Source: Arenibacter nanhaiticus
Lineage (GTDB): Bacteria > Bacteroidota > Bacteroidia > Flavobacteriales > Flavobacteriaceae
DNA: 64,000 nt
Assembly (NCBI RefSeq): GCF_900141935.1
Contig: NZ_FQYX01000004.1
Span: 8,668-72,667, forward strand
Direction: 5' to 3'
Shown: in pieces, positions 1-64,000 of the stretch
How the letters are laid out: each line of letters starts with the position of its first letter
Numbering within the stretch: the first letter of the stretch is position 1
Translations under genes and position numbers: made by a program
The notes under the pieces: model-generated
Told to the model about the DNA's origin: nothing
Databases searched by the model: none
Seen by the model: only the letters and a program-made list of their open reading frames with translations

Positions 1-178
1 CGCTAGCGCGAGGGTCACGCTCGTGCCGGTCCTGCTTTTCGTTCCATTTTAGCTATCGGTATCATCATAACATTCCCAGGTTCATATTTTCGAACTTTAT
101 TTTTAAAAAGGTCTGATTACTCAGTGCCGGAACTGACTATCAATTAATATGGTATCACCACGAATGGGCCATGCTATA
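1..178. other. Window edge, no gene recognised
   Basis: This stretch lies downstream of the minus-strand HNH gene. I see no convincing reading frame, tRNA fold or terminator in it. The first 45 bases are GC-richer than what follows and could be the tail of something left of the window. Confidence 0.5.
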
Positions 179-643
179 TTATTTATTTCCAAAGACAGCT
201 TGTTGCGCTTTTTGTAGATTCCTTTTCGTCAGTGCCGCATCAATGTCAAATTCCGCCATTTTAGCCGGATTATCCAAGATCCGCGCAACCAAATCGTACT
301 TTCCTTTGTATTGGTTAATAGTACGTAGGGTTGTCCCCACATTATCGGGATGATTTACGATTACGGCAATTTGCTCGTTGGTATGGGTTGCTTTATAGTA
401 ATCAAAAACCGCCTCGGCAGATAGGATGTGTTCATAGTCATATCTATCGCCACCTCTGAGTGTTTTTCCGGTATAGCAGTCCTGATAAAGGGCTAGGTTT
501 TGGCCATCATAAGCCCTTCCTCTTTTTAAAGCTTCTTGATGCATCCGGGCCTTTCTTTTGGTAAAGGCTTCGTCAATTTCTGTGCGGCAGTAAGGTCGGT
601 TTGGGTTAAAGGTGATGTCTTTTATCAGTTTTTCTTTCTCCAT
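179..643 (-). CDS. Small HNH-type (beta-beta-alpha-metal) nuclease
   Basis: A 154-residue protein counted from the ATG at 643; a TTG 24 bases upstream is a poorer start. The C-terminal two thirds carry an HNH signature: Cys56 followed by a YTGK turn, then YDYEHI (Glu71-His72, the general-base and metal position), an NHPDN block (Asn97 to Asn101) and Asn110 ahead of a YKG triplet. That spacing is typical of bacterial HNH endonucleases, whose catalytic core binds one divalent metal. The N-terminal 50 residues are basic and charged and may contact nucleic acid. There is no signal peptide, so it acts in the cytoplasm unless delivered as a toxin domain. No partner or restriction methylase is next to it; a small secreted protein lies upstream on the same strand. 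The exact role (defence, toxin or domesticated element) cannot be decided here. Confidence 0.7.
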   Translation of the reverse strand: MEKEKLIKDITFNPNRPYCRTEIDEAFTKRKARMHQEALKRGRAYDGQNLALYQDCYTGKTLRGGDRYDYEHILSAEAVFDYYKATHTNEQIAVIVNHPDNVGTTLRTINQYKGKYDLVARILDNPAKMAEFDIDAALTKRNLQKAQQAVFGNK

Positions 644-682
644 GGTAGATAAGCTTTCAACAAACAATTATTTTATTGGTAA

Positions 683-721
683 CAAAGTATTCGCCCTCTA
701 GGTCAGAGGGCGAATACTTTG
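683..721. terminator. Perfect 17-bp hairpin, copy 1 of a repeated element
   Basis: A 17-bp perfect stem (683-699 with 705-721) with a 5-base loop. A run of seven T follows on the plus strand and a matching A run precedes it for minus-strand transcription, so it can act as a terminator between the HNH gene and the secreted-protein gene. A diverged copy lies at 2893-2931, and both are preceded by the same TTATTGGTAA flank. Confidence 0.65.
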
Positions 722-726
722 TTTTT

Positions 727-1500
727 TTACTGCACCGAAAAATCAAAGATAGATTGGTTATTATAGCCTCCCATAGGAACAGTGCCTTGATAGAAGAAGC
801 AATATTCTCCAGGTTTCAGTTTTTCTTTTGGTGTTACTTTATACCTGCCATCTCCTAAATCTTCGATAGAAAATTCAATGGTGTTCTTAGAATCAATACC
901 CATTTGGGTGGAGGCTGTTATTGCTCTCACCTTACCGGTAACTAACTCTCTTCGGTTTTTTTTCTGTTTTAATTCGGTTAAAGCAAATTCATTAGGAGAA
1001 GAAGCAGTTTTAAACCACCAATTTCCGCTTCCTAGATCATTTTTATTTTGCGTGTCAAATTGAAAAATAAAAGATAAGTTGCTTGAATCTACTTTGTTGC
1101 TAGAATTAGAATTATTGACGTATGATTTGATTTTCGCAGCTGCTATCCCTGAGGTGAGCCCTGCACCAAGCGCGCTAGTCCGTGTTCCTGAGAATACGGA
1201 AGGTTCAATTTTGATTAAATCATCTTTCCTGTAAAAAAATACGCCATTTTCAATGACGGCTTTTGATTTATCAATCATTAAAGCCAATATATCTGGTGAG
1301 ACTCCTTTTTCTTTTAGGGATTTTAGTTGGTTCATGGAGGTGTCAAAATTTGATGGCGAGGAGTTGATCTTTGCCTTTATGACCTCACTTTCAAAACCTA
1401 AATCAATGAGGTCTAGAATAGATTGATTGGTGATTTTATCCTGTGAATAGCTAAATATACTTGTTAAAATAAGCACACTAAATATAATTGTCTTTCTCAT
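727..1500 (-). CDS. Secreted protein of unknown function
   Basis: A 257-residue protein with an N-terminal signal peptide (hydrophobic residues 5-18, likely cleaved after the FSYSQ segment). Residues 25-75 are a helical region with a repeated 'determine L at which lag' style pattern (ILDLIDLGF, LKSLKEKGVSPDILALMI), which suggests a paired-helix domain. Residues about 145-257 form a beta-rich domain with NEFALTEL, a basic KKNRRE patch and a closing KPGEYCFFYQG segment. Small Bacteroidota secreted proteins often carry a domain of this last type, but I cannot name the family with certainty. It is probably periplasmic or surface-exposed. It stands alone, 112 bases downstream of the next minus-strand gene. 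Confidence 0.6.
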   Translation of the reverse strand: MRKTIIFSVLILTSIFSYSQDKITNQSILDLIDLGFESEVIKAKINSSPSNFDTSMNQLKSLKEKGVSPDILALMIDKSKAVIENGVFFYRKDDLIKIEPSVFSGTRTSALGAGLTSGIAAAKIKSYVNNSNSSNKVDSSNLSFIFQFDTQNKNDLGSGNWWFKTASSPNEFALTELKQKKNRRELVTGKVRAITASTQMGIDSKNTIEFSIEDLGDGRYKVTPKEKLKPGEYCFFYQGTVPMGGYNNQSIFDFSVQ

Positions 1501-1612
1501 AATTTTGGGTTTTGTTTTAGTTAATAACTCGAAAATCTTACCGTTATCAATAAAGTAGGGTAGAGGAGATAGGTCTTGTCAAATGAATTAAGCTGTCATG
1601 ATAACTATTTCT

Positions 1613-2383
1613 TTAGTCTACATATTGGAATGTTAGTACGTATGTATTTTGTTCCCTTTCCGAATCATCTAAGGAAACTGTCGTTATAGTTGTGGAAGTG
1701 GGATAATTATCTTCATCGTACACGGAATTTGCATTTATCATAAAAACAGCCTCCCCTTCTTCATCTTTATAAACTATTTGTGAGGGATAATTGTTAGGGA
1801 ACAGCAATCTCGCTTGTATGATTTCTGAAGCTTGAGGACTGGTGCTAAAATTTAATTTAACACCATCTAAAACATTGATAATTCCGGCTGCTTCTAAGGT
1901 GTAAAAAAACGGGTTGTGAGTATCATCATATGAAATCTCAGCGGTGTATGCTTTGGTTATAAATTCCTCCATATTATAATCATACTCTTCTTCATAAAAC
2001 GCTATTACTTCAGGATTGCCATTATCATCATAATTTAAAACATTTCCCGTTTCAAAAGCATCATAAGGTGACTTGTAAAGTTCTTCAACATTTAAATGAT
2101 CACCTCCGCCCGTTATACTTTTTAATTCATCATCTTTAAAAACAAAAATACTGGTGTCCATTCCATCGCTAATAGAATTTAAAGAACCATCCGTATTATA
2201 GGATAAAATAATTTGGTTATTGTTTTGAGAATCTTGAGCAGAAGTAGTAGAAATAGACTTTATTGATTTTTCCTTTACATTTCCGTTTTTGTCTTTAAAT
2301 TCATCAGAAACAGATTCGTTTTCACAGCTAGTATTTAAAATTGAAACTAAAAAAATGGAAACTAAGCACATTGTTTTTTTCAT
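1613..2383 (-). CDS. Lipoprotein, paralogue of the gene at 3423-4202
   Basis: A 256-residue protein with a lipoprotein signal: hydrophobic residues 5-17, lipobox ending at Cys20 (LNTSC). The mature part is acidic and beta-rich, with segments such as YNTDGSLNSI, YDDNGNPEVIAFYEEEY and the strongly conserved KAYTAEISYD-THNPFFYTLEA block. The short 'xYDxxGN' units recall YD-like repeats of Bacteroidota outer-membrane lipoproteins. It matches the 259-residue protein two genes away almost end to end (both share ELYK, KAYTAEISYD, NPSQI-like and VYDE-YPTS blocks), so the two arose by duplication. Function unknown; expected to be anchored in the outer membrane or periplasm. Confidence 0.65.
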   Translation of the reverse strand: MKKTMCLVSIFLVSILNTSCENESVSDEFKDKNGNVKEKSIKSISTTSAQDSQNNNQIILSYNTDGSLNSISDGMDTSIFVFKDDELKSITGGGDHLNVEELYKSPYDAFETGNVLNYDDNGNPEVIAFYEEEYDYNMEEFITKAYTAEISYDDTHNPFFYTLEAAGIINVLDGVKLNFSTSPQASEIIQARLLFPNNYPSQIVYKDEEGEAVFMINANSVYDEDNYPTSTTITTVSLDDSEREQNTYVLTFQYVD

Positions 2384-2892
2384 GATATATTGATTTCTTT
2401 AATACAAGAGGGTACGCTACTAGCGTTATTTACAGACTCAAGCTACATTCCTAAGGTTAAAATTTATCATTTTTATTTTTCCGTAAATCATCTGCATCAG
2501 CGTCTATCTCAGATTATGCTAGTAGGGATGATTAACTTTTCATTAACAAATATCGGAAATATTATTAAATATGTAGGATAAGTAACGCAAAAAAGTCAGT
2601 AAAAATTGTTTGTGGATATATTAATACTAAAAAAATGTATGGAGTCTTCCCGGTTGTCAAGAGCCTAACGCCCTATAATACGGCCCTGTGAAGTGCAGTC
2701 CCTACCGCTAAATTCCGCTCGCTGTAAATGACAAATTTTTAAAAATTTTACAGGAAAATTTGTAAGAAAGAGTATATCCAAAGATTTATGACTGTCTAAA
2801 GCTTGGGACTATAACTAAAAGAAGGATTTACAGGAAATAGATTCAGATGATGGACAGCGTTTTAAAGGAGCAAGTAATAATCTTATTGGTAA
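2384..2892. other. Long AT-rich intergenic region
   Basis: About 500 bases with no supported gene. A 63-codon plus-strand frame at 2390-2581 has no ribosome-binding site or recognisable domain. Around 2655-2725 the DNA turns GC-richer and may be gene debris. A 9-bp inverted repeat (ACAAATTTT / AAAATTTGT) sits near 2730-2765. Confidence 0.5.
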
Positions 2893-2931
2893 CAAAGCAT
2901 TCGACCTCGACTTAGGAGGGCGAACACTTTG
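2893..2931. terminator. Hairpin, diverged copy 2 of the element at 683
   Basis: The same 39-base arrangement as at 683-721, but imperfect: both arms carry substitutions at different places, leaving CAAAG / CTTTG and CCTC / GAGG paired. GTTTTTGG follows. It lies just past the 3' end of the 115-residue membrane-protein gene on the minus strand. Confidence 0.55.
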
Positions 2932-2971
2932 TTTTTGGTTTGGTTATTTGGTGTTTTTTTTTAGTAAATAG

Positions 2972-3319
2972 TTATTTAAAAACGCGGTTGATGGCCTGTT
3001 TTATTAAAAACACGGCGAACAATTGATATACTATGGAAAAGATGGCTATAAATATATTCGCTCTAAAAGCGGTTTCCAAAAAGGTCCATAGCCATAGGAT
3101 GACGGAAACAACTATCCAAACAATAGAGGAACCGTCGGTATTTTCCATCATAATCAAGGCAAACCACATGCATCCTATGGCTATAAGCCCTCTGATGATG
3201 ACGCCCAAATTAAAGATGTTATAGTCGTATTTTTCCATGGAGGAAGACCATAGAAAGTAACCTAGCCAGAAAAATAAGGCGATTCCTAAGATTCCTAAAA
3301 TGATATAAATAGCGGTCAT
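2972..3319 (-). CDS. Small four-helix inner-membrane protein
   Basis: A 115-residue protein that is almost entirely hydrophobic. Four membrane segments can be read at about residues 3-25, 36-58, 64-84 and 86-107, separated by short polar turns (SSSMEKYDYN, MENTDGSS). No enzymatic motif is visible and I do not recognise the family. It lies between the two paralogous lipoprotein genes on the same strand and is followed by the repeated hairpin at 2893. Its length and codon use fit the neighbours, and the ATG at 3319 is a clean start. Confidence 0.55.
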   Translation of the reverse strand: MTAIYIILGILGIALFFWLGYFLWSSSMEKYDYNIFNLGVIIRGLIAIGCMWFALIMMENTDGSSIVWIVVSVILWLWTFLETAFRANIFIAIFSIVYQLFAVFLIKQAINRVFK

Positions 3320-3422
3320 TTATAATAGTTTTTAAAAATGTTAAAACTTCTGTTAATACAGTCTTTGATATAAGGGAGAAAGAGATAGGAGAACACGTTC
3401 CGAACCTCCTTTTTCATAGGAG

Positions 3423-4202
3423 TTAATCTAAATATTGAAAGCTAGCCGAGTAGGTGTCTTGTTCGGATTCTGAACCTTCGAAGTAAGTCGAGGTGATGGT
3501 TGCCGAAGTGGGATAGCTCTCTTCATCGTATACGTATTTGGCCCTTAAAATATGTAGCGTTTCCCCATCTTCATCTTTATAAGTAATTTGTGAGGGGTTA
3601 TGGATAGGAAACGGGATTTTTGCCCGTAGGATTTCGGTTATTTTGGAACTAAGGTTGAAATTTAATTTGAGATCTTCTAAAATACTGATGATACCACCGG
3701 CCTGTAAAGTGTAAAATAAGGGGTTGTGAGTTTTGTCATAGGATATCTCGGCTGTGTATGCTTTGGTGATATCCTTATTTAATTGTTCATCAAATTCTTC
3801 CTCGTAAAATTTTATCCTTTCAGGATTGCCATGTGCATCATATTGTAAAACCTCTCCTGTCTCATAAACCTTACTAGGTGTCTTATAGAGTTCTTCTATT
3901 ATAGCGCTGCTTCCTTCTCCGGTGACATTGATAATCCCATCGTCCTTATAAATTAAAAAACTGGGAATCACCTTCTTTGTGATCGGGCCTAAAGGACCGT
4001 CCGTGAAATAGGATACTACGACACTTTTATCCTCTTGTGGATCTTCGACAGAAGATATGGTAATCGCCTGTAATATATTTTTTTGTCCTACTTCCTGTCC
4101 ATTGTCGTCTTTCAAACCATAGGAAATAGCATCCTCCTCGCAACTTGTAGCTAATAAGGAAATAGTAAAAATGGTCATTAGGTAAATAATTCTCTTCATC
4201 AT
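3423..4202 (-). CDS. Lipoprotein, paralogue of the gene at 1613-2383
   Basis: A 259-residue protein with a lipoprotein signal ending at Cys21 (LATSC); the start may be either of two adjacent ATG codons at 4202 and 4199. It is colinear with the 256-residue lipoprotein at 1613-2383: the blocks EELYKTP, YETGEVLQYD, GNPERIKFYEEE, KAYTAEISYD and the closing SFQYLD are shared or near-identical. Divergence is spread over the length, so the duplication is not very recent. The mature protein is acidic and beta-strand rich. Function unknown; probably an exported surface or periplasmic protein. The small membrane-protein gene at 2972-3319 follows 103 bases downstream and may be co-transcribed. Confidence 0.65.
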   Translation of the reverse strand: MMKRIIYLMTIFTISLLATSCEEDAISYGLKDDNGQEVGQKNILQAITISSVEDPQEDKSVVVSYFTDGPLGPITKKVIPSFLIYKDDGIINVTGEGSSAIIEELYKTPSKVYETGEVLQYDAHGNPERIKFYEEEFDEQLNKDITKAYTAEISYDKTHNPLFYTLQAGGIISILEDLKLNFNLSSKITEILRAKIPFPIHNPSQITYKDEDGETLHILRAKYVYDEESYPTSATITSTYFEGSESEQDTYSASFQYLD

Positions 4203-4604
4203 ATATTGGTTTAATTGGTATTTAAAATACTTCTCTTTAATAGCGTAAAAGGAAATGCAATTGTAAGAAAAGATATACGTAATAGAAAGAGAAAACTATT
4301 AAATTTTTATGTCGCCTACATAGTTAAACTAAAAATAAGTGGCATAAAAAAGGGTATTGTCCCATTTTTAGGATGCTGGGACGGGGTGCTTATATCCTAA
4401 ACTTTGTTAGCTGATTTCGGCAAATTTTTATGATTTTTTCAGAAGGGCTGTAGGATAGATGATATCGATAAAATCAGTTTAGACCAAAGTATGGGCAACC
4501 ACAAAAGGTGGTGATGATGGGATTGGTGGAAAGGAACAAGGAGCTAGAAAACACCAAAAGCTAAACCATGTGGGTGCCTCCTATATCCTGAGCGTAGCTG
4601 TTGG
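4203..4604. other. Intergenic region without a recognisable gene
   Basis: About 400 bases. A 61-codon frame at 4215-4400 looks like chance. The part from about 4440 to 4600 has coding-like composition but is full of stops in all frames I checked, so it may be old gene debris. Confidence 0.45.
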
Positions 4605-5837
4605 TTAAAAATTTTCCAAGTGTACAAAAGCCGTTTGTACCCGAGGGGTATCGTCCCTAACAGCGGTCCAGGCAAAGTAGACCTTATCTTTTACAAGTTC
4701 CATTTGTGGGAAACCGGCTTTTCTCGAAGCATCTATTTGACAGATGACAATGGGCGTCGATAGTTTTCCGGAAATATGAATCCTTACGGCCTTTAATTGG
4801 GCGCCATCACCTACAGACTCCATCCAGCTGGCAATGGCATTTTCAGCATCGACCATCACAACATCGACCCTACCAATGGCGGCATGTTCGTTTATTACAA
4901 AGGGAGCGTTAAAATTTTCGCCTCCATCAGCAGAGAAAGCCACTTTTACCACAGGCTGGTTCTTGGCGGCAGTAAACCAGGCCGCCACCAAAGTATTGTC
5001 TATAGCGTCACTTTTAGGGCCATTTACGGGGCAGCCCTTAATTTCCCAACCATCCCTATGTACGGGTGTTGGACTTGTCCATGCGCCGTGTACGAATCTA
5101 GAAATGGAGATGTCCCTGGTTTCGTCCTCGGTTCGGTCCCTGTATAATACCACCGGTCCATTGCTGGTGATGGCAGAGGTGGTGCCACAGCAATCGCAAG
5201 TACGAGCGTCTACCAAGGCTTCTTCACTGAGCGTACCGGTTGGTGATACTACGGCAGCTCGTATACTCATGGCGCCTCCGCCGTGCCCATGATCATGGCC
5301 TTTTGCGGCTTTGCCAGTATTACGGCCATCGAGCCATGTCATAAAAAATTCATCATCCTTAAAAGGTATTGCAGATACAAAACCATGTTCTGTTTTGGTG
5401 CCATCGGTATGCAAGGGCAATCCGGTCTTCCATTCATCGTCTCCCTTAGGTAAAAGATTCAGCGTAATATCATAGGAATAGGTGCCCGCAGAAGATTTTT
5501 GTAGAATATGCGATATTAAATTCCCCTTGTTTTCCGCAATTAAAGGGAAATCGGCCCAGTTTACGAACCAATCCGATCCTTTGATTATTTCCTTGGGTGC
5601 CTGCCATTCATCATTGTACAGGTAGCTGTACTTTAACTGTGTCGTAGAATCGTTTACAGTGTGCACCCAAGATAAAATGGCTTGGTCAGAATTGGAAAAT
5701 AAATACGGTAAAAAATTTGAGCTTCCCTCAGGAGAAGGAATATGATGTACAATTTCTTGTGCTTTTTTTTCCTCGGGACCACAGGAAACCAGGAATAGGG
5801 TCAGGGCCATTAGCCCAAGATATTTGTAGTTTGGCAT
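4605..5837 (-). CDS. Exported beta-propeller (sialidase-fold) lipoprotein with CDCC and His motifs
   Basis: A 410-residue lipoprotein (lipobox ending at Cys19). The body reads as repeated beta-propeller blades of the BNR/exo-sialidase kind: ILSWVHT, FFMTWLDGRN, VVLYRDRTEDETRDI, VAAWFTAA..VKVAFSADGGENF and FAWTAVRDDTPRVQTA. The canonical Asp-box is weak (SADGGENF), and no sialidase catalytic set is evident, so a sialidase function should not be assumed. Two unusual stretches stand out: a His-Gly run HDHGHGGG at residues 181-188, and a cysteine cluster DARTCDCCG (Cys214, Cys216, Cys217). The gene starts directly after the stop of the TlpA gene, so the two are an operon; the thioredoxin partner suggests that the cysteines are redox- or metal-active. 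Confidence 0.7.
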   Translation of the reverse strand: MPNYKYLGLMALTLFLVSCGPEEKKAQEIVHHIPSPEGSSNFLPYLFSNSDQAILSWVHTVNDSTTQLKYSYLYNDEWQAPKEIIKGSDWFVNWADFPLIAENKGNLISHILQKSSAGTYSYDITLNLLPKGDDEWKTGLPLHTDGTKTEHGFVSAIPFKDDEFFMTWLDGRNTGKAAKGHDHGHGGGAMSIRAAVVSPTGTLSEEALVDARTCDCCGTTSAITSNGPVVLYRDRTEDETRDISISRFVHGAWTSPTPVHRDGWEIKGCPVNGPKSDAIDNTLVAAWFTAAKNQPVVKVAFSADGGENFNAPFVINEHAAIGRVDVVMVDAENAIASWMESVGDGAQLKAVRIHISGKLSTPIVICQIDASRKAGFPQMELVKDKVYFAWTAVRDDTPRVQTAFVHLENF

Positions 5838-6350
5838 TTATTGGACATTTTTTAATTTATGGATCATCTCTGGCGAATCCCAGGAAACGGCTCCCGTTAT
5901 TTCAGTTGCTTTTTCGCCCTTTTCATTATAGATAAAGGTCGTGGGCAGGGCGTAGATCTGTAATTTGGAAAGCGCCCCATTGAATTTTATAAAGGGTAAA
6001 TCCACTTCTGATTCGGCCTTAAAAGCCTTGATTTTTTTGGTCGTTTGGTCAGACGCCGCAAGAAAGACATAGTTTTCCTTTTCTAAAATAGCCATGGCCC
6101 TGGCAAGGGCGGGCATTTCTTCTACACAGGGCTTGCACCAAGTGGCCCAAAAGTTAAGGAGTATTTTTTTGCCTTTGTAGTCTTCCAAGGAAATAGGGTT
6201 GCCTTCTAAATCTTCATAGAGAGGCATGCTCACGGGAGCGGCTTTAGCAGTAATTATGTTTTTATTAGCTTCTTGGGACTGCTTTTCGGTCTGTTTGCAG
6301 GAAACCAACAATAGTGCGGTAAAAACGATGGTATAAATCTTGATTCTCAT
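5838..6350 (-). CDS. TlpA-family thiol-disulfide oxidoreductase lipoprotein
   Basis: A 170-residue protein with a lipobox at Cys18 (LLLVSC), so it is tethered on the periplasmic side. Residues 40-168 form a thioredoxin fold: LEDYKGKKILLNFWATWCKPCVEEMP gives the catalytic CxxC at Cys72/Cys75, and the cis-proline loop is ALPTTFIYNEKG. Proteins of this family reduce or isomerise disulfides outside the cytoplasm, for instance in cytochrome c or copper-site maturation. It is the first gene of a two-gene unit; its stop codon immediately precedes nothing but the ATG of the propeller lipoprotein, which contains a CDCC cluster and is the likely client. Confidence 0.85.
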   Translation of the reverse strand: MRIKIYTIVFTALLLVSCKQTEKQSQEANKNIITAKAAPVSMPLYEDLEGNPISLEDYKGKKILLNFWATWCKPCVEEMPALARAMAILEKENYVFLAASDQTTKKIKAFKAESEVDLPFIKFNGALSKLQIYALPTTFIYNEKGEKATEITGAVSWDSPEMIHKLKNVQ

Positions 6351-6504
6351 GGGCTCGTCTGGTGGTAAGCAAACAAAGTTAAAAAATTAATCCAGCGACA
6401 GGCCATGGGGCAGTCTCCATAATAACATCCTTAAGGACGCTTCAATGAAGGTAAAATTCCCTTCCAAAAACTTTCTGAAAATATGGACCATAGGCATTAA
6501 AATA

Positions 6505-6813
6505 TTATTCCGATGACATTTCCTTCCCCCAGGCATCTAGACTTCTTAAAATAGGTGCTAGCGATTTCCCTTTTTCGGTAAGCTGATAGTCGACCCGCGG
6601 GGGCACCACCGCAAATACTTCCCTGCTAATAAGTCCGTCTTTCTCCAATTCCCGTACCGTTTGGGTAAACATCTTATTGGAAATTTCGGGGACGGTCTTC
6701 TGTAACATTCCAGATCGTAGCGGGCCGTCCAGGAGGTGAAATAAAAGCAATGGCTTCCATTTGGTGCCAATTAAATTCATGGTATAGTGAAGGGGACAAA
6801 AATGTTTCTGCAT
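6505..6813 (-). CDS. HxlR-family winged-helix regulator
   Basis: A 102-residue single-domain protein with the HxlR pattern: N-terminal CPLHYTMNLIGTKWKPLLLFHL, recognition region FTQTVRELEKDGLI, and a wing with VPPRVDYQLTEKGKSL. Cys6 matches the position of the redox-sensing N-terminal cysteine known in YodB/HypR proteins, so sensing of electrophiles or oxidants is plausible. It is divergent from the glyoxalase-fold gene at 6947, with about 130 bases between them holding a GTATAT-N7-ATATAC inverted repeat, the expected arrangement for a regulator that controls its neighbour and itself. Confidence 0.88.
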   Translation of the reverse strand: MQKHFCPLHYTMNLIGTKWKPLLLFHLLDGPLRSGMLQKTVPEISNKMFTQTVRELEKDGLISREVFAVVPPRVDYQLTEKGKSLAPILRSLDAWGKEMSSE

Positions 6814-6887
6814 AGTTTTTGTTGTATTCAGCTGTAAATCAGCAATTAACTCTTTTGGTGGTGTATGTCACTTTATGGTAACGTATT

Positions 6888-6906
6888 GTATATGAGTTAA
6901 ATATAC
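6888..6906. promoter_or_regulatory. Candidate HxlR operator
   Basis: A perfect inverted repeat, GTATAT (6888-6893) and ATATAC (6901-6906) with a 7-base spacer, sits between the divergent HxlR and glyoxalase-fold genes, 41 bases ahead of the latter's ATG. HxlR dimers bind inverted repeats of about this size. The assignment rests on position and symmetry only. Confidence 0.4.
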
Positions 6907-6946
6907 TCTTATTTTGGGCAATAAAAACAATAATAAAAAGAACCTT

Positions 6947-7459
6947 ATGAATACTACAGAAAATTATCCTAGGGCATTTTCCCATATTGGAATTAGCGTT
7001 CCCAATATTACAAGGGCCGTAAAATTCTACCAAGAAGTGATGGGCTGGTATGTTATTATGGAAGCTGCTACGGTAAAAAAGGAGCGGGAAACGGCCATTG
7101 GCCAAATGTGTATGGACGTTTTTGGCGAAGATTGGGACGAATTTCAAATTGCCCATCTATCGACATCGGACGGTATAGGTATAGAATTGTTTTCCTTTCC
7201 GCAGGGAAAAAAAGAAGCCCCGGCATTTAGCCCTTTTAACACCGGCCTTTTTCACTTTTGCATCCAAGATCCGAACATAGAAGGCCTGATCGAAAAAATT
7301 GTGGCCCATGGCGGAAAACAAAGAATGCCCATCAGGGAATACTACCCCAATGACAAGCCTTATAAAATGTGTTATGTCGAAGACCCGTTCGGCATTGTCT
7401 TTGAAATTTATACCCATAGTTATGAATTGACCTATTCTTCTGGAGCCTATTCTAAATAA
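6947..7459 (+). CDS. VOC-superfamily (glyoxalase/bleomycin-resistance fold) protein
   Basis: 170 residues from the ATG at 6947; an upstream in-frame start at 6914 would overlap the promoter region. The paired beta-alpha-beta-beta-beta modules of the VOC fold are visible: FSHIGISVPNITRAVKFYQEVMGW with metal-ligand candidate His13, then LSTSDGIGIELFSFP, GLFHFCIQDPNIEGLIEKI with the second-module His, and a closing YVEDPFGIVFEIYTHSYEL with the terminal Glu ligand. Members include glyoxalase I, ring-cleaving dioxygenases and resistance proteins; the substrate cannot be told from sequence. Its divergent HxlR regulator hints at a role against reactive electrophiles. Confidence 0.82.
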   Translation: MNTTENYPRAFSHIGISVPNITRAVKFYQEVMGWYVIMEAATVKKERETAIGQMCMDVFGEDWDEFQIAHLSTSDGIGIELFSFPQGKKEAPAFSPFNTGLFHFCIQDPNIEGLIEKIVAHGGKQRMPIREYYPNDKPYKMCYVEDPFGIVFEIYTHSYELTYSSGAYSK

Positions 7460-7531
7460 TTAATGTAGTTTTAGAAAGATACAAGGGGCTATGTGGTTGA
7501 TGCCCATAATCATAAAAAAGAATACAGAAGC

Positions 7532-8047
7532 ATGACCTATAAAAGCTTTGAAACGGAAAGATTGCTGTTAAAACCCACTACGGAAGAAGATGCCGACTTT
7601 ATTTTTGAGCTTTTCAACTCCCCCAAGTGGCTGCGAAACATTGGCGATCGCAACCTAAAAACAGTGCAAAATGCTCAGGAATATATTCAGCGAAAAATGC
7701 TGCCACAGCTGCATCGATTAGGGTTTTCTAATTATACCATCATCCGAAAAGAAGACCAGGCAAAAATAGGGTCTTGCGGCCTGTACGACCGGGAAGGGTT
7801 TGAAGGCATCGATATTGGTTTTGCCCTTTTGCCCCCATACGAGAAAAAAGGCTATGCTTTTGAAGCCGCGAACAAATTAAAGAAGGAAGCGCTAGATTCC
7901 TTTGGAATCAAAGAAATTAGCGGTATCACCGTAAAAAATAATGTGGCCTCCCAAAACCTGCTTTTGCGATTGGGACTTACCCTAAGCGGAACCACCACCT
8001 TGCCCAATGATGATGAGGAACTCTTGGTGTACAAGCTAGTTTTTTAA
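7532..8047 (+). CDS. GNAT-family N-acetyltransferase (RimJ/RimL type)
   Basis: About 171 residues from the ATG at 7532; the frame extends 39 bases further upstream but that part lacks family character. The start SFETERLLLKPTTEEDADFIFEL is typical of the RimJ/RimL ribosomal-protein acetyltransferase group, as are IGSCGLYDREGFEGIDIGFALLPPYEKKGYAFEA and a final NVASQNLLLRLGL. It would transfer an acetyl group from acetyl-CoA to an amine, with the acceptor unknown. It lies 72 bases downstream of the glyoxalase-fold gene on the same strand and could be in the same unit. Confidence 0.85.
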   Translation: MTYKSFETERLLLKPTTEEDADFIFELFNSPKWLRNIGDRNLKTVQNAQEYIQRKMLPQLHRLGFSNYTIIRKEDQAKIGSCGLYDREGFEGIDIGFALLPPYEKKGYAFEAANKLKKEALDSFGIKEISGITVKNNVASQNLLLRLGLTLSGTTTLPNDDEELLVYKLVF

Positions 8048-8183
8048 AAAACACGGTGACGCCATCGCGAATCATAGAAGAGCTGCTTTATGTTCTTAGC
8101 ACAGCGCGGGAAAAACTCTGAGGAAGCCTCAAAAAAGAAACCACAAACAAGGGGGGCGTTAAATTTTTTTCAACCATAAACCG

Positions 8184-8191
8184 TATATTTG
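8184..8191 (+). promoter_or_regulatory. Candidate -7 promoter box for the antiporter gene
   Basis: TATATTTG fits the Bacteroidota -7 consensus TAnnTTTG, 29 bases before the antiporter ATG. A clear TTG at the -33 position is missing (the region is T-rich), so this is a partial match. Confidence 0.4.
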
Positions 8192-8219
8192 TGGGACTTA
8201 CATTCCCTAAAACACACTA

Positions 8220-9710
8220 ATGAACGTCACCATAGAAAACTTCCTATTAATAGGTTCTTTATTACTTTTTGTCAGTATCATCGTTGGGAAGACCTCCTAT
8301 AAGTTTGGGGTGCCTACCTTAATTCTCTTCTTGGGCGTTGGTATGTTGGCGGGTTCAGACGGTATTGGTGGTATCCGTTTTGACAATCCCAAGCTAGCGC
8401 AGTTTATAGGTATTGTGTCCCTAAATTTTATTCTGTTCTCGGGGGGACTCGATACCAGTTTAAAAGCCGTAAAGCCAGTTATGCGCGAAGGAATACTGTT
8501 ATCTACCCTTGGCGTTTTGCTAACGGCCGTTTCCTTGGGTGCCTTTGTTTATTATGTAACGGACTTTACCATTTATGAAAGTATGCTCCTGGGCTCTATC
8601 GTTTCCTCTACGGATGCGGCAGCGGTGTTTTCTATATTACGGTCTAAAAGTCTGGCCTTAAAAACCAATCTAAGGCCTACATTAGAGCTCGAAAGCGGAA
8701 GTAACGACCCGATGGCGTATGTACTGACCATTGCTTTTTTATCCCTGGTAGTAAATCAGGACCAGCATTTAGCTTCTTTGATTCCCTTGTTCTTACAACA
8801 AATGGTTTTTGGAGCGATCGCCGGATTTGGCTTTGGAAAACTGAGCAAAATTATCATTAACAAAATAAAGCTCGATTTTGAAGGACTGTACCCCGTATTG
8901 GTCATAGCCCTGATGTTCATTACCTTTTCGGCCACCGTTTTTGTGGGGGGCAACGGATTCTTGGCCATTTATATCTGTGCGGTGTACCTAGGAAACCAAG
9001 ACCTGATCCATAAAAAAACCATCCTAAAAATGTTCGATGGTCTGGCTTGGTTAATGCAAATTGTACTTTTCCTAACCCTGGGATTATTGGTTTTTCCAAC
9101 CGAGGTATTCCCTTATATGGGGATCGGATTGCTGATTTCGGTATTCCTGATTTTGGTCGCGCGACCAGTGGGAGTGTTTATAAGCCTGATGTTTTTTAAG
9201 ATGAAACTAAGAAGGCGTTTTTACATTTCCTGGGTAGGATTGCGGGGGGCAGTACCGATTGTTTTTGCCACCTATCCGCTTTTGGCAGGTATAGAAAAGG
9301 CCGATATGATCTTTAATATTGTGTTTTTTATCTCGGTGTCCTCGGTCTTAATCCAGGGGACCACCCTTTCGGTAGTGGCAAAATGGCTACATGTTGCCAT
9401 GCCCGAAAAAGACAAGTCCGTTTCAGAGCTAGAGAGTTTCCTTTCCGAGGGCCCCAAGGCCGCCATGAAGGAAATTGACATTAGCGCGGGCTGCTTTGCG
9501 GCCAATAAAATGATTGTGGATTTAAGATTTCCAAAGAATGCCATTATAGCCATGATCAAGCGCAATGGCGTGTATATAACCCCTAACGGAGGTACCGTTA
9601 TCCAAGAAAACGACACCCTGGTAGTGCTTTCCGACACCCAGGAAGGCCTAGATGCGGTAAATGCCTGCCTTAAACCCAAGGAATTGGTGAGCAGCGAACC
9701 TGAACAATAA
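8220..9710 (+). CDS. Potassium/proton antiporter, CPA1 family (CvrA/NhaP2 type)
   Basis: A 496-residue protein. Residues 1-390 contain about 12 membrane segments with the CPA1 hallmarks GMLAGSDGIGGI, a GSIVSSTDAAAVFSIL block with the ion-binding Asp, and LESGSNDPMAYVLTIAF. Residues about 400-490 are a cytoplasmic TrkA-C/RCK-C domain (DISAGCFAANKMIVDLRFP, NGGTVIQENDTLVVLSD). It exchanges K+ (or Na+) for protons across the inner membrane, helping control cytoplasmic pH and volume. It is a single gene, preceded by a TATATTTG box, with a decayed insertion sequence immediately downstream. Confidence 0.93.
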   Translation: MNVTIENFLLIGSLLLFVSIIVGKTSYKFGVPTLILFLGVGMLAGSDGIGGIRFDNPKLAQFIGIVSLNFILFSGGLDTSLKAVKPVMREGILLSTLGVLLTAVSLGAFVYYVTDFTIYESMLLGSIVSSTDAAAVFSILRSKSLALKTNLRPTLELESGSNDPMAYVLTIAFLSLVVNQDQHLASLIPLFLQQMVFGAIAGFGFGKLSKIIINKIKLDFEGLYPVLVIALMFITFSATVFVGGNGFLAIYICAVYLGNQDLIHKKTILKMFDGLAWLMQIVLFLTLGLLVFPTEVFPYMGIGLLISVFLILVARPVGVFISLMFFKMKLRRRFYISWVGLRGAVPIVFATYPLLAGIEKADMIFNIVFFISVSSVLIQGTTLSVVAKWLHVAMPEKDKSVSELESFLSEGPKAAMKEIDISAGCFAANKMIVDLRFPKNAIIAMIKRNGVYITPNGGTVIQENDTLVVLSDTQEGLDAVNACLKPKELVSSEPEQ

Positions 9711-9810
9711 TCAATTAGCAATAACCAATTATGTACCTTCCTGGATTTATCCGGGAGATCATAAGGAGCTGTCTTCCTGATATAAGTTGTCCACTTAAAA
9801 GTGGGTAACT

Positions 9811-10087
9811 ATGAAAGAAAATGAATGGGGTTCCCCCCACGCGACCATTTATCGGTGGATCTATAAATTCTCAATCTTTTTGAAAACTGGAGTTAAGGGT
9901 ATAGAGATGAAAGACAATAGTAGCAAAAAGTTAAAGGAGCTCGAGGCTCGTATCGGGACGCAAGCAGATTAAGATCGATTATCTGGAAAAGATGATGGAT
10001 ATCGCCAAGGACGAACTAAATATCGATATCAAAAAAGACTGCGGTGCCCCAAAATCAAAGGGTCCCGGGAAAACAAGCAAAAAATGA
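9811..10087 (+). pseudogene. Decayed IS3-family transposase orfA
   Basis: Two frames joined by a break near 9950-9960 give the second half of an IS3-type OrfA: ATIYRWIYKF (helix-turn-helix end), then KLKELEARI in one frame, and KQIKIDYLEKMMDIAKDELN with IDIKKDCGAPKSKGP in another. The usual leucine-zipper and linker order is kept, but part of the zipper and the N-terminal helices are gone. After the orfA stop, MNSSKNKL resembles an OrfB start that quickly hits stops. A GTCCACTTAAAAGTGGGTAA stretch just upstream may be left from the insertion-sequence end. Not functional. Confidence 0.7.
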
Positions 10088-10312
10088 ACTCTTCCAAGAA
10101 CAAACTATAAGTATGTCCTTGATTGGTGTTGACTCTTGCTATGTGCGAAAAGGTTTAACTCTGCGGATTCCCTCCATTAAGTTAATAAACACTTAGCAAT
10201 GAAATGAATGTCCAATACAGGGAACTTTAATCAGGGATATTCACATTCCGCCTGTAGAACATTGACCAATAGGTACATTTACACATTAATTCAATGTTGC
10301 ATTGAACCCTTG
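10088..10312. other. Debris after the IS remnant
   Basis: About 225 bases with only short fragments of frame; probably the rest of the deleted transposase unit. No gene supported. Confidence 0.4.
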
Positions 10313-10909
10313 CTACCTAGAAACAGTATCCATATTCAACTTTAGGTCAAAGTTGATCCTAATGGTGTCGTGAACTACAATAAGCCCTAATGCTTTTTTG
10401 GGTGCCTTTAGCTTAAAATCGCCCAAGCTCAAGGCCAATTCTCCCGAAACCCCTAGCTTTTTAGATTTTGTATAGCTTACGGGTATTTGGTAAGCGTTGG
10501 TGTGTTCTGCAATCTGTATTTCTACAAGAGCATTTAAGGTTTTCCTAGTATTTTCTATAGGAGCTAATTTTTTAAGCTCCAATTGAATGGTAGGGTATTT
10601 TTTGGACTGTAATAAGGAGTGAAAGTCTTTATTTATAAAGCGGCTTCCACAGTTAAAGCCATCGTTGTCTAATAGCAAGGTAGCTTCTTTAAAAAAGTGG
10701 GTATTGCCAATTTTTGTGAACCTCAGCGGTATTGGCGCTGCTATTTTTTCGGTGTTAAATAGGCATTGAAAAGCATTGATATTACTGGTTCCGGAAATTG
10801 TCAGGGTGCTCTCTGTAGCCAGGTATACCCTTGTGTTATCCAATCTGGAATCCTTTACAGTAAAGGAAAGTAACAAAAAAATTGTGGCGAGACCCAAAAG
10901 CTTTTTCAT
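10313..10909 (-). CDS. YceI-like exported protein
   Basis: A 198-residue protein with a signal peptide (residues 1-16, cleavage before VKDSR). The mature part fits the YceI lipocalin-like barrel: STLTISGTSNINAFQC at the start, a GFNCGSRFINKDFHSLLQSKKYPTIQLEL segment (the typical 'add-down-residue then KYPTI' element) and a final LKAPKKALGLIVVHDTIRINFDLKL. YceI proteins bind isoprenoid-like lipids in the periplasm. It is the last of three minus-strand genes (YceI, porin, YceI), separated from the porin by a 250-base stretch of tandem repeats. Three cysteine-type residues are few, so a disulfide is unlikely to be essential. Confidence 0.75.
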   Translation of the reverse strand: MKKLLGLATIFLLLSFTVKDSRLDNTRVYLATESTLTISGTSNINAFQCLFNTEKIAAPIPLRFTKIGNTHFFKEATLLLDNDGFNCGSRFINKDFHSLLQSKKYPTIQLELKKLAPIENTRKTLNALVEIQIAEHTNAYQIPVSYTKSKKLGVSGELALSLGDFKLKAPKKALGLIVVHDTIRINFDLKLNMDTVSR

Positions 10910-10940
10910 CTGTAGTGTTTAGCGTTGTGTTCATTTGCCT

Positions 10941-11196
10941 TATAAAGTTTGCCGGGGCTTATTATGTCTTTTGGCCCAGGCAAAATACAATAAGGTAAGT
11001 ACCCTCACAATGTACTTACCTTATTGGTACTGCACGGAAGCTGATAGCAGCTTTTACCATGAATCCTTGATATAGTTTGCTTGAGCTTTTGGTACCTTTT
11101 GGCCCAAGCAAACTATATAATAAGTTAAGTACCCTCACATTGTACTTATCTTATTGGTACTGCTTAGAAACTGATAGCAGCTTCTACCATTAATCC
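10941..11196. repeat. Two tandem ~127-bp units carrying a porin 3' end and two hairpins each
   Basis: Unit 1 (about 10941-11067) and unit 2 (about 11070-11196) are aligned copies. Each has a long hairpin with loop CCTCACAAT or CCTCACATT: 10989-11025 with a perfect 14-bp stem, and 11119-11155 with one mismatch. Each also has the last codons of the porin (reading GLMVEAAISF in the live gene and GFMVKAAISF in unit 1). Unit 2 also has a 13-bp stem TATAGTTTGCTTG / CAAGCAAACTATA (11071-11083 with 11105-11117). Unit 1 is thus a leftover porin end plus terminator. Confidence 0.75.
11119..11155 (-). terminator. Terminator-like hairpin of the porin gene
   Basis: A stem of 14 bp with one mismatch (11119-11132 with 11142-11155) lies 9 bases past the porin stop. 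There is no good T run, so it may be a stabilising 3' structure rather than a strong terminator. Confidence 0.45.
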
Positions 11197-12432
11197 CTTA
11201 AACTCTCCTTCGTTAAGGATGCTTGTAGTAGGGAAATCTTTGTATTGCTGGTTTACATACTCTATTTTGGTCAGGATATTTTTGGTTAAGAACCAACCAG
11301 CTCCCAATTGGAATCTAGAAATATTGATATCGTCGCCACTGATGTCTTCTGCATCTACAACATTATAACGACCACCTAAATAAGCATTTTCATTTTTTCC
11401 AAATCGGTAAATGACTTCTCCGGCATATTGTGTAGCCTTTCTTTTAGATGTTTCTGTATTGGCTTTCCCTGTGGTATGTTCTAAGGTTCCAAAAAACTCT
11501 AGGCCGCCATATTTAACGAATGGGTTGATCATTACAGCTGTGATTTGGTTTCTCATGTTTGGATTATATCTTCCGGACCTAAAATTGCTTTTAGCTTTAG
11601 CTTCTTCATTTTCGGTTACGTAATAGTAACGAGATCCGGCACGGTCTGCAGAATACAGATAAGAGTTTGGTACATAGCCTGTGGTATATAAACTACCCGT
11701 AATTCGGTATCTGAAATCTTCCGTAGCCTGTTTGTCGTATCCTAGTTTTGCCAAGAAAGAAGCCCCTCCTGTTTTTCCATCGGTTTCGCTTACGTCCTGA
11801 TTTAGTTTACCATTACTAACGCCTAGCATGCTGATAAAGCCATTTTTTCGGAAATACACTTCTCCTCCTACCTCTGTGGTAAAAGCGTCCATAATTAGGT
11901 TTCCTACAAATGGGTTGTAGATAGCTTGAGCATTATCGGTTCTTCTAAAGTGCGCATCACCATAGTTGTTTTCCATATGCCCTATTTTAACGGTAACATA
12001 CTGCATGATATCTTCCATAAACCCTTCATTAATGAAGTTTAGTTTGTCTATTTGGAAATAGCCTCCTTTTACATAAGGTTCTGGGTGATGTCTAGAAGAC
12101 AAATAGGTTCTTAGGTGCATTCTTACCCCATCGTACAAAGTAACGTCCAAATCTAGGTTTGCCGTGGCCAGGTTAAAGTTAGTACCGATTTCCTTAAGGG
12201 GTACGGCACCAGCATTAGAATGCTCTAAACTTTGATACTGTAGGGTAGAGGAGCCCCCTATCCGTACTTTTACGCCATCAAAAGTTGTTTCTACATCTTT
12301 TGGGGCCTCAAAAACGTTCAGGCCATTTTTGTCCGGTTGCCTATAATTGTCTAGGGTGCGATCTTGTGCCTGCAGTCCCATTCCGGCTAATAATAAGGTA
12401 ATCCCTAGGGTATTTTTAATAAATGTTCTCAT
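11164..12432 (-). CDS. Outer-membrane beta-barrel porin
   Basis: A 422-residue protein with a signal peptide cleaved about after Gln22 (LQAQ). The rest alternates polar and hydrophobic residues in short beta strands (VRIGGSSTLQYQSLEH, LATANLDLDVTLYDGVRMHLRTYLSSRHH, GAGWFLTKNILTKIEYVNQQY) and ends in a Phe (VEAAISF), the usual outer-membrane barrel signature. The layout resembles phosphate-selective or DcaP-like porins of Bacteroidota that end with an extended 'KIEYVNQQY' strand. It lies 26 bases downstream of a YceI gene on the same strand, which suggests co-transcription. Its substrate is unknown. The last dozen codons also occur in a second, non-coding copy just downstream. Confidence 0.8.
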   Translation of the reverse strand: MRTFIKNTLGITLLLAGMGLQAQDRTLDNYRQPDKNGLNVFEAPKDVETTFDGVKVRIGGSSTLQYQSLEHSNAGAVPLKEIGTNFNLATANLDLDVTLYDGVRMHLRTYLSSRHHPEPYVKGGYFQIDKLNFINEGFMEDIMQYVTVKIGHMENNYGDAHFRRTDNAQAIYNPFVGNLIMDAFTTEVGGEVYFRKNGFISMLGVSNGKLNQDVSETDGKTGGASFLAKLGYDKQATEDFRYRITGSLYTTGYVPNSYLYSADRAGSRYYYVTENEEAKAKSNFRSGRYNPNMRNQITAVMINPFVKYGGLEFFGTLEHTTGKANTETSKRKATQYAGEVIYRFGKNENAYLGGRYNVVDAEDISGDDINISRFQLGAGWFLTKNILTKIEYVNQQYKDFPTTSILNEGEFKGLMVEAAISF

Positions 12433-12458
12433 GATTCTAATTTTTGGTAGTGAAAATT

Positions 12459-13043
12459 TTATTTGTTTAAGGTGATGTCGAATTTTATGGTGATGTCGTC
12501 CCCGGTGGTGATGGTGCCTAACAATGCGGTAGGGGGGTCTATATTAAAATCGGTCATTTTTATTTTATTCTCTCCAGAAAGCTTGGCCGTACTCCCAACA
12601 ATCCCCAGTTCTAAGTCTTGGGAAATGGTCTTCTTTACCCCAGCAATGCTCAAGTCGCCCTGCACCTTTACCTTGTATTTTCCATTTCCTAGTGGAATGG
12701 TCTGTTGTACTTCGGAAAGGTTAAAAACAATTTTTTTATGGTTTTTGGTTTTTAAGGCCTTATAAGTGTTTTTGTCCATACTGGACTTGCCACTTTTTAA
12801 GCCTTCCGTTGCTATTTCTATATCCAATCTTTCCAATTCATTGGTTTCCCCATTTTTTAAGACCAATACCCCTGATTTGTTCTCGGCACTGATTTCCCAG
12901 TCGTGAATACTAGAGGTTCCTAAAACACTTAAGGACGATTCCTCATTGATTATTTTGAACTGTTGGGCAATCAACGTGTTGTTGAAAAGCAAAAACATGC
13001 ATACACTTGCCATAAATGCGAACCCTGTTTTAATGTGACTCAT
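12459..13043 (-). CDS. YceI family protein
   Basis: A 194-residue protein with a signal peptide (cleavage near LIAQQ, residue 27). The mature domain is a clear YceI barrel: FKIINEESSLSVLGTSSIHDWEI at the start, LKSGKSSMDKNTYKALKTKNHKKIVF in the middle, the KVKVQGDLSIAGVKKTI strand, and a PPTALLGTITTGDDITIKFDITL end. YceI proteins hold amphipathic lipids or quinone-like molecules. It is the first gene of a YceI-porin-YceI run, so it may act in envelope lipid or small-molecule handling with the porin. Confidence 0.9.
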   Translation of the reverse strand: MSHIKTGFAFMASVCMFLLFNNTLIAQQFKIINEESSLSVLGTSSIHDWEISAENKSGVLVLKNGETNELERLDIEIATEGLKSGKSSMDKNTYKALKTKNHKKIVFNLSEVQQTIPLGNGKYKVKVQGDLSIAGVKKTISQDLELGIVGSTAKLSGENKIKMTDFNIDPPTALLGTITTGDDITIKFDITLNK

Positions 13044-13622
13044 AATTCATTTCTTTAATTATATAGGGCAAAACTGCGACTTATTGCTAGTGGAAAACAT
13101 GACATTTGTCAGAATTTAAAAACATTCTGTTTTTTTGGAAGGTTCACTTTATTTTTAAAAGTAATTTTTACGTGTATAAGAATCTGTACATCAAATTTTT
13201 ACGATTTCATTTCCATGGGGAAGGAACAGAAAATTGTTTGTAAAAAAAAGAAGTGATTTTTTGAAGGCAAAAACAATTGTAGGAAAAACAAACTTTATAA
13301 GGTGTGTTTCCGTGATTTAGTCAGCCCACGATCAAAAGGAAATTTATCTTTTTATATATAAGGATTGACAGGGAAGATTGTACTGTGCCGTGTGGGGGAA
13401 AAATGATAGTGTCGTCTAAGCTTTAGCCGCGGCACAAAGGAAGAGTAAGGGGGAGATATCGGAATTATACAACACGGCAGTTGTTTCCATAATAACTATG
13501 GGACTTAAAACTCCGCGTCTCCTCGTACGTTCCCCACCGCCCTAGCTGGCCCCTCACGACAAATGCAAATCGATGCATTTTCCGTTCGGCCCTATTGTTA
13601 ATTGCTTATTGTTCCCTGAAAA
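13044..13622. other. Long intergenic region
   Basis: About 580 bases upstream of the YceI-porin unit. It is AT-rich with scattered A tracts up to about 13350, then GC-richer. I see no supported gene or RNA. Confidence 0.45.
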
Positions 13623-13712
13623 GCGTTAGGGATTGCAGCGGCATCCTTTTTTGGGCGGCCCTGCCGACCAAAAAAGATACAGCGGAAAGCCCGTCCCGAT
13701 AGGGGAACGCCC
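13623..13712 (+). repeat. Dispersed GC-rich intergenic repeat, copy 1 (diverged)
   Basis: A 90-base element that starts GCGTTAGGGA and ends GGGAACGCCC. It shares both ends and the GCGGCATCC motif with the four 80-base copies, but its central stem is rebuilt from CTTTTTTGG / CCAAAAAAG instead of GC pairs, so pairing is kept while sequence changes. It follows the 3' end of the small acetyltransferase gene. Confidence 0.75.
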
Positions 13713-13736
13713 AAAAAAATCATTACCCTATGAGCG

Positions 13737-14033
13737 CTAAGATTCCTTGTCTTGGTGTGCGATAGAATTAGCCTGATACTCGGGGTGCCGATCGATATAT
13801 GCCTTTATAAACGGGCATACAGGCTTTACCCTTAGGCCATGTTGGGCGGCATAGTCTAGCACCCCCTTGGCTATGAACGACCCTACCCCTTGACCGGCCA
13901 ATGCCTTGGGGACTTCTGTATGTATATAGGCAATACCGCCAGGGAAAAATTTGTACTCCTCAATGCCCATATGGCCATCGATAGATACCTGAAACCTATG
14001 TTCTTTTTTGTTGTGGATGAGTTCGTAGGACAT
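13737..14033 (-). CDS. Small GNAT-like acetyltransferase (YidJ/Gtn1 type)
   Basis: A 98-residue protein of the short GNAT group. The acetyl-CoA site is visible in YIHTEVPKALAGQGVGSFIAKGVLDYAAQHGL, with the QGVGS turn that binds pyrophosphate, and VKPVCPFIKAYIDRHPEYQ closes the fold. Proteins of this group (YidJ and human NATD1-like) are about 90-100 residues, so this one is full length. The substrate is unknown. It is a single gene followed by the dispersed repeat at 13623. There is no close partner in the same orientation. Confidence 0.88.
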   Translation of the reverse strand: MSYELIHNKKEHRFQVSIDGHMGIEEYKFFPGGIAYIHTEVPKALAGQGVGSFIAKGVLDYAAQHGLRVKPVCPFIKAYIDRHPEYQANSIAHQDKES

Positions 14034-14317
14034 AAGATATTCTTTAAGTGATAAAAAAGGGGAGCTGTGTTACCCCTGCGCATCCTTGGAAGGCAGATGA
14101 CATAAATTTACAAAACTCCCACAAACTGTAACCATGGCCATGACCTTATTACATGGTAAGAAAAAGGAATGATAGGCCCGCTGCTTTAAAAAATACATGG
14201 ACCATTTGGTATAAGTCGCCGGTTTTTTTCCCTTTGCCACCCTAAAGCTCGTGACAGCATAGGGGAGAAGGGTTTTACAATAAGGAAGGGGGGGGTAAAA
14301 TTTCGCAGAAGTAAAAA
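14034..14317. other. Intergenic region
   Basis: About 280 bases between the small acetyltransferase gene and the hairpin of the 43-residue membrane peptide. It holds a G9 run near 14288. No gene supported. Confidence 0.4.
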
Positions 14318-14360
14318 CGCCCTACGGTTTTAGAAACATTCTATATAAAACCGTAGGGCG
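14318..14360 (-). terminator. Strong hairpin terminator of the 43-residue peptide gene
   Basis: A perfect 15-bp stem (14318-14332 with 14346-14360). Read on the minus strand it is followed by TTTTTAC, as expected of an intrinsic terminator 45 bases past the stop codon of the small gene. Confidence 0.75.
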
Positions 14361-14404
14361 CTGTATTATTAAATGGGGGAAATCCTTGCGAAAAGGACAA
14401 GTTT

Positions 14405-14536
14405 TTATTTATTGGAATATTTGCTCTTTACTTCGACCCCAATTAAAAATAATACCAGTACTAGACACAGACCTATAGAAAAGTATGGGTACTGATCTAT
14501 TAAGTTCATCGTAAAAGTTAATAATTCCTCAATCAT
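14405..14536 (-). CDS. 43-residue single-span membrane peptide
   Basis: A short gene whose product begins MIEELLTFTMNLIDQYPYF and then has one strongly hydrophobic segment (IGLCLVLVLFLIGVEV, about residues 21-36), ending in a basic tail KSKYSNK. It has ATG and TAA codons and its own terminator hairpin immediately downstream, which argues that it is transcribed as a unit of its own. Single-span peptides of this size often modulate respiratory or transport complexes, but no partner is apparent and I do not recognise a family. Low-GC composition matches the rest of the region. Confidence 0.5.
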   Translation of the reverse strand: MIEELLTFTMNLIDQYPYFSIGLCLVLVLFLIGVEVKSKYSNK

Positions 14537-14854
14537 GCTTTGATATTTTTATAGTATTGAAAACTTAAAAGTTCTTACCCTATAGATATAGATACGGACA
14601 AAGGTTGCTTTTTAGTTGTTAATATTTTTTTATCGCTTCGTTAATGTTATTGTAATTCTCTCCGCCTAAAAGGCCATTGTCTTTTAGATCAGTCGTTTAT
14701 AACATCAAGAATTGGGCCGTTTATTGATTTGAATTATATCCTCGGCGCTTTTTTTTTAGCACCTTTCTAGGAAACATAAGGGGACATGGATGTTTAGTTT
14801 TATTTTTACGAGCCTTTGCCAGGAGTACATTGGCATAAAACGAAACGATAGCAT
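14537..14854. other. Divergent promoter region
   Basis: About 320 bases between the peptide gene and the MepB gene, which diverge. AT-rich; promoters of both genes are expected here but I could not fix a good TAnnTTTG box. Confidence 0.4.
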
Positions 14855-15391
14855 ATGCAAAGCACTACTGCCAGTGGCCTATTGACGGCTATAGGATGGC
14901 CTAAAGAAATAAGCCTGTTTTACGATTCCCCCGGGGGTGTCCTAACGGACTTAACAAAGGGAGAAGGTACTGCCTATGGGGCTTGTTCTTTTTCCCTCGA
15001 CGGTTTTGCCGTGATAGGGCGAACGGCGAAACAAACCCCTAAAAAAACAGGTCAGTTTGTGGCCATTTGGAAGCGCACTGCGGACGGAAATACTGCTCCT
15101 TATAATGAAAATGATAGGGTAGATTTTTTAGTGATAAATGCCGTTTCCGAAGATGGTTGTGGCCAATTTATATTTCCACATTCGGCATTGCTGCACCAAG
15201 GGGTCTTCTCAAGTGCAAAAAAGCCCGGTAAAAGGGGAATTAGGGTGTACCCGCCTTGGGACCGTCCCACTAGCACACAGGCCCAAAATACCCAAGAATG
15301 GCAGCTGAAGTATTTTTTGGAGCTCTCGGATCATTCTGCCATAACGTTAAAAGAGTTTCTAACCGCCTACCGGGACACCCAAGGCGAGTAG
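14855..15391 (+). CDS. MepB family protein
   Basis: A 178-residue protein with the signature blocks of the MepB family: YGACSFSLDGFAVIGRTAKQTPKKTGQFVAIWKR in the middle, GQFIFPHSALLHQGVFS, then KRGIRVYPPWDRP and AQNTQEWQLKYFLELS at the end. Its length is normal for the family. The family is named after the third gene of the mepRAB operon of Staphylococcus aureus and has no known biochemical activity, though it is likely to be a soluble cytoplasmic protein. Here it stands by itself ahead of the LytTR regulator, with no efflux pump nearby. Confidence 0.85.
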   Translation: MQSTTASGLLTAIGWPKEISLFYDSPGGVLTDLTKGEGTAYGACSFSLDGFAVIGRTAKQTPKKTGQFVAIWKRTADGNTAPYNENDRVDFLVINAVSEDGCGQFIFPHSALLHQGVFSSAKKPGKRGIRVYPPWDRPTSTQAQNTQEWQLKYFLELSDHSAITLKEFLTAYRDTQGE

Positions 15392-15483
15392 AACGGAAAA
15401 TCAATGATTAGGCCAAGGTTTATGGCATCATGGGATTGTTATTTTTTAGTTACTTTAGAAGCATTAAAAGTCCAAAGTAAAAT

Positions 15484-15585
15484 ATGAATATCCTTTTAAA
15501 AACTATTTCCCATAAGCCGACTAAGGAGACGGATCTTACAGTTATGGTTTTGGAGGACGATAAAAGCAGTAAAAGTGAGTCCTAA
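15484..15585 (+). CDS. Possible 33-residue leader peptide before the LytTR gene
   Basis: A short frame (MNILLKTISHKPTKETDL, ending DDKSSKSES) whose stop codon overlaps the start region of the LytTR regulator: the stop at 15583 lies between the GTG at 15575 and the ATG at 15596. Such an overlap would couple translation of the two. No family is recognisable and the peptide is hydrophilic, so it may equally be chance. Confidence 0.3.
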   Translation: MNILLKTISHKPTKETDLTVMVLEDDKSSKSES

Positions 15586-16435
15586 AAGACGGCCTATGAC
15601 CAATGTATTTCGGCAGGATGTTCGGTTTTTGGATACTTCCAAAAACAGGCTTCTATTGGTGGGGTTTATTTCTGTATACTCCTTACTTTTTATAACTATT
15701 TACGACCCCTTTGATCTGGATGAATGGGGCAAAAGTTACTACCATCAGTTTGTGTTGATAGGGGCAGCGATCATATTGTTTTCACAGTTTGTGTTGCGTC
15801 CCCTGATAAAACTGCACCACCTAAAAATCTATAGCCTTATTTTATGGTCGGTCCTGGAAGTGGTATTCATTACGATTTCGATCTTTATTATTTACAATCC
15901 GCTTTACATGTCTTTAGAAGAGAAGGTATACGAGTTCTATAATACCTTTAAGCAGGTGGGGCTCATCATAGGAGTACCCTACATTCTCTTTTTCTGGTAT
16001 ATGCAATTAATGCAAAAACTTGCCTACTATAAAAAGGAACAACAAAACCCAGCACCTCCATTGATAGATAAGGCAAATGAACTGCTAACCATTACGGGGG
16101 AAAATGAAAAGGTAGTGCTGGCCATAAAATACCACCAATTGGTATACGTTAAAGCTGCCGGAAATTATTTGGAAATCTTTTATCTAAAAGGAGAAAAATT
16201 GACCATGGAATTGGTACGGGCAAGTTTAAAAGAGCTGCAGGGAAAACTAAAGGATGCCAGTATAGTGCGTACCCATCGATCGTATATCGTAAACGTACAA
16301 CATATTACTTCCTGTAAGAAAACAAGAAAGGGTTTTGCCCTGTCCGTTCAGAATGCAACGGAAGAAAGCATCCCCGTTTCTTTGGGTTATAAAGACGATT
16401 TTGAAAAGGCCTTGTCCCTTAAAGTGACCCACTAA
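15575..16435 (+). CDS. Membrane-anchored LytTR-family transcriptional regulator
   Basis: 286 residues from the GTG at 15575, or 279 from the ATG at 15596. Four membrane segments lie at about residues 25-45, 57-77, 90-112 and 128-150 (LLLVGFISVYSLLFITIY; LIGAAIILFSQFVL; LILWSVLEVVFITISIFII; VGLIIGVPYILFFW). A LytTR DNA-binding domain follows at about residues 180-283: IKYHQLVYVKAAGNYLEIFY, TMELVRASLKELQGKL, the IVRTHRSYIVNVQHI core and SIPVSLGYKD. LytTR proteins bind DNA through beta strands. Having the membrane part in the same chain suggests direct sensing at the membrane without a separate kinase, as in other Bacteroidota 2TM/4TM-LytTR proteins. The target genes are unknown. Confidence 0.88.
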   Translation: MSPKRRPMTNVFRQDVRFLDTSKNRLLLVGFISVYSLLFITIYDPFDLDEWGKSYYHQFVLIGAAIILFSQFVLRPLIKLHHLKIYSLILWSVLEVVFITISIFIIYNPLYMSLEEKVYEFYNTFKQVGLIIGVPYILFFWYMQLMQKLAYYKKEQQNPAPPLIDKANELLTITGENEKVVLAIKYHQLVYVKAAGNYLEIFYLKGEKLTMELVRASLKELQGKLKDASIVRTHRSYIVNVQHITSCKKTRKGFALSVQNATEESIPVSLGYKDDFEKALSLKVTH

Positions 16436-16590
16436 TCGCAATGAACCGAACCCAAGCATATCCATAGCTTTTTATTCGATGAACCTATGGCACCCATATC
16501 GGTGTCTAAGCAAGAATGTGGTGAGCTTAGCCGTTAGGGCGTATGTGCAGTACGCCATGGTAAACTTCTGATGCCTTAATATAATCTTTT

Positions 16591-16670
16591 GGGCGTTCCC
16601 TCCTGCGTCGGGCGGGCCCTTGGCTATATCCCTTGCGTTGCTGCGGGGATGCCGCCGCGGTCCCTAACGC
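16591..16670 (-). repeat. Dispersed GC-rich intergenic repeat, copy 2
   Basis: An 80-base copy in reverse orientation (GGGCGTTCCC to CCCTAACGC), nearly identical to the copies at 44528, 47833 and 55625. It folds around an ATCCC / GGGAT stem with a small inner CGC-GCG hairpin. It lies in the 470-base gap between the LytTR and luciferase-like genes; the rest of that gap has no supported gene. Confidence 0.85.
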
Positions 16671-16842
16671 AAAATAAATGGCGTATAATCATAGTAGGGT
16701 GGGCTGTCTTTTTATAGGCGTACGTACCAAAGGATACATGTATGGGTGCAGGAATAGACCCCACCCTTTGTTGGAGGTGAGAGGAGGGAAGACTAGGAAT
16801 AATAATTGATTGGTTTCATCCTACTATTGTGGTTGGACTTGC

Positions 16843-16850
16843 TAACTTTG
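16843..16850 (+). promoter_or_regulatory. Candidate -7 promoter box for the luciferase-like gene
   Basis: TAACTTTG matches the Bacteroidota -7 consensus TAnnTTTG, 56 bases before the ATG at 16906. No TTG lies at the ideal 19-21 base spacing upstream. Confidence 0.4.
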
Positions 16851-16905
16851 CAAGGCCATCACAGTAATCAATATTGCTAAGGCGTATTAAAAAAGACAGC
16901 CTATC

Positions 16906-17922
16906 ATGAAGGAGAAAAAACCACAGAATTTAGACACCATAAAATTCTCTGTTTTAGATTTGGTTCCTGTCGCCAAGGGAGCATCTCACTTACAAGCTAT
17001 TCAGAACAGTTTGGCATTGGCGCAGCATGCAGAGCGATTGGGATTTGAACGCTTCTGGATTTCCGAGCACCATAATATGGATACGTTGGTGAGTTCGGCC
17101 ACCCCTATTTTAATAGGGCATATTGCCCAAGGCACAAAATCTATTAAGGTGGGGTCCGGCGGTATTATGCTGCCCAACCATGCCCCGTTGATCGTGGCAG
17201 AACAGTTTGGTACTTTAGCAACCCTTTACCCCGGACGAATAGATTTAGGGCTGGGAAGGGCGCCCGGAACAGATCAGCTAACAGCAAAGGCCCTGCGTAG
17301 GGACAGGATAGAAACAGTACACGATTTTCCACGTGATATTGAGGCGCTACAGCAATATTTTTCCATAGAAAACAGTCGTGCCCCGGTAAGGGCCATCCCT
17401 GGTGAAGGTTCGGATATCCCCTTATATTTGCTGGGCTCTAGTACCTTTAGCGCGCAATTGGCAGGGAAAAAAGGATTGCCCTATGCCTTTGCGAGCCATT
17501 TTGCCCCGGCACAATTGCACCAAGCCCTAGGGCTGTACCATCAAAATTTTGAACCTTCGCCGCAGTGTAACAAACCCTATACCATAGCCTGTGTCAATAT
17601 TATTGCCGCCGATACCGATGAAGAGGCCAGGTATATAGAGACCAGCCTGCAACAACTGGCCCTGGGAATTATTAGGAACACCAGAAAACCCCTGCCGCCA
17701 CCGCTAGACAACATGGACGAGCTTTGGGACGAGCGGGAGAAAGCGCAAATACAACAGATGATGTATTATAGTTTTGTAGGGAACAAAGAGACCATAGAAA
17801 GAGAACTATCGGCCTTTGTAGCAGCGACCCAAGTGAATGAAATTATGGTAGTATCCCATATTTTTGATCATGAGGAGCGCTTAAAATCGTATGAAATTGT
17901 AAGTAGCCTTCAAAAAGGCTAA
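16906..17922 (+). CDS. Luciferase-like (LLM class) flavin-dependent oxidoreductase
   Basis: A 338-residue protein of the bacterial luciferase superfamily, in the YhbW-like subgroup: FSVLDLVPVAKGASHLQAIQNSLALAQHAERLGFERFWISEHHNM at the start, SATPILIGHIAQGTKSIKVGSGGIMLPNHAPLIVAEQFGTL, YPGRIDLGLGRAPGTD, LLGSSTFSAQLAGKKGLPYAFASHFAP and an EIMVVSHIFDHEERLKSYEI end. It should be a TIM barrel that uses reduced FMN for oxygenation of an unknown substrate. A flavin reductase is not adjacent. The next gene (CBM9-like) lies 72 bases downstream on the same strand. Confidence 0.9.
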   Translation: MKEKKPQNLDTIKFSVLDLVPVAKGASHLQAIQNSLALAQHAERLGFERFWISEHHNMDTLVSSATPILIGHIAQGTKSIKVGSGGIMLPNHAPLIVAEQFGTLATLYPGRIDLGLGRAPGTDQLTAKALRRDRIETVHDFPRDIEALQQYFSIENSRAPVRAIPGEGSDIPLYLLGSSTFSAQLAGKKGLPYAFASHFAPAQLHQALGLYHQNFEPSPQCNKPYTIACVNIIAADTDEEARYIETSLQQLALGIIRNTRKPLPPPLDNMDELWDEREKAQIQQMMYYSFVGNKETIERELSAFVAATQVNEIMVVSHIFDHEERLKSYEIVSSLQKG

Positions 17923-17994
17923 TGAAAAGATGCAAGTATGAATTTTGGACTATTTTTGTGTGTTCGATGTTCGGTTAATAATCAATAAAAAAAT

Positions 17995-18645
17995 ATGGCA
18001 GTTAGGGTAAAAGAATTAAAAGGTTTTCAAGGAACAGATGTAAGGCAGTTATCGCAACTCTTGGAAGAACAGGTGCCGGTACACCTAATAGAATCCCTTA
18101 ACTGGGAGGAGTTTCCCTACCAGCCCAAGGTTTCTTTTAGGATTGCTTATGCCAATAATAATATTGTCCTAAAATACTATGTTACCGAAGAGCATGTATT
18201 GGCCAAGACCAGGGAGACCAATGGTCCGGTACACCAAGATAGCTGCGTGGAGTTCTTTTTTGATCCCTTAAAAGAGGGTCGCTATTATAATTTTGAAGTG
18301 AACGCTATTGGTACCGTCCATTTGGCCTATGGTTCCGGAAGGTCCGATCGTCAGTTGATAGCCCCAAAAACCATAGAAGACGCCATAGTGGTAGAAAGCA
18401 GTTTGGGAACAGCAGTTGTCAATGAACAAAATGGGCAGCATTTTTGGGAAATGATCTTGGTAATTCCTGCTAGTATCCTAGTCCACCATCCCAATATCCA
18501 GCTAAAAGGATTGACGGCCAAGGCTAATTTTTACAAATGTGGCGACCTTACGGCCAAGCCCCATTATCTGAGCTATTATCCGGTAAATACAGCGGCACCC
18601 GATTACCACAGACCGGAGTTCTTTGGAGATGTTCTTTTTGAATAA
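17995..18645 (+). CDS. CBM9-like (DOMON-type) carbohydrate-binding family protein
   Basis: A 216-residue protein resembling carbohydrate-binding module family 9-like proteins: KVSFRIAYANNNIVLKYYVTEEHVLAKT, NGPVHQDSCVEFFFDPLKEGRYYNFEVNAIGTVHLAYGSGR, and a closing FYKCGDLTAKPHYLSYYPV with a DYHRPEFFGDVLFE tail. It has no signal peptide, so it is cytoplasmic or exported by another route. The fold is a beta sandwich that in relatives binds sugars or haem. No enzymatic domain is attached and there is no glycoside hydrolase nearby, so the ligand is unclear. Confidence 0.8.
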   Translation: MAVRVKELKGFQGTDVRQLSQLLEEQVPVHLIESLNWEEFPYQPKVSFRIAYANNNIVLKYYVTEEHVLAKTRETNGPVHQDSCVEFFFDPLKEGRYYNFEVNAIGTVHLAYGSGRSDRQLIAPKTIEDAIVVESSLGTAVVNEQNGQHFWEMILVIPASILVHHPNIQLKGLTAKANFYKCGDLTAKPHYLSYYPVNTAAPDYHRPEFFGDVLFE

Positions 18646-18798
18646 CGACAATATTCCCTTATACTCGAGTTGATAGTGGTCCTGTGGTAACACTTTGGCA
18701 CGGCAATGGGTAAGCGCTGAATAATAGTAGCAATGCCCAGATTCTTGTAAACCATATTGGTTTTATGGCATGGGTTTAGCATAGCTATAATAATTTGT

Positions 18799-18820
18799 TA
18801 ATCTAATTTAGGATAGATTA
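18799..18820. promoter_or_regulatory. Candidate operator ahead of the copper island
   Basis: A perfect 7-bp inverted repeat, TAATCTA (18799-18805) and TAGATTA (18814-18820) with an 8-base spacer, ends 8 bases before TATTTTTG (18828-18835), a match to the -7 consensus. It lies 24 bases ahead of the first gene of the copper operon, a location suited to a metal-responsive regulator. Confidence 0.4.
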
Positions 18821-18843
18821 TATTTTGTATTTTTGTACTTGGA

Positions 18844-19260
18844 ATGAAAAATGTTTTTCGACAAATAGCGGCTTTTTCTTTAGCACTTTTAGTGTTATTG
18901 TCTACCATGTCATTTACGGTAGATATGCATTTTTGTGGAAAAACATTGGTTGACTATTCTTTCTTTGATCAGGTAGATAGCTGTGGAATGGAAATGATGC
19001 AGCCAGCGGCCAATGAGGAATGTTCCGTCGTGGTAGATAACTGCTGCAAGGAAGAAAACATTGTTGTAGAAGGACAGGACGATTTAAAAATCTCCTTTGA
19101 TTCCCTGACCTTTCAGCAACAAGCATTTGTTATTGCCTATTCTTATAGCTTTTTAAGTCTTCTAGAAGGAGATTTAAAAAACAAGGTGCCTTTTGGCGAT
19201 TATTCGCCTCCCTTACTCATTCGGGACATCCATATACTGGATGAGACTTTCCTAATCTGA
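18844..19260 (+). CDS. HYC_CC_PP family protein (copper-associated)
   Basis: A 138-residue exported protein with an N-terminal hydrophobic segment (residues 8-28). The family name comes from its three motifs, all present: HFCG at about residues 34-37 (the H[YF]C motif), CC in VVDNCCKEE, and the PP pair in YSPPLLIRDIHI near the C-terminus. Such proteins are found in Bacteroidota next to copper and RND efflux genes and are thought to handle metal in the periplasm; their exact action is unknown. It is the first gene of the efflux island, 111 bases upstream of the CusA-type pump. Confidence 0.8.
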   Translation: MKNVFRQIAAFSLALLVLLSTMSFTVDMHFCGKTLVDYSFFDQVDSCGMEMMQPAANEECSVVVDNCCKEENIVVEGQDDLKISFDSLTFQQQAFVIAYSYSFLSLLEGDLKNKVPFGDYSPPLLIRDIHILDETFLI

Positions 19261-19371
19261 TTTTAAAACGTTAGAACCCCAGCGTCCAACGGTAGTACCG
19301 CTCTTGGACCAAAGCTGTTGTTTGTGTTGTTTTTACAGCACAGAATGCTAATGTTTTAAATATCAATACCC

Positions 19372-22300
19372 ATGCTAAATAAAAGCATCAAGTTTCTAAT
19401 CCAAAATAAGTTGGTGGCCGTCTTGCTACTCGTTCTTTTTATAGGTTGGGGCACCATGAATGCCCCCTTTAATTGGGATACCGGTTTTTTGCCGAATGAT
19501 CCCGTGGCCGTAGATGCCATTCCCGATATTGGAGAAAACCAACAGATCGTCTTTGCCAATTGGCCCGGCAGGTCTCCTCAGGATATGGAAGACCAGATTA
19601 CCTATCCCTTAACATCCTCTTTGTTGGGTATCCCTGGGGTAAGGACTATTAGGAGTACCTCCATGTTTGGCCTGTCGAGCATTTACATCATTTTTGAAGA
19701 GGATGTAGAGTTCTATTGGAGCCGAAGCCGTATTCTGGAAAAATTGAACTCCCTGCCCAGCGGCCTTTTGCCCGAAGGGGTAAGTCCGTCTTTGGGACCC
19801 GATGCTACCGGATTGGGGCAGATATTTTGGTATACCTTGGAGGGAAGGGACCAAAATGGGGAAGTCACCGGAGGATGGGACTTGCACGAGCTGCGCAGCG
19901 TACAGGATTACTATGTGAAATATGGACTTTCCTCGGCCAGTGGGGTGGCTGAAGTAGCCTCTATAGGTGGGTATGTTCAGGAATACCAGATCGATGTAGA
20001 TCCGGAACTGATGAAGCAGTACAATATTGGCCTAGAACAGGTGGTCAATGCCGTTAAACAAAACAACCGCGATATAGGGGCACAGACACTGGAAATAAAC
20101 AAGGCCGAATATTTGGTGCGTGGCCTAGGGTATATCAAATCTTTGGAAGACATTAAAAACGCCGTGGTAACAGCCGAAGATTATACGCCTATCCGTATTA
20201 TGGACATTGCCAAGGTAGCCCTAGGGCCGGCCGAACGCCGTGGTATTTTAGACAAGGAAGGTGCTGAGGTCGTTGGGGGGGTGGTCGTTGCCAGATACGG
20301 GGCCAACCCCATGGAGGTCATTAATAATGTAAAGGCAAAAATAGCGGAAATGGGAGCGGGATTGCCGTCCAAAGTATTGGCAGATGGGCGTACTTCCCAA
20401 CTGACCATCGTACCGTTTTATGACCGTACCGAATTAATACAAGAAACCTTAGGAACCCTAAACGAAGCCCTATCCCTAGAGATATTGATCACCATTTTTG
20501 TGATCATCGTGATGGTGTTTAACCTCAGGGCATCCGTACTAATTTCCGGACTCTTGCCCGTAGCCGTCCTAATGGTATTTATTGCCATGAAATTTTTTGG
20601 GGTCGATGCCAATATTGTGGCGTTATCGGGGATCGCCATTGCCATTGGTACCATGGTAGATGTGGGGGTTATCCTGTCCGAAAATATTATTCGGCATATG
20701 GATGAGAATACTAAAAAACTACCTGTAAATACGGTTGTTTATAATGCCACGGCAGAGGTATCCGGTGCTATAGTCACTGCGGTGATGACGACAATCATTA
20801 GTTTTATCCCCGTATTTACCATGATAGGGGCCGAAGGAAAACTCTTTAGACCCTTGGCATTTACGAAAACGGCCGCCTTGTCCGCCGCCCTTGTCGTTAG
20901 TTTGTTCCTGATACCTCCCTTTGCAGCCATGCTGTTTAAAAAACGGACTATTAGGACAACTGTTGGGTATTTCTTAAATGCCTTGATGGCCGTCCTAGGA
21001 GTTGTAGCCTTGTTCTTTGGGTATTACTTAGGGGTAGTTTTATTGGCCTTTGCTATAGTACGCTTTTTAAAAGGGCAAGATAAAATAACCGATAAGCAGG
21101 CCAATCTGGCCAATATTACGGTATCGGTAGGAACCATAATAACTCTTTTGGCCCAATACTGGAGGCCGCTGGGACTCGACAAAAACTTGTCGTGGAACCT
21201 ACTGTTTGTAGCGATTATATGTTTTGGACTACTAGGGGTATTTACCCTGTTTAGAAGGTATTATGTACGCATTTTACAATGGGCATTGCAAAATAAACTG
21301 ATGTTCCTATCCATCCCCACTTTGTTGGTGGTCTTTGGTTTCCTTATAATGAAAAATACGGGCAAGGAATTTATGCCTTCCCTAAACGAGGGGTCTTTTC
21401 TGTTGATGCCTACCTCTATGCCACATGCTGGGGTCGAAGAGAATAAGCGAGTATTGCAACAGTTAGATATGGCCGTGGCCAGTATTCCCGAAATAGAAAC
21501 CGTTGTGGGGAAATCGGGAAGAACAGATTCTGCCCTAGATCCTGCGCCCCTGTCCATGTACGAGAACATTATTCAGTATAAATCAGAATATATGCTGAAC
21601 GAGCAGGGGGAGCGACAGCGATATAAGGTAAATAAAGATGGTTATTTTATACTACGGGATGGTAGTATGGTCGTAAATCCGAATAGCAAACATATCGATC
21701 ATGACCAGCATGGTCCAGAAACCCCTATTACCGCCGAGATATCAAGAAAACAACTCATAGCCGATGACGATGGGGAGTATTTTAGAAATTGGCGTCCCTC
21801 TATAAAGTCACCAAACGATATTTGGAACGAAATAGTGGCCGTTACACGATTGCCAGGGGTTACTTCCGCTCCAAAATTGCAACCTATAGAAACAAGGTTG
21901 GTGATGTTGCAAACGGGAATGCGGGCTCCGATGGGGATAAAAGTAAAGGGACAAGATCTTAAACAGATAGAAGCCTTTGGGATGCAATTAGAGGCTATTC
22001 TAAAAGAAGCCGAAGGGGTTAAAGAAGAGGCTGTTTTTGCCGATAGGATTGTGGGGAAACCTTATTTGTTACTAGATATCAATAGGGAGCAATTGGCACG
22101 TTACGGCATTATGATCGAAGACGTACAGCGCATTTTGGAAGTCGCCGTAGGGGGCATGACCCTTACCAAAACCGTAGAAGGCCGCGAACGCTATGGGGTG
22201 CGGGTGCGCTACCCAAGGGAACTTCGCGGGAACCCAGAGGAACTAAAGAATATCTATGTGCCCGTTGCCAAAGGGAATCCTGTTCCTTTAAGCGAACTGG

Positions 22301-23136
22301 TAAGCGTGCGCTATGAGCAAGGACCCCAGATGATCAAAAGTGAGGATACCTTTTTGGTAGGCTATGTGCTGTTCGATAAATTGGACGGTTTTGCCGAAGT
22401 AGCTGTCGTAGAAAATGCACAGGCGCTGATTCTGAGTAAAATTGAAAGTCAAGAGCTAGTAGTGCCCAAGGGCATTAGCTACCAGTTTACGGGAACCTAT
22501 GAAAACCAACTAAGGGCCGAAAAAACCTTGGCTATCGTAGTGCCTTTGGCGCTAGCCATAATTTTCCTGATCCTGTATTTTCAATTCCGATCCGTAGCGA
22601 CCTCTTTTATGGTGTTTTCCGGAATAGCCGTGGCCTTCGCCGGTGGTTTTATAATGATATGGCTGTACGGACAGCACTGGTTCCTGAATTTTAATTTCTT
22701 TGGTGAAAACCTCCGGGATCTCTTTCAGATGCATACCATCAATTTAAGCGTGGCCGTATGGGTAGGTTTTATTGCCCTTTTCGGAATTGCTACCGATGAT
22801 GGGGTGGTTATGGCGACCTATCTGACGCAGACTTTCGATAGAAATAATCCAATGACCAAAGAAGGGATATGGGCATCGGTAGTAGAGGCAGGTGAAAAGC
22901 GTATCCGTCCATGTCTGATGACTACCGCAACAACTATTTTGGCACTATTGCCCGTACTTACCGCTACAGGGCGTGGGAGTGATATTATGATCCCTATGGC
23001 CATCCCTAGTTTTGGTGGAATGCTCATAGCCCTGATCACCTTGTTTGTAGTACCGGTACTCTATAGTTCCAAGGCGGAAATTGCCTTGAAATTGAAGGAA
23101 AGGAATAGTGCCAATAATTTAAAATTAGACGAATAA
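19372..23136 (+). CDS. cusA: CusA/CzcA-type heavy-metal efflux RND pump
   Basis: A 1254-residue inner-membrane pump of the HME-RND family, longer than E. coli CusA (about 1050) because of an inserted loop and extra helices. Family blocks: PDIGENQQIVFANWPGRSPQDMEDQITYPL, GLSSIYIIFEEDVEFYWSRSRI, DATGLGQIFWYTLEG, LINEALSLEILITIFVIIVMV, MVDVGVILSENIIRH with membrane acidic residues, and FGIATDDGVVMATYL. Residues about 505-580 hold two additional hydrophobic stretches. The methionine-rich path expected of copper or silver transporters is suggested by LMPTSMPHAGVEEN and LQTGMRAPMGIKV. It exports Cu+/Ag+ (less likely Zn/Co) driven by protons, with the TolC-type gene overlapping its stop codon by one base. 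Confidence 0.93.
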   Translation: MLNKSIKFLIQNKLVAVLLLVLFIGWGTMNAPFNWDTGFLPNDPVAVDAIPDIGENQQIVFANWPGRSPQDMEDQITYPLTSSLLGIPGVRTIRSTSMFGLSSIYIIFEEDVEFYWSRSRILEKLNSLPSGLLPEGVSPSLGPDATGLGQIFWYTLEGRDQNGEVTGGWDLHELRSVQDYYVKYGLSSASGVAEVASIGGYVQEYQIDVDPELMKQYNIGLEQVVNAVKQNNRDIGAQTLEINKAEYLVRGLGYIKSLEDIKNAVVTAEDYTPIRIMDIAKVALGPAERRGILDKEGAEVVGGVVVARYGANPMEVINNVKAKIAEMGAGLPSKVLADGRTSQLTIVPFYDRTELIQETLGTLNEALSLEILITIFVIIVMVFNLRASVLISGLLPVAVLMVFIAMKFFGVDANIVALSGIAIAIGTMVDVGVILSENIIRHMDENTKKLPVNTVVYNATAEVSGAIVTAVMTTIISFIPVFTMIGAEGKLFRPLAFTKTAALSAALVVSLFLIPPFAAMLFKKRTIRTTVGYFLNALMAVLGVVALFFGYYLGVVLLAFAIVRFLKGQDKITDKQANLANITVSVGTIITLLAQYWRPLGLDKNLSWNLLFVAIICFGLLGVFTLFRRYYVRILQWALQNKLMFLSIPTLLVVFGFLIMKNTGKEFMPSLNEGSFLLMPTSMPHAGVEENKRVLQQLDMAVASIPEIETVVGKSGRTDSALDPAPLSMYENIIQYKSEYMLNEQGERQRYKVNKDGYFILRDGSMVVNPNSKHIDHDQHGPETPITAEISRKQLIADDDGEYFRNWRPSIKSPNDIWNEIVAVTRLPGVTSAPKLQPIETRLVMLQTGMRAPMGIKVKGQDLKQIEAFGMQLEAILKEAEGVKEEAVFADRIVGKPYLLLDINREQLARYGIMIEDVQRILEVAVGGMTLTKTVEGRERYGVRVRYPRELRGNPEELKNIYVPVAKGNPVPLSELVSVRYEQGPQMIKSEDTFLVGYVLFDKLDGFAEVAVVENAQALILSKIESQELVVPKGISYQFTGTYENQLRAEKTLAIVVPLALAIIFLILYFQFRSVATSFMVFSGIAVAFAGGFIMIWLYGQHWFLNFNFFGENLRDLFQMHTINLSVAVWVGFIALFGIATDDGVVMATYLTQTFDRNNPMTKEGIWASVVEAGEKRIRPCLMTTATTILALLPVLTATGRGSDIMIPMAIPSFGGMLIALITLFVVPVLYSSKAEIALKLKERNSANNLKLDE

Positions 23137-24350
23137 TGAGAACCCATTATAAATATCATACCTCAAAAGGAGGACTGTTATTTGCCGCCTTGCTCCTGAC
23201 CATATCTGTTCAAAGTCAGGATCTGGGCAGCTTGGTCATGGAGGCCTATGCCAACAATCCAGATATAAAGGCCTTTGAATTGCAGTATCAGGTCGCTATC
23301 GAAAAAACAAAAGAGGTAAATGCATTGCCAAATACGACCATGGAGGCCATGGTTTTGGCCAATCCGCCAGAGAATATTGCAATGTCGGAGATGGCACAAT
23401 TTGAAGTGATGCAAATGTTTCCTTGGTTTAAGACCATTACGGCCAGAGAAAATTATGCTAGCTCCTTGGCCGAAGCACAGTACGAGGATATTGCCATTGC
23501 GAAACGAAAATTGGCGGCTTCTGTTTCTCAATCGTATTATGCCTTGTTTGCGAACCAAGGGAAACAAAAGGTTTTAGTAGAAAACATAGCCTTACTGAAA
23601 ACCTATGAGACCTTGGCCCTGAATGCCTTGGAAGTAGGAAAGGCATCTGCCGTAGATGTCCTCCGTTTGCAAATGCGACAAAATGAACTGCTAGCTTTAA
23701 AAAAGGTTTTGGAACAAGAGTACTTATCGGAACAGAGCCAGCTGAACAGCCTGCTAAACAGGGATAAAAACACTCCCGTGCTGGTGACCATTGAGTTGGA
23801 CGGACTTTCCGAAGAGCTTCCTTATGATGCGAACAACTTACAATTGCATCCCGAACTATTAAAATACGACAAGCTTTTTAAATCGGTAACCCAATCAGAA
23901 CTGCTGAACCAAAAAGAAAGTGCCCCCATGCTTGGCCTTGGGATGAACTATACTATTATGGGAATGCACAAGAATATGGTCATGCCAATGGTGTCCCTAT
24001 CCATCCCCATTTTTAATAATAGTTTTAAGTCTAAAAGCAGGCAGAATGAGATTAAGCAACAGGAAATAATTGTCCAGAAACAAAGCAAATTAAACACCTT
24101 GGAAGCGGTGTTGGACAAGGCCGTGAAAGCACGAAAGGCGGCAAGAATTAATTATGAAATACAGGCCCAAAATTTGGCCCAGGCCAAAAATGCAGAAGAG
24201 ATCCTTCTTAAAAGTTACGAGACAGGGACTATAGATTTTAGGGACGTTCTGGAGGTGCAGGAATTACAATTGAAATTTCAAACTGGCCAGATAGAAGCGA
24301 TGAGGGATTTTCAGGTGCAATCGACCATTATTCATTACCTGAGCAAGTAA
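23136..24350 (+). CDS. TolC-family outer-membrane efflux channel (CusC-like)
   Basis: A 404-residue protein with a signal peptide (residues 11-27, SVQSQ) and the two-helix-pair pattern of outer-membrane efflux proteins: DLGSLVMEAYANNPDIKAFELQYQVAIEKTKEV and then AKNAEEILLKSYETGTIDFRDVLEVQELQLKFQTGQIE near the C-terminus. Its start overlaps the CusA stop (TAATG), so the two are translated together. It forms the outer-membrane duct of the tripartite pump. Unlike usual TolC proteins the C-terminal hydrophobic strand is short. The periplasmic adaptor lies farther downstream at 29237. Confidence 0.88.
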   Translation: MRTHYKYHTSKGGLLFAALLLTISVQSQDLGSLVMEAYANNPDIKAFELQYQVAIEKTKEVNALPNTTMEAMVLANPPENIAMSEMAQFEVMQMFPWFKTITARENYASSLAEAQYEDIAIAKRKLAASVSQSYYALFANQGKQKVLVENIALLKTYETLALNALEVGKASAVDVLRLQMRQNELLALKKVLEQEYLSEQSQLNSLLNRDKNTPVLVTIELDGLSEELPYDANNLQLHPELLKYDKLFKSVTQSELLNQKESAPMLGLGMNYTIMGMHKNMVMPMVSLSIPIFNNSFKSKSRQNEIKQQEIIVQKQSKLNTLEAVLDKAVKARKAARINYEIQAQNLAQAKNAEEILLKSYETGTIDFRDVLEVQELQLKFQTGQIEAMRDFQVQSTIIHYLSK

Positions 24351-24475
24351 GTACAGCAAGGCAGCAATGCCATAAAGCTGTATATTTTTGGCGTATCAAA
24401 TCATTAATGACGAATGTAACTGACGGGGAATTCAGTTTTAAAACAATTATTAATTAACTATAAATACCACTTAAG

Positions 24476-25045
24476 ATGAAAAGAAAAAATGTATCAATGC
24501 GTATGTTAACCCTGGGACTAGTAACTGTTATGACCATGTCTTGTAAAGAGGCAAAGAAAGAAGCAGTTCAAGAAAAAAACGCAGTAACTGTTGAGGCAAA
24601 AACAAACACCCGAGAGACTACGGCAGCAGGAACTATTATCGATAGCTACCTAGAATTAAAGGACGCCTTGGTGGCAGATAGTCAGGAGAATGCGGCAAAA
24701 GCGGGAGAGACCATGCTAAAAAAGATAGCGGAATTTGATATGGCATCTATAGAGGCTTCTGAGCAATCCGAACTAAAAGCAATTATCGCTACTGCCAAGG
24801 ATAAAGCAACCCAAATTACCAAAGGTGATATCGCAACACAAAGGGCACACTTTGAAGGCTTAAGCAGTGCTATCGTAGATTTTGTGGCCATTGCAGGAAC
24901 ACCAACAACCTTATACCAACAATTTTGTCCGATGTACAATAACAACAAAGGAGGCATGTGGGTAAGTGCAGTGAAGGCTGTTAAAAATCCATATTTTGGA
25001 AGCGGCATGCTGAACTGTGGTTTTGTTCAGGCCGAAATCAACTAA
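24476..25045 (+). CDS. DUF3347 lipoprotein (copper-binding-like)
   Basis: A 189-residue lipoprotein (lipobox TMSC, Cys23) whose mature part is a DUF3347 domain: IDSYLELKDALVADSQENAAKAGETMLKKI at the start, QRAHFEGLSSAIVDFV, and the closing FCPMYNNNKGGMWVSAVKAVKNPYFGSGMLNCG. The same CPM-N-GG/A-W-S---V-NPYYG-ML-CG signature ends the CusB-type adaptor of this island. The conserved CPM and the final Cys suggest a copper site. It probably acts as a periplasmic metal carrier or chaperone that hands copper to the efflux adaptor. Confidence 0.82.
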   Translation: MKRKNVSMRMLTLGLVTVMTMSCKEAKKEAVQEKNAVTVEAKTNTRETTAAGTIIDSYLELKDALVADSQENAAKAGETMLKKIAEFDMASIEASEQSELKAIIATAKDKATQITKGDIATQRAHFEGLSSAIVDFVAIAGTPTTLYQQFCPMYNNNKGGMWVSAVKAVKNPYFGSGMLNCGFVQAEIN

Positions 25046-25132
25046 CAGGGAAGTATAGTTTTTGGACAGGAGCTATAAGTTTCTAGATTGTTCGTAAATT
25101 AAAGGGTACTAAACTTGTTCTTAAAAAGAAGC

Positions 25133-25699
25133 ATGAAAAAAAAGATTCTCGTAAAAAATATGGTTTGCAATAGGTGTATAACCTTTTTGGAACAGGAGTT
25201 CAAAAAGGTAGGCCTAGTGGTGGTATCCATTACCTTAGGAGAGATTGTTTTCTTGGAAAAAGAAGGAGTCGATGAGGCCTTTATAGAAAGCTTGCTTAGC
25301 AAAAATGGCTTCGAACTGGTAAAAGAGGTCGGGATGATGGTGAACGAACAGGTAAAAATAGCTTGTATTGAGGCTATTGACAACCTAGAAGCGGCTACGG
25401 AGGAAAACTTATCGGCCTACCTGTCCAAAAAACTAAAGAAGGATTATTCGGTACTGAGTAAAATGTTCAGTAAACAAGAGGGTATTACTATTGAAAGGTA
25501 CTATATCAATCTAAAAATTGAAAAAGTCAAGGAATTGATTCAACTGCAACGTCTTAATTTTTCTGAGATAGCCTATAGTCTAAATTATAAAAGCAGTAGC
25601 CATTTGGCAGCACAGTTTAAATCGGTAACCGGAATGTCTATGAGCGAGTATAAGAATTTGCAGCAATGGGACAGGAAATCATTGGACCAAATAGTATAA
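25133..25699 (+). CDS. AraC-type regulator with N-terminal CxxC metal-binding-like domain
   Basis: 188 residues from the ATG at 25133; an upstream TTG at 25115 is unlikely. Residues 1-70 resemble an HMA fold: KKKILVKNMVCNRCITFLEQEFKKVGL with Cys12 and Cys15 in the place of the metal-binding MxCxxC motif, then two beta strands and FIESLLSKNGFELV. Residues about 90-180 are an AraC helix-turn-helix pair: LSAYLSKKLKKDYSVLSKMFSKQEGITIERYYINLKIEKVKELI, FSEIAYSLNYKSSSHLAAQFKSVTGMSMSEY. It is placed between the DUF3347 lipoprotein and the P-type ATPase, so it is a plausible copper-responsive activator of the island, perhaps through the inverted repeat at 18799. Confidence 0.8.
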   Translation: MKKKILVKNMVCNRCITFLEQEFKKVGLVVVSITLGEIVFLEKEGVDEAFIESLLSKNGFELVKEVGMMVNEQVKIACIEAIDNLEAATEENLSAYLSKKLKKDYSVLSKMFSKQEGITIERYYINLKIEKVKELIQLQRLNFSEIAYSLNYKSSSHLAAQFKSVTGMSMSEYKNLQQWDRKSLDQIV

Positions 25700-25773
25700 A
25701 CATCCTCCATAATTGTGAAAACACAAACTTGGGGTAAAGGCTACATTTGAGTATTCAATTAAAGACCCATACA

Positions 25774-28539
25774 ATGAGACATACTTATAAAATTTTTGGA
25801 ATGACCTGTAATGGCTGTAGAAGCCATGTCGAAGAAACGTTGAAACAGGTTTCAGGGGTTACGGAGGCATCGGTAGACTTGGCAAAGGCCGAGGCTACGA
25901 TACGCATGAGCGAGCATATCGCTTTGGAGAAATTCCAAGAAGCCTTGGCAAAGGAAGGTGACCGTTATAGTATTGCCATGCCGGGAGAGGAAAAGGTTCA
26001 GCAGCAGGAATCCAATAAGGAGCCCAAAGAAGGCGGAACAGCTACCTATAAAATTTTTGGGATGACCTGTAATGGCTGTAGAAGCCATGTCGAAGAAACG
26101 TTGAAACAGGTTTCAGGGGTTACGGAGGCATCGGTAGACTTGGCAAAGGCCGAGGCTACGATACGCATGAGCGAACATATCGCTTTGGAGAAATTCCAAG
26201 AAGCCTTGGCAAAAGAAGGTGACCGTTATAGTATTGCCATGCCCGGGGAAGAACATCCCCAACAGCATATGGCACCTAAAAAAAAACCAAAAGGTAGCGG
26301 TACGGGTACCTTTTATTGCCCTATGCATTGCGAAGGCGATAAAGTATATGACAAGGCGGGGGATTGCCCGGTCTGTGGAATGGATTTGGTAGAAGAAGTG
26401 AAAATGGATGCCTTTGGGGCTACCCAATATACCTGTCCTATGCATCCGGAAGTACTAAAGGACGAACCCGGGGATTGCCCTATCTGTGGTATGGATCTGG
26501 TGCCCGAAGAAGCCGATATATCTGCCGAAGAAAAGAATTATAAGAAGCTGCTCGGCAAGTTTTGGATCGCGGGAATCTTTACCCTGCCCATTTTTATAAT
26601 TGCCATGTCCGAAATGATACCGAACAACCCATTGTACGACATGCTCCCGATGACCTATTGGAACTGGATACAATTTGGGCTTTCTATCCCCGTAGTATTT
26701 TATGCTACCTGGATGTTTTTTGAACGTGCTTATCGTTCCCTAAAAACCTGGAACCTCAATATGTTTACCCTGATCGGTATCGGAGCAGGAGTGGCGTGGT
26801 TGTTCAGTGTTTTTGGATTGTTGTTTCCCGATTTTTTCCCTGCCCAGTTTAAGACGCATCACGGAACCGTGCACGTATATTTTGAAGCAGCGACCGTTAT
26901 CCTAACCTTGGTGTTGATGGGACAATTGTTGGAAGCACGGGCCCATAGTAAAACAAACAACGCCGTAAAGGAGCTGTTGAAACTGGCACCCAATAAAGCG
27001 GTACGAGTAGTCGATGGCAAGGAAGAAACCATCGCAATAGATAAAATTAAAATAGGAGATTTATTAAGGGTAAAACCGGGAGAAAAAATACCCGTGGACG
27101 GGGCCATCCGAGAAGGCAATACTTCTATAGACGAATCCATGATCACCGGGGAGCCCATTCCTGTAGATAAGGGGGAAGGCGATACCGTAAATTCGGGGAC
27201 CATTAATGGAAAGCAATCCTTTTTGATGGAAGCCCAAAAAGTAGGGTCCGATACCCTGCTGGCCCAGATCATCGATATGGTGAACAAAGCCAGTAGGAGT
27301 CAGGCACCCATACAAAAATTGGCCGATAAAATCTCTGGCTATTTTGTGCCCGTGGTGGTCGTCATAGCCTTGATCACTTTCGTAATATGGGCAAGTTTTG
27401 GTCCGGAACCGGCCTATGTGTACGCACTGGTCAACGCCATTGCCGTACTTATTATTGCATGTCCCTGTGCCCTAGGTTTGGCCACTCCTATGTCCGTTAT
27501 GGTGGGCGTTGGGAAAGGAGCACAGTCGGGAGTATTGATCAAGAATGCGGAGGCCTTGGAGAAGATGGATACCATAGATACCCTCATCATAGACAAAACA
27601 GGGACTATCACCGAAGGAAAGCCTTCTGTAGAACGAGTAGGGAGTGCCTCTTCCGAGTATACCCAAGCGCAAATACTACAATATATATACGCGCTCAACA
27701 ACCATAGCGAGCACCCTTTGGCAGAAGCAACCGTGGCCTATGCCAAAGAAAAAGAAAGTACCCTGTTAAAGGTATCCGATTTTAGGTCGGTAACCGGAAA
27801 AGGGGTCACCGGAACCGCAGAAGGGAAGTCACTGGCCTTGGGCAATAAAAAAATGATGGAAGAAGCGCAAGTAACTTTGTCCGACGAATTGCTGGAGGCG
27901 GTGACGATAGAGCAGAAAAAGGGGAAAACAGTGCCTTTCTTGGCCATAGATAATATAGGGGCAGGCTATGTGGTCATCAGTGATAAAATTAAGGAGGGCA
28001 GTAAAAAAGCCATTGAAGAACTGCAGTCACACGGGGTAGCGGTAATGATGCTAACCGGGGATAATTACGATACTGCCAGCGCAGTGGCCCAAAGCCTGAA
28101 TTTGGCCGATTTTAAAGCCGAAATGCTGCCCGAGGATAAACTAAATATAGTTGCCCAATTACAAAAAGACGGCAAAAAGGTAGCGATGGCCGGTGACGGT
28201 ATCAACGATGCCCCAGCTTTGGCAAAGGCCGATGTAGGAATCGCCATGGGAACCGGAACCGACGTAGCCATAGAAAGCGCCGCCATGACCCTGGTAAAAG
28301 GAGATTTACATGGCATAGTAAAGGCGCGGAATTTGAGTGTAAAAGTGATGAAGAATATAAAACAGAATTTATTCTTTGCCCTAATTTACAATAGTCTAGG
28401 CGTGCCTATTGCCGCGGGATTGCTGTTTCCGGTTTTTGGACTGTTATTGTCTCCCATGATCGCGGCACTGGCCATGAGCTTTAGCTCGGTATCGGTGATC
28501 GCCAATGCCCTAAGATTAAGAACAACCAATATTACGTAA
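25774..28539 (+). CDS. copA: Copper-translocating P1B-type ATPase with duplicated HMA and two HMBD domains
   Basis: 921 residues from the ATG at 25774. In order: two HMA domains at about residues 4-73 and 91-160, identical in protein and each with a TCNGC copper motif (Cys12/15 and Cys99/102); two heavy-metal-binding (YHS-like HMBD) modules, [19 protein letters not shown] at about 180-209 and [18 protein letters not shown] at about 218-246; then a P1B-ATPase core with TGEP, the CPC transport motif (Cys563-Pro-Cys565), DKTGT (Asp607) and GDGINDAP (about 806). It exports Cu+ from cytoplasm to periplasm. HMA1 and HMA2 are separated by exactly 87 codons. Confidence 0.96.
25783..26253 (+). repeat. 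In-frame tandem duplication of the HMA domain
   Basis: Two 210-bp units at 25783-25992 and 26044-26253, offset by 261 bases, code for the same 70 residues. By eye they differ at about seven positions, all silent, and are joined by a 17-residue linker ([11 protein letters not shown] and following). Confidence 0.9.
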
Positions 28540-28545
28540 TTATAA

Positions 28546-29127
28546 ATGAAGAAAATACTTTGTATTTCCCTATTGTCCCTAGGAGTATTGAATTGTAAAA
28601 ATGCGAAGGAACCCAAGGCAGAGGGCCATCAGCACCCAGCGCCAAAAGAAGTGGCCGGTACGGCAAATAAAGTACTAAGTCCACACACTTCGGTAATGGC
28701 CATGATAGGCGATGCCCATATGCATATCGATTACTCTTCCCCAGGCGTACGAGATCGGATCATTTTTGGGGGATTACTGCCTTTTAATGCCGTATGGCAG
28801 GCAGGAGCCCATATGGCCACCTGGATAGAGTCCGATAAAGACCTGAGCATAGCAGGACAAGTGCTGCCCGCAGGGAAATATGGTTTTTTTGTGATACCCA
28901 CAAAATCCGAATGGACCCTGATTTTCAATTCCAATTGGAATCAGCATGGGAAAGACGATTATAAGGAATCGGAAGATGTGCTGCGTTTTCAGGTGACCCC
29001 AAAAACCTTGGATACGACGAAGGAGCACTTGGAATATTCCATAATAAAGAAGAACGATAGCGAAGGGGAAATTTCTCTGGCTTGGGAAAAGATAGCCGTA
29101 AGCTTTCCTTTTAAGGTATCTAATTAA
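28546..29127 (+). CDS. DUF2911 lipoprotein
   Basis: A 193-residue protein with a lipobox at Cys17 (LGVLNC). The rest fits DUF2911: HTSVMAMIGDAHMHIDYSSPGVRDRIIFGGLLPFNAVWQAGAHMATWIE, the GQVLPAGKYGFFVIPTKSEWTLIFN block and a closing EYSIIKKNDSEGEISLAWEKIAVSFPF. DUF2911 proteins are periplasmic and common in Bacteroidota, with unknown activity. The gene starts 6 bases after the copper ATPase stop, so it belongs to the same transcript. The His-rich stretch GHQHPAP near the N-terminus may bind metal. Confidence 0.88.
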   Translation: MKKILCISLLSLGVLNCKNAKEPKAEGHQHPAPKEVAGTANKVLSPHTSVMAMIGDAHMHIDYSSPGVRDRIIFGGLLPFNAVWQAGAHMATWIESDKDLSIAGQVLPAGKYGFFVIPTKSEWTLIFNSNWNQHGKDDYKESEDVLRFQVTPKTLDTTKEHLEYSIIKKNDSEGEISLAWEKIAVSFPFKVSN

Positions 29128-29236
29128 GGGGGCAAATGCTATCACTGCTTTTATATAAAAAAAGACCCTGATATCGATAGCCATTGTTGAGCTTTGAACT
29201 AAGTAGGTCGGAAATAAATGAAACAATAAGAATAAG

Positions 29237-30982
29237 ATGAAAAAGTACATACTATATGTCGGGATATTACTAGCAGGTCTCCTAATGGGATGGCTGCTAT
29301 TTGGAGAAAGTGCCAGCAAGGGAGATCAGCACGATCCTTCCGGGGAAGTGGCCGAGAGTCAGCTATGGACCTGTTCCATGCACCCTCAGATTATGCAGCC
29401 CGAAGCTGGGGACTGCCCCATTTGTGGAATGGACCTTATTCCTGCGGAGTCCGGAGCGGACGGTTTGGCTGCCGATCAGTTTAAAATGACCAAAAATGCC
29501 ATGGCCCTGGCCAATGTGCAGACGGCTATAGTGGGCGCTGGAGAAGCTGGTGAAAACAAGCTGAAACTATCAGGGAAAATTAAAGAAAATGAAGAGGCCA
29601 ATGCAGTACAAGCTTCTTACTTTGAAGGTAGGGTAGAAAAATTAGGGGTTAGTTTTACGGGAGAAACCGTAAAAAAAGGACAACTATTGGCCACTATCTA
29701 TGCCCCTGCCTTAGTAGCGGCGCAACAAGAACTTATAACGGCGGCAAGCTTAAAAGCAACACAGCCCGCGCTGTACAAGGCCGTGCGAAATAAATTAAAG
29801 CTGTGGAAACTAAGCGAAGGGCAAATCGACCAAATAGAAACTTCGGGAAAAGTGAGAGAGAACTTTCCGATCTATGCCACTGTTGCCGGAACGGTTTCCG
29901 AAAAAATGGTGCAAGAAGGCGACTATGTTAAGCAGGGGCAACCCCTATTTAAAATAGCCGATCTAAACTCGGTTTGGGCCGTATTCGACGCCTATGAAAA
30001 TCAAATACCATCCCTAAAAGTCGGACAAACAGTAAAGATCACTGCCAAGGCTTATCCAAATAAGGAATTTGAGGCGAAGATCTCATTCATCGACCCAAGG
30101 TTGAATACCAGTACCAGAACACTAATGGTACGGGCAACATTACAAAACAAGGATGCTACTTTTAAACCGGGAATGTTCGTAGAAGGGAATATCGATATAT
30201 TGGGCAAACAAAATGATGAGGTAGTTGTTATTCCAGAAAGTGCCGTCTTATGGACCGGAAAACGCTCTTTGGTATATATAAAGGAAAGTGGCGATGAGCC
30301 TATCTTTCAACTGAGGGAAGTAAGCCTAGGAACACTAGGCAGTGGTCGCTATACGGTGTTCAGCGGTTTGGAAAATGGGGAAGAAATTGTCGTTAATGGA
30401 GCCTTTACCGTAGACGCGGCGGCCCAATTAATGGGAAAGAAATCTATGATGAATCAAAGCGGTGGAAAAACGATGACTGGGCACGAAGGACATCATCCGG
30501 GCAGTATGGGCCAAGAAACCGCAACCGAGCTAAAAATAGAGTGGTCGGCTACTTTTGAGGCCGAGTTCAAGAAGGTAATCACCGCCTACTTCGAAATGAA
30601 GGATGCCTTGGTTGCCAGTGATGGCGCCTTGGCAAGTGCAGCAGCAAAGAACAGTTTAGCCCCCCTAAAGAAACTGGCGAAGGACAAGGGACTCGATGAA
30701 AGCGCCAAGGAATACATGGCGAAATTGGAACAACAGTATTTGACCATTTCCCAAACGGGGGATCTGGAAAAACAACGAGCGGAATTTGTAACCCTCTCAG
30801 ACAACATGATCACCATCGGCGCCAACCTTAAGGAAATATCCGCGCCCATATATATTCAACATTGCCCTATGGCCAATATCAATAAAGGTGCCTATTGGTT
30901 GAGTATGGAAAAAGAGGTTAAAAACCCGTATTACGGCGACAGCATGTTACGCTGTGGTAGCGTGGTCGATTCTATAAAGTAA
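29237..30982 (+). CDS. cusB: CusB-type periplasmic adaptor with HMBD and DUF3347 domains
   Basis: A 581-residue protein anchored by an N-terminal membrane segment (residues 5-22). Residues 44-69 are an HMBD copper module ([17 protein letters not shown]). Residues about 90-405 are the RND adaptor core: YFEGRVEKLGVSFTGETVKKGQLL, a helical hairpin (LVAAQQELITAASLK), VQEGDYVKQGQPLFKIADLNSVWAVFDAYENQIPSLKVGQTV and VVVIPESAVLWTGKRSLVYI. Residues about 430-580 are DUF3347, ending in the CPMANINKGAYWLS..NPYYGDSMLRCG signature. The adaptor links the CusA-type pump to the TolC-type channel; the added modules capture periplasmic copper. It is the last gene of the island and is followed by a long hairpin terminator. 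Confidence 0.92.
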   Translation: MKKYILYVGILLAGLLMGWLLFGESASKGDQHDPSGEVAESQLWTCSMHPQIMQPEAGDCPICGMDLIPAESGADGLAADQFKMTKNAMALANVQTAIVGAGEAGENKLKLSGKIKENEEANAVQASYFEGRVEKLGVSFTGETVKKGQLLATIYAPALVAAQQELITAASLKATQPALYKAVRNKLKLWKLSEGQIDQIETSGKVRENFPIYATVAGTVSEKMVQEGDYVKQGQPLFKIADLNSVWAVFDAYENQIPSLKVGQTVKITAKAYPNKEFEAKISFIDPRLNTSTRTLMVRATLQNKDATFKPGMFVEGNIDILGKQNDEVVVIPESAVLWTGKRSLVYIKESGDEPIFQLREVSLGTLGSGRYTVFSGLENGEEIVVNGAFTVDAAAQLMGKKSMMNQSGGKTMTGHEGHHPGSMGQETATELKIEWSATFEAEFKKVITAYFEMKDALVASDGALASAAAKNSLAPLKKLAKDKGLDESAKEYMAKLEQQYLTISQTGDLEKQRAEFVTLSDNMITIGANLKEISAPIYIQHCPMANINKGAYWLSMEKEVKNPYYGDSMLRCGSVVDSIK

Positions 30983-31006
30983 TAGCTATTTGATAGAACC
31001 TTAATG

Positions 31007-31062
31007 ATGGTTCATGGTGATTTTCGCTTCGAATAAGTGAAAATTGCTATGAACCATTTTTA
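31007..31062 (+). terminator. Long hairpin terminator ending the copper island
   Basis: A stem of about 23 bp with a few mismatches and the loop CGAAT runs from 31007 to 31057 (ATGGTTCAT arms), followed by TTTTTATT. It lies 24 bases past the CusB stop and before the next transcription unit. Confidence 0.75.
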
Positions 31063-31225
31063 TTAGCACAACAACTAACATTATCTTAACATACCTCCTT
31101 ATTTTCTAAACTTTTCGTAACAATCTGATAACCCCAAATAAATCCCTTAAAATAAAAAACAAAGGAGATTTGCAGTCAATACTTCACCTTGTTCTAGCAA
31201 GGAGCAAATTAAATTAAGGAAATAG

Positions 31226-32533
31226 TTGAAAGCAGGGAAAAAAGATATCAGGTTTTTGTTATATGGGGCATTTGCTTCCTTTGGAACATATTTTTGTATG
31301 TATGCCTTTCGAAAGCCCTTTACTGTGGCTACTTATGAGGATTTTTCTTTTATGGGGATCGATTACAAAATTATCCTGATCATTGCCCAGGTAATCGGGT
31401 ATATGCTTTCCAAGTTCATTGGCATAAAGGTAATTTCGGAGCTTAAACCTCAAAACCGCATCTATTATTTAATAGGAATGATCTTTTTAGCAGAGGTCAG
31501 TCTCCTTCTCTTTGGCATAACCCCAATGCCCTATAATGTTATTTTTATGTTTCTAAACGGGCTGCCATTGGGGATTGTTTGGGGTATTGTTTTTTCATAT
31601 TTGGAAGGCCGCAAGTTTACCGAAGTCCTTGGCGTGGCCCTATGTTCTAGTTTTATTGTTTCTAGTGGCGTAGTAAAATCGGCTGGACTTTTGGTGATGG
31701 AAAAGTGGCAGGTGTCCGAGTTTTGGATGCCGGCGGTTACCGGTGCGGTTTTTATTGTTCCTTTTGTATTTTTTGCCTGGTTGCTCAATAGGATGCCACC
31801 ACCTACGGCAGAAGATGAACAGCTAAAAACAGCACGGAAACCTATGACTGCAAAAGATCGTAAAAAAGTGTTTGCAGCTTTCTTTTTTCCGATAGTGATT
31901 TTGGTTTTCTTCTATACCTTTTTAACCGCTTTGCGAGATTTTAGGGATAATTTTACCAGAGAAATATGGGATTCCCTAGGCTTTGAAGGGAACGCCGCCA
32001 TCTATACCTTTTCAGAAATACCTATCGCTGTTTTAGTATTGGTGATCATCGGTGTCATCGGACTTTTAAAAAGCAATTATAAAGCTTTTGTCTCTTATCA
32101 TTATTTGTTGCTTTTTGGTACCGTGGGTATTGGGGTAACAACCTTGCTTTTTCAAGGGGGAGTTATTTCTCCGGTGGTTTGGATGATGAGCGTGGGTTTT
32201 GGGCTTTATATTTGTTATGTGCCCTTTAACTGCATTTTTTTTGATAGGATGATCGCAACCTTTAAAATAAACGGCAATGCCGGATACCTGATTTACATTG
32301 CCGATGCCTTTGGGTATTTGGGAAGTATGGCCGTACTCCTTTATAAGAATTTTGGACAGAGCAATATTTCATGGCTTAACTTTTTTATAGGAAGCTCCTA
32401 TATGATTGCTGTTTTAGGAGGTGTAATTGCCGTGATATCCTTGCTGTACTTTAAAAGAAAATATAGAAAAGAAAATAGTTTAAAAATTAGCAGGGAAACA
32501 TCACATCCCGAAATGCAACTGATAGAATTATGA
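31226..32533 (+). CDS. DUF5690 inner-membrane transporter-like protein
   Basis: A 435-residue membrane protein with about 12 hydrophobic segments. The opening KAGKKDIRFLLYGAFASFGTYFCMYAFRKPF and GLPLGIVWGIVFSYLEGRK are typical of DUF5690, a family found in Bacteroidota that resembles the major facilitator superfamily. The start codon appears to be TTG at 31226, with AAGGA five bases ahead. It overlaps the FAD oxidase gene by 4 bases (ATGA), and the two lie with the phosphonatase-like gene in one unit. It probably carries a phosphorus compound, such as a phosphonate, across the inner membrane; that is inferred from context. Confidence 0.82.
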   Translation: MKAGKKDIRFLLYGAFASFGTYFCMYAFRKPFTVATYEDFSFMGIDYKIILIIAQVIGYMLSKFIGIKVISELKPQNRIYYLIGMIFLAEVSLLLFGITPMPYNVIFMFLNGLPLGIVWGIVFSYLEGRKFTEVLGVALCSSFIVSSGVVKSAGLLVMEKWQVSEFWMPAVTGAVFIVPFVFFAWLLNRMPPPTAEDEQLKTARKPMTAKDRKKVFAAFFFPIVILVFFYTFLTALRDFRDNFTREIWDSLGFEGNAAIYTFSEIPIAVLVLVIIGVIGLLKSNYKAFVSYHYLLLFGTVGIGVTTLLFQGGVISPVVWMMSVGFGLYICYVPFNCIFFDRMIATFKINGNAGYLIYIADAFGYLGSMAVLLYKNFGQSNISWLNFFIGSSYMIAVLGGVIAVISLLYFKRKYRKENSLKISRETSHPEMQLIEL

Positions 32534-33699
32534 AGAAAAAATATGACCTTGTAGTCGTTGGTGGAGGTGTTTTGGGCACTTTTCATGCATATGCCGCGAT
32601 GGATTTGGGACTGAAAGTGGCCTTGATCGAAAAAAACAATGCCCCTCAGGGAGCCACAGTACGCAATTTTGGACAGGTGGTGCCTTCCGGAATGGACTCT
32701 AAGTGGCAGGCCTATGGAAGGGAGAGTTTGCGGATATATAAGGAAATACAATCAAAATTTGATATTTCTGTGCGTCAACAAGGGTCTGTGTATTTAGCCT
32801 CTAACGAAGAGGAAGTGCAATTGCTCGAAGAATTGGCGGCAATCAACAAACAGAATGATTATAGCTCCCAGCTATTGACAAAAAGCCAATGCCTTGATAA
32901 ATATGATGGCCTGCGTAGCGATTATGTAAAAGGCGGACTTTTTTTTCCGGAGGAAGTAATCGTAGAACCAAGGGTCATGATCAATAAACTGCATGCTTAT
33001 ATGAAAGGCGAGGGGCTCGACCTGTTTTTCAATAAAAAAATAACGCAGTGCGAACCTTTGGCCGATGAGGTGTTGCTGATTACCGCTATGGGGGAAACTT
33101 TTAAAGCTGCCAAGGTAATGATTTGCAATGGGAGCGATTTTGAGACCCTGTATCCCAAAACTTTTCAGGAAAGCGATCTAGTAGTGTCTAAACTACAGAT
33201 GATGAGTACCAAACCCCAACAAAACTATAGATTGCAAGGCTCTGTCTTAACCGGACTATCTATTAGGCGCTATGAGGCTTTTGAAGAATGTGCTTCCTAT
33301 AAAGCTATAAAGGCCAAAGAAAGCCCAGATTCTCTCGAAAAAAAATGGGGCGTCCATATTTTGTTCAAACAAGCTTGCGACGGTTCGGTTATTCTTGGCG
33401 ATTCTCACGAATATGCTTCCGCAAAGGAAAAGGATCTTTTAGGATTTGATTTAAATATGGATATCGATAATTTTATCATCGAGGAATCTAAAAAAATAAT
33501 GGACCTGCCCAATTATGACATACAACATCGTTGGTTCGGGATGTATTCGCAATGTAAAACCACCGATATTTATCAGAAGAATATGGATGATAATATTCAT
33601 ATCGTTACAGGTATAGGAGGAAAGGGAATGACGGGAAGCGCTGGGTTTTCCAAGGAAAATATTACGAAACTTTATAATAAAGAAGAATGCACACTATAG
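32530..33699 (+). CDS. TIGR03364-type FAD-dependent oxidoreductase (proposed aminophosphonate oxidase)
   Basis: A 389-residue protein of the D-amino-acid oxidase/glycine oxidase fold. FAD binding: DLVVVGGGVLGTFHAYAAMDLGLKVALIEKNN with the GxGxxG loop and acidic Glu. The group-specific VRNFGQVVPSGM follows. Near the C-terminus HIVTGIGGKGMTGSAGF closes the FAD site. The TIGR03364 family is known to occur next to phosphonatase-like hydrolases and is thought to oxidise 2-aminoethylphosphonate or N-substituted forms to phosphonoacetaldehyde, releasing ammonia and peroxide. That fits here exactly, because the next gene (13-base overlap) encodes such a hydrolase. The substrate is inferred. Confidence 0.85.
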   Translation: MKKKYDLVVVGGGVLGTFHAYAAMDLGLKVALIEKNNAPQGATVRNFGQVVPSGMDSKWQAYGRESLRIYKEIQSKFDISVRQQGSVYLASNEEEVQLLEELAAINKQNDYSSQLLTKSQCLDKYDGLRSDYVKGGLFFPEEVIVEPRVMINKLHAYMKGEGLDLFFNKKITQCEPLADEVLLITAMGETFKAAKVMICNGSDFETLYPKTFQESDLVVSKLQMMSTKPQQNYRLQGSVLTGLSIRRYEAFEECASYKAIKAKESPDSLEKKWGVHILFKQACDGSVILGDSHEYASAKEKDLLGFDLNMDIDNFIIEESKKIMDLPNYDIQHRWFGMYSQCKTTDIYQKNMDDNIHIVTGIGGKGMTGSAGFSKENITKLYNKEECTL

Positions 33700-34373
33700 A
33701 ATTAGCCGTATTTGATATGGCAGGGACCACGGTCGATGAAGATAACGTGGTGTACAAAACCTTGCAAAAGGCAATCAATAAAAAAGGCTTAGACTTAAGT
33801 CTGGACTTTGTTTTGGAACACGGGGCGGGAAAAGAAAAGCACCAAGCTATAAAAGACATATTAAAGGCCAACGATACTGCTGATGAAGGGTATACTACCT
33901 CAGAAATTTTCGAGGACTTTAAAGAATTGTTAAAACAGGCTTACCAAGCATTGGAGGTTAGTACCTATGATGGGGTGCCAGAACTGTTGGAAAGCCTAAA
34001 AAAGGCAAATATTAAAGTTGCTTTAAACACGGGCTATGATAAAAATACGGCCCAATTGTTATTAGACAAAATGGGATGGAGCCAAGGGAATCAATACGAT
34101 GCCCTTATTACGGCCGATGATGTAAAATTGGGCAGGCCCAATCCAGACATGATCGAAGCAGCCATGAACTTGTTGCAGGTGACCGATGCTCAAAAAGTAC
34201 TAAAGGCCGGAGATTCAATAATCGATATTCAAGAAGGTAAAAATGCCCACTGCGGGATGACCGTCGGAGTTACGTCAGGAGCCCATAATAAAGAGCAGTT
34301 ATTATCGGCCAAACCAACCTACGTCCTAGACTCGTTAGGCGAATTAAAAGACATTCTTTTAAAGGAAGCTTAG
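33687..34373 (+). CDS. Phosphonatase-like HAD hydrolase (TIGR03351 type)
   Basis: A 228-residue HAD-superfamily protein. Motif I is FDMAGTTVDED (nucleophile Asp10), in the form AGTTVD shared with phosphonoacetaldehyde hydrolase; motif II is ALNTGYDK; the later acidic motif is KAGDSIIDIQEG. In the cap domain, EHGAGKEKHQAI places Lys49 and His52 where Bacillus cereus PhnX has the Schiff-base Lys53 and His56, so imine chemistry on phosphonoacetaldehyde is possible. The product would be phosphate and acetaldehyde. The gene overlaps the FAD oxidase, and a strong terminator follows. Family members with other substrates are known, so the activity remains to be proved. Confidence 0.85.
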   Translation: MHTIELAVFDMAGTTVDEDNVVYKTLQKAINKKGLDLSLDFVLEHGAGKEKHQAIKDILKANDTADEGYTTSEIFEDFKELLKQAYQALEVSTYDGVPELLESLKKANIKVALNTGYDKNTAQLLLDKMGWSQGNQYDALITADDVKLGRPNPDMIEAAMNLLQVTDAQKVLKAGDSIIDIQEGKNAHCGMTVGVTSGAHNKEQLLSAKPTYVLDSLGELKDILLKEA

Positions 34374-34398
34374 GTAAAAAGTTAATGCAATTCACGAA

Positions 34399-34438
34399 AA
34401 CGGACATTGATCGGTAAGATCAATGTCCGTTTTTTTTA
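34399..34438 (+). terminator. Intrinsic terminator after the phosphonatase-like gene
   Basis: A perfect 14-bp stem (AACGGACATTGATC with loop GGTAA) at 34399-34431 followed by seven further T. It lies 25 bases past the stop codon and separates the oxidase-hydrolase unit from the SusC/SusD unit. The rest of the gap up to 34716 has no supported gene. Confidence 0.85.
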
Positions 34439-34716
34439 TGTCTGACCTTCCAAGACAAGAAAGGATGGTGTTTTGCATATTCAACATCAAAAAGAACCCT
34501 CCCTCCGCTATTGCCTTCAAGGCCATAAAAGTTCAATTTATAGTATGCAGTATCAGGCCTATTCATAGGAATACCTTCGGCACTTCCTTGCTAACCTTAA
34601 CCTAACAAACCTAGCAGTATCATTACAATCTCTTAATATAAAGGAAGAGCTTGGTTAATGTTGTCAAGGCATATTTGCAGCACCTTAACAAACAACTAAC
34701 AAAATCTTTCAAAAAC

Positions 34717-37700
34717 ATGATTAAAACGAAACTATTATTGATATTTGCTTTGCTAGCATTTGTCAGCGGCCACTCCCAAAAAATCTTTGAGGGGACGGTT
34801 TTGGACGAAAATAATATTCCATTGCCGGGAGCTTCCGTGGTTATAAAGGGAAGTACTACCGGGGCAGCAGCCGATTTTGACGGCAATTTCCAAATAGCAT
34901 TGCCAACAGGAACAGAAACCTTGGTGGTTTCCTATATAGGGTATGTATCCTCGGAATTTGCCACGGCAAATAAACTCAGGGCCGATATTCAGCTATTGCC
35001 AGACTCTCAAAAACTCGATGAGGTAGTGGTAACCGCACTGGGAATCAGTCGTGCCGAGAAAAAAATAGGCTATGCCACCCAAACCATCGATACCGAAATA
35101 ATCGAAGAGGTAAACGCCCCAAATGTCGGGAGCTTGTTTTCTGGCCAGGTAGCCGGACTTTCGGTCAGTAATCCAACTGGGTTATTTCAAAAGCCTTCTT
35201 TTTCGCTGAGAGGTAAAACCCCCCTGATCGTTATCGACGGTATTGCCGTAGAAACAGATTTTTATGATGTTTCTGCCAATGACATTGCCAATATCAATGT
35301 ATTAAAAGGAACCACAGCATCGGCCCTGTACGGATCTAGAGGAAGGAACGGAGCCATTTTGATCACTACAAAAAATGCCAAAACCGATGGTTTAGAGGTT
35401 TCTGTATCCCATAATACCATGGTTTCGGCCGGATTTACCGTATTTCCCGAAACACAAAATGAATACGGGAACGGTTCTAATGGAAAATATGAGTTCTGGG
35501 ACGGGAAAGATGGTGGTGTGTCCGATGGGGACATGATCTGGGGCCCTAAATTTGAGCCCGGAGTGATGGTATCACAATGGAACAGCCCCATTTATGATAA
35601 TGTCACCGGAGAAACCATTCCGTGGTGGGGCGACGTTTCCGGAACACAGTACGACGATAAGTCGCGCTATTCCCGAGTACCGACTCCTTGGAAATACCAC
35701 AATAACCTAAAAGACTTTATGGAACCGGGCTATATCGCTTCAACAGATTTTGCGATAGCCAATAAATCGGAAAAGGGGGCCTTTAGATTGTCGGGGAATT
35801 TCTCTAGCCAAAAAGATAGGGTGCCCAATGCCAGTCTTAAAACTGGGGGACTTAGTTTTAAATCGACCACCAACCTTTCCGAAGCCCTTACCTTGGATAG
35901 TAAATTGTCCTATAATAAGGTGTTTTCGCCCAACTATCCCAGACACGGGTACGGCCCAAAAAACCATATGTATACCATTCTTATTTGGATGGGTGATGAT
36001 GTCAATGGAAAGGAATTGGACGAACATCGGTATGTGCCAGGACAGGAAGGCTACCGGCAGGCAAATTATAATTATGCCTGGTATAACAATGTATACTTTG
36101 CCGCTCATGAGCTGAACCAGAAATACGATGCCAACCTGATCAATGCGCAAATGGCATTGAACTATAAAATTACCGACGGTCTAAGCCTACAGGCAAGGGG
36201 ATCGGCAGTGGTCCAGGATATTTTTGAAGACCGCCAAAGTCCCAAAAGTTACTTGAACTATGGAGATGCCAGGGATGGAGACTATAAAACATGGAACAGC
36301 AATAGGCTAACCGTAGATTACGATATCCTAGCATCTTATAGCAAGGATTTGAGCGATGATTTTTCTTTTGATATCAATGCCGGTGCAGCTTCTTTTTATA
36401 GAAAATACCAACAAGAATACAATTCTACCGATGGTTTGGTAGTGCCCTTTGTATATAGTTTAAACAACACCAAGGGTGCGGTGGCAGCCAAAACCCATTT
36501 ACAAGAAAAGGCTACCAATAGTGTGTATGCTACTTTTGGAATGGATCTTTACAATGCGGTGTTCCTAACCTTGGCGGCCAGAAACGATTGGTCTTCTACC
36601 TTGCCCAAGGAAAACAGATCCTATTTTTACCCTTCGGCTTCTTTAAGTACCGTGGTATCTAATTATGTGAACCTTCCAGTGGGGATAGATTATTTAAAGG
36701 CCTTTGGTTCATGGGCAAAAGTGTCTAGCGACCTTGGCCCGTATAGTACCGAATCTTTTTATACGAATAATGGTGTGTTTGGAGGAAACGTAAAATTGGA
36801 ATACCCCAATGGTTTGGTCAATGCCAACATTCAGCCAGAAAGCTCTAACTCTTTCGAATTGGGACTGAGTTCGGCGTTTATACAAAACCAAGTCCGCTTG
36901 GACCTTACTTACTACAATGTAGTCGATACCAACCAGATTATAGACTTGCCTATTTCTAACACCTCTGGTTTTGAGAGCCGTAAGGTGAACGGGAACGAAT
37001 ATACTACCAAAGGATTAGAGCTTGTCCTAGGAGCTACCCCTTTCCGTACGGATGACTTTAGATGGGACGCAACGGCCAACTGGAGTAGAAAGGTAAGGCG
37101 TATCACAGAAATTTATGGCGATAATGCTACCTATAACAATTTAAGACTCAATGACCGCGCCGATAGCTATTATGCTACCGTTTGGCAAAAATCTCCTGCA
37201 GGGGATTTGATTTTAAACGACAAAGGAATGCCGGTACGGGATAATTTTAAACAGCGATTGGGGCATACCGACCCTAGTTGGACCTTGGGGCTTCAGAACA
37301 ATTTTAGATACAAAAAACTTTCCGTAAATATCGGTATCGATGGGGTATGGGGCGGATTGATGCGTTCTTTAACCGTTGAAAAAATGTGGTGGGGCGGTAA
37401 GCATCCTAATTCTACGGAATACAGGGATGCGGAATACGCGGCAGGGAAGCCTGTTTATGTTCCCCAAGGCGTCACGGTAACTGGAGGAGAATTGGTACAA
37501 GATGTAGATGGTACCGTCATTTCCGATACCAGGACCTTTCAAGAAAATACCACCGCCGTAAGCTGGCAGACCTGGTCGCAGAATTATCCTTACAGAGGGG
37601 CAGTGACCAATAAGGAAAATAAGAAATTCGCGAACATTTTTGACCGCAGCTTCTTTAAACTGCGAACCCTTTCCTTTAAATACGATTTAACCGAACTAGC

Positions 37701-37860
37701 CAATATAAAAGGAGTAAAAAGCCTAGAGACAACCTTAAGCGGATATAACCTTTTCGTTTGGAAAAAAGCAGATTTGATAGATCCAGATTTTGGAAATGAC
37801 AACAATTTGCAAGACCCATCTTCAAGATATATTGGTATGGGTGTTAATGTTAAATTTTAG
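34717..37860 (+). CDS. SusC/RagA-type TonB-dependent outer-membrane transporter
   Basis: 1047 residues from the ATG at 34717; the upstream part of the frame is not plausible signal sequence. The signal peptide ends near GHSQ (residue 20). A carboxypeptidase-regulatory-like domain follows (IFEGTVLDENNIPLPGASVVIKGSTTGAAADFDGNF), then a TonB-box-like segment (KLDEVVVTALG), the plug (VNAPNVGSLFSGQVAGLSVSNPTG..LIVIDGIAVETDF..NVLKGTTASALYGSRGRNGAILITTK) and a 22-strand barrel that ends GMGVNVKF. It is the active uptake channel paired with the SusD lipoprotein just downstream. Most relatives import glycans, but the company of phosphoesterases and phosphonate genes suggests a phosphorus compound here. 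Confidence 0.95.
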   Translation: MIKTKLLLIFALLAFVSGHSQKIFEGTVLDENNIPLPGASVVIKGSTTGAAADFDGNFQIALPTGTETLVVSYIGYVSSEFATANKLRADIQLLPDSQKLDEVVVTALGISRAEKKIGYATQTIDTEIIEEVNAPNVGSLFSGQVAGLSVSNPTGLFQKPSFSLRGKTPLIVIDGIAVETDFYDVSANDIANINVLKGTTASALYGSRGRNGAILITTKNAKTDGLEVSVSHNTMVSAGFTVFPETQNEYGNGSNGKYEFWDGKDGGVSDGDMIWGPKFEPGVMVSQWNSPIYDNVTGETIPWWGDVSGTQYDDKSRYSRVPTPWKYHNNLKDFMEPGYIASTDFAIANKSEKGAFRLSGNFSSQKDRVPNASLKTGGLSFKSTTNLSEALTLDSKLSYNKVFSPNYPRHGYGPKNHMYTILIWMGDDVNGKELDEHRYVPGQEGYRQANYNYAWYNNVYFAAHELNQKYDANLINAQMALNYKITDGLSLQARGSAVVQDIFEDRQSPKSYLNYGDARDGDYKTWNSNRLTVDYDILASYSKDLSDDFSFDINAGAASFYRKYQQEYNSTDGLVVPFVYSLNNTKGAVAAKTHLQEKATNSVYATFGMDLYNAVFLTLAARNDWSSTLPKENRSYFYPSASLSTVVSNYVNLPVGIDYLKAFGSWAKVSSDLGPYSTESFYTNNGVFGGNVKLEYPNGLVNANIQPESSNSFELGLSSAFIQNQVRLDLTYYNVVDTNQIIDLPISNTSGFESRKVNGNEYTTKGLELVLGATPFRTDDFRWDATANWSRKVRRITEIYGDNATYNNLRLNDRADSYYATVWQKSPAGDLILNDKGMPVRDNFKQRLGHTDPSWTLGLQNNFRYKKLSVNIGIDGVWGGLMRSLTVEKMWWGGKHPNSTEYRDAEYAAGKPVYVPQGVTVTGGELVQDVDGTVISDTRTFQENTTAVSWQTWSQNYPYRGAVTNKENKKFANIFDRSFFKLRTLSFKYDLTELANIKGVKSLETTLSGYNLFVWKKADLIDPDFGNDNNLQDPSSRYIGMGVNVKF

Positions 37861-37873
37861 AAATAGAAACACA

Positions 37874-39355
37874 ATGAAGAAAATAAAAATATTATGCCAC
37901 CTATTTATTCTGATAACCCTTTCGGCATGTCACGATTTATCAGATATTAACGAAAACCCTAATAACGTGGGGCAGACCCACCCTCAGTTATTATTGACCA
38001 ATATTGCCAGCAATGCCTTTACGGTCCAAGGGACTTCGGCCTTGTATGCGTCTAGAATGCTAGTGCAAACAGACGGAGAAAGCAACAACCAATATTATAA
38101 TTGGAACCGCGCCAGTTTTGGAGACTATAATATGTTGGGAGAAGTAACCAAAATGATGCAAGAGGCAGAACGCATCAATAGCACAGAATACATCGCTCTC
38201 GCCAAATTCTTTAGGGCCTATTACTTTTATAACCTGAGCTTAACCTTTGGCGATATTCCGTATAGTGAAGCCCTACAAGGGGAAACAGCGGAAAATTATG
38301 CTCCTAAATACGATTCCCAAAAAGAAGTGTTTATAGGGATATTAAAGGAACTTTCAGAAGCCAACGAACTTTTAAGGGACAATACCAACCTTATTGCAGG
38401 GGATATTATTTTTGGTGGCAATACGCTAAAATGGCAAAAGTTGGTCAATTCCTTTAGGCTAAAGGTACTCATGACCCTTTCTAAAAAAGAAGGCGATGCC
38501 CAATTGGGAATTAAAGAGGCCTTCGCTTCAATTTATGCCAACGAGCCTATTATGGTCTCTAATGAAGACAATGGGCAATTGGTGTACTCGGACGAAGAGG
38601 GCAGTAGGTACCGAGAATTCAATTCTAGTAGCTACGGCTCTGGGATGTATATGTCCGCAACCTTTGTAGATAGGTTAAAGGATAGGCAAGACCCTAGGTT
38701 GTTTATCTTTTGCGGAAGGACAAAGAATGCCAAGGAAGCAGGTTTGGCCATAGACGATTTTAATGCCTATGAAGGTGGCGATCCCTTGGCCCCTTATGCA
38801 GAAGTAAACGATAAGGCCGCTGCCGGTGACGTGTCTAAAGTGAATCTGAGGTATTCTACAGACCCCACCACCGAACCTCACAACCTGTTGGGATATTGGG
38901 AACTGGAATTTATCTTGGCGGAAGCAGCCGTAAGAGGATGGATAGCCACCCCTGCCAAAACCCATTACGAAAATGGCGTTAAAGCATCTTTTAGCTTTTA
39001 TAACGACTATGCCAAAAACTTTGAAACCTATGTTGATGCATCGGATGCAGATACTTATTTAAGCGGTTCCTTGGTAGCCTTTGATGCGGCGTTCCCTACG
39101 GCAAAAAAACTGGAACTGATCTTGACCCAAAAATATTTCACTTCCTTTTTACAGTCGGGTTGGAGAATGTATTTTGACCATTTGAGAACAGGGTACCCAA
39201 GTTTTGCCCAAACACCTGGGATTACTCCCCCAACAAGATGGATGTATCCCCAGTCCGAATACAACAACAATACCGAGAATGTTTCCAGGGCCATTGAAGT
39301 TCAATTTGGGACTGGAAACGATAAAATACGGGAAATAAGCTGGTGGTTGCAATAA
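37874..39355 (+). CDS. SusD/RagB-type outer-membrane substrate-binding lipoprotein
   Basis: 493 residues from the ATG at 37874; the open frame extends upstream into the SusC gene, but that part is an out-of-frame shadow. The lipobox ends at Cys19 (TLSAC). The body has SusD-family features: DLSDINENPNNVGQTHPQLLLTNI at the start, helical TPR-like pairs in EYIALAKFFRAYYFYNLSLTFGDIPYSEAL, and the C-terminal FLQSGWRMYFDHLRTGYPSFAQTPG region ending PQSEYNNN. This is the SusD-like group (often called SusD/RagB or SusD-like_2). It sits 13 bases after SusC and forms the lid that captures the ligand at the surface. Confidence 0.93.
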   Translation: MKKIKILCHLFILITLSACHDLSDINENPNNVGQTHPQLLLTNIASNAFTVQGTSALYASRMLVQTDGESNNQYYNWNRASFGDYNMLGEVTKMMQEAERINSTEYIALAKFFRAYYFYNLSLTFGDIPYSEALQGETAENYAPKYDSQKEVFIGILKELSEANELLRDNTNLIAGDIIFGGNTLKWQKLVNSFRLKVLMTLSKKEGDAQLGIKEAFASIYANEPIMVSNEDNGQLVYSDEEGSRYREFNSSSYGSGMYMSATFVDRLKDRQDPRLFIFCGRTKNAKEAGLAIDDFNAYEGGDPLAPYAEVNDKAAAGDVSKVNLRYSTDPTTEPHNLLGYWELEFILAEAAVRGWIATPAKTHYENGVKASFSFYNDYAKNFETYVDASDADTYLSGSLVAFDAAFPTAKKLELILTQKYFTSFLQSGWRMYFDHLRTGYPSFAQTPGITPPTRWMYPQSEYNNNTENVSRAIEVQFGTGNDKIREISWWLQ

Positions 39356-39379
39356 GCGGATAAGAACGATTCAGTAGCG

Positions 39380-39414
39380 ACCTAAGGCCAAAGGATATTT
39401 CTTTGGTCTTAGGT
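39380..39414. terminator. Hairpin between SusD and the phosphoesterase gene
   Basis: A 14-bp stem with one G-T pair (ACCTAAGGCCAAAG / CTTTGGTCTTAGGT) lies 25 bases past the SusD stop. It has no strong T run, so it may attenuate or stabilise the transcript rather than end it. Confidence 0.5.
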
Positions 39415-39514
39415 TATTATTGCAGCAAAGCCATAGAAAACAGCATAAGAATGATTATTTTAGAAAAATAATTTTCTTTTAAAGAGGTTATTAAACCAAC
39501 CATTAAACTACCCC

Positions 39515-41119
39515 ATGATTAAAAGTATTCCGCTTATCGGTGTCCTATGTTTTCTTATGTTTATAGGTCGCGCGCAACAAAAGGACGTGAGCATCCAAAT
39601 ACAACCATACCTTCAGGACGCCACCCCAACTTCCATAAAAATTTTGTGGCAAACCACCGCAGGGGAAGAAAGTATCGTAGAATGGGGCCTTACCCCAAAA
39701 CTGGGAAAAAAATCAAAGGGTACTGCCGTCGATATCAATTATACCGAGACCAGGTTGCACGAGGTAAAAGTAGAAGGCCTTAAGCGTTTTACAGAATATT
39801 ACTATCGGGTAAAAACCGCTAAGGCCGTATCCGATATTTATCAGTTTAAAACACCACCTTTTGCCAGGGATCAGGAGTCTTTTAAAATTGTGGCCATGAG
39901 CGATATGCAAAAAGACCACAATAACCCTGATAAATTTTCCGAAGTGGTCAATGAGGGAGTCTTAACATATTTGGAAAAAGAGTTTGGAGGCACCCTGCCC
40001 GACAACCTTGCTATGGTATTGATCCCCGGCGATTTGGTAGAAAATGGCACCAAGTACGACCAATGGAAAAACGATTTTTTTAATCCGGCAGAAAAATTGT
40101 TGTCCGAGGTTCCCGTATATCCTGTATTGGGGAACCATGAAAAGAATTCGGTCTTTTACTTTAAATATTTTAGTCTGCCAGAAAACGGTAGTCCGGCCTA
40201 TGCCGAACATTGGTGGTTTAAAGATTATGGGAACACCAGAATAATAGGTTTGAACTCTAATGATGGCTACAACAATAGCAGCGAACAATACCAATGGTTA
40301 AAAAAACTATTGGAAGATACCGCCAAAGACAAGGAAGTAGATTTTGTCTTTGCCCAATTGCACCATCCCCACAAATCGGAACTATGGATTCCGGGGGAAG
40401 AAGATTTTTCAGGGAAAGTGGTAGCCTTATTGGAAGAATTCTCTACAGAAACCGGAATACCAAGCATTCACTTTTTTGGACATACCCACGGATATTCGCG
40501 GGGTCAATCCCGGGATCATAAACACCTTTGGATCAATGTGGCTTCGGCAGGTGGGGCCATAGATAATTGGGGAGAGTTTGAAGGCAGGGATTATGAAGAA
40601 TTTAGCGTAACCCAAGACGAATACGGATTTGTAATGGTAGAAGTCGATGGCAATAGGGAAGATCCCAAATTTACCATTAAAAGAATCAGCAGAGGTAATG
40701 AAACCGAGTTTCGGGAAAACGAACTTAGGGATAGTATTACCGTTTGGAGAAAAGAAAGAAAACCACAGCCGCCAGTGGCCCTTTCCCCCAATAATGAAAC
40801 CGTTCATTTTTCGGGAACGACCTTAAAGGCAGGCGCATTTAAAACAAACTTTAAGGATGCCTTCCATGCCGCTTCGCACTGGCAAATAGCAACGACCGAA
40901 AACTTTGAAAAACCTGTTTTTGAGAGTTGGAAACAGCACGAAAACTGGTATTACGAAGAAAACAGGCAAAAAGACGATGACCTTTCCGACGAGGTGACAA
41001 AACGCTTAGTGCCCAATACCACCTATTTTTGGAGAGTACGTTACCGAGATCAAAATTTAAACTGGAGCGATTGGTCCAATACCTTAACTTTTAACACTAT
41101 AAATTCAACAAAAAAATGA
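39515..41119 (+). CDS. Secreted purple-acid-phosphatase-like metallophosphoesterase
   Basis: A 534-residue protein with a signal peptide (FIGRAQQ, residues 1-21). Residues about 25-110 are the fibronectin-like N-terminal domain of purple acid phosphatases (IQIQPYLQDATPTSIKILWQTT..YYYRVKTAK). The metallophosphoesterase motifs follow: MSDMQKDHNN, LIPGDLVENG (GDLV), VYPVLGNHEKNS (GNHE), AQLHHPHKS (H) and FFGHTHGYSRGQ (GHTH). A second C-terminal domain of about 130 residues resembles a fibronectin-like fold (TTYFWRVRYRDQNLNWSDWSNTLTF). It hydrolyses phosphate esters in the periplasm or outside the cell. It overlaps the alkaline-phosphatase-superfamily gene by 4 bases. Confidence 0.9.
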   Translation: MIKSIPLIGVLCFLMFIGRAQQKDVSIQIQPYLQDATPTSIKILWQTTAGEESIVEWGLTPKLGKKSKGTAVDINYTETRLHEVKVEGLKRFTEYYYRVKTAKAVSDIYQFKTPPFARDQESFKIVAMSDMQKDHNNPDKFSEVVNEGVLTYLEKEFGGTLPDNLAMVLIPGDLVENGTKYDQWKNDFFNPAEKLLSEVPVYPVLGNHEKNSVFYFKYFSLPENGSPAYAEHWWFKDYGNTRIIGLNSNDGYNNSSEQYQWLKKLLEDTAKDKEVDFVFAQLHHPHKSELWIPGEEDFSGKVVALLEEFSTETGIPSIHFFGHTHGYSRGQSRDHKHLWINVASAGGAIDNWGEFEGRDYEEFSVTQDEYGFVMVEVDGNREDPKFTIKRISRGNETEFRENELRDSITVWRKERKPQPPVALSPNNETVHFSGTTLKAGAFKTNFKDAFHAASHWQIATTENFEKPVFESWKQHENWYYEENRQKDDDLSDEVTKRLVPNTTYFWRVRYRDQNLNWSDWSNTLTFNTINSTKK

Positions 41120-42213
41120 AAAGAAATTTAGTTGCCCTTATGATGGTTCTTGTAGCGGGAATTTTCTCTAAGGCCATGGCGCAAACAGATAATAGTCCCA
41201 AGGTGGTTTTAATTACCTTAGACGGACTCCGTTGGCAAGAATTATTTTCGGGTGCCGATCCCTTATTGGTGGCAAATAAAAAATACGTAGGCGATACTAC
41301 GGAATTAAAATCCCTTTTCTGGAGAGAAACTGCCGAGGAAAGAAGAGCTAGTTTAATGCCTTTTTTCTGGAACGAGGTAGTAAAAATGGGGCAGTTGCAC
41401 GGCAATAGAAACCAAGGCAGCAAGGTAGATCTTACCAATAAAATGTGGTTTTCATATCCTGGTTACAATGAAATTTTAACCGGTGCTGCCGACGATGTAA
41501 ACATCACCAGCAACAATAAGGTTAACAACCCCAATAAAACTATTTTGGAGCTTGTAAACAATCTCCCGGAATATAAGGGCAAGGTAGCCGCTTTTGGAAG
41601 CTGGGACGTCTTTCCTTTTATCATCAACAAAGAGCGCTCGGGCATTCCTGTGAATGCCGGATTTGATGTGGCCCAAGGAGACGATTTAACGGAAAGGGAG
41701 CAGTTTTTGAACAAATTGCAACAACAGTTGCCAAGCCCATGGGGATCGGTACGGTTAGATGCCTTTACACATCACTTTGCCTTGGAACACATGAAAAAGA
41801 AACACCCTAAACTTTTGTTTATCTCCTATGGGGAAACCGACGATTTTGCCCATGATGGGGATTACGATGCCTATTTAAAAGCAGCCCATAATACCGATGG
41901 CTTAATTAAGGAGCTTTGGCAATACACCCAAGCAGATCCTTTTTACAAGGACAATACTACTTTTATCATCACCACTGATCACGGTCGTGGGACCGATCCA
42001 TTAGATACGTGGAAAGGTCATGGCAGTAGTATAAAAGGAGCTGGCGAAGTGTGGATGGTGGCCTTTGGAAAAGGCGTTAAGGCCTTGGGAGAGCTTAAAG
42101 AAAACGGGCAATTGTTTACTACCCAAATTGCACCCACCATTATTAAAGTCTTGGATGCCCCTAAAAAAGCATTCGACTTAAAGGAAAAACCATTGCGTTT
42201 AAATTCCAAATAA
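41116..42213 (+). CDS. Secreted alkaline-phosphatase-superfamily hydrolase
   Basis: A 365-residue protein with a signal peptide ending AMAQ (residue 22). Metal-binding and catalytic blocks of the alkaline phosphatase superfamily are visible: VVLITLDGLRWQELFSG (metal Asp), WFSYPGYNEILTG (putative Ser nucleophile where nucleotide pyrophosphatases have Thr), SYGETDDFAHDGDYDAYLKA (metal Asp and His) and FIITTDHGRG (Asp-His). The fold contains phosphate monoesterases, diesterases, phosphonate monoester hydrolases and phosphonoacetate hydrolase. In this cluster it may free an alcohol or a phosphonate from an ester. The gene closes the unit and is followed by a terminator. Confidence 0.85.
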   Translation: MKRNLVALMMVLVAGIFSKAMAQTDNSPKVVLITLDGLRWQELFSGADPLLVANKKYVGDTTELKSLFWRETAEERRASLMPFFWNEVVKMGQLHGNRNQGSKVDLTNKMWFSYPGYNEILTGAADDVNITSNNKVNNPNKTILELVNNLPEYKGKVAAFGSWDVFPFIINKERSGIPVNAGFDVAQGDDLTEREQFLNKLQQQLPSPWGSVRLDAFTHHFALEHMKKKHPKLLFISYGETDDFAHDGDYDAYLKAAHNTDGLIKELWQYTQADPFYKDNTTFIITTDHGRGTDPLDTWKGHGSSIKGAGEVWMVAFGKGVKALGELKENGQLFTTQIAPTIIKVLDAPKKAFDLKEKPLRLNSK

Positions 42214-42231
42214 ATATTAGAATTAGTGAAA

Positions 42232-42265
42232 ACAAAAGCCGTTACATGTATGTAGCGGCTTTTGT
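42232..42265. terminator. Terminator ending the phosphonate-like locus
   Basis: A 14-bp stem with one G-T pair (ACAAAAGCCG and TAC arms around ATGTAT) at 42232-42265, followed by CGTTTTAA. It lies between convergent genes and can serve both strands. Confidence 0.75.
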
Positions 42266-42291
42266 CGTTTTAATCCCGGTGGTACTTCAGA

Positions 42292-44106
42292 TCAATGGGA
42301 AATCGCCATAGCGTCAATTTCCTGGTTGATGGCCTTTAGTACTTCCTCTTCTCGTTTTAATTCCTCAAGAATAGCGTTTTTAGAACCTTCAAAACCTTTT
42401 TTTAGCGAGCCAAATAGGTTTTGGTAATACGCCACCCCATCGAGCATATTGGTGACAAAGGTTCGTAAGTACTTCTCTTGTTTTTTATCCATGGCAAGTT
42501 CAGCGGCCGACAACCTGTTTTTAAGATAGTCCATATAAAGTCCCAACTCCTTAATGAACATATGAGGCCTATCTGTTCGGACAATGACATTTCTATGACC
42601 ATAAATATGATCTGTCATTTCCTTTAAACGCATGGTTCTGGAAAAATATGCCATGTTGGGCCCTGGGCAAATAGAGACCCCTGTTCCTTCGGCCTTTGTG
42701 TCCAAATCATAGGCCAATAAGGCAGAAGTCCCCAAGCCAACACAGGTACAGGACTTTTCCGTTATTTTTTGCCATCGCTGCTCGTATGCCTCCCTGGAAA
42801 TATCTTCTGCATTTAATTCCTTGATTTTTAAATGTTGGTACTGCCTAGAAGCGGTACAGATACCTTGTTCCGTATAGTCCTTGTTTAAGGCAACGAATTT
42901 TTTGGGACACGAACTTCCCGGCCTGTTTTTATCAATCAATTTTTGTTTTTCCAAATCCTTGGTGTTTCCTCTAAGGTTATGGAAAGGAACGCCCAGAGGA
43001 GAAATATCGCTTAAATACAGATCCTTTTCCTGGGCATTTACCAGCTTATTACGGGTGTCCCTATCTACGGTGGTCGCTTCTGGGACCAATAAAAATGGGG
43101 TTCCCCATCCCACGGAATCTACCTGGTAATGGTCTAGTAAAAAGGAATGTTCTTCTGCCGTACCCACCCCGCCTTGGGCAGTGATCCTTAAGGGTAAGGA
43201 TGCAGTTGGCAGACTGCGGTTTTTTTGCTCCAGGGCCGAAATTAATATACCGTGTACTTCCTTTATATAGGATTCCCGGTTTTTCAGAAATTCGGCTAAA
43301 ATAGGTCCCATTAAGTAACCGTCCGTCGCAAAGGCATGTCCCCCGCAATTCAAGCCGGACTCTATTCTATATTCGGAAACCCACAGGCCTTTTTTGGCCA
43401 AAAATTTTCCCTGGATCAAAGCCGACCTATAATCGCTTACTTTGAGTACTATTTTCTTTTTTACGACTCCTTTGTCATCGGGGTAGAAGTCTTCAAAATT
43501 TTCTATATAACTGTACAAACGCGGATTCATACCGGCCGATAGGATTAAGGAAGAGCTTAGGTCGCTATTGGCGTACCCACGTAAGGCAGCATGCGCATCG
43601 TTATAAATTACCGCTTGCTTCTCTTTACCGATATAATTGTCCTTGTCTACCTTGGTCATGATGTTGACATCAATACTGCCCATGGTCAAATGTTCTCGGC
43701 ACCATTTTTTGAGGTCGGGGAGATTAAAGTCTCCCGAAGCTATTTTTAGAAACTCCTGTTTTAAGGTAGCTGAATCTGGCAGTAGCTGAAAGTACTCTTT
43801 TATCTCCTGACTAGTTTCAAGGCTGGAATTTTTTAAGGCTTCAAATTTTTCGCGCGCCAATTTGTTCACCATATTTAGATAAGAGGTAATGCGTTGTGCT
43901 CTAAAATCTTCGAACGTATCCGTAATCTCTTGATAAGGGAGTTCAAATTTTTCACAATACATTTTCCTTAATTTCTCCAAGAGAATATCATCTACCAAGG
44001 AAATTACCGAGTCAATACCCAAATGAGACACTTTTAAGGGAGTATCTATGGTAAATCCAATGCCCATTACCGGAATATGAAAGCTGTGCTGTTTCATTTT
44101 ATTCAT
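42292..44106 (-). CDS. Nitronate-monooxygenase/FabK-like TIM-barrel protein with cysteine-rich C-terminus
   Basis: A 604-residue conserved protein without an assigned function. Residues 10-50 (HIPVMGIGFTIDTPLKVSHLGIDSVISLVDD) and 215-345 read as a TIM barrel: GLNCGGHAF (GGH, about 255-257) and ITAQGGVGTAEEHSFLLDHYQVDSVGWGTPFLLVPEAT (GGVG from about 312) resemble the flavin-binding GGH and GG-x-G..GT-F blocks of nitronate monooxygenase and FabK. The C-terminal part adds four conserved-looking cysteines (Cys400, Cys417, Cys453 and Cys455) that could hold an iron-sulfur cluster. A helical tail with Lys and Glu follows. The N-terminal helical insert (residues 60-150) is unusual for the family. 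The reaction is unknown. Confidence 0.55.
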   Translation of the reverse strand: MNKMKQHSFHIPVMGIGFTIDTPLKVSHLGIDSVISLVDDILLEKLRKMYCEKFELPYQEITDTFEDFRAQRITSYLNMVNKLAREKFEALKNSSLETSQEIKEYFQLLPDSATLKQEFLKIASGDFNLPDLKKWCREHLTMGSIDVNIMTKVDKDNYIGKEKQAVIYNDAHAALRGYANSDLSSSLILSAGMNPRLYSYIENFEDFYPDDKGVVKKKIVLKVSDYRSALIQGKFLAKKGLWVSEYRIESGLNCGGHAFATDGYLMGPILAEFLKNRESYIKEVHGILISALEQKNRSLPTASLPLRITAQGGVGTAEEHSFLLDHYQVDSVGWGTPFLLVPEATTVDRDTRNKLVNAQEKDLYLSDISPLGVPFHNLRGNTKDLEKQKLIDKNRPGSSCPKKFVALNKDYTEQGICTASRQYQHLKIKELNAEDISREAYEQRWQKITEKSCTCVGLGTSALLAYDLDTKAEGTGVSICPGPNMAYFSRTMRLKEMTDHIYGHRNVIVRTDRPHMFIKELGLYMDYLKNRLSAAELAMDKKQEKYLRTFVTNMLDGVAYYQNLFGSLKKGFEGSKNAILEELKREEEVLKAINQEIDAMAISH

Positions 44107-44527
44107 TTTTTGTTCTTGGCCAAAACCATTGATTAGGGTGTATGCACATGGAATAGCAATACCTAATCTTCCTAAAAATCATCAGTTCCCGTTTCAAATA
44201 GATTCGACCGTTTATGAATGGGCAAAATTTAGGCGAAATGACCTCTTAGAATATGATTTTTGTCAGGTTTTGCGTAAAAAATATTGTCGTAGTACCTCCT
44301 GTCCGCACTGAAATACGCAATAGGGAGGTGTAAAATGGATAAAAAGGTTAAGATAATAGTAGCTTATAGTTTAGTTAACACAACTCTGATTTTATAGGCT
44401 CATTTTTGTGCCATTGAAAGTTTACATAAAATTTGGTTTGAGTTGGTTTTATGGAAAGCCGGTGTTCAGCATCGGCTTTTTTTATGTGCTATAATTTAAA
44501 GGCAAATTTTATTGATGATTATAACTT
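44107..44527. other. Intergenic region with an orphan terminator
   Basis: AT-rich, no supported gene (the 60-codon frame at 44129-44311 looks like chance). It ends in the plus-strand hairpin at 44455. Confidence 0.4.
44455..44486 (+). terminator. Plus-strand terminator without an assigned gene
   Basis: A short hairpin, AAAGCCGGTG / CATCGGCTTT with loop TTCAG, is followed by seven T. No plus-strand gene precedes it within 2 kb, so it may end a small RNA or be left over. Confidence 0.55.
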
Positions 44528-44607
44528 GGGCGTTCCCTCCTTTGTCGGGCGGGCCCTTGGCTATATCCCTTGCGCTGCTGCGGGGATGCCGCCGCGGTCC
44601 CTAACGC
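44528..44607 (-). repeat. Dispersed GC-rich intergenic repeat, copy 3
   Basis: An 80-base copy in reverse orientation, almost identical to those at 16591 and 55625. It lies past the 3' end of the TauE-type gene. Confidence 0.85.
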
Positions 44608-44712
44608 GGAACAAAGTGCCAATGGTTTAAGGTGCCAACATTAAATCGGACCTTGGATGTCTTTCCTGTTATAAGGAAGGACGAGGCGTATTAAAATGCT
44701 TTGTCCGTCGTG

Positions 44713-45477
44713 TTATCGGAACAAAAGAAGCAAAGCCCCAACCGCAGTTAGGATTAAGATCATTTTACGGTAATACTTATCTTTAATCACCCTTACCAAA
44801 CGCACGCCCATAAACAGCCCTAATAGAATGCCTGGAAGCAGTTGTAGATTTATAAGAAGCGTTTCTGGGGTAATGGTTTTCCAAATAAAGATATGGAAGG
44901 GTACCTTAAAAAGGTTTACGATAAAAAACAACCAGGCGGCAGTACCTATGAATTCGTTTTTGGGCAATCGCATGGCCAAAAAATAGATGTTGGAGAATGC
45001 ACCGGCCAAATTACCGATCATAGTGGTTATTCCTGCCATGATACCAACGAAGCCGCCAAAGGCCCAATGGGTAGGCACCTTTTTAGATTTCTTATTGTCC
45101 CACCAGTACATCATCACCAAGGTGCCCAAAATAATGACAGACATACTTATTTTAAATGTACTCGCGGGCAGATCCTTCCCTATGGCGGTACCTAGAAAAA
45201 TACCTAGGATCATCCAAGGGAGAAATTTAATGATGTATTTCCATTGGGTATGGCGGTGGTAATAAATAACGGCTATGGTATCGCCAACGACCAATAAGGG
45301 CACCAAAAGTCCGGTCGATTCCTTGGCGCCAAAGGCTAGGGCCATCAGAGTAACGATGATAATAGAGATTCCCTTGATCCCTGCCTTGGAAATACCAAGA
45401 ATAAAAGTGGCCGAAAAGGCAAGAAACCATGTTGTTAATGTGATATCTGATTCTATTGGGAAGTTCATATGTGACAT
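44713..45477 (-). CDS. TauE/SafE-family membrane permease (sulfite exporter-like)
   Basis: A 254-residue protein with seven or eight hydrophobic segments and the TauE/SafE pattern: FSATFILGISKAGIKGISIIIVTLMALAFGAKESTGLLVPLLVVGD at the start, the central GFVGIMAGITTMIGNLAGAFSNIYFLAMRLPKNEFIGTAAWLFFIVNLFK, and LLINLQLLPGILLGLFMGVRLVRVI. Proteins of this group move sulfite, sulfoacetate or other small organic anions across the inner membrane. It is divergent from the sodium:solute symporter gene; a TACTTTTG -7-like box (minus strand, 45493-45500) lies close to its start. The substrate is unknown. Confidence 0.87.
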   Translation of the reverse strand: MSHMNFPIESDITLTTWFLAFSATFILGISKAGIKGISIIIVTLMALAFGAKESTGLLVPLLVVGDTIAVIYYHRHTQWKYIIKFLPWMILGIFLGTAIGKDLPASTFKISMSVIILGTLVMMYWWDNKKSKKVPTHWAFGGFVGIMAGITTMIGNLAGAFSNIYFLAMRLPKNEFIGTAAWLFFIVNLFKVPFHIFIWKTITPETLLINLQLLPGILLGLFMGVRLVRVIKDKYYRKMILILTAVGALLLLFR

Positions 45478-45548
45478 TTAGCAAACAAAAAGCAAAAGTA
45501 TCCTAAAAAAAATTATCTTTATCGATTGATTTAACCAATACCATTTTC

Positions 45549-47360
45549 ATGGAATTAAGTACACTCGATTACAGTTTTATAATAGTTTTCTTTTCAATTG
45601 TATTAGGAATTGGAATTTATGTTTCAAAAAAGTCAGGAAAAGATTCTGCAGAATATTTCCTGTCAGGAAGAACAATGCCTTGGTGGTTATTGGGCCTTTC
45701 TATGGTTGCGACCACATTTTCTACCGACACGCCAAACTTGGTAACGGATATTGTCCGTACCAATGGAGTTTCTGGTAACTGGGTATGGTGGGCGTTTTTG
45801 CTTACCGGATTATTAACCGTGTTTGTATACGCCAAACTATGGCGTAAGTCTAATGTAAATACCGATCTTGAATTTTATGAGTTGCGCTATGGCGGGGCTC
45901 CGGCAGAATTCCTGCGGAAGTTTAGAGCGGTTTACCTAGGGGTTATTTTCAACGTTATTACCATGTCGGCCGTTACTTTGGCTGCTATAAAAATTGGTGG
46001 TATTATGTTAGGGCTAGAGCCTTGGCAGACCGTAGTGAGTGCGGGTCTTATTACCGTTACCTTTAGTGCCTTGGGTGGATTTAAAGGGGTGGTTTATACC
46101 GATTTTCTTTTGTTTTTCGTAGCAATGGGTGGTGCGATTGGAGCTGCTTACTATTTGGTGAATATCCCTGAAGTAGGTGGTATTGATGCCCTTATGGCAA
46201 ATGAACACGTTAAGGATAAACTTAACATTTTGCCAGACTTTAGCAATACGAAGGCTTTGATTACCTTATTTATTATTCCATTGGCAGTACAATGGTGGAG
46301 CTCTTGGTACCCTGGTGCAGAACCAGGTGGTGGGGGGTATATCGCACAACGTATGTTGGCGGCGAAGAATGAAAACCATGCCATTGGTGCTACTTTCTTT
46401 TTTAATATTATGCATTATGCCTTACGTCCTTGGCCTTGGATCTTAGTAGCTTTGGCTTCTTTGGTTGTATATCCGGATGTAGCCAGTATCCATGCTGCTT
46501 TCCCTAATGTTGCTGTAGATAAATTAGGACACGATTTGGCCTATTCTGCGATGTTGACCAAACTTCCTAGTGGTTTGCTTGGATTGGTCTTGGCTTCTTT
46601 GATCGCAGCTTATATGAGTACCATTTCTACCCAATTAAACTGGGGATCTTCTTATATAGTATATGATTTTTACAAACAACAGATCAACCCTAATGCCACC
46701 GAAAAGAGATTGGTGGCCGTAGGAAGAATATCTACCGTTGTTTTAATGATATTTAGTGCTGTTTTGGCCTTGTTATTACAAAATGCCTTGCAGTTGTTCG
46801 AAGTGCTTTTAGTTTTTGGTGCGGGTACTGGACTTATTTTTATCCTAAGATGGTTCTGGTGGAGAATTAATGCGTGGAGTGAAATTACGGCCATGTTTGC
46901 CTCCGGTATTATTTCTATTGTATTAAAGTTAACAGCGGTTGGTCCTTTCTTTTTCGCTGCGGAAACCGGAGTGTTCCCAGACTGGGCAGAATATCCAATG
47001 GTAGTATTGGTAACAACGGCAATATGGTTGGCAGTTACTTTTATGACCCAAGCCGAATCAAAGGAGGTCTTACAGAGTTTCTACAAGAAAATTCAGCCAG
47101 GGGGGCCAGGGTGGAAGAGTGTAATTTCAGGAGCAGAAAAAGACAATGTAGAAATAGTAAACACTAAGGAAAAATGGAGCGTACCTGCTGGTATCGGAGC
47201 CATGTTATTAGGTTGTGTGCTTATCTATTCTTGTATGTTTGCTACAGGATACTGGATTTATGGCTACTATACAGGGGCAATATCCTTGACGATTTTAGCG
47301 GCTATTTCAGGAGCGTTATTAGCAGTCGTTTGGAACAAAATGAAGTCTAATATCTTGTAA
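45549..47360 (+). CDS. Sodium:solute symporter (SSS family)
   Basis: A 603-residue protein with about 14 membrane segments and SSS-family blocks: DYSFIIVFFSIVLGIGIYVSKKSGKDSAEYFLSGRTMPWWLLGLSMVATTFSTDTPNLV at the start, LGGFKGVVYTDFLLFFVAMGGAIG, and LASLIAAYMSTISTQLNWGSSYIVYDFYK. The WWLLGLSM and STISTQLNWG motifs are typical of Bacteroidota members that carry sugars, carboxylates or nucleosides with sodium. It is divergent from the TauE-type gene and followed by a strong terminator. The substrate cannot be told from sequence. Confidence 0.93.
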   Translation: MELSTLDYSFIIVFFSIVLGIGIYVSKKSGKDSAEYFLSGRTMPWWLLGLSMVATTFSTDTPNLVTDIVRTNGVSGNWVWWAFLLTGLLTVFVYAKLWRKSNVNTDLEFYELRYGGAPAEFLRKFRAVYLGVIFNVITMSAVTLAAIKIGGIMLGLEPWQTVVSAGLITVTFSALGGFKGVVYTDFLLFFVAMGGAIGAAYYLVNIPEVGGIDALMANEHVKDKLNILPDFSNTKALITLFIIPLAVQWWSSWYPGAEPGGGGYIAQRMLAAKNENHAIGATFFFNIMHYALRPWPWILVALASLVVYPDVASIHAAFPNVAVDKLGHDLAYSAMLTKLPSGLLGLVLASLIAAYMSTISTQLNWGSSYIVYDFYKQQINPNATEKRLVAVGRISTVVLMIFSAVLALLLQNALQLFEVLLVFGAGTGLIFILRWFWWRINAWSEITAMFASGIISIVLKLTAVGPFFFAAETGVFPDWAEYPMVVLVTTAIWLAVTFMTQAESKEVLQSFYKKIQPGGPGWKSVISGAEKDNVEIVNTKEKWSVPAGIGAMLLGCVLIYSCMFATGYWIYGYYTGAISLTILAAISGALLAVVWNKMKSNIL

Positions 47361-47383
47361 GAGGTATTGGCCGAAAATATAAC

Positions 47384-47432
47384 AGACCCCTAGTTGTTTA
47401 CAATTTAGTACATAACTAGGGGTCTTTTTTTT
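47384..47432 (+). terminator. Intrinsic terminator after the symporter gene
   Basis: A 12-bp stem (AGACCCCTAGTT / AACTAGGGGTCT) with an 18-base loop, followed by eight T, 24 bases past the stop codon. Confidence 0.85.
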
Positions 47433-47832
47433 GTCCCTATTTATAAATGGACGGCTCTTTTTCTGAGGGAGCATTCTTTAGAGAGAGGAGTTGTAATATT
47501 TAATATGAATTGCCTTATTGGGCGTTGAGGTTTCCTTGTAAAGTGTTCTGGCTTCATCTCAGTTCTTTACTGTAAATAAAAGGTTTTAGAGATACTGGTT
47601 TTTCGGTTGTTTTCTAATAGGTTGATACGGCCTTTCTTGGACCCTCAGTTTGTCCGTAGAAAATTATAGGTACGCTTAATGCCAATCATTCTCTCCTTAG
47701 CTCTTTTTTAAAATGCTATCTTACTATAACGACCGCACCTTCTTCGTTGCTGAAATGCCATTTACCGTATTTCCTAATGGTCCAATAAACAGCTTAACCA
47801 ATTGCTTTATTGTTCCATGGAGCCCTTCTTCC
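47433..47832. other. Intergenic region
   Basis: About 400 bases before the dispersed repeat. The 85-codon frame at 47713-47970 runs through that repeat and is not a gene. Nothing else supported. Confidence 0.45.
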
Positions 47833-47912
47833 GCGTTAGGGACCGTAGCGGCATCCCCGCAGCAGCGCAAGGGATATAGCGGAGTGCCCGCCCGACATGG
47901 GAGGGAACGCCC
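47833..47912 (+). repeat. Dispersed GC-rich intergenic repeat, copy 4
   Basis: An 80-base copy in forward orientation (GCGTTAGGGA to GGGAACGCCC), between the convergent symporter and riboflavin synthase genes. It differs from the other 80-base copies mainly in GTAGCGG and in the CGGAGTG segment. Confidence 0.85.
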
Positions 47913-47987
47913 AAAAATGAAGGCTATAAAGGCCTATGACAGCATACGCCAAGCTGGAAAAAGAATTTAGGGAGGCGTACCGTTAGG

Positions 47988-48578
47988 CTAGTCTCTTAGC
48001 GATAATAGCCTGGAAACGTATTTCCCGATGACATCGAATTCTAAATTTACGACCGTTCCAAGTTGGTATTCTCTAAACCTGGTGTGCTCGTAAGTATATG
48101 GAATAATGGCTACACTGAAACTGTTTTTATCAGAATCTACCACAGTTAAACTAGTGCCGTCTATGGTTATGGAGCCCTTTTCTATGGTAACGTTGTTCTG
48201 GGCAGGGTCGTAATTAAAGGTAAAAAACCAACTGCCGTCCTTTTCTTCTATTTTGGTGCAAGTACCGGTTTGGTCGACATGGCCCTGAACAATATGTCCG
48301 TCTAACCTAGCGCCCAAAACCATGGCGCGTTCCAAGTTTACAGTATCGGCCTCCTTAAGTTCGTTTAAATTGGTTTTTTGCAAGGTTTCCTCAATGGCCG
48401 TAACCGTATAAGAAGTGTCCTCGATGGCGACAACCGTTAGGCAAACCCCGTTGTGGGCTACACTTTGGTCTATTTTTAACTCAGGGGCAAGGGACGATTT
48501 TATGGTAATGTGAAGATTAGTGCCTTGCTTGTCCAATTTTTGTACCTCTCCTAAAGTTTCAATAATCCCAGTAAACAT
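47988..48578 (-). CDS. ribE: Riboflavin synthase, alpha subunit
   Basis: A 196-residue protein made of two lumazine-binding domains, as usual for this enzyme (about 200-215 residues). It begins MFTGIIETLGEVQ, the family start, with HNGVCLTVVAIE in the first domain and ERAMVLGARLDGHIVQGHVDQTG and IDGTSLTVVD in the second. It dismutates two molecules of 6,7-dimethyl-8-ribityllumazine to riboflavin and a pyrimidine. It is divergent from pdxA and 70 bases apart. No FMN riboswitch is seen upstream. The other rib genes are not in this window. Confidence 0.96.
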   Translation of the reverse strand: MFTGIIETLGEVQKLDKQGTNLHITIKSSLAPELKIDQSVAHNGVCLTVVAIEDTSYTVTAIEETLQKTNLNELKEADTVNLERAMVLGARLDGHIVQGHVDQTGTCTKIEEKDGSWFFTFNYDPAQNNVTIEKGSITIDGTSLTVVDSDKNSFSVAIIPYTYEHTRFREYQLGTVVNLEFDVIGKYVSRLLSLRD

Positions 48579-48647
48579 GTGTCGTTTAAATTAAGTAGTT
48601 TTGTGGTGTAAATTTAGAGGTTTATTTGATATTAACGAAAACTTGCT

Positions 48648-49694
48648 ATGCGGGAAACTGGAAAAATAAAATTAGGAATATCTATAGGGGACTTAAACGG
48701 AATAGGATGCGAGGTAATTCTTAAAACCTTTGAAGACTCTAGGATGTTGGATTTCTGTACTCCGGTAATTTTTGCCTCGAACAAGACCATTTCGTTTCAG
48801 AAAAATGAATTGAAAATTGGCGTGAACTATAATGGCATCCATAAGGTAGAACAAGCCCTTGACGGAAAAGTCAATGTTTTTAATGTATGGAGAGAATCGC
48901 CTATCGTTAAGTTTGGCGAGGCTACTCCCGAAGCCGGGAAATATGCCTTATTATCTCTTAGGGCAGCCGTGGCGGCCTTAAAAAAAGGCGAGATAGATGT
49001 ATTGGTGACCGCGCCTATCAATAAGAACAATATCCAGGCCAAGGATTTTAATTTTCCGGGACATACCGATTTTCTAGCCCAGGAACTGGGAGGGGAAAGT
49101 TTAATGTTTATGGTTACCGACGAATTGAAGGTAGGTTTAATTACCGATCACGTGGCCATTAAAGATGTAGCGACTACCATCGACGCTAAATTAATAAAGA
49201 GCAAGGCCCTTGCCATAGAAAATTCCTTGAAGGTAGATTTTGGTATTCGCAAGCCTAAAATAGCATTGTTGGGGATTAATCCACATAGTGGCGATAACGG
49301 TGTTATCGGGAAAGAAGACGAGGAGGTGATGAAGCCTGCTATTGAAGAACTGATCAAGGAGGGGCACTTGGTTTTTGGACCATATTCTGCCGATAGTTTT
49401 TTTGGTTCTGACAATTATACTAAGTTCGATGCCATCTTGGCGGCCTATCACGACCAAGGATTAATTCCTTTTAAAACCTTATCTTTCGGGAAAGGAGTGA
49501 ATTATACCGCAGGCCTGGACAAGGTACGTACCTCCCCAGATCACGGGACGGCTTACGAGATTGCCGGCAAGGGCGTAGCAGATCACAGTTCCTTTAAAGA
49601 GGCGGTGTTTACGGCCTTGAAGATTTTTAAAAACAGGGAAGAATACCAAGAATTAACAGCGAATCCGCTGAAAAAACAACGGCTGAAAAGGTAG
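48648..49694 (+). CDS. pdxA: 4-hydroxythreonine-4-phosphate dehydrogenase
   Basis: A 348-residue protein with the PdxA pattern: KLGISIGDLNGIGCEVILKTF at the start (usually GDPxGIGPE), VLVTAPINKNNIQ, FPGHTDFLAQELG (metal His), LLGINPHSGDNGVIGKEDEEV (metal His) and ILAAYHDQGLIPFKTLSFGKGVNYTAGLDKVRTSPDHGTAYEIAGKG, the catalytic end. It oxidises 4-phosphohydroxythreonine with NAD in the deoxyxylulose-5-phosphate-dependent route to vitamin B6. A TAGTTTTG -7-like box precedes it at 48596. It is upstream of the yceD-rpmF-fabH-accBC cluster, a common arrangement in this phylum. Confidence 0.96.
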   Translation: MRETGKIKLGISIGDLNGIGCEVILKTFEDSRMLDFCTPVIFASNKTISFQKNELKIGVNYNGIHKVEQALDGKVNVFNVWRESPIVKFGEATPEAGKYALLSLRAAVAALKKGEIDVLVTAPINKNNIQAKDFNFPGHTDFLAQELGGESLMFMVTDELKVGLITDHVAIKDVATTIDAKLIKSKALAIENSLKVDFGIRKPKIALLGINPHSGDNGVIGKEDEEVMKPAIEELIKEGHLVFGPYSADSFFGSDNYTKFDAILAAYHDQGLIPFKTLSFGKGVNYTAGLDKVRTSPDHGTAYEIAGKGVADHSSFKEAVFTALKIFKNREEYQELTANPLKKQRLKR

Positions 49695-49784
49695 TGTAAA
49701 AACTGCTTTTTTAGCAGACGGTAGTGGCAGTAAGACAACGGATTAGGGGTGTTTTTAAGGAATTTATTTATTTCGTTTGAATTG

Positions 49785-49814
49785 TTGGCGTTTTATAAAA
49801 TAATAGTATCTTTG
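49785..49814 (+). promoter_or_regulatory. Promoter of the yceD-rpmF unit
   Basis: TTG at 49785-49787 and TATCTTTG at 49807-49814 are separated by 19 bases, a full match to the Bacteroidota primary sigma-factor promoter (-33 TTG, -7 TAnnTTTG). The expected transcript start is near 49820, about 40 bases ahead of yceD. Confidence 0.75.
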
Positions 49815-49858
49815 CACCCGCTATTATTATGGCGGGATGTAAAAAATAAGTGTGGAAC

Positions 49859-50398
49859 ATGAAGAAGCTTAAGGAGTTTATCATATCTTTTTCAGGACTG
49901 AAACAGGGAAAACACGACTTTGATTTTACAATTAAAAATGAGTTCTTTGAGTCTTTTGAATATGATGAGTTTAATGGAACGGATATTAATTTAGACGTTA
50001 CTTTGAACAAAATGAGTACCATGATGGAGTTGGAAATGGAGGCACGAGGCACAGTAAACGTAAATTGTGATCTGACCGACGAGGCTTATGATCAGGAAAT
50101 TAGTGCCGATTTAAAATTGGTGGTAAAGTTTGGTGATGAGTTTAATAATGACAACGATGAGATATTGGTTATTCCCCATAGGGAGCATCAAGTAGATATC
50201 TCACAATATGTTTATGAAATGTTGGTGTTGTCAGTACCACTTAAGAAAGTTCATCCTGGAGTCTTGGACGGCACATTACAATCGGAAACGTTGGATAAGC
50301 TAGAAGAGTTGCATCCAAAAGATATAGAGGAAAACAAAGAAGACGAAGACAATGATCCCCGATGGGACGAATTAAAAAAATTATTAACGGGTAAATAA
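49859..50398 (+). CDS. YceD family protein (DUF177)
   Basis: 179 residues from the ATG at 49859, with a GTG 9 bases upstream as alternative. The protein has the YceD arrangement: an N-terminal strand-rich part ([19 protein letters not shown]..), [31 protein letters not shown] with the core VxCDRC-like segment reduced to [15 protein letters not shown] and a C-terminal [11 protein letters not shown]. It lies 8 bases before rpmF, the usual YceD-L32 pairing, and is thought to work in rRNA maturation or 50S assembly. The acidic tail ([17 protein letters not shown]) is typical. Confidence 0.92.
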
Positions 50399-50406
50399 GT
50401 TACATA

Positions 50407-50604
50407 ATGGCACATCCTAAAAGAAAAATTTCTAAAACCAGAAGAGACAAAAGAAGAACGCATTACAAAGCTGTGGCTCCAACCGTAGCAAAAGATCCAA
50501 CAACTGGAGAAATGCACTTATACCACAGAGCTCATTGGCATGAAGGTAAATTGTACTACAGAGGTCAGATTTTGATTGACAAAACTGAAGAGGCTGTAGC
50601 ATAA
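50407..50604 (+). CDS. rpmF: 50S ribosomal protein L32
   Basis: A 65-residue protein, normal for the family: [19 protein letters not shown] at the start (the universal MAxPKxxxSxxRRxxRRxHx), then [19 protein letters not shown]. The four zinc-binding cysteines found in many L32 proteins are missing, as is usual in Bacteroidota. It follows yceD by 8 bases and is followed by a strong terminator, so it closes a two-gene unit. fabH begins 170 bases further on. Confidence 0.97.
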
Positions 50605-50628
50605 TTTAGTTCAAGACATTACAACTGG

Positions 50629-50660
50629 AACTCTCACTTTAATAAGTGGGAGTTTTTTTT
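50629..50660 (+). terminator. Intrinsic terminator after rpmF
   Basis: An 11-bp stem with one wobble pair (AACTCTCACTT / AAGTGGGAGTT, loop TAAT-like) followed by eight T. It lies 24 bases past the rpmF stop. Confidence 0.85.
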
Positions 50661-50774
50661 ATGAAAGTGATGAAATCTTCAAAAACTTGGTGGTTTTTGG
50701 CTAAAAGTCCGAGAAAATCATTATTTTTCACAAATTTTCAAGTAATTGAAGATCTCTAGTAAAATCAATTTTAG

Positions 50775-51770
50775 ATGGGCAAAATAACGTCGGCAATTAC
50801 TGCGGTAGGGGGCTATGTCCCCGACTTTGTAATGACAAATAAGATCTTGGAATCCTTGGTAGATACCAACGACGAATGGATTACAACGAGGACCGGAATA
50901 AAGGAGAGAAGGATTTTGAAGGGAGAGGGGCTAGGAACCTCTTTTTTGGCCATTAAGGCGGCCGAAGAACTGATCAGAAAGAGGGATTTAGACCCTAAGG
51001 AGATTGATATGGTATTGGTAGCAACGGCTACGCCAGACATGATGGTGGCTTCTACTGCGGCTTATGTGGCTTCTGAGATAGGAGCGACCAATGCCTTTGC
51101 TTACGATTTGCAGGCTGCTTGCTCTAGCTTTTTATATGGGATGTCTACGGCATCGAGTTATATCGAATCAGGAAGATATAAAAAGGTACTCCTTATTGGA
51201 GCCGATAAAATGTCTTCTATTATAGATTATACCGATAGGACTACCTGTATTATATTTGGTGACGGTGCCGGTGCGGCACTTTTTGAACCTAATACGGAAG
51301 GCTTAGGGTTACAAGATGAATATTTAAGATCTGATGGGGTTGGAAGAAACTTTCTGAAGATGGATGCAGGAGGATCACTGATGCCAGCATCTGAAGAAAC
51401 TGTGAAAAACAGGAAACATTTCATTTTCCAAGACGGGAAATCGGTGTTTAAATTTGCCGTGACCAATATGGCAGATGCTGCGGGAAAAATCATGGAACGC
51501 AACTCGCTTACCCATGAGGACGTTGATTGGTTGGTGCCGCACCAAGCCAACAAACGAATCATAGATGCTACTGCTAATCGAATGGGATTAGAAGATGAAA
51601 AGGTAATGATGAACATACAAAAGTATGGGAATACTACCTCGGCAACCTTACCACTATTATTACACGATTATGAAAAGCAACTCAAAAAAGGCGATAACTT
51701 GGTTTTTGCGGCCTTTGGAGGTGGTTTTACATGGGGATCCATTTATTTAAAATGGGCTTATAATTCATAA
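50775..51770 (+). CDS. fabH: Beta-ketoacyl-ACP synthase III
   Basis: A 331-residue thiolase-fold enzyme with the full catalytic triad: Cys116 in DLQAACSSFLYGM, His256 in VPHQANKRI and Asn286 in YGNTTSATLPLLL. Other blocks: TNDEWITTRTGIKERRI near the start and DGAGAALFEP. It condenses acetyl-CoA (or a branched acyl-CoA) with malonyl-ACP to start fatty acid synthesis. It precedes accB by 34 bases, so fabH, accB and accC form one unit. Confidence 0.96.
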   Translation: MGKITSAITAVGGYVPDFVMTNKILESLVDTNDEWITTRTGIKERRILKGEGLGTSFLAIKAAEELIRKRDLDPKEIDMVLVATATPDMMVASTAAYVASEIGATNAFAYDLQAACSSFLYGMSTASSYIESGRYKKVLLIGADKMSSIIDYTDRTTCIIFGDGAGAALFEPNTEGLGLQDEYLRSDGVGRNFLKMDAGGSLMPASEETVKNRKHFIFQDGKSVFKFAVTNMADAAGKIMERNSLTHEDVDWLVPHQANKRIIDATANRMGLEDEKVMMNIQKYGNTTSATLPLLLHDYEKQLKKGDNLVFAAFGGGFTWGSIYLKWAYNS

Positions 51771-51804
51771 ATCTGACGCAACCTATTACACAAAAACGAA
51801 TTCT

Positions 51805-52290
51805 ATGGATATTAAAGAAATTCAAAGCTTAATTAAATTCGTAGCCAAATCTGGGGCTAGCGAAGTGAAATTAGAGATGGAAGATATTAAGATCACCATC
51901 CGAACCGGAGGCTCTGGTTTTACAGGAGAAACTACTTATGTGCAACAAATCCCTATGGGCGCGCCAATGCAACCACAGGCCGCTACTGCTGCCGCTCCTG
52001 CTCCTTCAGTAGAAATTGCAGCGAAAACAGAGGTAGACGAAAACGCTAAGTATGTGACTATAAAATCGCCGATCATCGGTACTTTCTACAGAAAACCTTC
52101 TCCAGACAAACCAAACTTTGTAGAAGTTGGTGATACTATCGGTAAAGGAGATGTACTATGTGTTATAGAAGCCATGAAGTTGTTCAATGACATTGAGTCT
52201 GAAGTTTCAGGGAAGATTGTAAAAGTACTAGTAGACGATAGTTCTCCAGTAGAATTCGATCAGCCGTTGTTTTTGGTTGACCCATCATAA
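51805..52290 (+). CDS. accB: Biotin carboxyl carrier protein of acetyl-CoA carboxylase
   Basis: A 161-residue protein with the AccB layout: N-terminal DIKEIQSLIKFVAKSGASEVKLEMEDIKITI, a flexible Ala/Pro-rich linker (about residues 52-75), and the C-terminal biotinyl domain with IGTFYRKPSPDKPNFVEVGD, VLCVIEAMKLFNDIESE (biotinylated Lys125 in EAMK) and PVEFDQPLFLVDPS. It carries CO2 on biotin between AccC and the carboxyltransferase. accC starts 90 bases downstream. Confidence 0.96.
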   Translation: MDIKEIQSLIKFVAKSGASEVKLEMEDIKITIRTGGSGFTGETTYVQQIPMGAPMQPQAATAAAPAPSVEIAAKTEVDENAKYVTIKSPIIGTFYRKPSPDKPNFVEVGDTIGKGDVLCVIEAMKLFNDIESEVSGKIVKVLVDDSSPVEFDQPLFLVDPS

Positions 52291-52380
52291 TAAATCAACT
52301 TCCCGATACCTATCGGAAGCATTTCCTAAAATTGATGTTTTTGGAAATTGATTTTTAAGATATAAAAATTCGACCACGAT

Positions 52381-53733
52381 ATGTTTAAAAAAATACTTAT
52401 TGCAAATAGGGGAGAAATAGCCTTACGTATCATTAGGACCTGTAAAGAAATGGGGATTAAGACCGTAGCGGTATATTCCAAGGCCGATGAGGAAAGCCTT
52501 CATGTGCGTTTTGCCGATGAGGCCGTTTGTATAGGACCCGCACCAAGTTCGGAGTCTTATCTGAAAATCCCCAATATTATTGCGGCAGCCGAAATTACCA
52601 ATGCCGATGCCATTCATCCAGGGTACGGGTTTCTTTCGGAAAATTCCAAGTTTTCCAGGATCTGTAGCGAACACGATATAAAATTTATCGGTCCTTCTGG
52701 AGAACACATCGATAGAATGGGAGATAAGGCCACGGCCAAGGAAACCATGAAAAAAGCAGGGGTTCCTACCATTCCAGGCTCTGAAGGTCTTTTAAAAGAT
52801 GTTGAAGACGCCAAAAAAATAGCCAAAGAAATGGGGTATCCCGTGATGATCAAGGCTACCGCCGGAGGTGGAGGAAAAGGTATGCGTGCCGTTTTTAAAG
52901 AAGAAGATCTTCAGAAAAACTTTGAAAGCGCTGTCCAAGAAGCCAAAGCCGCTTTTGGAAACGGTGGGATGTACATGGAAAAGTTAATAGAAGAGCCGAG
53001 ACATATCGAGATCCAGATTGTGGGAGATCAATATGGAAAGGCGTGTCACCTTTCTGAAAGGGACTGCTCTGTCCAACGTCGCCACCAAAAACTGACCGAA
53101 GAGACACCTTCTCCGTTCATGACCGACAAATTAAGGGATGAAATGGGGATGGCCGCGGTAAAAGCAGCCGAATATATTAAATACGAAGGCGCGGGAACAA
53201 TCGAATTCTTAGTAGATAAGCACCGTAACTTCTATTTTATGGAGATGAATACCAGAATACAGGTAGAGCACCCAATTACCGAACAGGTAATTGATTACGA
53301 CCTTATTCGCGAGCAAATCCTTGTTGCCGCAGGTGTGCCAATTTCTGGTAAAAACTACCTTCCCAAGCTACACTCTATAGAGTGTAGGATTAATGCGGAA
53401 GATCCTTATAACGGATTTAGACCTTCTCCGGGAAAAATTACAACATTGCATACCCCAGGTGGGCATGGAGTGCGTTTAGATACGCACGTATATAGCGGGT
53501 ATACCATACCCCCTAATTACGATTCTATGATTGCTAAGTTAATTACAACTGCCCAAACAAGGGAAGAGGCTATTAATAAGATGAAACGTGCCTTGGATGA
53601 GTTTGTCATCGAAGGAATTAAGACGACCATTCCTTTTCACAGACAGTTAATGGATCACCCAGATTATTTGGCTGGGAACTATACGACTAAGTTTATGGAA
53701 GATTTTGTAATGGCTCCACAACCAGAAGAATAG
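52381..53733 (+). CDS. accC: Biotin carboxylase subunit of acetyl-CoA carboxylase
   Basis: A 450-residue protein of normal length: [35 protein letters not shown] at the start, the ATP-grasp glycine loop [78 protein letters not shown] and a C-terminal [11 protein letters not shown]. It carboxylates biotin on AccB with bicarbonate and ATP, the first half of malonyl-CoA formation. A terminator follows 11 bases past the stop. Confidence 0.97.
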
Positions 53734-53744
53734 AAGAATATTAG

Positions 53745-53778
53745 AAACTCCGACTTGCATGTCGGAGTTTTTTTTTTT
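53745..53778 (+). terminator. Intrinsic terminator after accC
   Basis: A 10-bp stem (AAACTCCGAC / GTCGGAGTTT, loop TTGCAT) followed by about eight further T. Confidence 0.88.
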
Positions 53779-53910
53779 GCTTTATTTTTATAGGATGGGA
53801 TCTTTCAGCCCCATGTGTTTTTAAGCCCCAGCCTCCGATATTTCCATAGCCCGTTGGATTTATAAAATAAGGTAGTAACTTTATCGCAAGCTACCCCTAT
53901 ACCTCCAATT

Positions 53911-55026
53911 ATGATGAATCTTAGCTACTGGGAATACAAAACGTGGTTGTCCAATATAGACTATACTATAGTAGGCAGTGGAATCGTTGGCCTTAATACG
54001 GCCTTGCAATTGAAAAAACGATTTCCACAGGCAAAAGTATTGGTCCTGGAAAAAGGGATCCTGCCCCAGGGTGCCAGTACCAAAAATGCTGGTTTTGCTT
54101 GTTTTGGCAGTATCTCCGAAATCTTGTCGGACCTGAAGAAGCATACCGAGGAAGAGGTCTTGCAACTGGTTCAGAACAGGTGGGAAGGCATTCAATTGCT
54201 GCGGGCCAATTTGGGCGATAAAACCATTGGGTACCGAAACCTGGGCGGACATGAAGTGTTTTTAAAAGAACACCAGGAACTGTACCAGGAATGCCAGTCA
54301 CAGCTACCTAGGGTAAACAGCTTGCTAAAGGCCGTTTTTAAGACCGAGGCCTTTAAAGTAGAAGACAATATCTTTAATTTTAAGGGTATTCAACAGCAGT
54401 ATATTACCAGTACAGTAGAGGGACAGATCGATACGGGAAAAATGATGGAAAGCTTGGTTGCAAAAGTTCAACAAAGCGGAGTAACGATCCTCAACGCCAT
54501 TACGGTAGAAAGTTTTACCGAAAATTCGTCCCATGTGAGCGTAAAAACAAACTGTTTTGAGTTCATTACCAAAAATCTATTGCTGGCAACAAACGGGTTT
54601 GCGGCCGAATTGATCGCAGAGAATGTAAAGCCATCGAGGGCCCAAGTTATAATAACAAAACCTATTCCGGACTTAAAAATAAAGGGTACCTTTCACCTAG
54701 ACGAGGGCTATTATTATTTTAGGAATATAGATGACAGAATCCTCTTGGGAGGGGGTAGAAATTTAAATTTCAAAGAAGAAGAAACAGCAGCCTTTGGACT
54801 AACGCCTTTGATTCAAAATAGCTTGGAAGAAATATTGGCTACCGTAATCTTGCCTAGTATACCTTTCGAAATAGATCGACGCTGGAGCGGTATTATGGGC
54901 ACTGGGACCCATAAACGGCCCATTGTAAAGCCTTTGTCAGATCGTGTGTTCTGCGGCGTTAGAATGGGCGGTATGGGCATTGCCATAGGAAGCTTGGTTG
55001 GAAGGAATTTGGCAGACCTAGTATAG
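53911..55026 (+). CDS. FAD-dependent oxidoreductase of the DadA/glycine-oxidase type
   Basis: A 371-residue protein (or 370 from the second Met). The FAD site is YTIVGSGIVGLNTALQLKKRFPQAKVLVLEKGILPQGASTKNAGFACFGSISE, with GxGxxG and acidic Glu. The centre has ATNGFAAELIAENVKPSRAQVIITKPI and the C-terminus closes with VFCGVRMGGMGIAIGSLVGRNLADL. Family members oxidise amines or amino acids, with electrons to oxygen or the quinone pool. It is related in fold, but not closely, to the oxidase at 32530. The GreA-like gene follows 62 bases downstream. Confidence 0.85.
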   Translation: MMNLSYWEYKTWLSNIDYTIVGSGIVGLNTALQLKKRFPQAKVLVLEKGILPQGASTKNAGFACFGSISEILSDLKKHTEEEVLQLVQNRWEGIQLLRANLGDKTIGYRNLGGHEVFLKEHQELYQECQSQLPRVNSLLKAVFKTEAFKVEDNIFNFKGIQQQYITSTVEGQIDTGKMMESLVAKVQQSGVTILNAITVESFTENSSHVSVKTNCFEFITKNLLLATNGFAAELIAENVKPSRAQVIITKPIPDLKIKGTFHLDEGYYYFRNIDDRILLGGGRNLNFKEEETAAFGLTPLIQNSLEEILATVILPSIPFEIDRRWSGIMGTGTHKRPIVKPLSDRVFCGVRMGGMGIAIGSLVGRNLADLV

Positions 55027-55088
55027 GGAAGAGGGGGACGAAGCGAATTGCCAGCCCGTTAGAATAAAAGAAATAGTAAGATAGTAGC

Positions 55089-55544
55089 ATGGATATTTGC
55101 CTAAAAGAACAGCTATATGCCCATTGTTTAAATTATGTGGAGGAGCGGCTGTCGAGACTTCAAAAAAATATAGGGACCCTACAGGAGGCGCTCACCTCAG
55201 AAACCAAAAGTAGTGCTGGAGACAAGCACGAGACCGGTAGGGCTATGATACAATTGGAGCGCGAAAAACTGGGACAGCAACTGGCCGAGGCGCAGAATTT
55301 AAAAGAGGTATTTCGGAAAATACCCTTAAAAACGACGGCAAATACCATAAGCTTGGGGAGTTTGGTGCAGACCACTGGCCTTCATTATTACCTCAGTATC
55401 AGTGTGGGAGAAATAAAACTTCAAGGACAGACCTTTTATGCCATTGCCCCCAACACCCCCATAGGGAAATTATTGATGGGAAAGACGAAGGGCGATGCCG
55501 TGATATTTAATAAAAAGGAATTTACGATTCTAACGATCAATTAA
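55089..55544 (+). CDS. GreA/GreB-like coiled-coil protein (often mis-named 3-oxoacyl-ACP synthase)
   Basis: A 151-residue protein. Residues 1-75 form a long helical, Glu/Lys/Gln-rich coiled coil (EERLSRLQKNIGTLQEALTSETKSSAGDKHETGRAMIQLEREKLGQQLAEAQNLKEVF), including the KSSAGDKHETGRAM stretch where Gre factors keep acidic tip residues. Residues 95-150 are a small FKBP-like beta domain (ISLGSLVQTTGLHYYLSISVG, PIGKLLMGKTKGDAVIFNKKEFTILTI). The arrangement is that of the transcript cleavage factors GreA/GreB/Rnk, so a role at RNA polymerase is likely. Nothing in it supports a ketoacyl synthase. Confidence 0.65.
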   Translation: MDICLKEQLYAHCLNYVEERLSRLQKNIGTLQEALTSETKSSAGDKHETGRAMIQLEREKLGQQLAEAQNLKEVFRKIPLKTTANTISLGSLVQTTGLHYYLSISVGEIKLQGQTFYAIAPNTPIGKLLMGKTKGDAVIFNKKEFTILTIN

Positions 55545-55624
55545 AAGACAGCTTCCCCAAGCAGCTTAAAAGTTGAGTCGTCCAATCATTCCTAGATTGT
55601 ACATAGCCCTTAGTGTACGGATTT

Positions 55625-55704
55625 GGGCGTTCCCTCCTTCGTCGGGCGGGCCCTTGGCTATATCCCTTGCGCTGCTGCGGGGATGCCGCCGCGCTCCCTA
55701 ACGC
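55625..55704 (-). repeat. Dispersed GC-rich intergenic repeat, copy 5
   Basis: An 80-base copy in reverse orientation between the convergent GreA-like and arfB genes. It carries GCGCTCCC where copies 2 and 3 have GCGGTCCC. Confidence 0.85.
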
Positions 55705-55793
55705 AAAAAAGATCTAGTTGAACAATGTGTAGAGAAAGCAAGGGTTTTTGCTGCCAGTTTGCAACAGAAACTATGGCTCAGAAATAGCTCCTT

Positions 55794-56198
55794 TTAATCT
55801 AGCGGAGGTTTTCTCCGATGTAACTTTTTTAAAGCCCCCTTTTTTTTGCTTTTTAATCGTTTTTCCATGGACGACCTTGTCGGTTTGGTACGGATTCTTT
55901 TTTTGGGTGCCCTTAAGTTAAGGGCAATGGTTTCCAAGAATTTTTCGATTACCAATGCTTTGTTCTTGTGTTGGCTTCGCGTTTCTTCGGACTGTAATAT
56001 CAGCTGCTGTTCCTTGGACAGCCTGTTGGCCAGTTTTCTGAAAAGCCTGTTCTTTTCTGTTTCCGTAAAGGCTGATGAAGCTCCCAGATCAAAGATCAAT
56101 ATCACTTTGGTAGCAACCTTATTGACGTTCTGGCCACCGGCACCACTACTACGGACGGCCTTAAATTGTAATTCCTGTAGTAATTGTTCCTTGTTCAC
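55794..56198 (-). CDS. arfB: Alternative ribosome-rescue factor, peptidyl-tRNA hydrolase domain
   Basis: A 134-residue protein that starts at GTG (56198). Its catalytic loop is VRSSGAGGQNVNKVATKV with the GGQ motif at residues 21-23, as in class I release factors. The C-terminus is a basic tail (RLKSKKKGALKKLHRRKPPLD) that in ArfB/YaeJ reaches into the empty mRNA channel. It frees ribosomes stalled without a stop codon. It lies 9 bases downstream of the ABC ATPase gene on the same strand, so the two form a unit. Confidence 0.92.
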   Translation of the reverse strand: MNKEQLLQELQFKAVRSSGAGGQNVNKVATKVILIFDLGASSAFTETEKNRLFRKLANRLSKEQQLILQSEETRSQHKNKALVIEKFLETIALNLRAPKKRIRTKPTRSSMEKRLKSKKKGALKKLHRRKPPLD

Positions 56199-56207
56199 AG
56201 TTAGATT

Positions 56208-57182
56208 TTAGGGTTGAAGCCGCTGGTTAATGGTTTCAATATCGATATTTATAAAAACTTTTTTTCCCGCCTCAATCGCTTCGGAATAATGGAAACGTAT
56301 TTTGTTTCCTTCAGAGAGTCCTTCCAAAAGGTAGTAACTGCCCATAAAATAGCATTTATCTACAATGATCGGAATACCTTTTTTGCGCGATACCCTAAAC
56401 TCATGAGCGTAGACAACGATGTTTCGTTTTACATCTGCATACGACTTCACGATGTCTATGGGAACAAGGTTTGCTTCTCCGAACAAGGAGGCGATATACA
56501 GGTTTTTCGGATTTTTATATAATTGGGCCGTTTTGGCATCGGCGATAAGTTCTTGGTCTTTTATGACCAGCACCCTATCGGCATAGGGAAGGATATCATG
56601 ATGGTCATGGGTAGCAGTAATACAGCTAATTCCATGCTTTTTTAAATACCCAAAGAGATTTCTTCTGAGCTTGTTCTTTTTAAAATTATCGATGTGGCTA
56701 AAGGGCTCATCCAACAATAACAAGTCGGGCATTTGTGCTAATACACGGGCTAGGGCAACCCGTTGCTGCTGGCCGCCGCTAAGGGTCTTTACCTTTACCT
56801 TGGCAAAGGAGACCATATCTATCATTTGCAACAACTCATACGTACGGGCTTTGAGTTCTTCGGGGTAGAAAACAGATAAAAACTGACTCACATTTTCTTC
56901 TACCGTGGTATAGGGCATTAAATCAAAGTCTTGGGAAAGATATTTCATATAAGGCTCCCCGGGAACCAGATTGAAATTAGGACCCATAACTTGTTGATCG
57001 TTCCAAAAAACGGTCCCTTCATCTATATGAAGCAGTCCATAGATAATTTTTAACAGCGTGCTTTTTCCGCATCCGCTTTCGCCTACAATAGCGATGTGTT
57101 CGCCATCTTTTACCTGAAAATTGATGTCGGTAAGAACTGGTTTTTTCTGGTAGGAAAAGGAAAGGGAATTTACATATAACAT
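56208..57182 (-). CDS. ABC transporter ATP-binding protein of the PotA/FbpC type, with TOBE-like C-terminus
   Basis: 324 residues from the ATG at 57182; the frame opens 36 bases upstream but LYVNSLSFSYQKKPVL is the natural start. ATPase motifs: VGESGCGKSTLLKII (Walker A), LSGGQQQRVALARVLAQ (signature), LLLLDEPFSHID (Walker B), ATHDHHD (switch His). The C-terminal 100 residues (IVVYAHEFRVSRKKGIPIIVDKCYFMGSYYLLEGLSEGNKIRFHY) look like a TOBE substrate-sensing domain, as in spermidine, molybdate and iron importers. No permease or binding protein is next to it, so it may serve a transporter coded elsewhere. arfB follows by 9 bases. Confidence 0.88.
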   Translation of the reverse strand: MLYVNSLSFSYQKKPVLTDINFQVKDGEHIAIVGESGCGKSTLLKIIYGLLHIDEGTVFWNDQQVMGPNFNLVPGEPYMKYLSQDFDLMPYTTVEENVSQFLSVFYPEELKARTYELLQMIDMVSFAKVKVKTLSGGQQQRVALARVLAQMPDLLLLDEPFSHIDNFKKNKLRRNLFGYLKKHGISCITATHDHHDILPYADRVLVIKDQELIADAKTAQLYKNPKNLYIASLFGEANLVPIDIVKSYADVKRNIVVYAHEFRVSRKKGIPIIVDKCYFMGSYYLLEGLSEGNKIRFHYSEAIEAGKKVFINIDIETINQRLQP

Positions 57183-57457
57183 AGCAGTAAAGATATAAAA
57201 GCCAAGGAAGCGGGTCAAAAAAAAGTCCGTTTAAAAAAAATGGAGTCAAATTAAAGGAAAGCCAATTTATTTTTATTGGTCTGGCGAATTGATTATACTA
57301 ATGATTAAAAGGCTTCCTTAAGATCAAATAGACAGTGTTCGACATTTTATAGATTGGCAAAAACACTCGTTTTGTCGAAAATGTCAAGGATTAAACGATT
57401 TAATAACCTTAAATTAACATTAGGCTTTAATTTAAAGTGATTTATAAATTCCTCTAA

Positions 57458-58237
57458 ATGAAGCTCTCTTATTTTAAAAACAATTTTAGCAACCGTAAAA
57501 CGAATTGTCTTTTAGGGCTAATGTTAGTCTTGGATATCATTTTTGTTTTGACACATGTGCTCATTATATATCTGATTTTTATACGGGTAGAATTCGATTG
57601 GTCTGGTGCAATGTTGTTTTTAGTGAATCGAGATGGCGGATATCCAGAAATATTTCAATATTTTAAATACCTTCTTGTATTAGGTGTCATTGTCTACTTT
57701 TTTATAAAAGAAGAGGCGTATAATTATTTTTCATGGTTTCTATTGTTTGTTATGTTGCTCTTGGATGATTCGCTCAAGTTTCACGAACGATTTGGTACCT
57801 GGGTTTCGGAACAATTTAATTATCAGCCGGCATTCGGTTTTCGTGCACAAGATTTAGGGGAGCTGACCTATGTTGCCCTTTTTGGTTCCTTGTTGTTGAT
57901 TTCCATGGTTATTGGTTTCCACAGGGGAAATGAAGAATTTAGAAAAATTAATATCGACTTAGGATTGCTTTTTACCTTGTTCTTGTTTTTTGGGATAGCC
58001 ATAGATATGTTACACGTTATATTAGGTGGAGGTCGATATATGCAATTATTTATGGTTATTCTGGAAGATGGAGGGGAGATGTTTTCTTTAAGTCTTCTTA
58101 CTTGGTATTTCTTCTTTCTGATCGTAAAACCGAAAACTCACAACAAATACTTATATCAATACTTCTACAGAAATAAGGATAGGAAATTTGATAAATTCTT
58201 CGAATTTGTTTTTTTCAATCGTACTAAGGTAGATTAG
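57458..58237 (+). CDS. Polytopic membrane protein with conserved-looking acidic and His residues
   Basis: A 259-residue protein with about six hydrophobic segments (at roughly 18-42, 68-84, 90-106, 128-150, 170-190 and 206-222). Polar residues lie at segment ends: LLDDSLKFHERFG, RAQDLGELTYVALFG, GIAIDMLHVI and ILEDGGEMFSLSLL. Such a set of Asp, Glu and His facing the membrane is seen in intramembrane metal hydrolases such as the alkaline-ceramidase/PAQR group, but the spacing is not a clear match and I do not assign it. The C-terminal tail is basic and aromatic. It is a single gene, convergent with the prolyl oligopeptidase. Confidence 0.55.
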   Translation: MKLSYFKNNFSNRKTNCLLGLMLVLDIIFVLTHVLIIYLIFIRVEFDWSGAMLFLVNRDGGYPEIFQYFKYLLVLGVIVYFFIKEEAYNYFSWFLLFVMLLLDDSLKFHERFGTWVSEQFNYQPAFGFRAQDLGELTYVALFGSLLLISMVIGFHRGNEEFRKINIDLGLLFTLFLFFGIAIDMLHVILGGGRYMQLFMVILEDGGEMFSLSLLTWYFFFLIVKPKTHNKYLYQYFYRNKDRKFDKFFEFVFFNRTKVD

Positions 58238-58288
58238 AAGGTTGTCCAAGGAATCTGATGATTCCCAATAGATGAAGTGCAGCTAAAA

Positions 58289-58319
58289 AAAAGTCCGTTT
58301 AAAAAATAAACGGACTTTT
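58289..58319. terminator. Bidirectional terminator between convergent genes
   Basis: A 13-bp perfect stem (AAAAGTCCGTTTA / TAAACGGACTTTT, loop AAAAA) flanked by A and T runs, between the membrane protein and the prolyl oligopeptidase genes. Confidence 0.8.
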
Positions 58320-58343
58320 AAGTGTTCGGAGAGCTCCGTAAAA

Positions 58344-60491
58344 TTAATCTTTTAGGACTTCTTTATTAGGAAGTTCTTCAAAGCCCATATTGTATAGTGT
58401 AAACCCAAAAATATCGGCCGATTGTTCTATGGTTTTGCTCACAGGAGTTCCTGCGCCATGACCCGCATTGGTTTCAATTCTGATCAAAGTCGGATTCGTG
58501 CCCGATTGTTTTTCCTGCAAGGCCGCCGCAAACTTAAAGCTATGCGCCGGCACCACCCTATCGTCGTGGTCACCTGTAGTGACCATTGTGGCCGGATAAT
58601 GAACCCCTTCCTTTACATTGTGTACAGGAGAATATCCTCGTAGGTATTTAAACATTTCTTCACTGTCCTCGGCAGTCCCATAATCATAGGCCCAACCGGC
58701 ACCTGCGGTAAAGGTATGGTAGCGCAACATGTCCAATACCCCAACGCCTGGCAGGGCTACCTGCATTAAGTCTGGTCTTTGGGTCATTGTTGCCCCGACC
58801 AATAATCCTCCGTTAGAACGGCCGCTGATGGCTAAAAATTCGCTGGAAGTGTATTGTTTGTCAATAAGGAACTCGGCCGCGGCAATAAAGTCGTCAAAAA
58901 CATTTTGTTTTTGGGTTTTAATACCCGCATCATGCCATTTTTTTCCGTATTCGCCACCACCTCTTAAGTTTGGTACCGCATAAACTCCGCCCTGCTCCAT
59001 CCAAACCGCATTGACAATACTGAAGGTAGGGGTGAGGCTAATATTGAATCCGCCATAACCATAAAGGATCGTCGGATTTTTACCATTTAATGCTAGTCCC
59101 TTTTTATGGGTAATGATCATAGGGACCTTAGTGCCGTCTTTAGAAGTGTAAAAAACTTGGGTCGATTCATAATCCTCTGGACTAAAGTCGATCTCAGGTT
59201 TCCAATATTGGCTGTATTCACCGGTATCGACATTGTATTTATAAGACGATCCTGGAGTATTGTAATTGGTAAAAGAGAAATAAAATTCCTTCTCATCTTT
59301 TTTTCCGCCAAATCCACTGGCAGTTCCTACTCCTGGAAGAGCTACTTCCCTGATAAGCTTGCCCTCATAGTCGTATTGGTAAACTTTTGAAATGGCATCG
59401 ACCATATAACTGGTAAAGAAATAACCACCTCCTTTACTGGCATTCAGTACGTATTCTGTTTCCGGGATAAAGTCTGCCCAATGTTCCGGACTTGGTTTTG
59501 CAGCATCTACGGTCACCATTTTTTTGTTTGGAGCCCCTAAGTTGGTTACAATAAATAGTTTAGAGCCAATATTGTCTATCACATAACTATCGGAATCCGT
59601 ATGGTTTACTATCGGAATTAGTGGACTGTTGGCCTTATTCAATTCTTTTATGAATAGTTTATTGCCCGAGGTAGATACCGAGGCCGAAATAATTAGGTAG
59701 CTATCGTCTTCCGTAACTTGGCCACTTACGTAACGGTGTTTCTCTGCTGGGGTCCCCCCAAAAACCAAGACATCATTTTTTTGTGAGGTTCCCAATTCAT
59801 GGTAGTATAACTTATGTTGGTCCGTTTTTGCAGAAAGCTCACTGCCATCGGGCTTGTCGTAGCTAGAATAGAAGAAGCCTTTGTTGCCATTCCAAGAAAT
59901 GCTTCCAAACTTAACATCGACAATAGTGTCCCCCACAATCTCTTTGGTGGCAGCGTTGGTTATGATCACTTTCCTCCAATCGCTTCCCCCTTCGGAAATA
60001 GAATAGGCCAACATAGACCCATCTTTAGAAAAGCTTAATCCGGCCAAAGAAGTGGTGCCGTCCTTGGAAAATGAATTCGGATCTAAAAACACTTCTGCTT
60101 CTTCATCGCCTTTTTTGCGATATACCACATATTGGTTCTGAAGTCCATCATTCTTAAGATAATAGGTGTAGTCTCCTTCTTTGAAAGGGGCACCTATTTT
60201 CTCGTAATTCCATAATTTTTCGAGACGTTTTTTAAAACTGTCCCGGAAGGGGATCTTATCTAAATAGTCAAAGGTCACCTCGTTTTGCTCCTTCACCCAA
60301 TTTTCGGTTTCCGTACTCCTGTCATCTTCTAACCAACGGTATGGATCATTTACCGCGGTGCCAAAGTAGGTGTCTACTTGGTCTACTTTCTTTGTAATAG
60401 GATAATTCAACACTAGGTGTTCTTTTTTAGTATCTGTTTTGCAGCCAATGATTAACAGGGCCGTAAAAGAGGTCAGGGTTAATTTTTTCAT
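58344..60491 (-). CDS. Prolyl oligopeptidase (S9A family) lipoprotein
   Basis: A 715-residue protein with a lipobox at Cys17 (LLIIGC). The N-terminal part holds the beta-propeller ([30 protein letters not shown]..), and the C-terminal third is the alpha/beta-hydrolase with Ser559 in [13 protein letters not shown], Asp643/Asp644 in [11 protein letters not shown] and His678 in NAGHGAGTP. That is the usual triad order of prolyl oligopeptidase. It cleaves short proline-containing peptides, here at the outer or periplasmic face. It is a single gene with the terminator at 58289 downstream. Confidence 0.96.
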
Positions 60492-60602
60492 TTGCAGATA
60501 TTTATTGTTTTTTTAACGCTCATACTGTAATTCGTATTCGCGACCGGTTTTCGGTCATGCGCATTTCATAGTTTAGCGATTTCTAATCTATAAAAATACC
60601 AT

Positions 60603-60639
60603 AAAAAAACCTTTATAACACAAGGGTTATAAAGGTTTT
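60603..60639 (-). terminator. Intrinsic terminator after asd
   Basis: A perfect 14-bp stem (60606-60619 with 60626-60639; AAAACCTTTATAAC). Read on the minus strand it runs into seven T. It lies 92 bases past the asd stop codon. Confidence 0.8.
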
Positions 60640-60730
60640 AACTTAGACTGTAACCAGAGCCTTACTTATAAAGCAGCGGTAAAAATTATATAGTCAGAAG
60701 AATAATCTGAGATAGGTATGCCTTAAGGGC

Positions 60731-61720
60731 TTATACCAACTTGTTTTCTACTAAATATTCAGCAACTTGTACGGCATTGGTGGCAGCTCCTTTTCTTAAG
60801 TTATCGGCTACGATCCATAAGTTTAAAGTTTTTGCCTGCGATTCGTCCCTTCTAATTCTACCGACAAAAACATCGTCTTTTCCGTTGGCATAAATAGGCA
60901 TTGGATAGGTATTGGTATCTGTATTGTCCTGTACGGTAATACCAGGAGCCTCGCTTAATAGCCTTCTCACTTCTGCTAGGTCAAAATCGTTTTCGAATGC
61001 TACGTTTACAGATTCCGAATGTCCGCCTGAAGTAGGGATACGTACTGCGGTAGCAGTTACGGAAAAAGAATTGTCGTTAAATATCTTTAATGGCTCTTGG
61101 GCCAATTTCATCTCTTCTTTGGTGTATCCATTCTCAAGAAATACGTCGCAATGGGGAAGGGCATTTTTTCCTATTGGATAAGGATATGCCATTTCTCCCT
61201 GTATGCCAGCGATTTCATTTTCCAATTGCTGAACGGCTTTAACACCTGTTCCCGATACCGATTGGTAAGTAGAAACGATCACCCTTTTCATTTTGTATTG
61301 CTTGTGCAAAGGCGATAGCGCTAATACTAATTGAATTGTAGAGCAGTTTGGGTTTGCTATTATTTTATCTTCTTTGGTGAGTTCATGGGCATTGATTTCT
61401 GGAACGATCAACTTTTTGGTTGGGTCCATACGCCAAGCCGACGAATTATCTACAACGGTAGTTCCTACTTCCGCAAATTTTGGAGCCCATTCTAAAGAAG
61501 TATCTCCTCCAGCAGAAAAAATGGCCAAATCTGGTTTGGCGGCTACGGCCGTTGCCAATCCTATTAAGGTATGCTCTTCTCCTTTGAAGGTTAATTTTTT
61601 ACCTACCGAGCGTTCTGAGGCTACTAATAATAATTCAGTGATGGGGAAATTACGTTCTGCCAATACTTTTAGCATTATTTCACCAACCATTCCTGTTGCA
61701 CCGACTACTGCTACTTTCAT
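60731..61720 (-). CDS. asd: Aspartate-semialdehyde dehydrogenase
   Basis: A 329-residue enzyme, normal length. NADP site: KVAVVGATGMVGEIMLKVLAERNFP; catalytic Cys126 in IIANPNCSTIQLVLAL; the acidic-His region GGHSESVNVAFENDF and C-terminal FVGRIRRDESQAKTLNLWIVADNLRKGAA. It reduces aspartyl phosphate to aspartate semialdehyde, a branch point for lysine, diaminopimelate, threonine and methionine. A good promoter precedes it and a strong terminator follows, so it is a single-gene unit. Confidence 0.97.
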   Translation of the reverse strand: MKVAVVGATGMVGEIMLKVLAERNFPITELLLVASERSVGKKLTFKGEEHTLIGLATAVAAKPDLAIFSAGGDTSLEWAPKFAEVGTTVVDNSSAWRMDPTKKLIVPEINAHELTKEDKIIANPNCSTIQLVLALSPLHKQYKMKRVIVSTYQSVSGTGVKAVQQLENEIAGIQGEMAYPYPIGKNALPHCDVFLENGYTKEEMKLAQEPLKIFNDNSFSVTATAVRIPTSGGHSESVNVAFENDFDLAEVRRLLSEAPGITVQDNTDTNTYPMPIYANGKDDVFVGRIRRDESQAKTLNLWIVADNLRKGAATNAVQVAEYLVENKLV

Positions 61721-61746
61721 TAGAATAAAATTAAAAATTCATGCTG

Positions 61747-61776
61747 CAAAAGTACTGATTAAAAGACATTATACAA
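61747..61776 (-). promoter_or_regulatory. Promoter of asd
   Basis: Read on the minus strand: TTG (61776-61774), 19 bases, then TACTTTTG (61754-61747). This is a full match to the Bacteroidota -33/-7 consensus, 27 bases ahead of the asd ATG. Confidence 0.75.
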
Positions 61777-61842
61777 GATTATTAACAATAGTTTTATAAA
61801 AATATAACAAAATGTTATTTTTATAACAATCGACGGCATAAG

Positions 61843-61882
61843 AAAACCGTCAACTATGTATGGATACATGGTTAACGGTTTT
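61843..61882. terminator. Long hairpin between mscL and asd
   Basis: A near-continuous 19-bp stem with three mismatches (AAAACCGT..ATGTAT / ATACAT..ACGGTTTT) with a T-rich tract on the plus side and a shorter one on the minus side. It can end mscL transcription. Confidence 0.6.
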
Positions 61883-61930
61883 TTGTTTGGCTGTTTTCTG
61901 GTCTTATTTTGTTATACCTGGCAACAGCTA

Positions 61931-62332
61931 TTATTTTTTTAACAAATCCCTTATCTGCGTCAATAGTTCTTCTTGACTTGGACCTTTGGGAGCCTTTGGT
62001 TCTGGCGGTCTTTTTGTTTTGTTATACGCTTTTACGATGACAAATAAAACGGCGCCTACGATTACCAAGTTGATAATGGAGTTAATCCATTTTCCATATC
62101 GGATAGCGCTTTCTGGTTTCTCTACTGTACCATCGGCAGCCATGACTGCCTCTGAAAGAACAATTTGCATGTCCGCGAAATCGACCCCTCCGGTAAAATA
62201 TCCAACGATAGGCATCATAATGTCATTTACAAATCCACTGACGACCAAGCCCATGGCGCTTGCCAATAACACCGCAACGGCCAAATCAATGACATTGCCG
62301 GTCATAATAAAATTCTTGAATTCTTTAAACAT
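61931..62332 (-). CDS. mscL: Large-conductance mechanosensitive channel
   Basis: A 133-residue protein, typical of the family. KEFKNFIMTGNVIDLAVAVLLASAMGLVVSGFVNDIMMPIVGYFTGGVDF is the N-terminal amphipathic helix and the pore-lining segment, with the usual GNVIDLAV. A periplasmic loop follows, then a second membrane segment (INSIINLVIVGAVLFVIVKAYNKTKRP) and a charged C-terminal helix. The pentameric channel opens on membrane tension to protect from osmotic shock. It is a single gene. Confidence 0.97.
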   Translation of the reverse strand: MFKEFKNFIMTGNVIDLAVAVLLASAMGLVVSGFVNDIMMPIVGYFTGGVDFADMQIVLSEAVMAADGTVEKPESAIRYGKWINSIINLVIVGAVLFVIVKAYNKTKRPPEPKAPKGPSQEELLTQIRDLLKK

Positions 62333-62419
62333 AGGTATTTTATTTAATTGGTTATTAAGGTATTCACCAATTTAGTAAAAATAACAATGCGTGACAAAAC
62401 TTCAAGACCAAGACGTTTA

Positions 62420-63535
62420 TTATTCGATATATATTCTTTTTACGCGTTGCGAAATCCCCGTAAGCAATTCGTAAGAAATGGTATTGGCAGAAGTTGCCAA
62501 CCAATCTGCGGTATTTTCCTTGCCAAAAACAATTACCTCGTCGCCTTCCTTGCACGGAATATCCGTGATATCTATCATAACCATGTCCATGCATACATTG
62601 CCAATAATGGGGGCCAATTTTCCATGAATCAATACCTGTCCCACCTTGTTGCCGTATTGTCTTCCAAGACCGTCGGCATGTCCTAAAGGCAGTGTTGCCG
62701 TAACCGTAGTTTTTTCTGCTGTAAAAGCCCTGTTATACCCTACGGTATCCTTGGCTTCTATTGTATGAATTTGTGAAATGATTGTTTTTAAGGAAGCCAC
62801 TGGTCGTAATTTTTTATCTTCGGAAGCCTCGTTGCCAAATCCGTAAATACCAATACCGCTTCTCACCATATCATATTGGGCATTGGCATAATTGATAATG
62901 CCGGAAGTATTTAGCAAGTGTCGCAGGGGCATATACCCTAATTTAGTTTCCAGGTCCTTGGATATTTCTTCAAATCTATGAATCTGTCGCAGGGTAAAAG
63001 CTTTTTCTTCTAGGTCTTCGGAAGCGGCTAAATGCGAAAATATAGACCTGAGCGCAATGGCATTGTTCTGTTTAAGATGGTCGACGATTAAATCGATGTC
63101 TTTTTTTTCGAAACCTATTCTGTTGAGGCCTGTATTGAATTTTAAATGTATCGGATACTCTGATTCTCCAAGCTTGTTGGCAGTTTCTATAAAGGCCGTA
63201 AAAATAGCTAGGGAATACAAACTTGGTTCCAATGATTTTTCAATCATGGTAGCAAAGCTTATTTGTTGTGGGTGTAATACCAAAATAGGCATCTTAATTC
63301 CCGCCTCCCTGAGGGCTACCCCTTCCGAGGTATAGGCCACGGCCAAATAATCTGCTCCCAGAGCTTCTAGTTTCTTGGCAATGGCGACAGAATCGCTACC
63401 GTAAGCAAAGGCTTTTACAACCCCTAGAAATTTGGTGTTGGATTTTATTTTTGTCTTTAAATATTGATAATTGTGTTCCAGGGCTTTTAAATCTATTTCC
63501 AGAACGGTTTCCCCGGCATTAGACATTCTTATCAT
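62420..63535 (-). CDS. alr: Alanine racemase
   Basis: 371 residues from the ATG at 63535 (a second Met lies three codons on). The PLP lysine is in FLGVVKAFAYGSDS (usually VVKANAYG), HLKFNTGLNRIGF holds the substrate loop, and the C-terminal barrel carries VGYNRAFTAEKTT (catalytic Tyr) and ATLPLGHADGLGRQYGNKV. It converts L-alanine to D-alanine for peptidoglycan. Its start overlaps the thymidine kinase end by 17 bases, so tdk and alr are one unit, a common flavobacterial order. Confidence 0.95.
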   Translation of the reverse strand: MIRMSNAGETVLEIDLKALEHNYQYLKTKIKSNTKFLGVVKAFAYGSDSVAIAKKLEALGADYLAVAYTSEGVALREAGIKMPILVLHPQQISFATMIEKSLEPSLYSLAIFTAFIETANKLGESEYPIHLKFNTGLNRIGFEKKDIDLIVDHLKQNNAIALRSIFSHLAASEDLEEKAFTLRQIHRFEEISKDLETKLGYMPLRHLLNTSGIINYANAQYDMVRSGIGIYGFGNEASEDKKLRPVASLKTIISQIHTIEAKDTVGYNRAFTAEKTTVTATLPLGHADGLGRQYGNKVGQVLIHGKLAPIIGNVCMDMVMIDITDIPCKEGDEVIVFGKENTADWLATSANTISYELLTGISQRVKRIYIE

Positions 63536-64000
63536 TTTTAGGATGGATAATCTCTTCTGATTTCACATCTAGATTCTTAACTTTTTCTTTTAACATAGCT
63601 TTGTAATAGGCAGCGCGACTAAGGGGTTCGTATTCTTCGGTTTCTCCCAGGAGCACCAAGTTATCATTATTGGATTTTCTAAAACTATAATTGGCAAGGT
63701 TCCCTGTACGGGTGCAAACGGCATGTACTTTGGTAACGTATTCTGCGGTGGCTAACAGGGCTGGCATAGGACCAAAAGGGTTTCCTTTAAAATCCATATC
63801 GAGTCCGGCGACAACCACACGGATTCCTTTATTGGCCAAATCATTACAGACCGATACAATTTCGTCATCAAAAAATTGGGCTTCATCTATACCGACCACA
63901 TCACAGCCATCGGCTAAAAGCCTAATATTGGCCGCAGCGGGAACAGGAGTAGAGCGAATTTCGTTGGCATCATGAGACACCACCATGGATTCGTGGTACC
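63519..64000 (-). CDS. tdk: Thymidine kinase, N-terminal part beyond the window
   Basis: The frame is open to the right edge, so at least 160 residues of a usual 195-220 are seen; the Walker A end is missing. The visible part has the family blocks VVSHDANEIRSTPVP, DVVGIDEAQFFDDEIV (catalytic region), RVVVAGLDMDFKGNPFGPMPALLATAEYVTKV and the lasso-like C-terminal region. In type II thymidine kinases two CxxC pairs bind zinc; here they read CTRTG and PLSRAAY, so zinc is probably absent. It phosphorylates thymidine in the salvage route. Confidence 0.95.
   Translation of the reverse strand, partial: YHESMVVSHDANEIRSTPVPAAANIRLLADGCDVVGIDEAQFFDDEIVSVCNDLANKGIRVVVAGLDMDFKGNPFGPMPALLATAEYVTKVHAVCTRTGNLANYSFRKSNNDNLVLLGETEEYEPLSRAAYYKAMLKEKVKNLDVKSEEIIHPKNDKNV

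Follow-up and report, generated by a model that had tools for sequence, protein, structure and literature searches.

The locus at positions 31226-42213 of the window, i.e., of the whole 64,000-nucleotide stretch of Arenibacter nanhaiticus DNA that was analysed, probably serves to scavenge phosphorus from aminophosphonates and their esters. It most likely represents a little-described recurrent arrangement, with related species that carry different cutting enzymes. The ORF list and family scans verified that its seven plus-strand genes (Table 1) belong to the families named in an earlier, sequence-only reading, and the overlaps of 4 bases (DUF5690/oxidase), 13 bases (oxidase/HAD) and 4 bases (metallophosphoesterase/alkaline-phosphatase-superfamily gene) given there were reproduced. 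Terminators had been claimed at both ends and between the two units, and a pattern scan found three strong hairpins at these sites. They make up the top four of the 22 matches by number of pairs (one was matched twice in a different register); shuffles gave a mean of 13.8 matches of any length. Promoter-like matches were only modestly above shuffles (36 vs 26.2, sd 5.3) and were given no weight. The sequence makes ATG 34717 and, with the lipobox after it, ATG 37874 the likely starts of SusC and SusD, so that these two genes do not overlap. The genes downstream of the locus rarely recur (U604 in 2/80, TauE in 1/80 and SSF in 2/80 loci) and thus are not part of it.

Table 1. Features of the locus, in window positions.
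Feature	Position	Strand	Evidence
Terminator-like hairpin, end of upstream unit	31009..31055	+	20-pair stem, T-rich tail
DUF5690 membrane protein, proposed aminophosphonate permease (OPA-like MFS)	31226..32533	+	PF18943, 575 bits
PbfD-type FAD oxidase, predicted aminophosphonate to phosphonoacetaldehyde	32530..33699	+	TIGR03364, 423 bits (cut-off 285)
Phosphonatase-like HAD hydrolase, predicted phosphonoacetaldehyde to acetaldehyde + phosphate	33687..34373	+	TIGR03351, 243 bits (cut-off 218.9)
Terminator-like hairpin between both units	34396..34434	+	17-pair stem, T tail
SusC-like TonB-dependent receptor	34717..37860 (ORF 34651-37860)	+	TIGR04056, 477 bits; TIGR04057
SusD-like lipoprotein	37874..39355 (ORF 37790-39355)	+	PF12771, 241.6 bits; lipobox LSAC
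Metallophosphoesterase, purple-acid-phosphatase (PAP) architecture, probably exported	39515..41119	+	PF16656, PF00149
Alkaline-phosphatase-superfamily phosphoesterase (PDE), probably exported	41116..42213	+	PF01676, PF01663, weak, above Pfam cut-offs
Terminator-like hairpin, end of second unit	42232..42265	+	15-pair stem

In the proposed route, SusC/SusD would bind and import an aminophosphonate-bearing molecule, which could be a phosphonolipid, a phosphonoglycan or a simple ester. The two probably exported phosphoesterases might then cut it on the outer side of the inner membrane, releasing 2-aminoethylphosphonate (AEP) or N-methyl-AEP, and the DUF5690 protein, with its antiporter-like fold and one shared motif, may take these compounds into the cytoplasm. 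Judging from family biochemistry and conserved residues, the PbfD-type oxidase is predicted to deaminate AEP or N-methyl-AEP to phosphonoacetaldehyde, and the PhnX-like HAD would then cleave the C-P bond, yielding acetaldehyde and phosphate. A complete route had been claimed before; it presupposes a transport role of DUF5690, for which the fold, the motif and the gene company are suggestive.

The oxidase clearly passed the curated cut-off of TIGR03364. The part of PMC10590968 that was consulted describes assays of PbfD2 and of PbfD1, a member of this family, and the PbfD enzymes assayed were active on AEP and N-methyl-AEP. The PbfD2-PhnX route of Mariniblastus fucicola described there likewise combines a PbfD-type FAD oxidase with a phosphonatase and does without PhnW, whereas the HAD found here is a PhnX-like TIGR03351 enzyme that is tied to DUF5690, SusCD and phosphoesterases, in Bacteroidota instead of Planctomycetota. 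The main text of that article contains no word starting with Bacteroid- or Flavobacter-.

The HAD hydrolase remained below the cut-off of the PhnX equivalog model TIGR01422 (116 vs 220 bits), and its best PDB matches were phosphonoacetaldehyde hydrolases. D10 was kept in 86/86 loci and K49 in 85/86; the latter is aligned with PhnX Lys53, which we take to be the Schiff-base lysine, so that the lysine expected of a PhnX enzyme is in place. Altogether an Asp (presumably the nucleophile), the lysine, an Arg and two further Asp (presumably of the metal type) were conserved in 85-86 of the 86 loci. His52 was retained in only 56 of them, and PhnX Met49 and Cys22, to which we ascribe functional roles, had no counterpart in the alignment to the PDB match. 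The window genome has no PhnW: its best match to the model TIGR02326 reached 32.7 bits vs a cut-off of 400.8, and a congener's PhnW scores 344 on this model. Neither a PhnX above cut-off nor a C-P lyase was found in 18 genomes of the genus. Therefore, the oxidase and the HAD are not redundant with these enzymes.

The structure model of the DUF5690 protein (pLDDT 90.6) had MFS proteins as its nearest folds, including G6PT, sialin, SLC37A2 and GlpT, and it thus has the MFS fold that is expected of OPA transporters. With the organophosphate:phosphate antiporters GlpT, UhpT and SLC37A4 it shares this fold and YxxxYxxRKxF in TM1; it differs from them in forming a Pfam family of its own that matched 0 NCBIfam families, and hence no OPA family profile. 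The Arg-Lys motif of TM1 aligned with GlpT, UhpT and UhpC, and R29, K30, R237 and R240 were kept in all 86 loci. R29 is aligned with GlpT Arg45, presumably the TM1 substrate arginine, and the invariant R237 sits four columns off GlpT Arg269, which we assume to be a TM7 arginine with a functional role. The hhalign probabilities were low (UhpT 47%, GlpT 7%, UhpC 2%), and the control DgoT scored higher than UhpC (26.1 vs 24.1), but not over TM1. A profile search against PDB sequences returned one thioredoxin chain only (E 0.13), and a single-sequence search against the PDB returned none. DUF5690 is named in none of the literature searched.

The PDB matches of the metallophosphoesterase were purple acid phosphatases. 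Seven metal-ligand-type residues, selected by what we take to be the PAP metal-ligand motifs, were all kept in 17/17 sequences; the tyrosine of GDxxY, presumably a PAP motif, is absent from the window protein, which reads GDLVE. The PDE likewise has seven ligand-type residues, present in 14/14 sequences. Its model matched the folds of sulfatases, YejM, LtaS and NPP. As this model had a pLDDT of 71, four of the five models had values of at most 55 and no PDB sequence was matched, the fold matches indicate the superfamily and not the substrate.

The claim that the two units form one locus was supported by a gene-neighbourhood analysis. Among 361 GTDB relatives found for the FAD oxidase, the best 80 were inspected, and DUF5690 as well as the phosphonatase-like HAD were encoded within 10 kb in all 80. 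When 72 full-length loci were compared with 40 control stretches, enrichment was seen for TonB/SusC receptors, present in 63/72 vs 9/40, for SusD, in 35/72 vs 2/40, and for enzymes of the alkaline-phosphatase superfamily, in 56/72 vs 0/40; that of PAP was not significant (5/72 vs 0/40). In the stretch covered, which for some loci was ended by contig ends, 26 of 86 loci were devoid of any of five phosphoesterase clusters and 11 had neither receptor cluster. Orthologues of all seven genes were found together in Euzebyella marina, accompanied by the aminophosphonate enzyme PbfA and a regulator. An XRE-cupin regulator accompanies 81/86 related loci; it was absent from the window genome and from its sister G012 at E <= 1e-10, and none was among the 15 of 24 weak matches listed for the gap 34374-34716.

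Within the genus the route would be split: the window species and one sister species would use PbfD and the PhnX-like enzyme, and twelve further congeners PbfA, encoded at the DUF5690 site, together with PhnW, PhnY and PhnA from a cluster of their own. In all 12, the site corresponding to that of the window holds DUF5690 but lacks oxidase and HAD. PbfA was present at this site in 11/11 informative congeners, eight of them with SusCD; in the twelfth the contig ended before PbfA would be reached. The PbfA model scored 726-738 bits (cut-off 525) in 10 congener genomes, and PhnA, the phosphonoacetate hydrolase, occurred in all 12 and in G008, which lacks DUF5690. Neither PhnA nor PbfA was found above cut-off in the window species or in its sister, unlike in the congeners. 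The PhnWYA cluster lies elsewhere in the congeners, together with an MFS gene and, in 6/13, a SusCD pair. Together, the distribution of PbfA and PhnA on the one hand and of oxidase and HAD on the other hand indicates one uptake locus with alternative aminophosphonate routes. As the congeners are without phosphonatase, it was considered whether their PbfA-like enzyme could be a phosphoethanolamine phospho-lyase; this is less likely in view of the PbfA scores and of PhnA.

The two units could also have separate jobs, with SusCD and the two phosphoesterases acting as a PUS-like phosphate-ester system beside an independent AEP unit that is supplied via porins. SusCD systems with phosphomono- and diesterases, PusCD, and their induction at low phosphate are described for Flavobacterium in the consulted part of PMC8115612, and the locus has the same combination; no phosphonate enzyme, route or DUF5690 is named in that part. 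In a sample of 198 other genomes of the family, one per genus, orthologous SusD (63-76%) was found in seven. The oxidase unit adjoined it in only one, and five had no TIGR03364 at E <= 1e-30. In the oxidase-less genomes the orthologous SusCD adjoined one or both phosphoesterases, and three of these genomes (G209, G047 and G113) were also without PbfA above cut-off. SusCD and the phosphoesterases are hence not tied to the oxidase-HAD pair, and SusCD may serve phosphate esters. The terminator separates the units, which in G038 even lie far apart on the same contig, at 1.26 Mb and 3.71 Mb. Nevertheless, PbfA, SusCD, ENPP, PAP and PDE form a single run in Euzebyella marina, PbfA shares the site with SusCD in most informative congeners, and other receptors and phosphodiesterases, which are not orthologous, are repeatedly found near the oxidase unit; separate jobs are thus rather unlikely.

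The sequence-only reading had counted SusCD with glycan enzymes and apart from the oxidase unit as evidence against itself. Half of this was observed: SusCD was often without the oxidase unit, and its company was then phosphoesterases or PbfA. Most SusCD pairs studied so far serve glycans, and the C-terminal part of the PAP matches PF25788, an Ig domain whose name derives from a rhamnosidase, but it is extremely improbable that SusCD belongs to a normal glycan utilisation locus whose neighbours are there by accident, as no catalytic glycan-enzyme family was found among the seven genes and the same gene company, enriched over the controls, recurs in several genera. The score below the TIGR01422 cut-off, the unmatched Met49 and Cys22 and the variable His52 would fit an oxidase and a HAD that act on another amino-phosphorus compound, the TIGR03351 enzyme not being a phosphonoacetaldehyde hydrolase. 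The otherwise conserved catalytic-type residues and the activities of the assayed PbfD enzymes render this improbable, and scavenging from aminophosphonates and their esters is preferred.

Bacteroidota rank among the main degraders of polymers in the sea and in soil, and their phosphorus supply from phosphonates is hardly described in the literature searched; a 2020 paper already mentioned SusCD beside phosphonate-degrading enzymes. It is tempting to speculate, somewhat short of an even chance, that a widespread class of SusCD- or TonB-receptor loci of Flavobacteriaceae harvests aminophosphonates on larger molecules, perhaps glycans (in related loci, phosphodiesterases carry PA14, chitobiase-C or laminin-G domains), that the DUF5690 proteins constitute a new permease family for aminophosphonates, and that different C-P routes use the same uptake site in one genus. 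For SusCD systems that lack glycan enzymes, the locus points to a substrate class that can be tested, and for DUF5690 to a candidate function; the genus offers a natural comparison of different aminophosphonate routes at one uptake site.

The sequence-only reading had assigned seven genes to named families in two runs with terminators, and both points were borne out. ORF calls and family scans of the window recovered a first run of overlapping genes for DUF5690, an FAD oxidase (TIGR03364) and a HAD hydrolase (TIGR03351), and a second run comprising, in this order, SusC, SusD, a metallophosphoesterase resembling purple acid phosphatases (PAP) and a member of the alkaline phosphatase superfamily (PDE). 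A pattern scan detected three strong terminator-like hairpins, which flank and separate the runs. Signal-peptide-like N-terminal stretches of PAP and PDE and a lipobox at the SusD N-terminus were read by eye from the translation. On its minus strand, the gap between the units contains about 55 codons of open frame whose composition is protein-like; among the listed matches to ORFs of the related loci, a single weak one (E 0.03) fell within the gap.

Coordinates of the features discussed
Feature	Stretch	Position	Strand
Seven-gene locus	window	31226-42213	plus
Gap between units, open stretch	window	34374-34650	minus
Direct repeat in P-ATPase gene	window	25782-26267	
U604 (604 aa)	window	42292-44106	minus
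PhnA gene stretch of G013	L230	1-19001	
Phosphodiesterase with extra domains	L090	17473-19143	
Phosphodiesterase with extra domains	L060	12170-13852	
Phosphodiesterase with extra domains	L098	12063-13886	

By sequence, the solved proteins closest to the HAD were phosphonoacetaldehyde hydrolases, and its K49 aligned with the lysine position at which entry 2ioh has R. Among 86 oxidase loci, D10, T115, G116, Y117, R150, D176 and D180 were conserved throughout, K49 in 85 and H52 in 56. PMC10590968 describes the oxidation of N-methyl-AEP and 2-aminoethylphosphonate (AEP) to phosphonoacetaldehyde by PbfD enzymes, and also records a PbfD2-PhnX pathway without PhnW. The best match of the PhnW model TIGR02326 in the window genome was 32.7 bits, and the cut-off of 400.8 was reached in none of the seven genomes searched.

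Six aligned oxidases served as the query for scanning GTDB genomes; of the 361 relatives retrieved, the best 80 were retained with up to 10 kb flank each (L036-L115). DUF5690 and HAD homologues were detected by tblastn in all of these best 80; in 77 of them the start of DUF5690 lay no more than 1.6 kb upstream of the oxidase, and in L092, L096 and L107 DUF5690 occupied another place in the stretch. For ORF clustering the window and five further stretches were added, giving 86 loci, at most 84 of them independent, because L033 and L090 appear to share a genome, as do L034 and L084. A receptor cluster was present in 75 loci, SusD in 39, four phosphodiesterase clusters together in 59, PAP in 6, a class III PLP enzyme in 31 and an XRE-cupin regulator in 81, the exceptions being the window, L032, L068, L099 and L113. 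Three phosphodiesterases carry extra domains (PA14 plus chitobiase-C-terminal, laminin-G, or hemopexin), hinting at glycan-bound substrates.

Eight of the 80 loci were shorter than 21 kb. Enrichment was determined with the 72 full-length loci, using identical queries on forty 20-kb control stretches, which were drawn from nine genomes belonging to the same order and hand-picked at round coordinates to exclude known oxidase loci. Test and control frequencies were 63/72 versus 9/40 for receptors, 35/72 versus 2/40 for SusD, 56/72 versus 0/40 for alkaline-phosphatase-superfamily enzymes, 70/72 versus 0/40 for XRE-cupin, 31/72 versus 2/40 for the class III enzyme, 17/72 versus 0/40 for an MBL-like protein, and 5/72 versus 0/40 for PAP (p 0.16); the p-values are optimistic, because several queries derive from the test loci and related genomes are non-independent.

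The proposed tie of the SusCD unit to phosphonates was supported in part. In its favour, a genome that is probably Euzebyella marina (G228, L143) has DUF5690-oxidase-HAD, the regulator and SusC-SusD-ENPP-PbfA-PAP-PDE all lying together; its PLP enzyme reached 717 bits against a PbfA cut-off of 525, and lyase activity of PbfA on (R)-1-hydroxy-AEP has been assayed (PMC8154272). Also in favour, in Leeuwenhoekiella (L071, L075) PAP and PDE lie directly upstream of DUF5690. In contrast, an orthologous SusD (63-76%) was present in seven of 198 further genomes of the family, sampled at one per genus, and was adjoined by PAP in five, PDE in four and the oxidase unit in only one. The oxidase of G038 is located elsewhere in the genome, and TIGR03364 was missing from five of the seven; PbfA was above cut-off, elsewhere in the genome, in two of these (G185, G218), and in none of G209, G047 and G113. 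As the orthologous SusD thus mostly occurs without the oxidase unit, phosphate esters may also be substrates of the SusCD-phosphoesterase cassette.

Different routes were found within the genus. DUF5690 was present in 18 of 100 relatives, six with oxidase and HAD (including G088, with a HAD of 216.2 bits, just below the cut-off) and 12 congeners with neither. The congeners' DUF5690 occupies the same genomic site as in the window: the window's upstream ATPase gene was found in eight of the 12 stretches, and the downstream U604 gene in all 11 reaching that far. The G013 stretch ends at a contig end, and site composition was counted in the other 11: ENPP and PbfA in 11, SusCD in 8, PAP in 10 and PDE in 3. 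The PbfA proteins of the ten other than G002 scored 726-738 bits. PhnA was above cut-off in 13 of the 18 genomes of the genus, namely the 12 congeners and G008, which is devoid of DUF5690; among these 18 it had no match in the window genome, its sister G012, or G001, G004 and G010, all three without DUF5690. All 13 PhnA genes (L230-L242) belonged to separate clusters with PhnY-like, PhnW-like and MFS genes, accompanied by an FAD oxidase of another kind in 11 and a SusCD pair in 6. In G013, PhnY scored 627.5, just below the cut-off of 635.65, the MFS protein was nearest to OPA models, under their cut-offs, and the PhnW reading frame has only 229 aa, though similarity spans 369 residues; the full-length PhnW of G011 passes TIGR03301. 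Neither PhnX above cut-off nor C-P lyase was found in the 18 genomes. The simplest history would be that an ancestral locus, more complete and similar to the Euzebyella one, lost different genes in different lineages.

A DUF5690 structure model from 46 input sequences had a mean pLDDT of 90.6, and its best solved Foldseek matches were MFS proteins. Human G6PT (SLC37A4) ranked first, though it has many entries, and its repeated appearance among the matches does not count as independent support; sialin, FLVCR1, SLC37A2, GLUT5 and DgoT followed, with GlpT at rank 31. In profile alignments, R29-K30 of DUF5690 matched Arg45-Lys46 of GlpT, within a YxxxYxxRKxF motif that UhpT and UhpC have as well and on which DUF5690 aligned likewise. 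Scores were 29.6, 39.5 and 24.1 for GlpT, UhpT and UhpC, with low probabilities (7%, 47% and 2%); the control GalP scored 16.6, and the control DgoT scored 26.1 over 24 columns outside TM1, above UhpC. Judged from these alignments, the shared motif carries more weight for the putative likeness.

The literature searched named DUF5690 in no paper, and where SusD, aminoethylphosphonate and Bacteroid- were mentioned in one text, the AEP term was met in a reference title only. The passages of PMC9426549 concern AEP proteins from Pseudomonas and describe no locus of this kind. A paper of 2020 does mention SusCD next to enzymes that degrade phosphonates. On this limited view, the locus class appears foreshadowed, not described.

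Both flanks offered minor observations. U604 gave no NCBIfam match and no credible Pfam match in the family scans; it occupies the same site in congeners, with about 72% identity. The upstream copper-type P-ATPase gene contains a direct repeat of 225 bases with 94% identity and a spacing of 261, which is a duplicated N-terminal metal-binding domain. The congeners' copies are shorter (834-835 versus 930 aa in the window), and that of the sister G012 aligned over 917 residues, duplicated part included.
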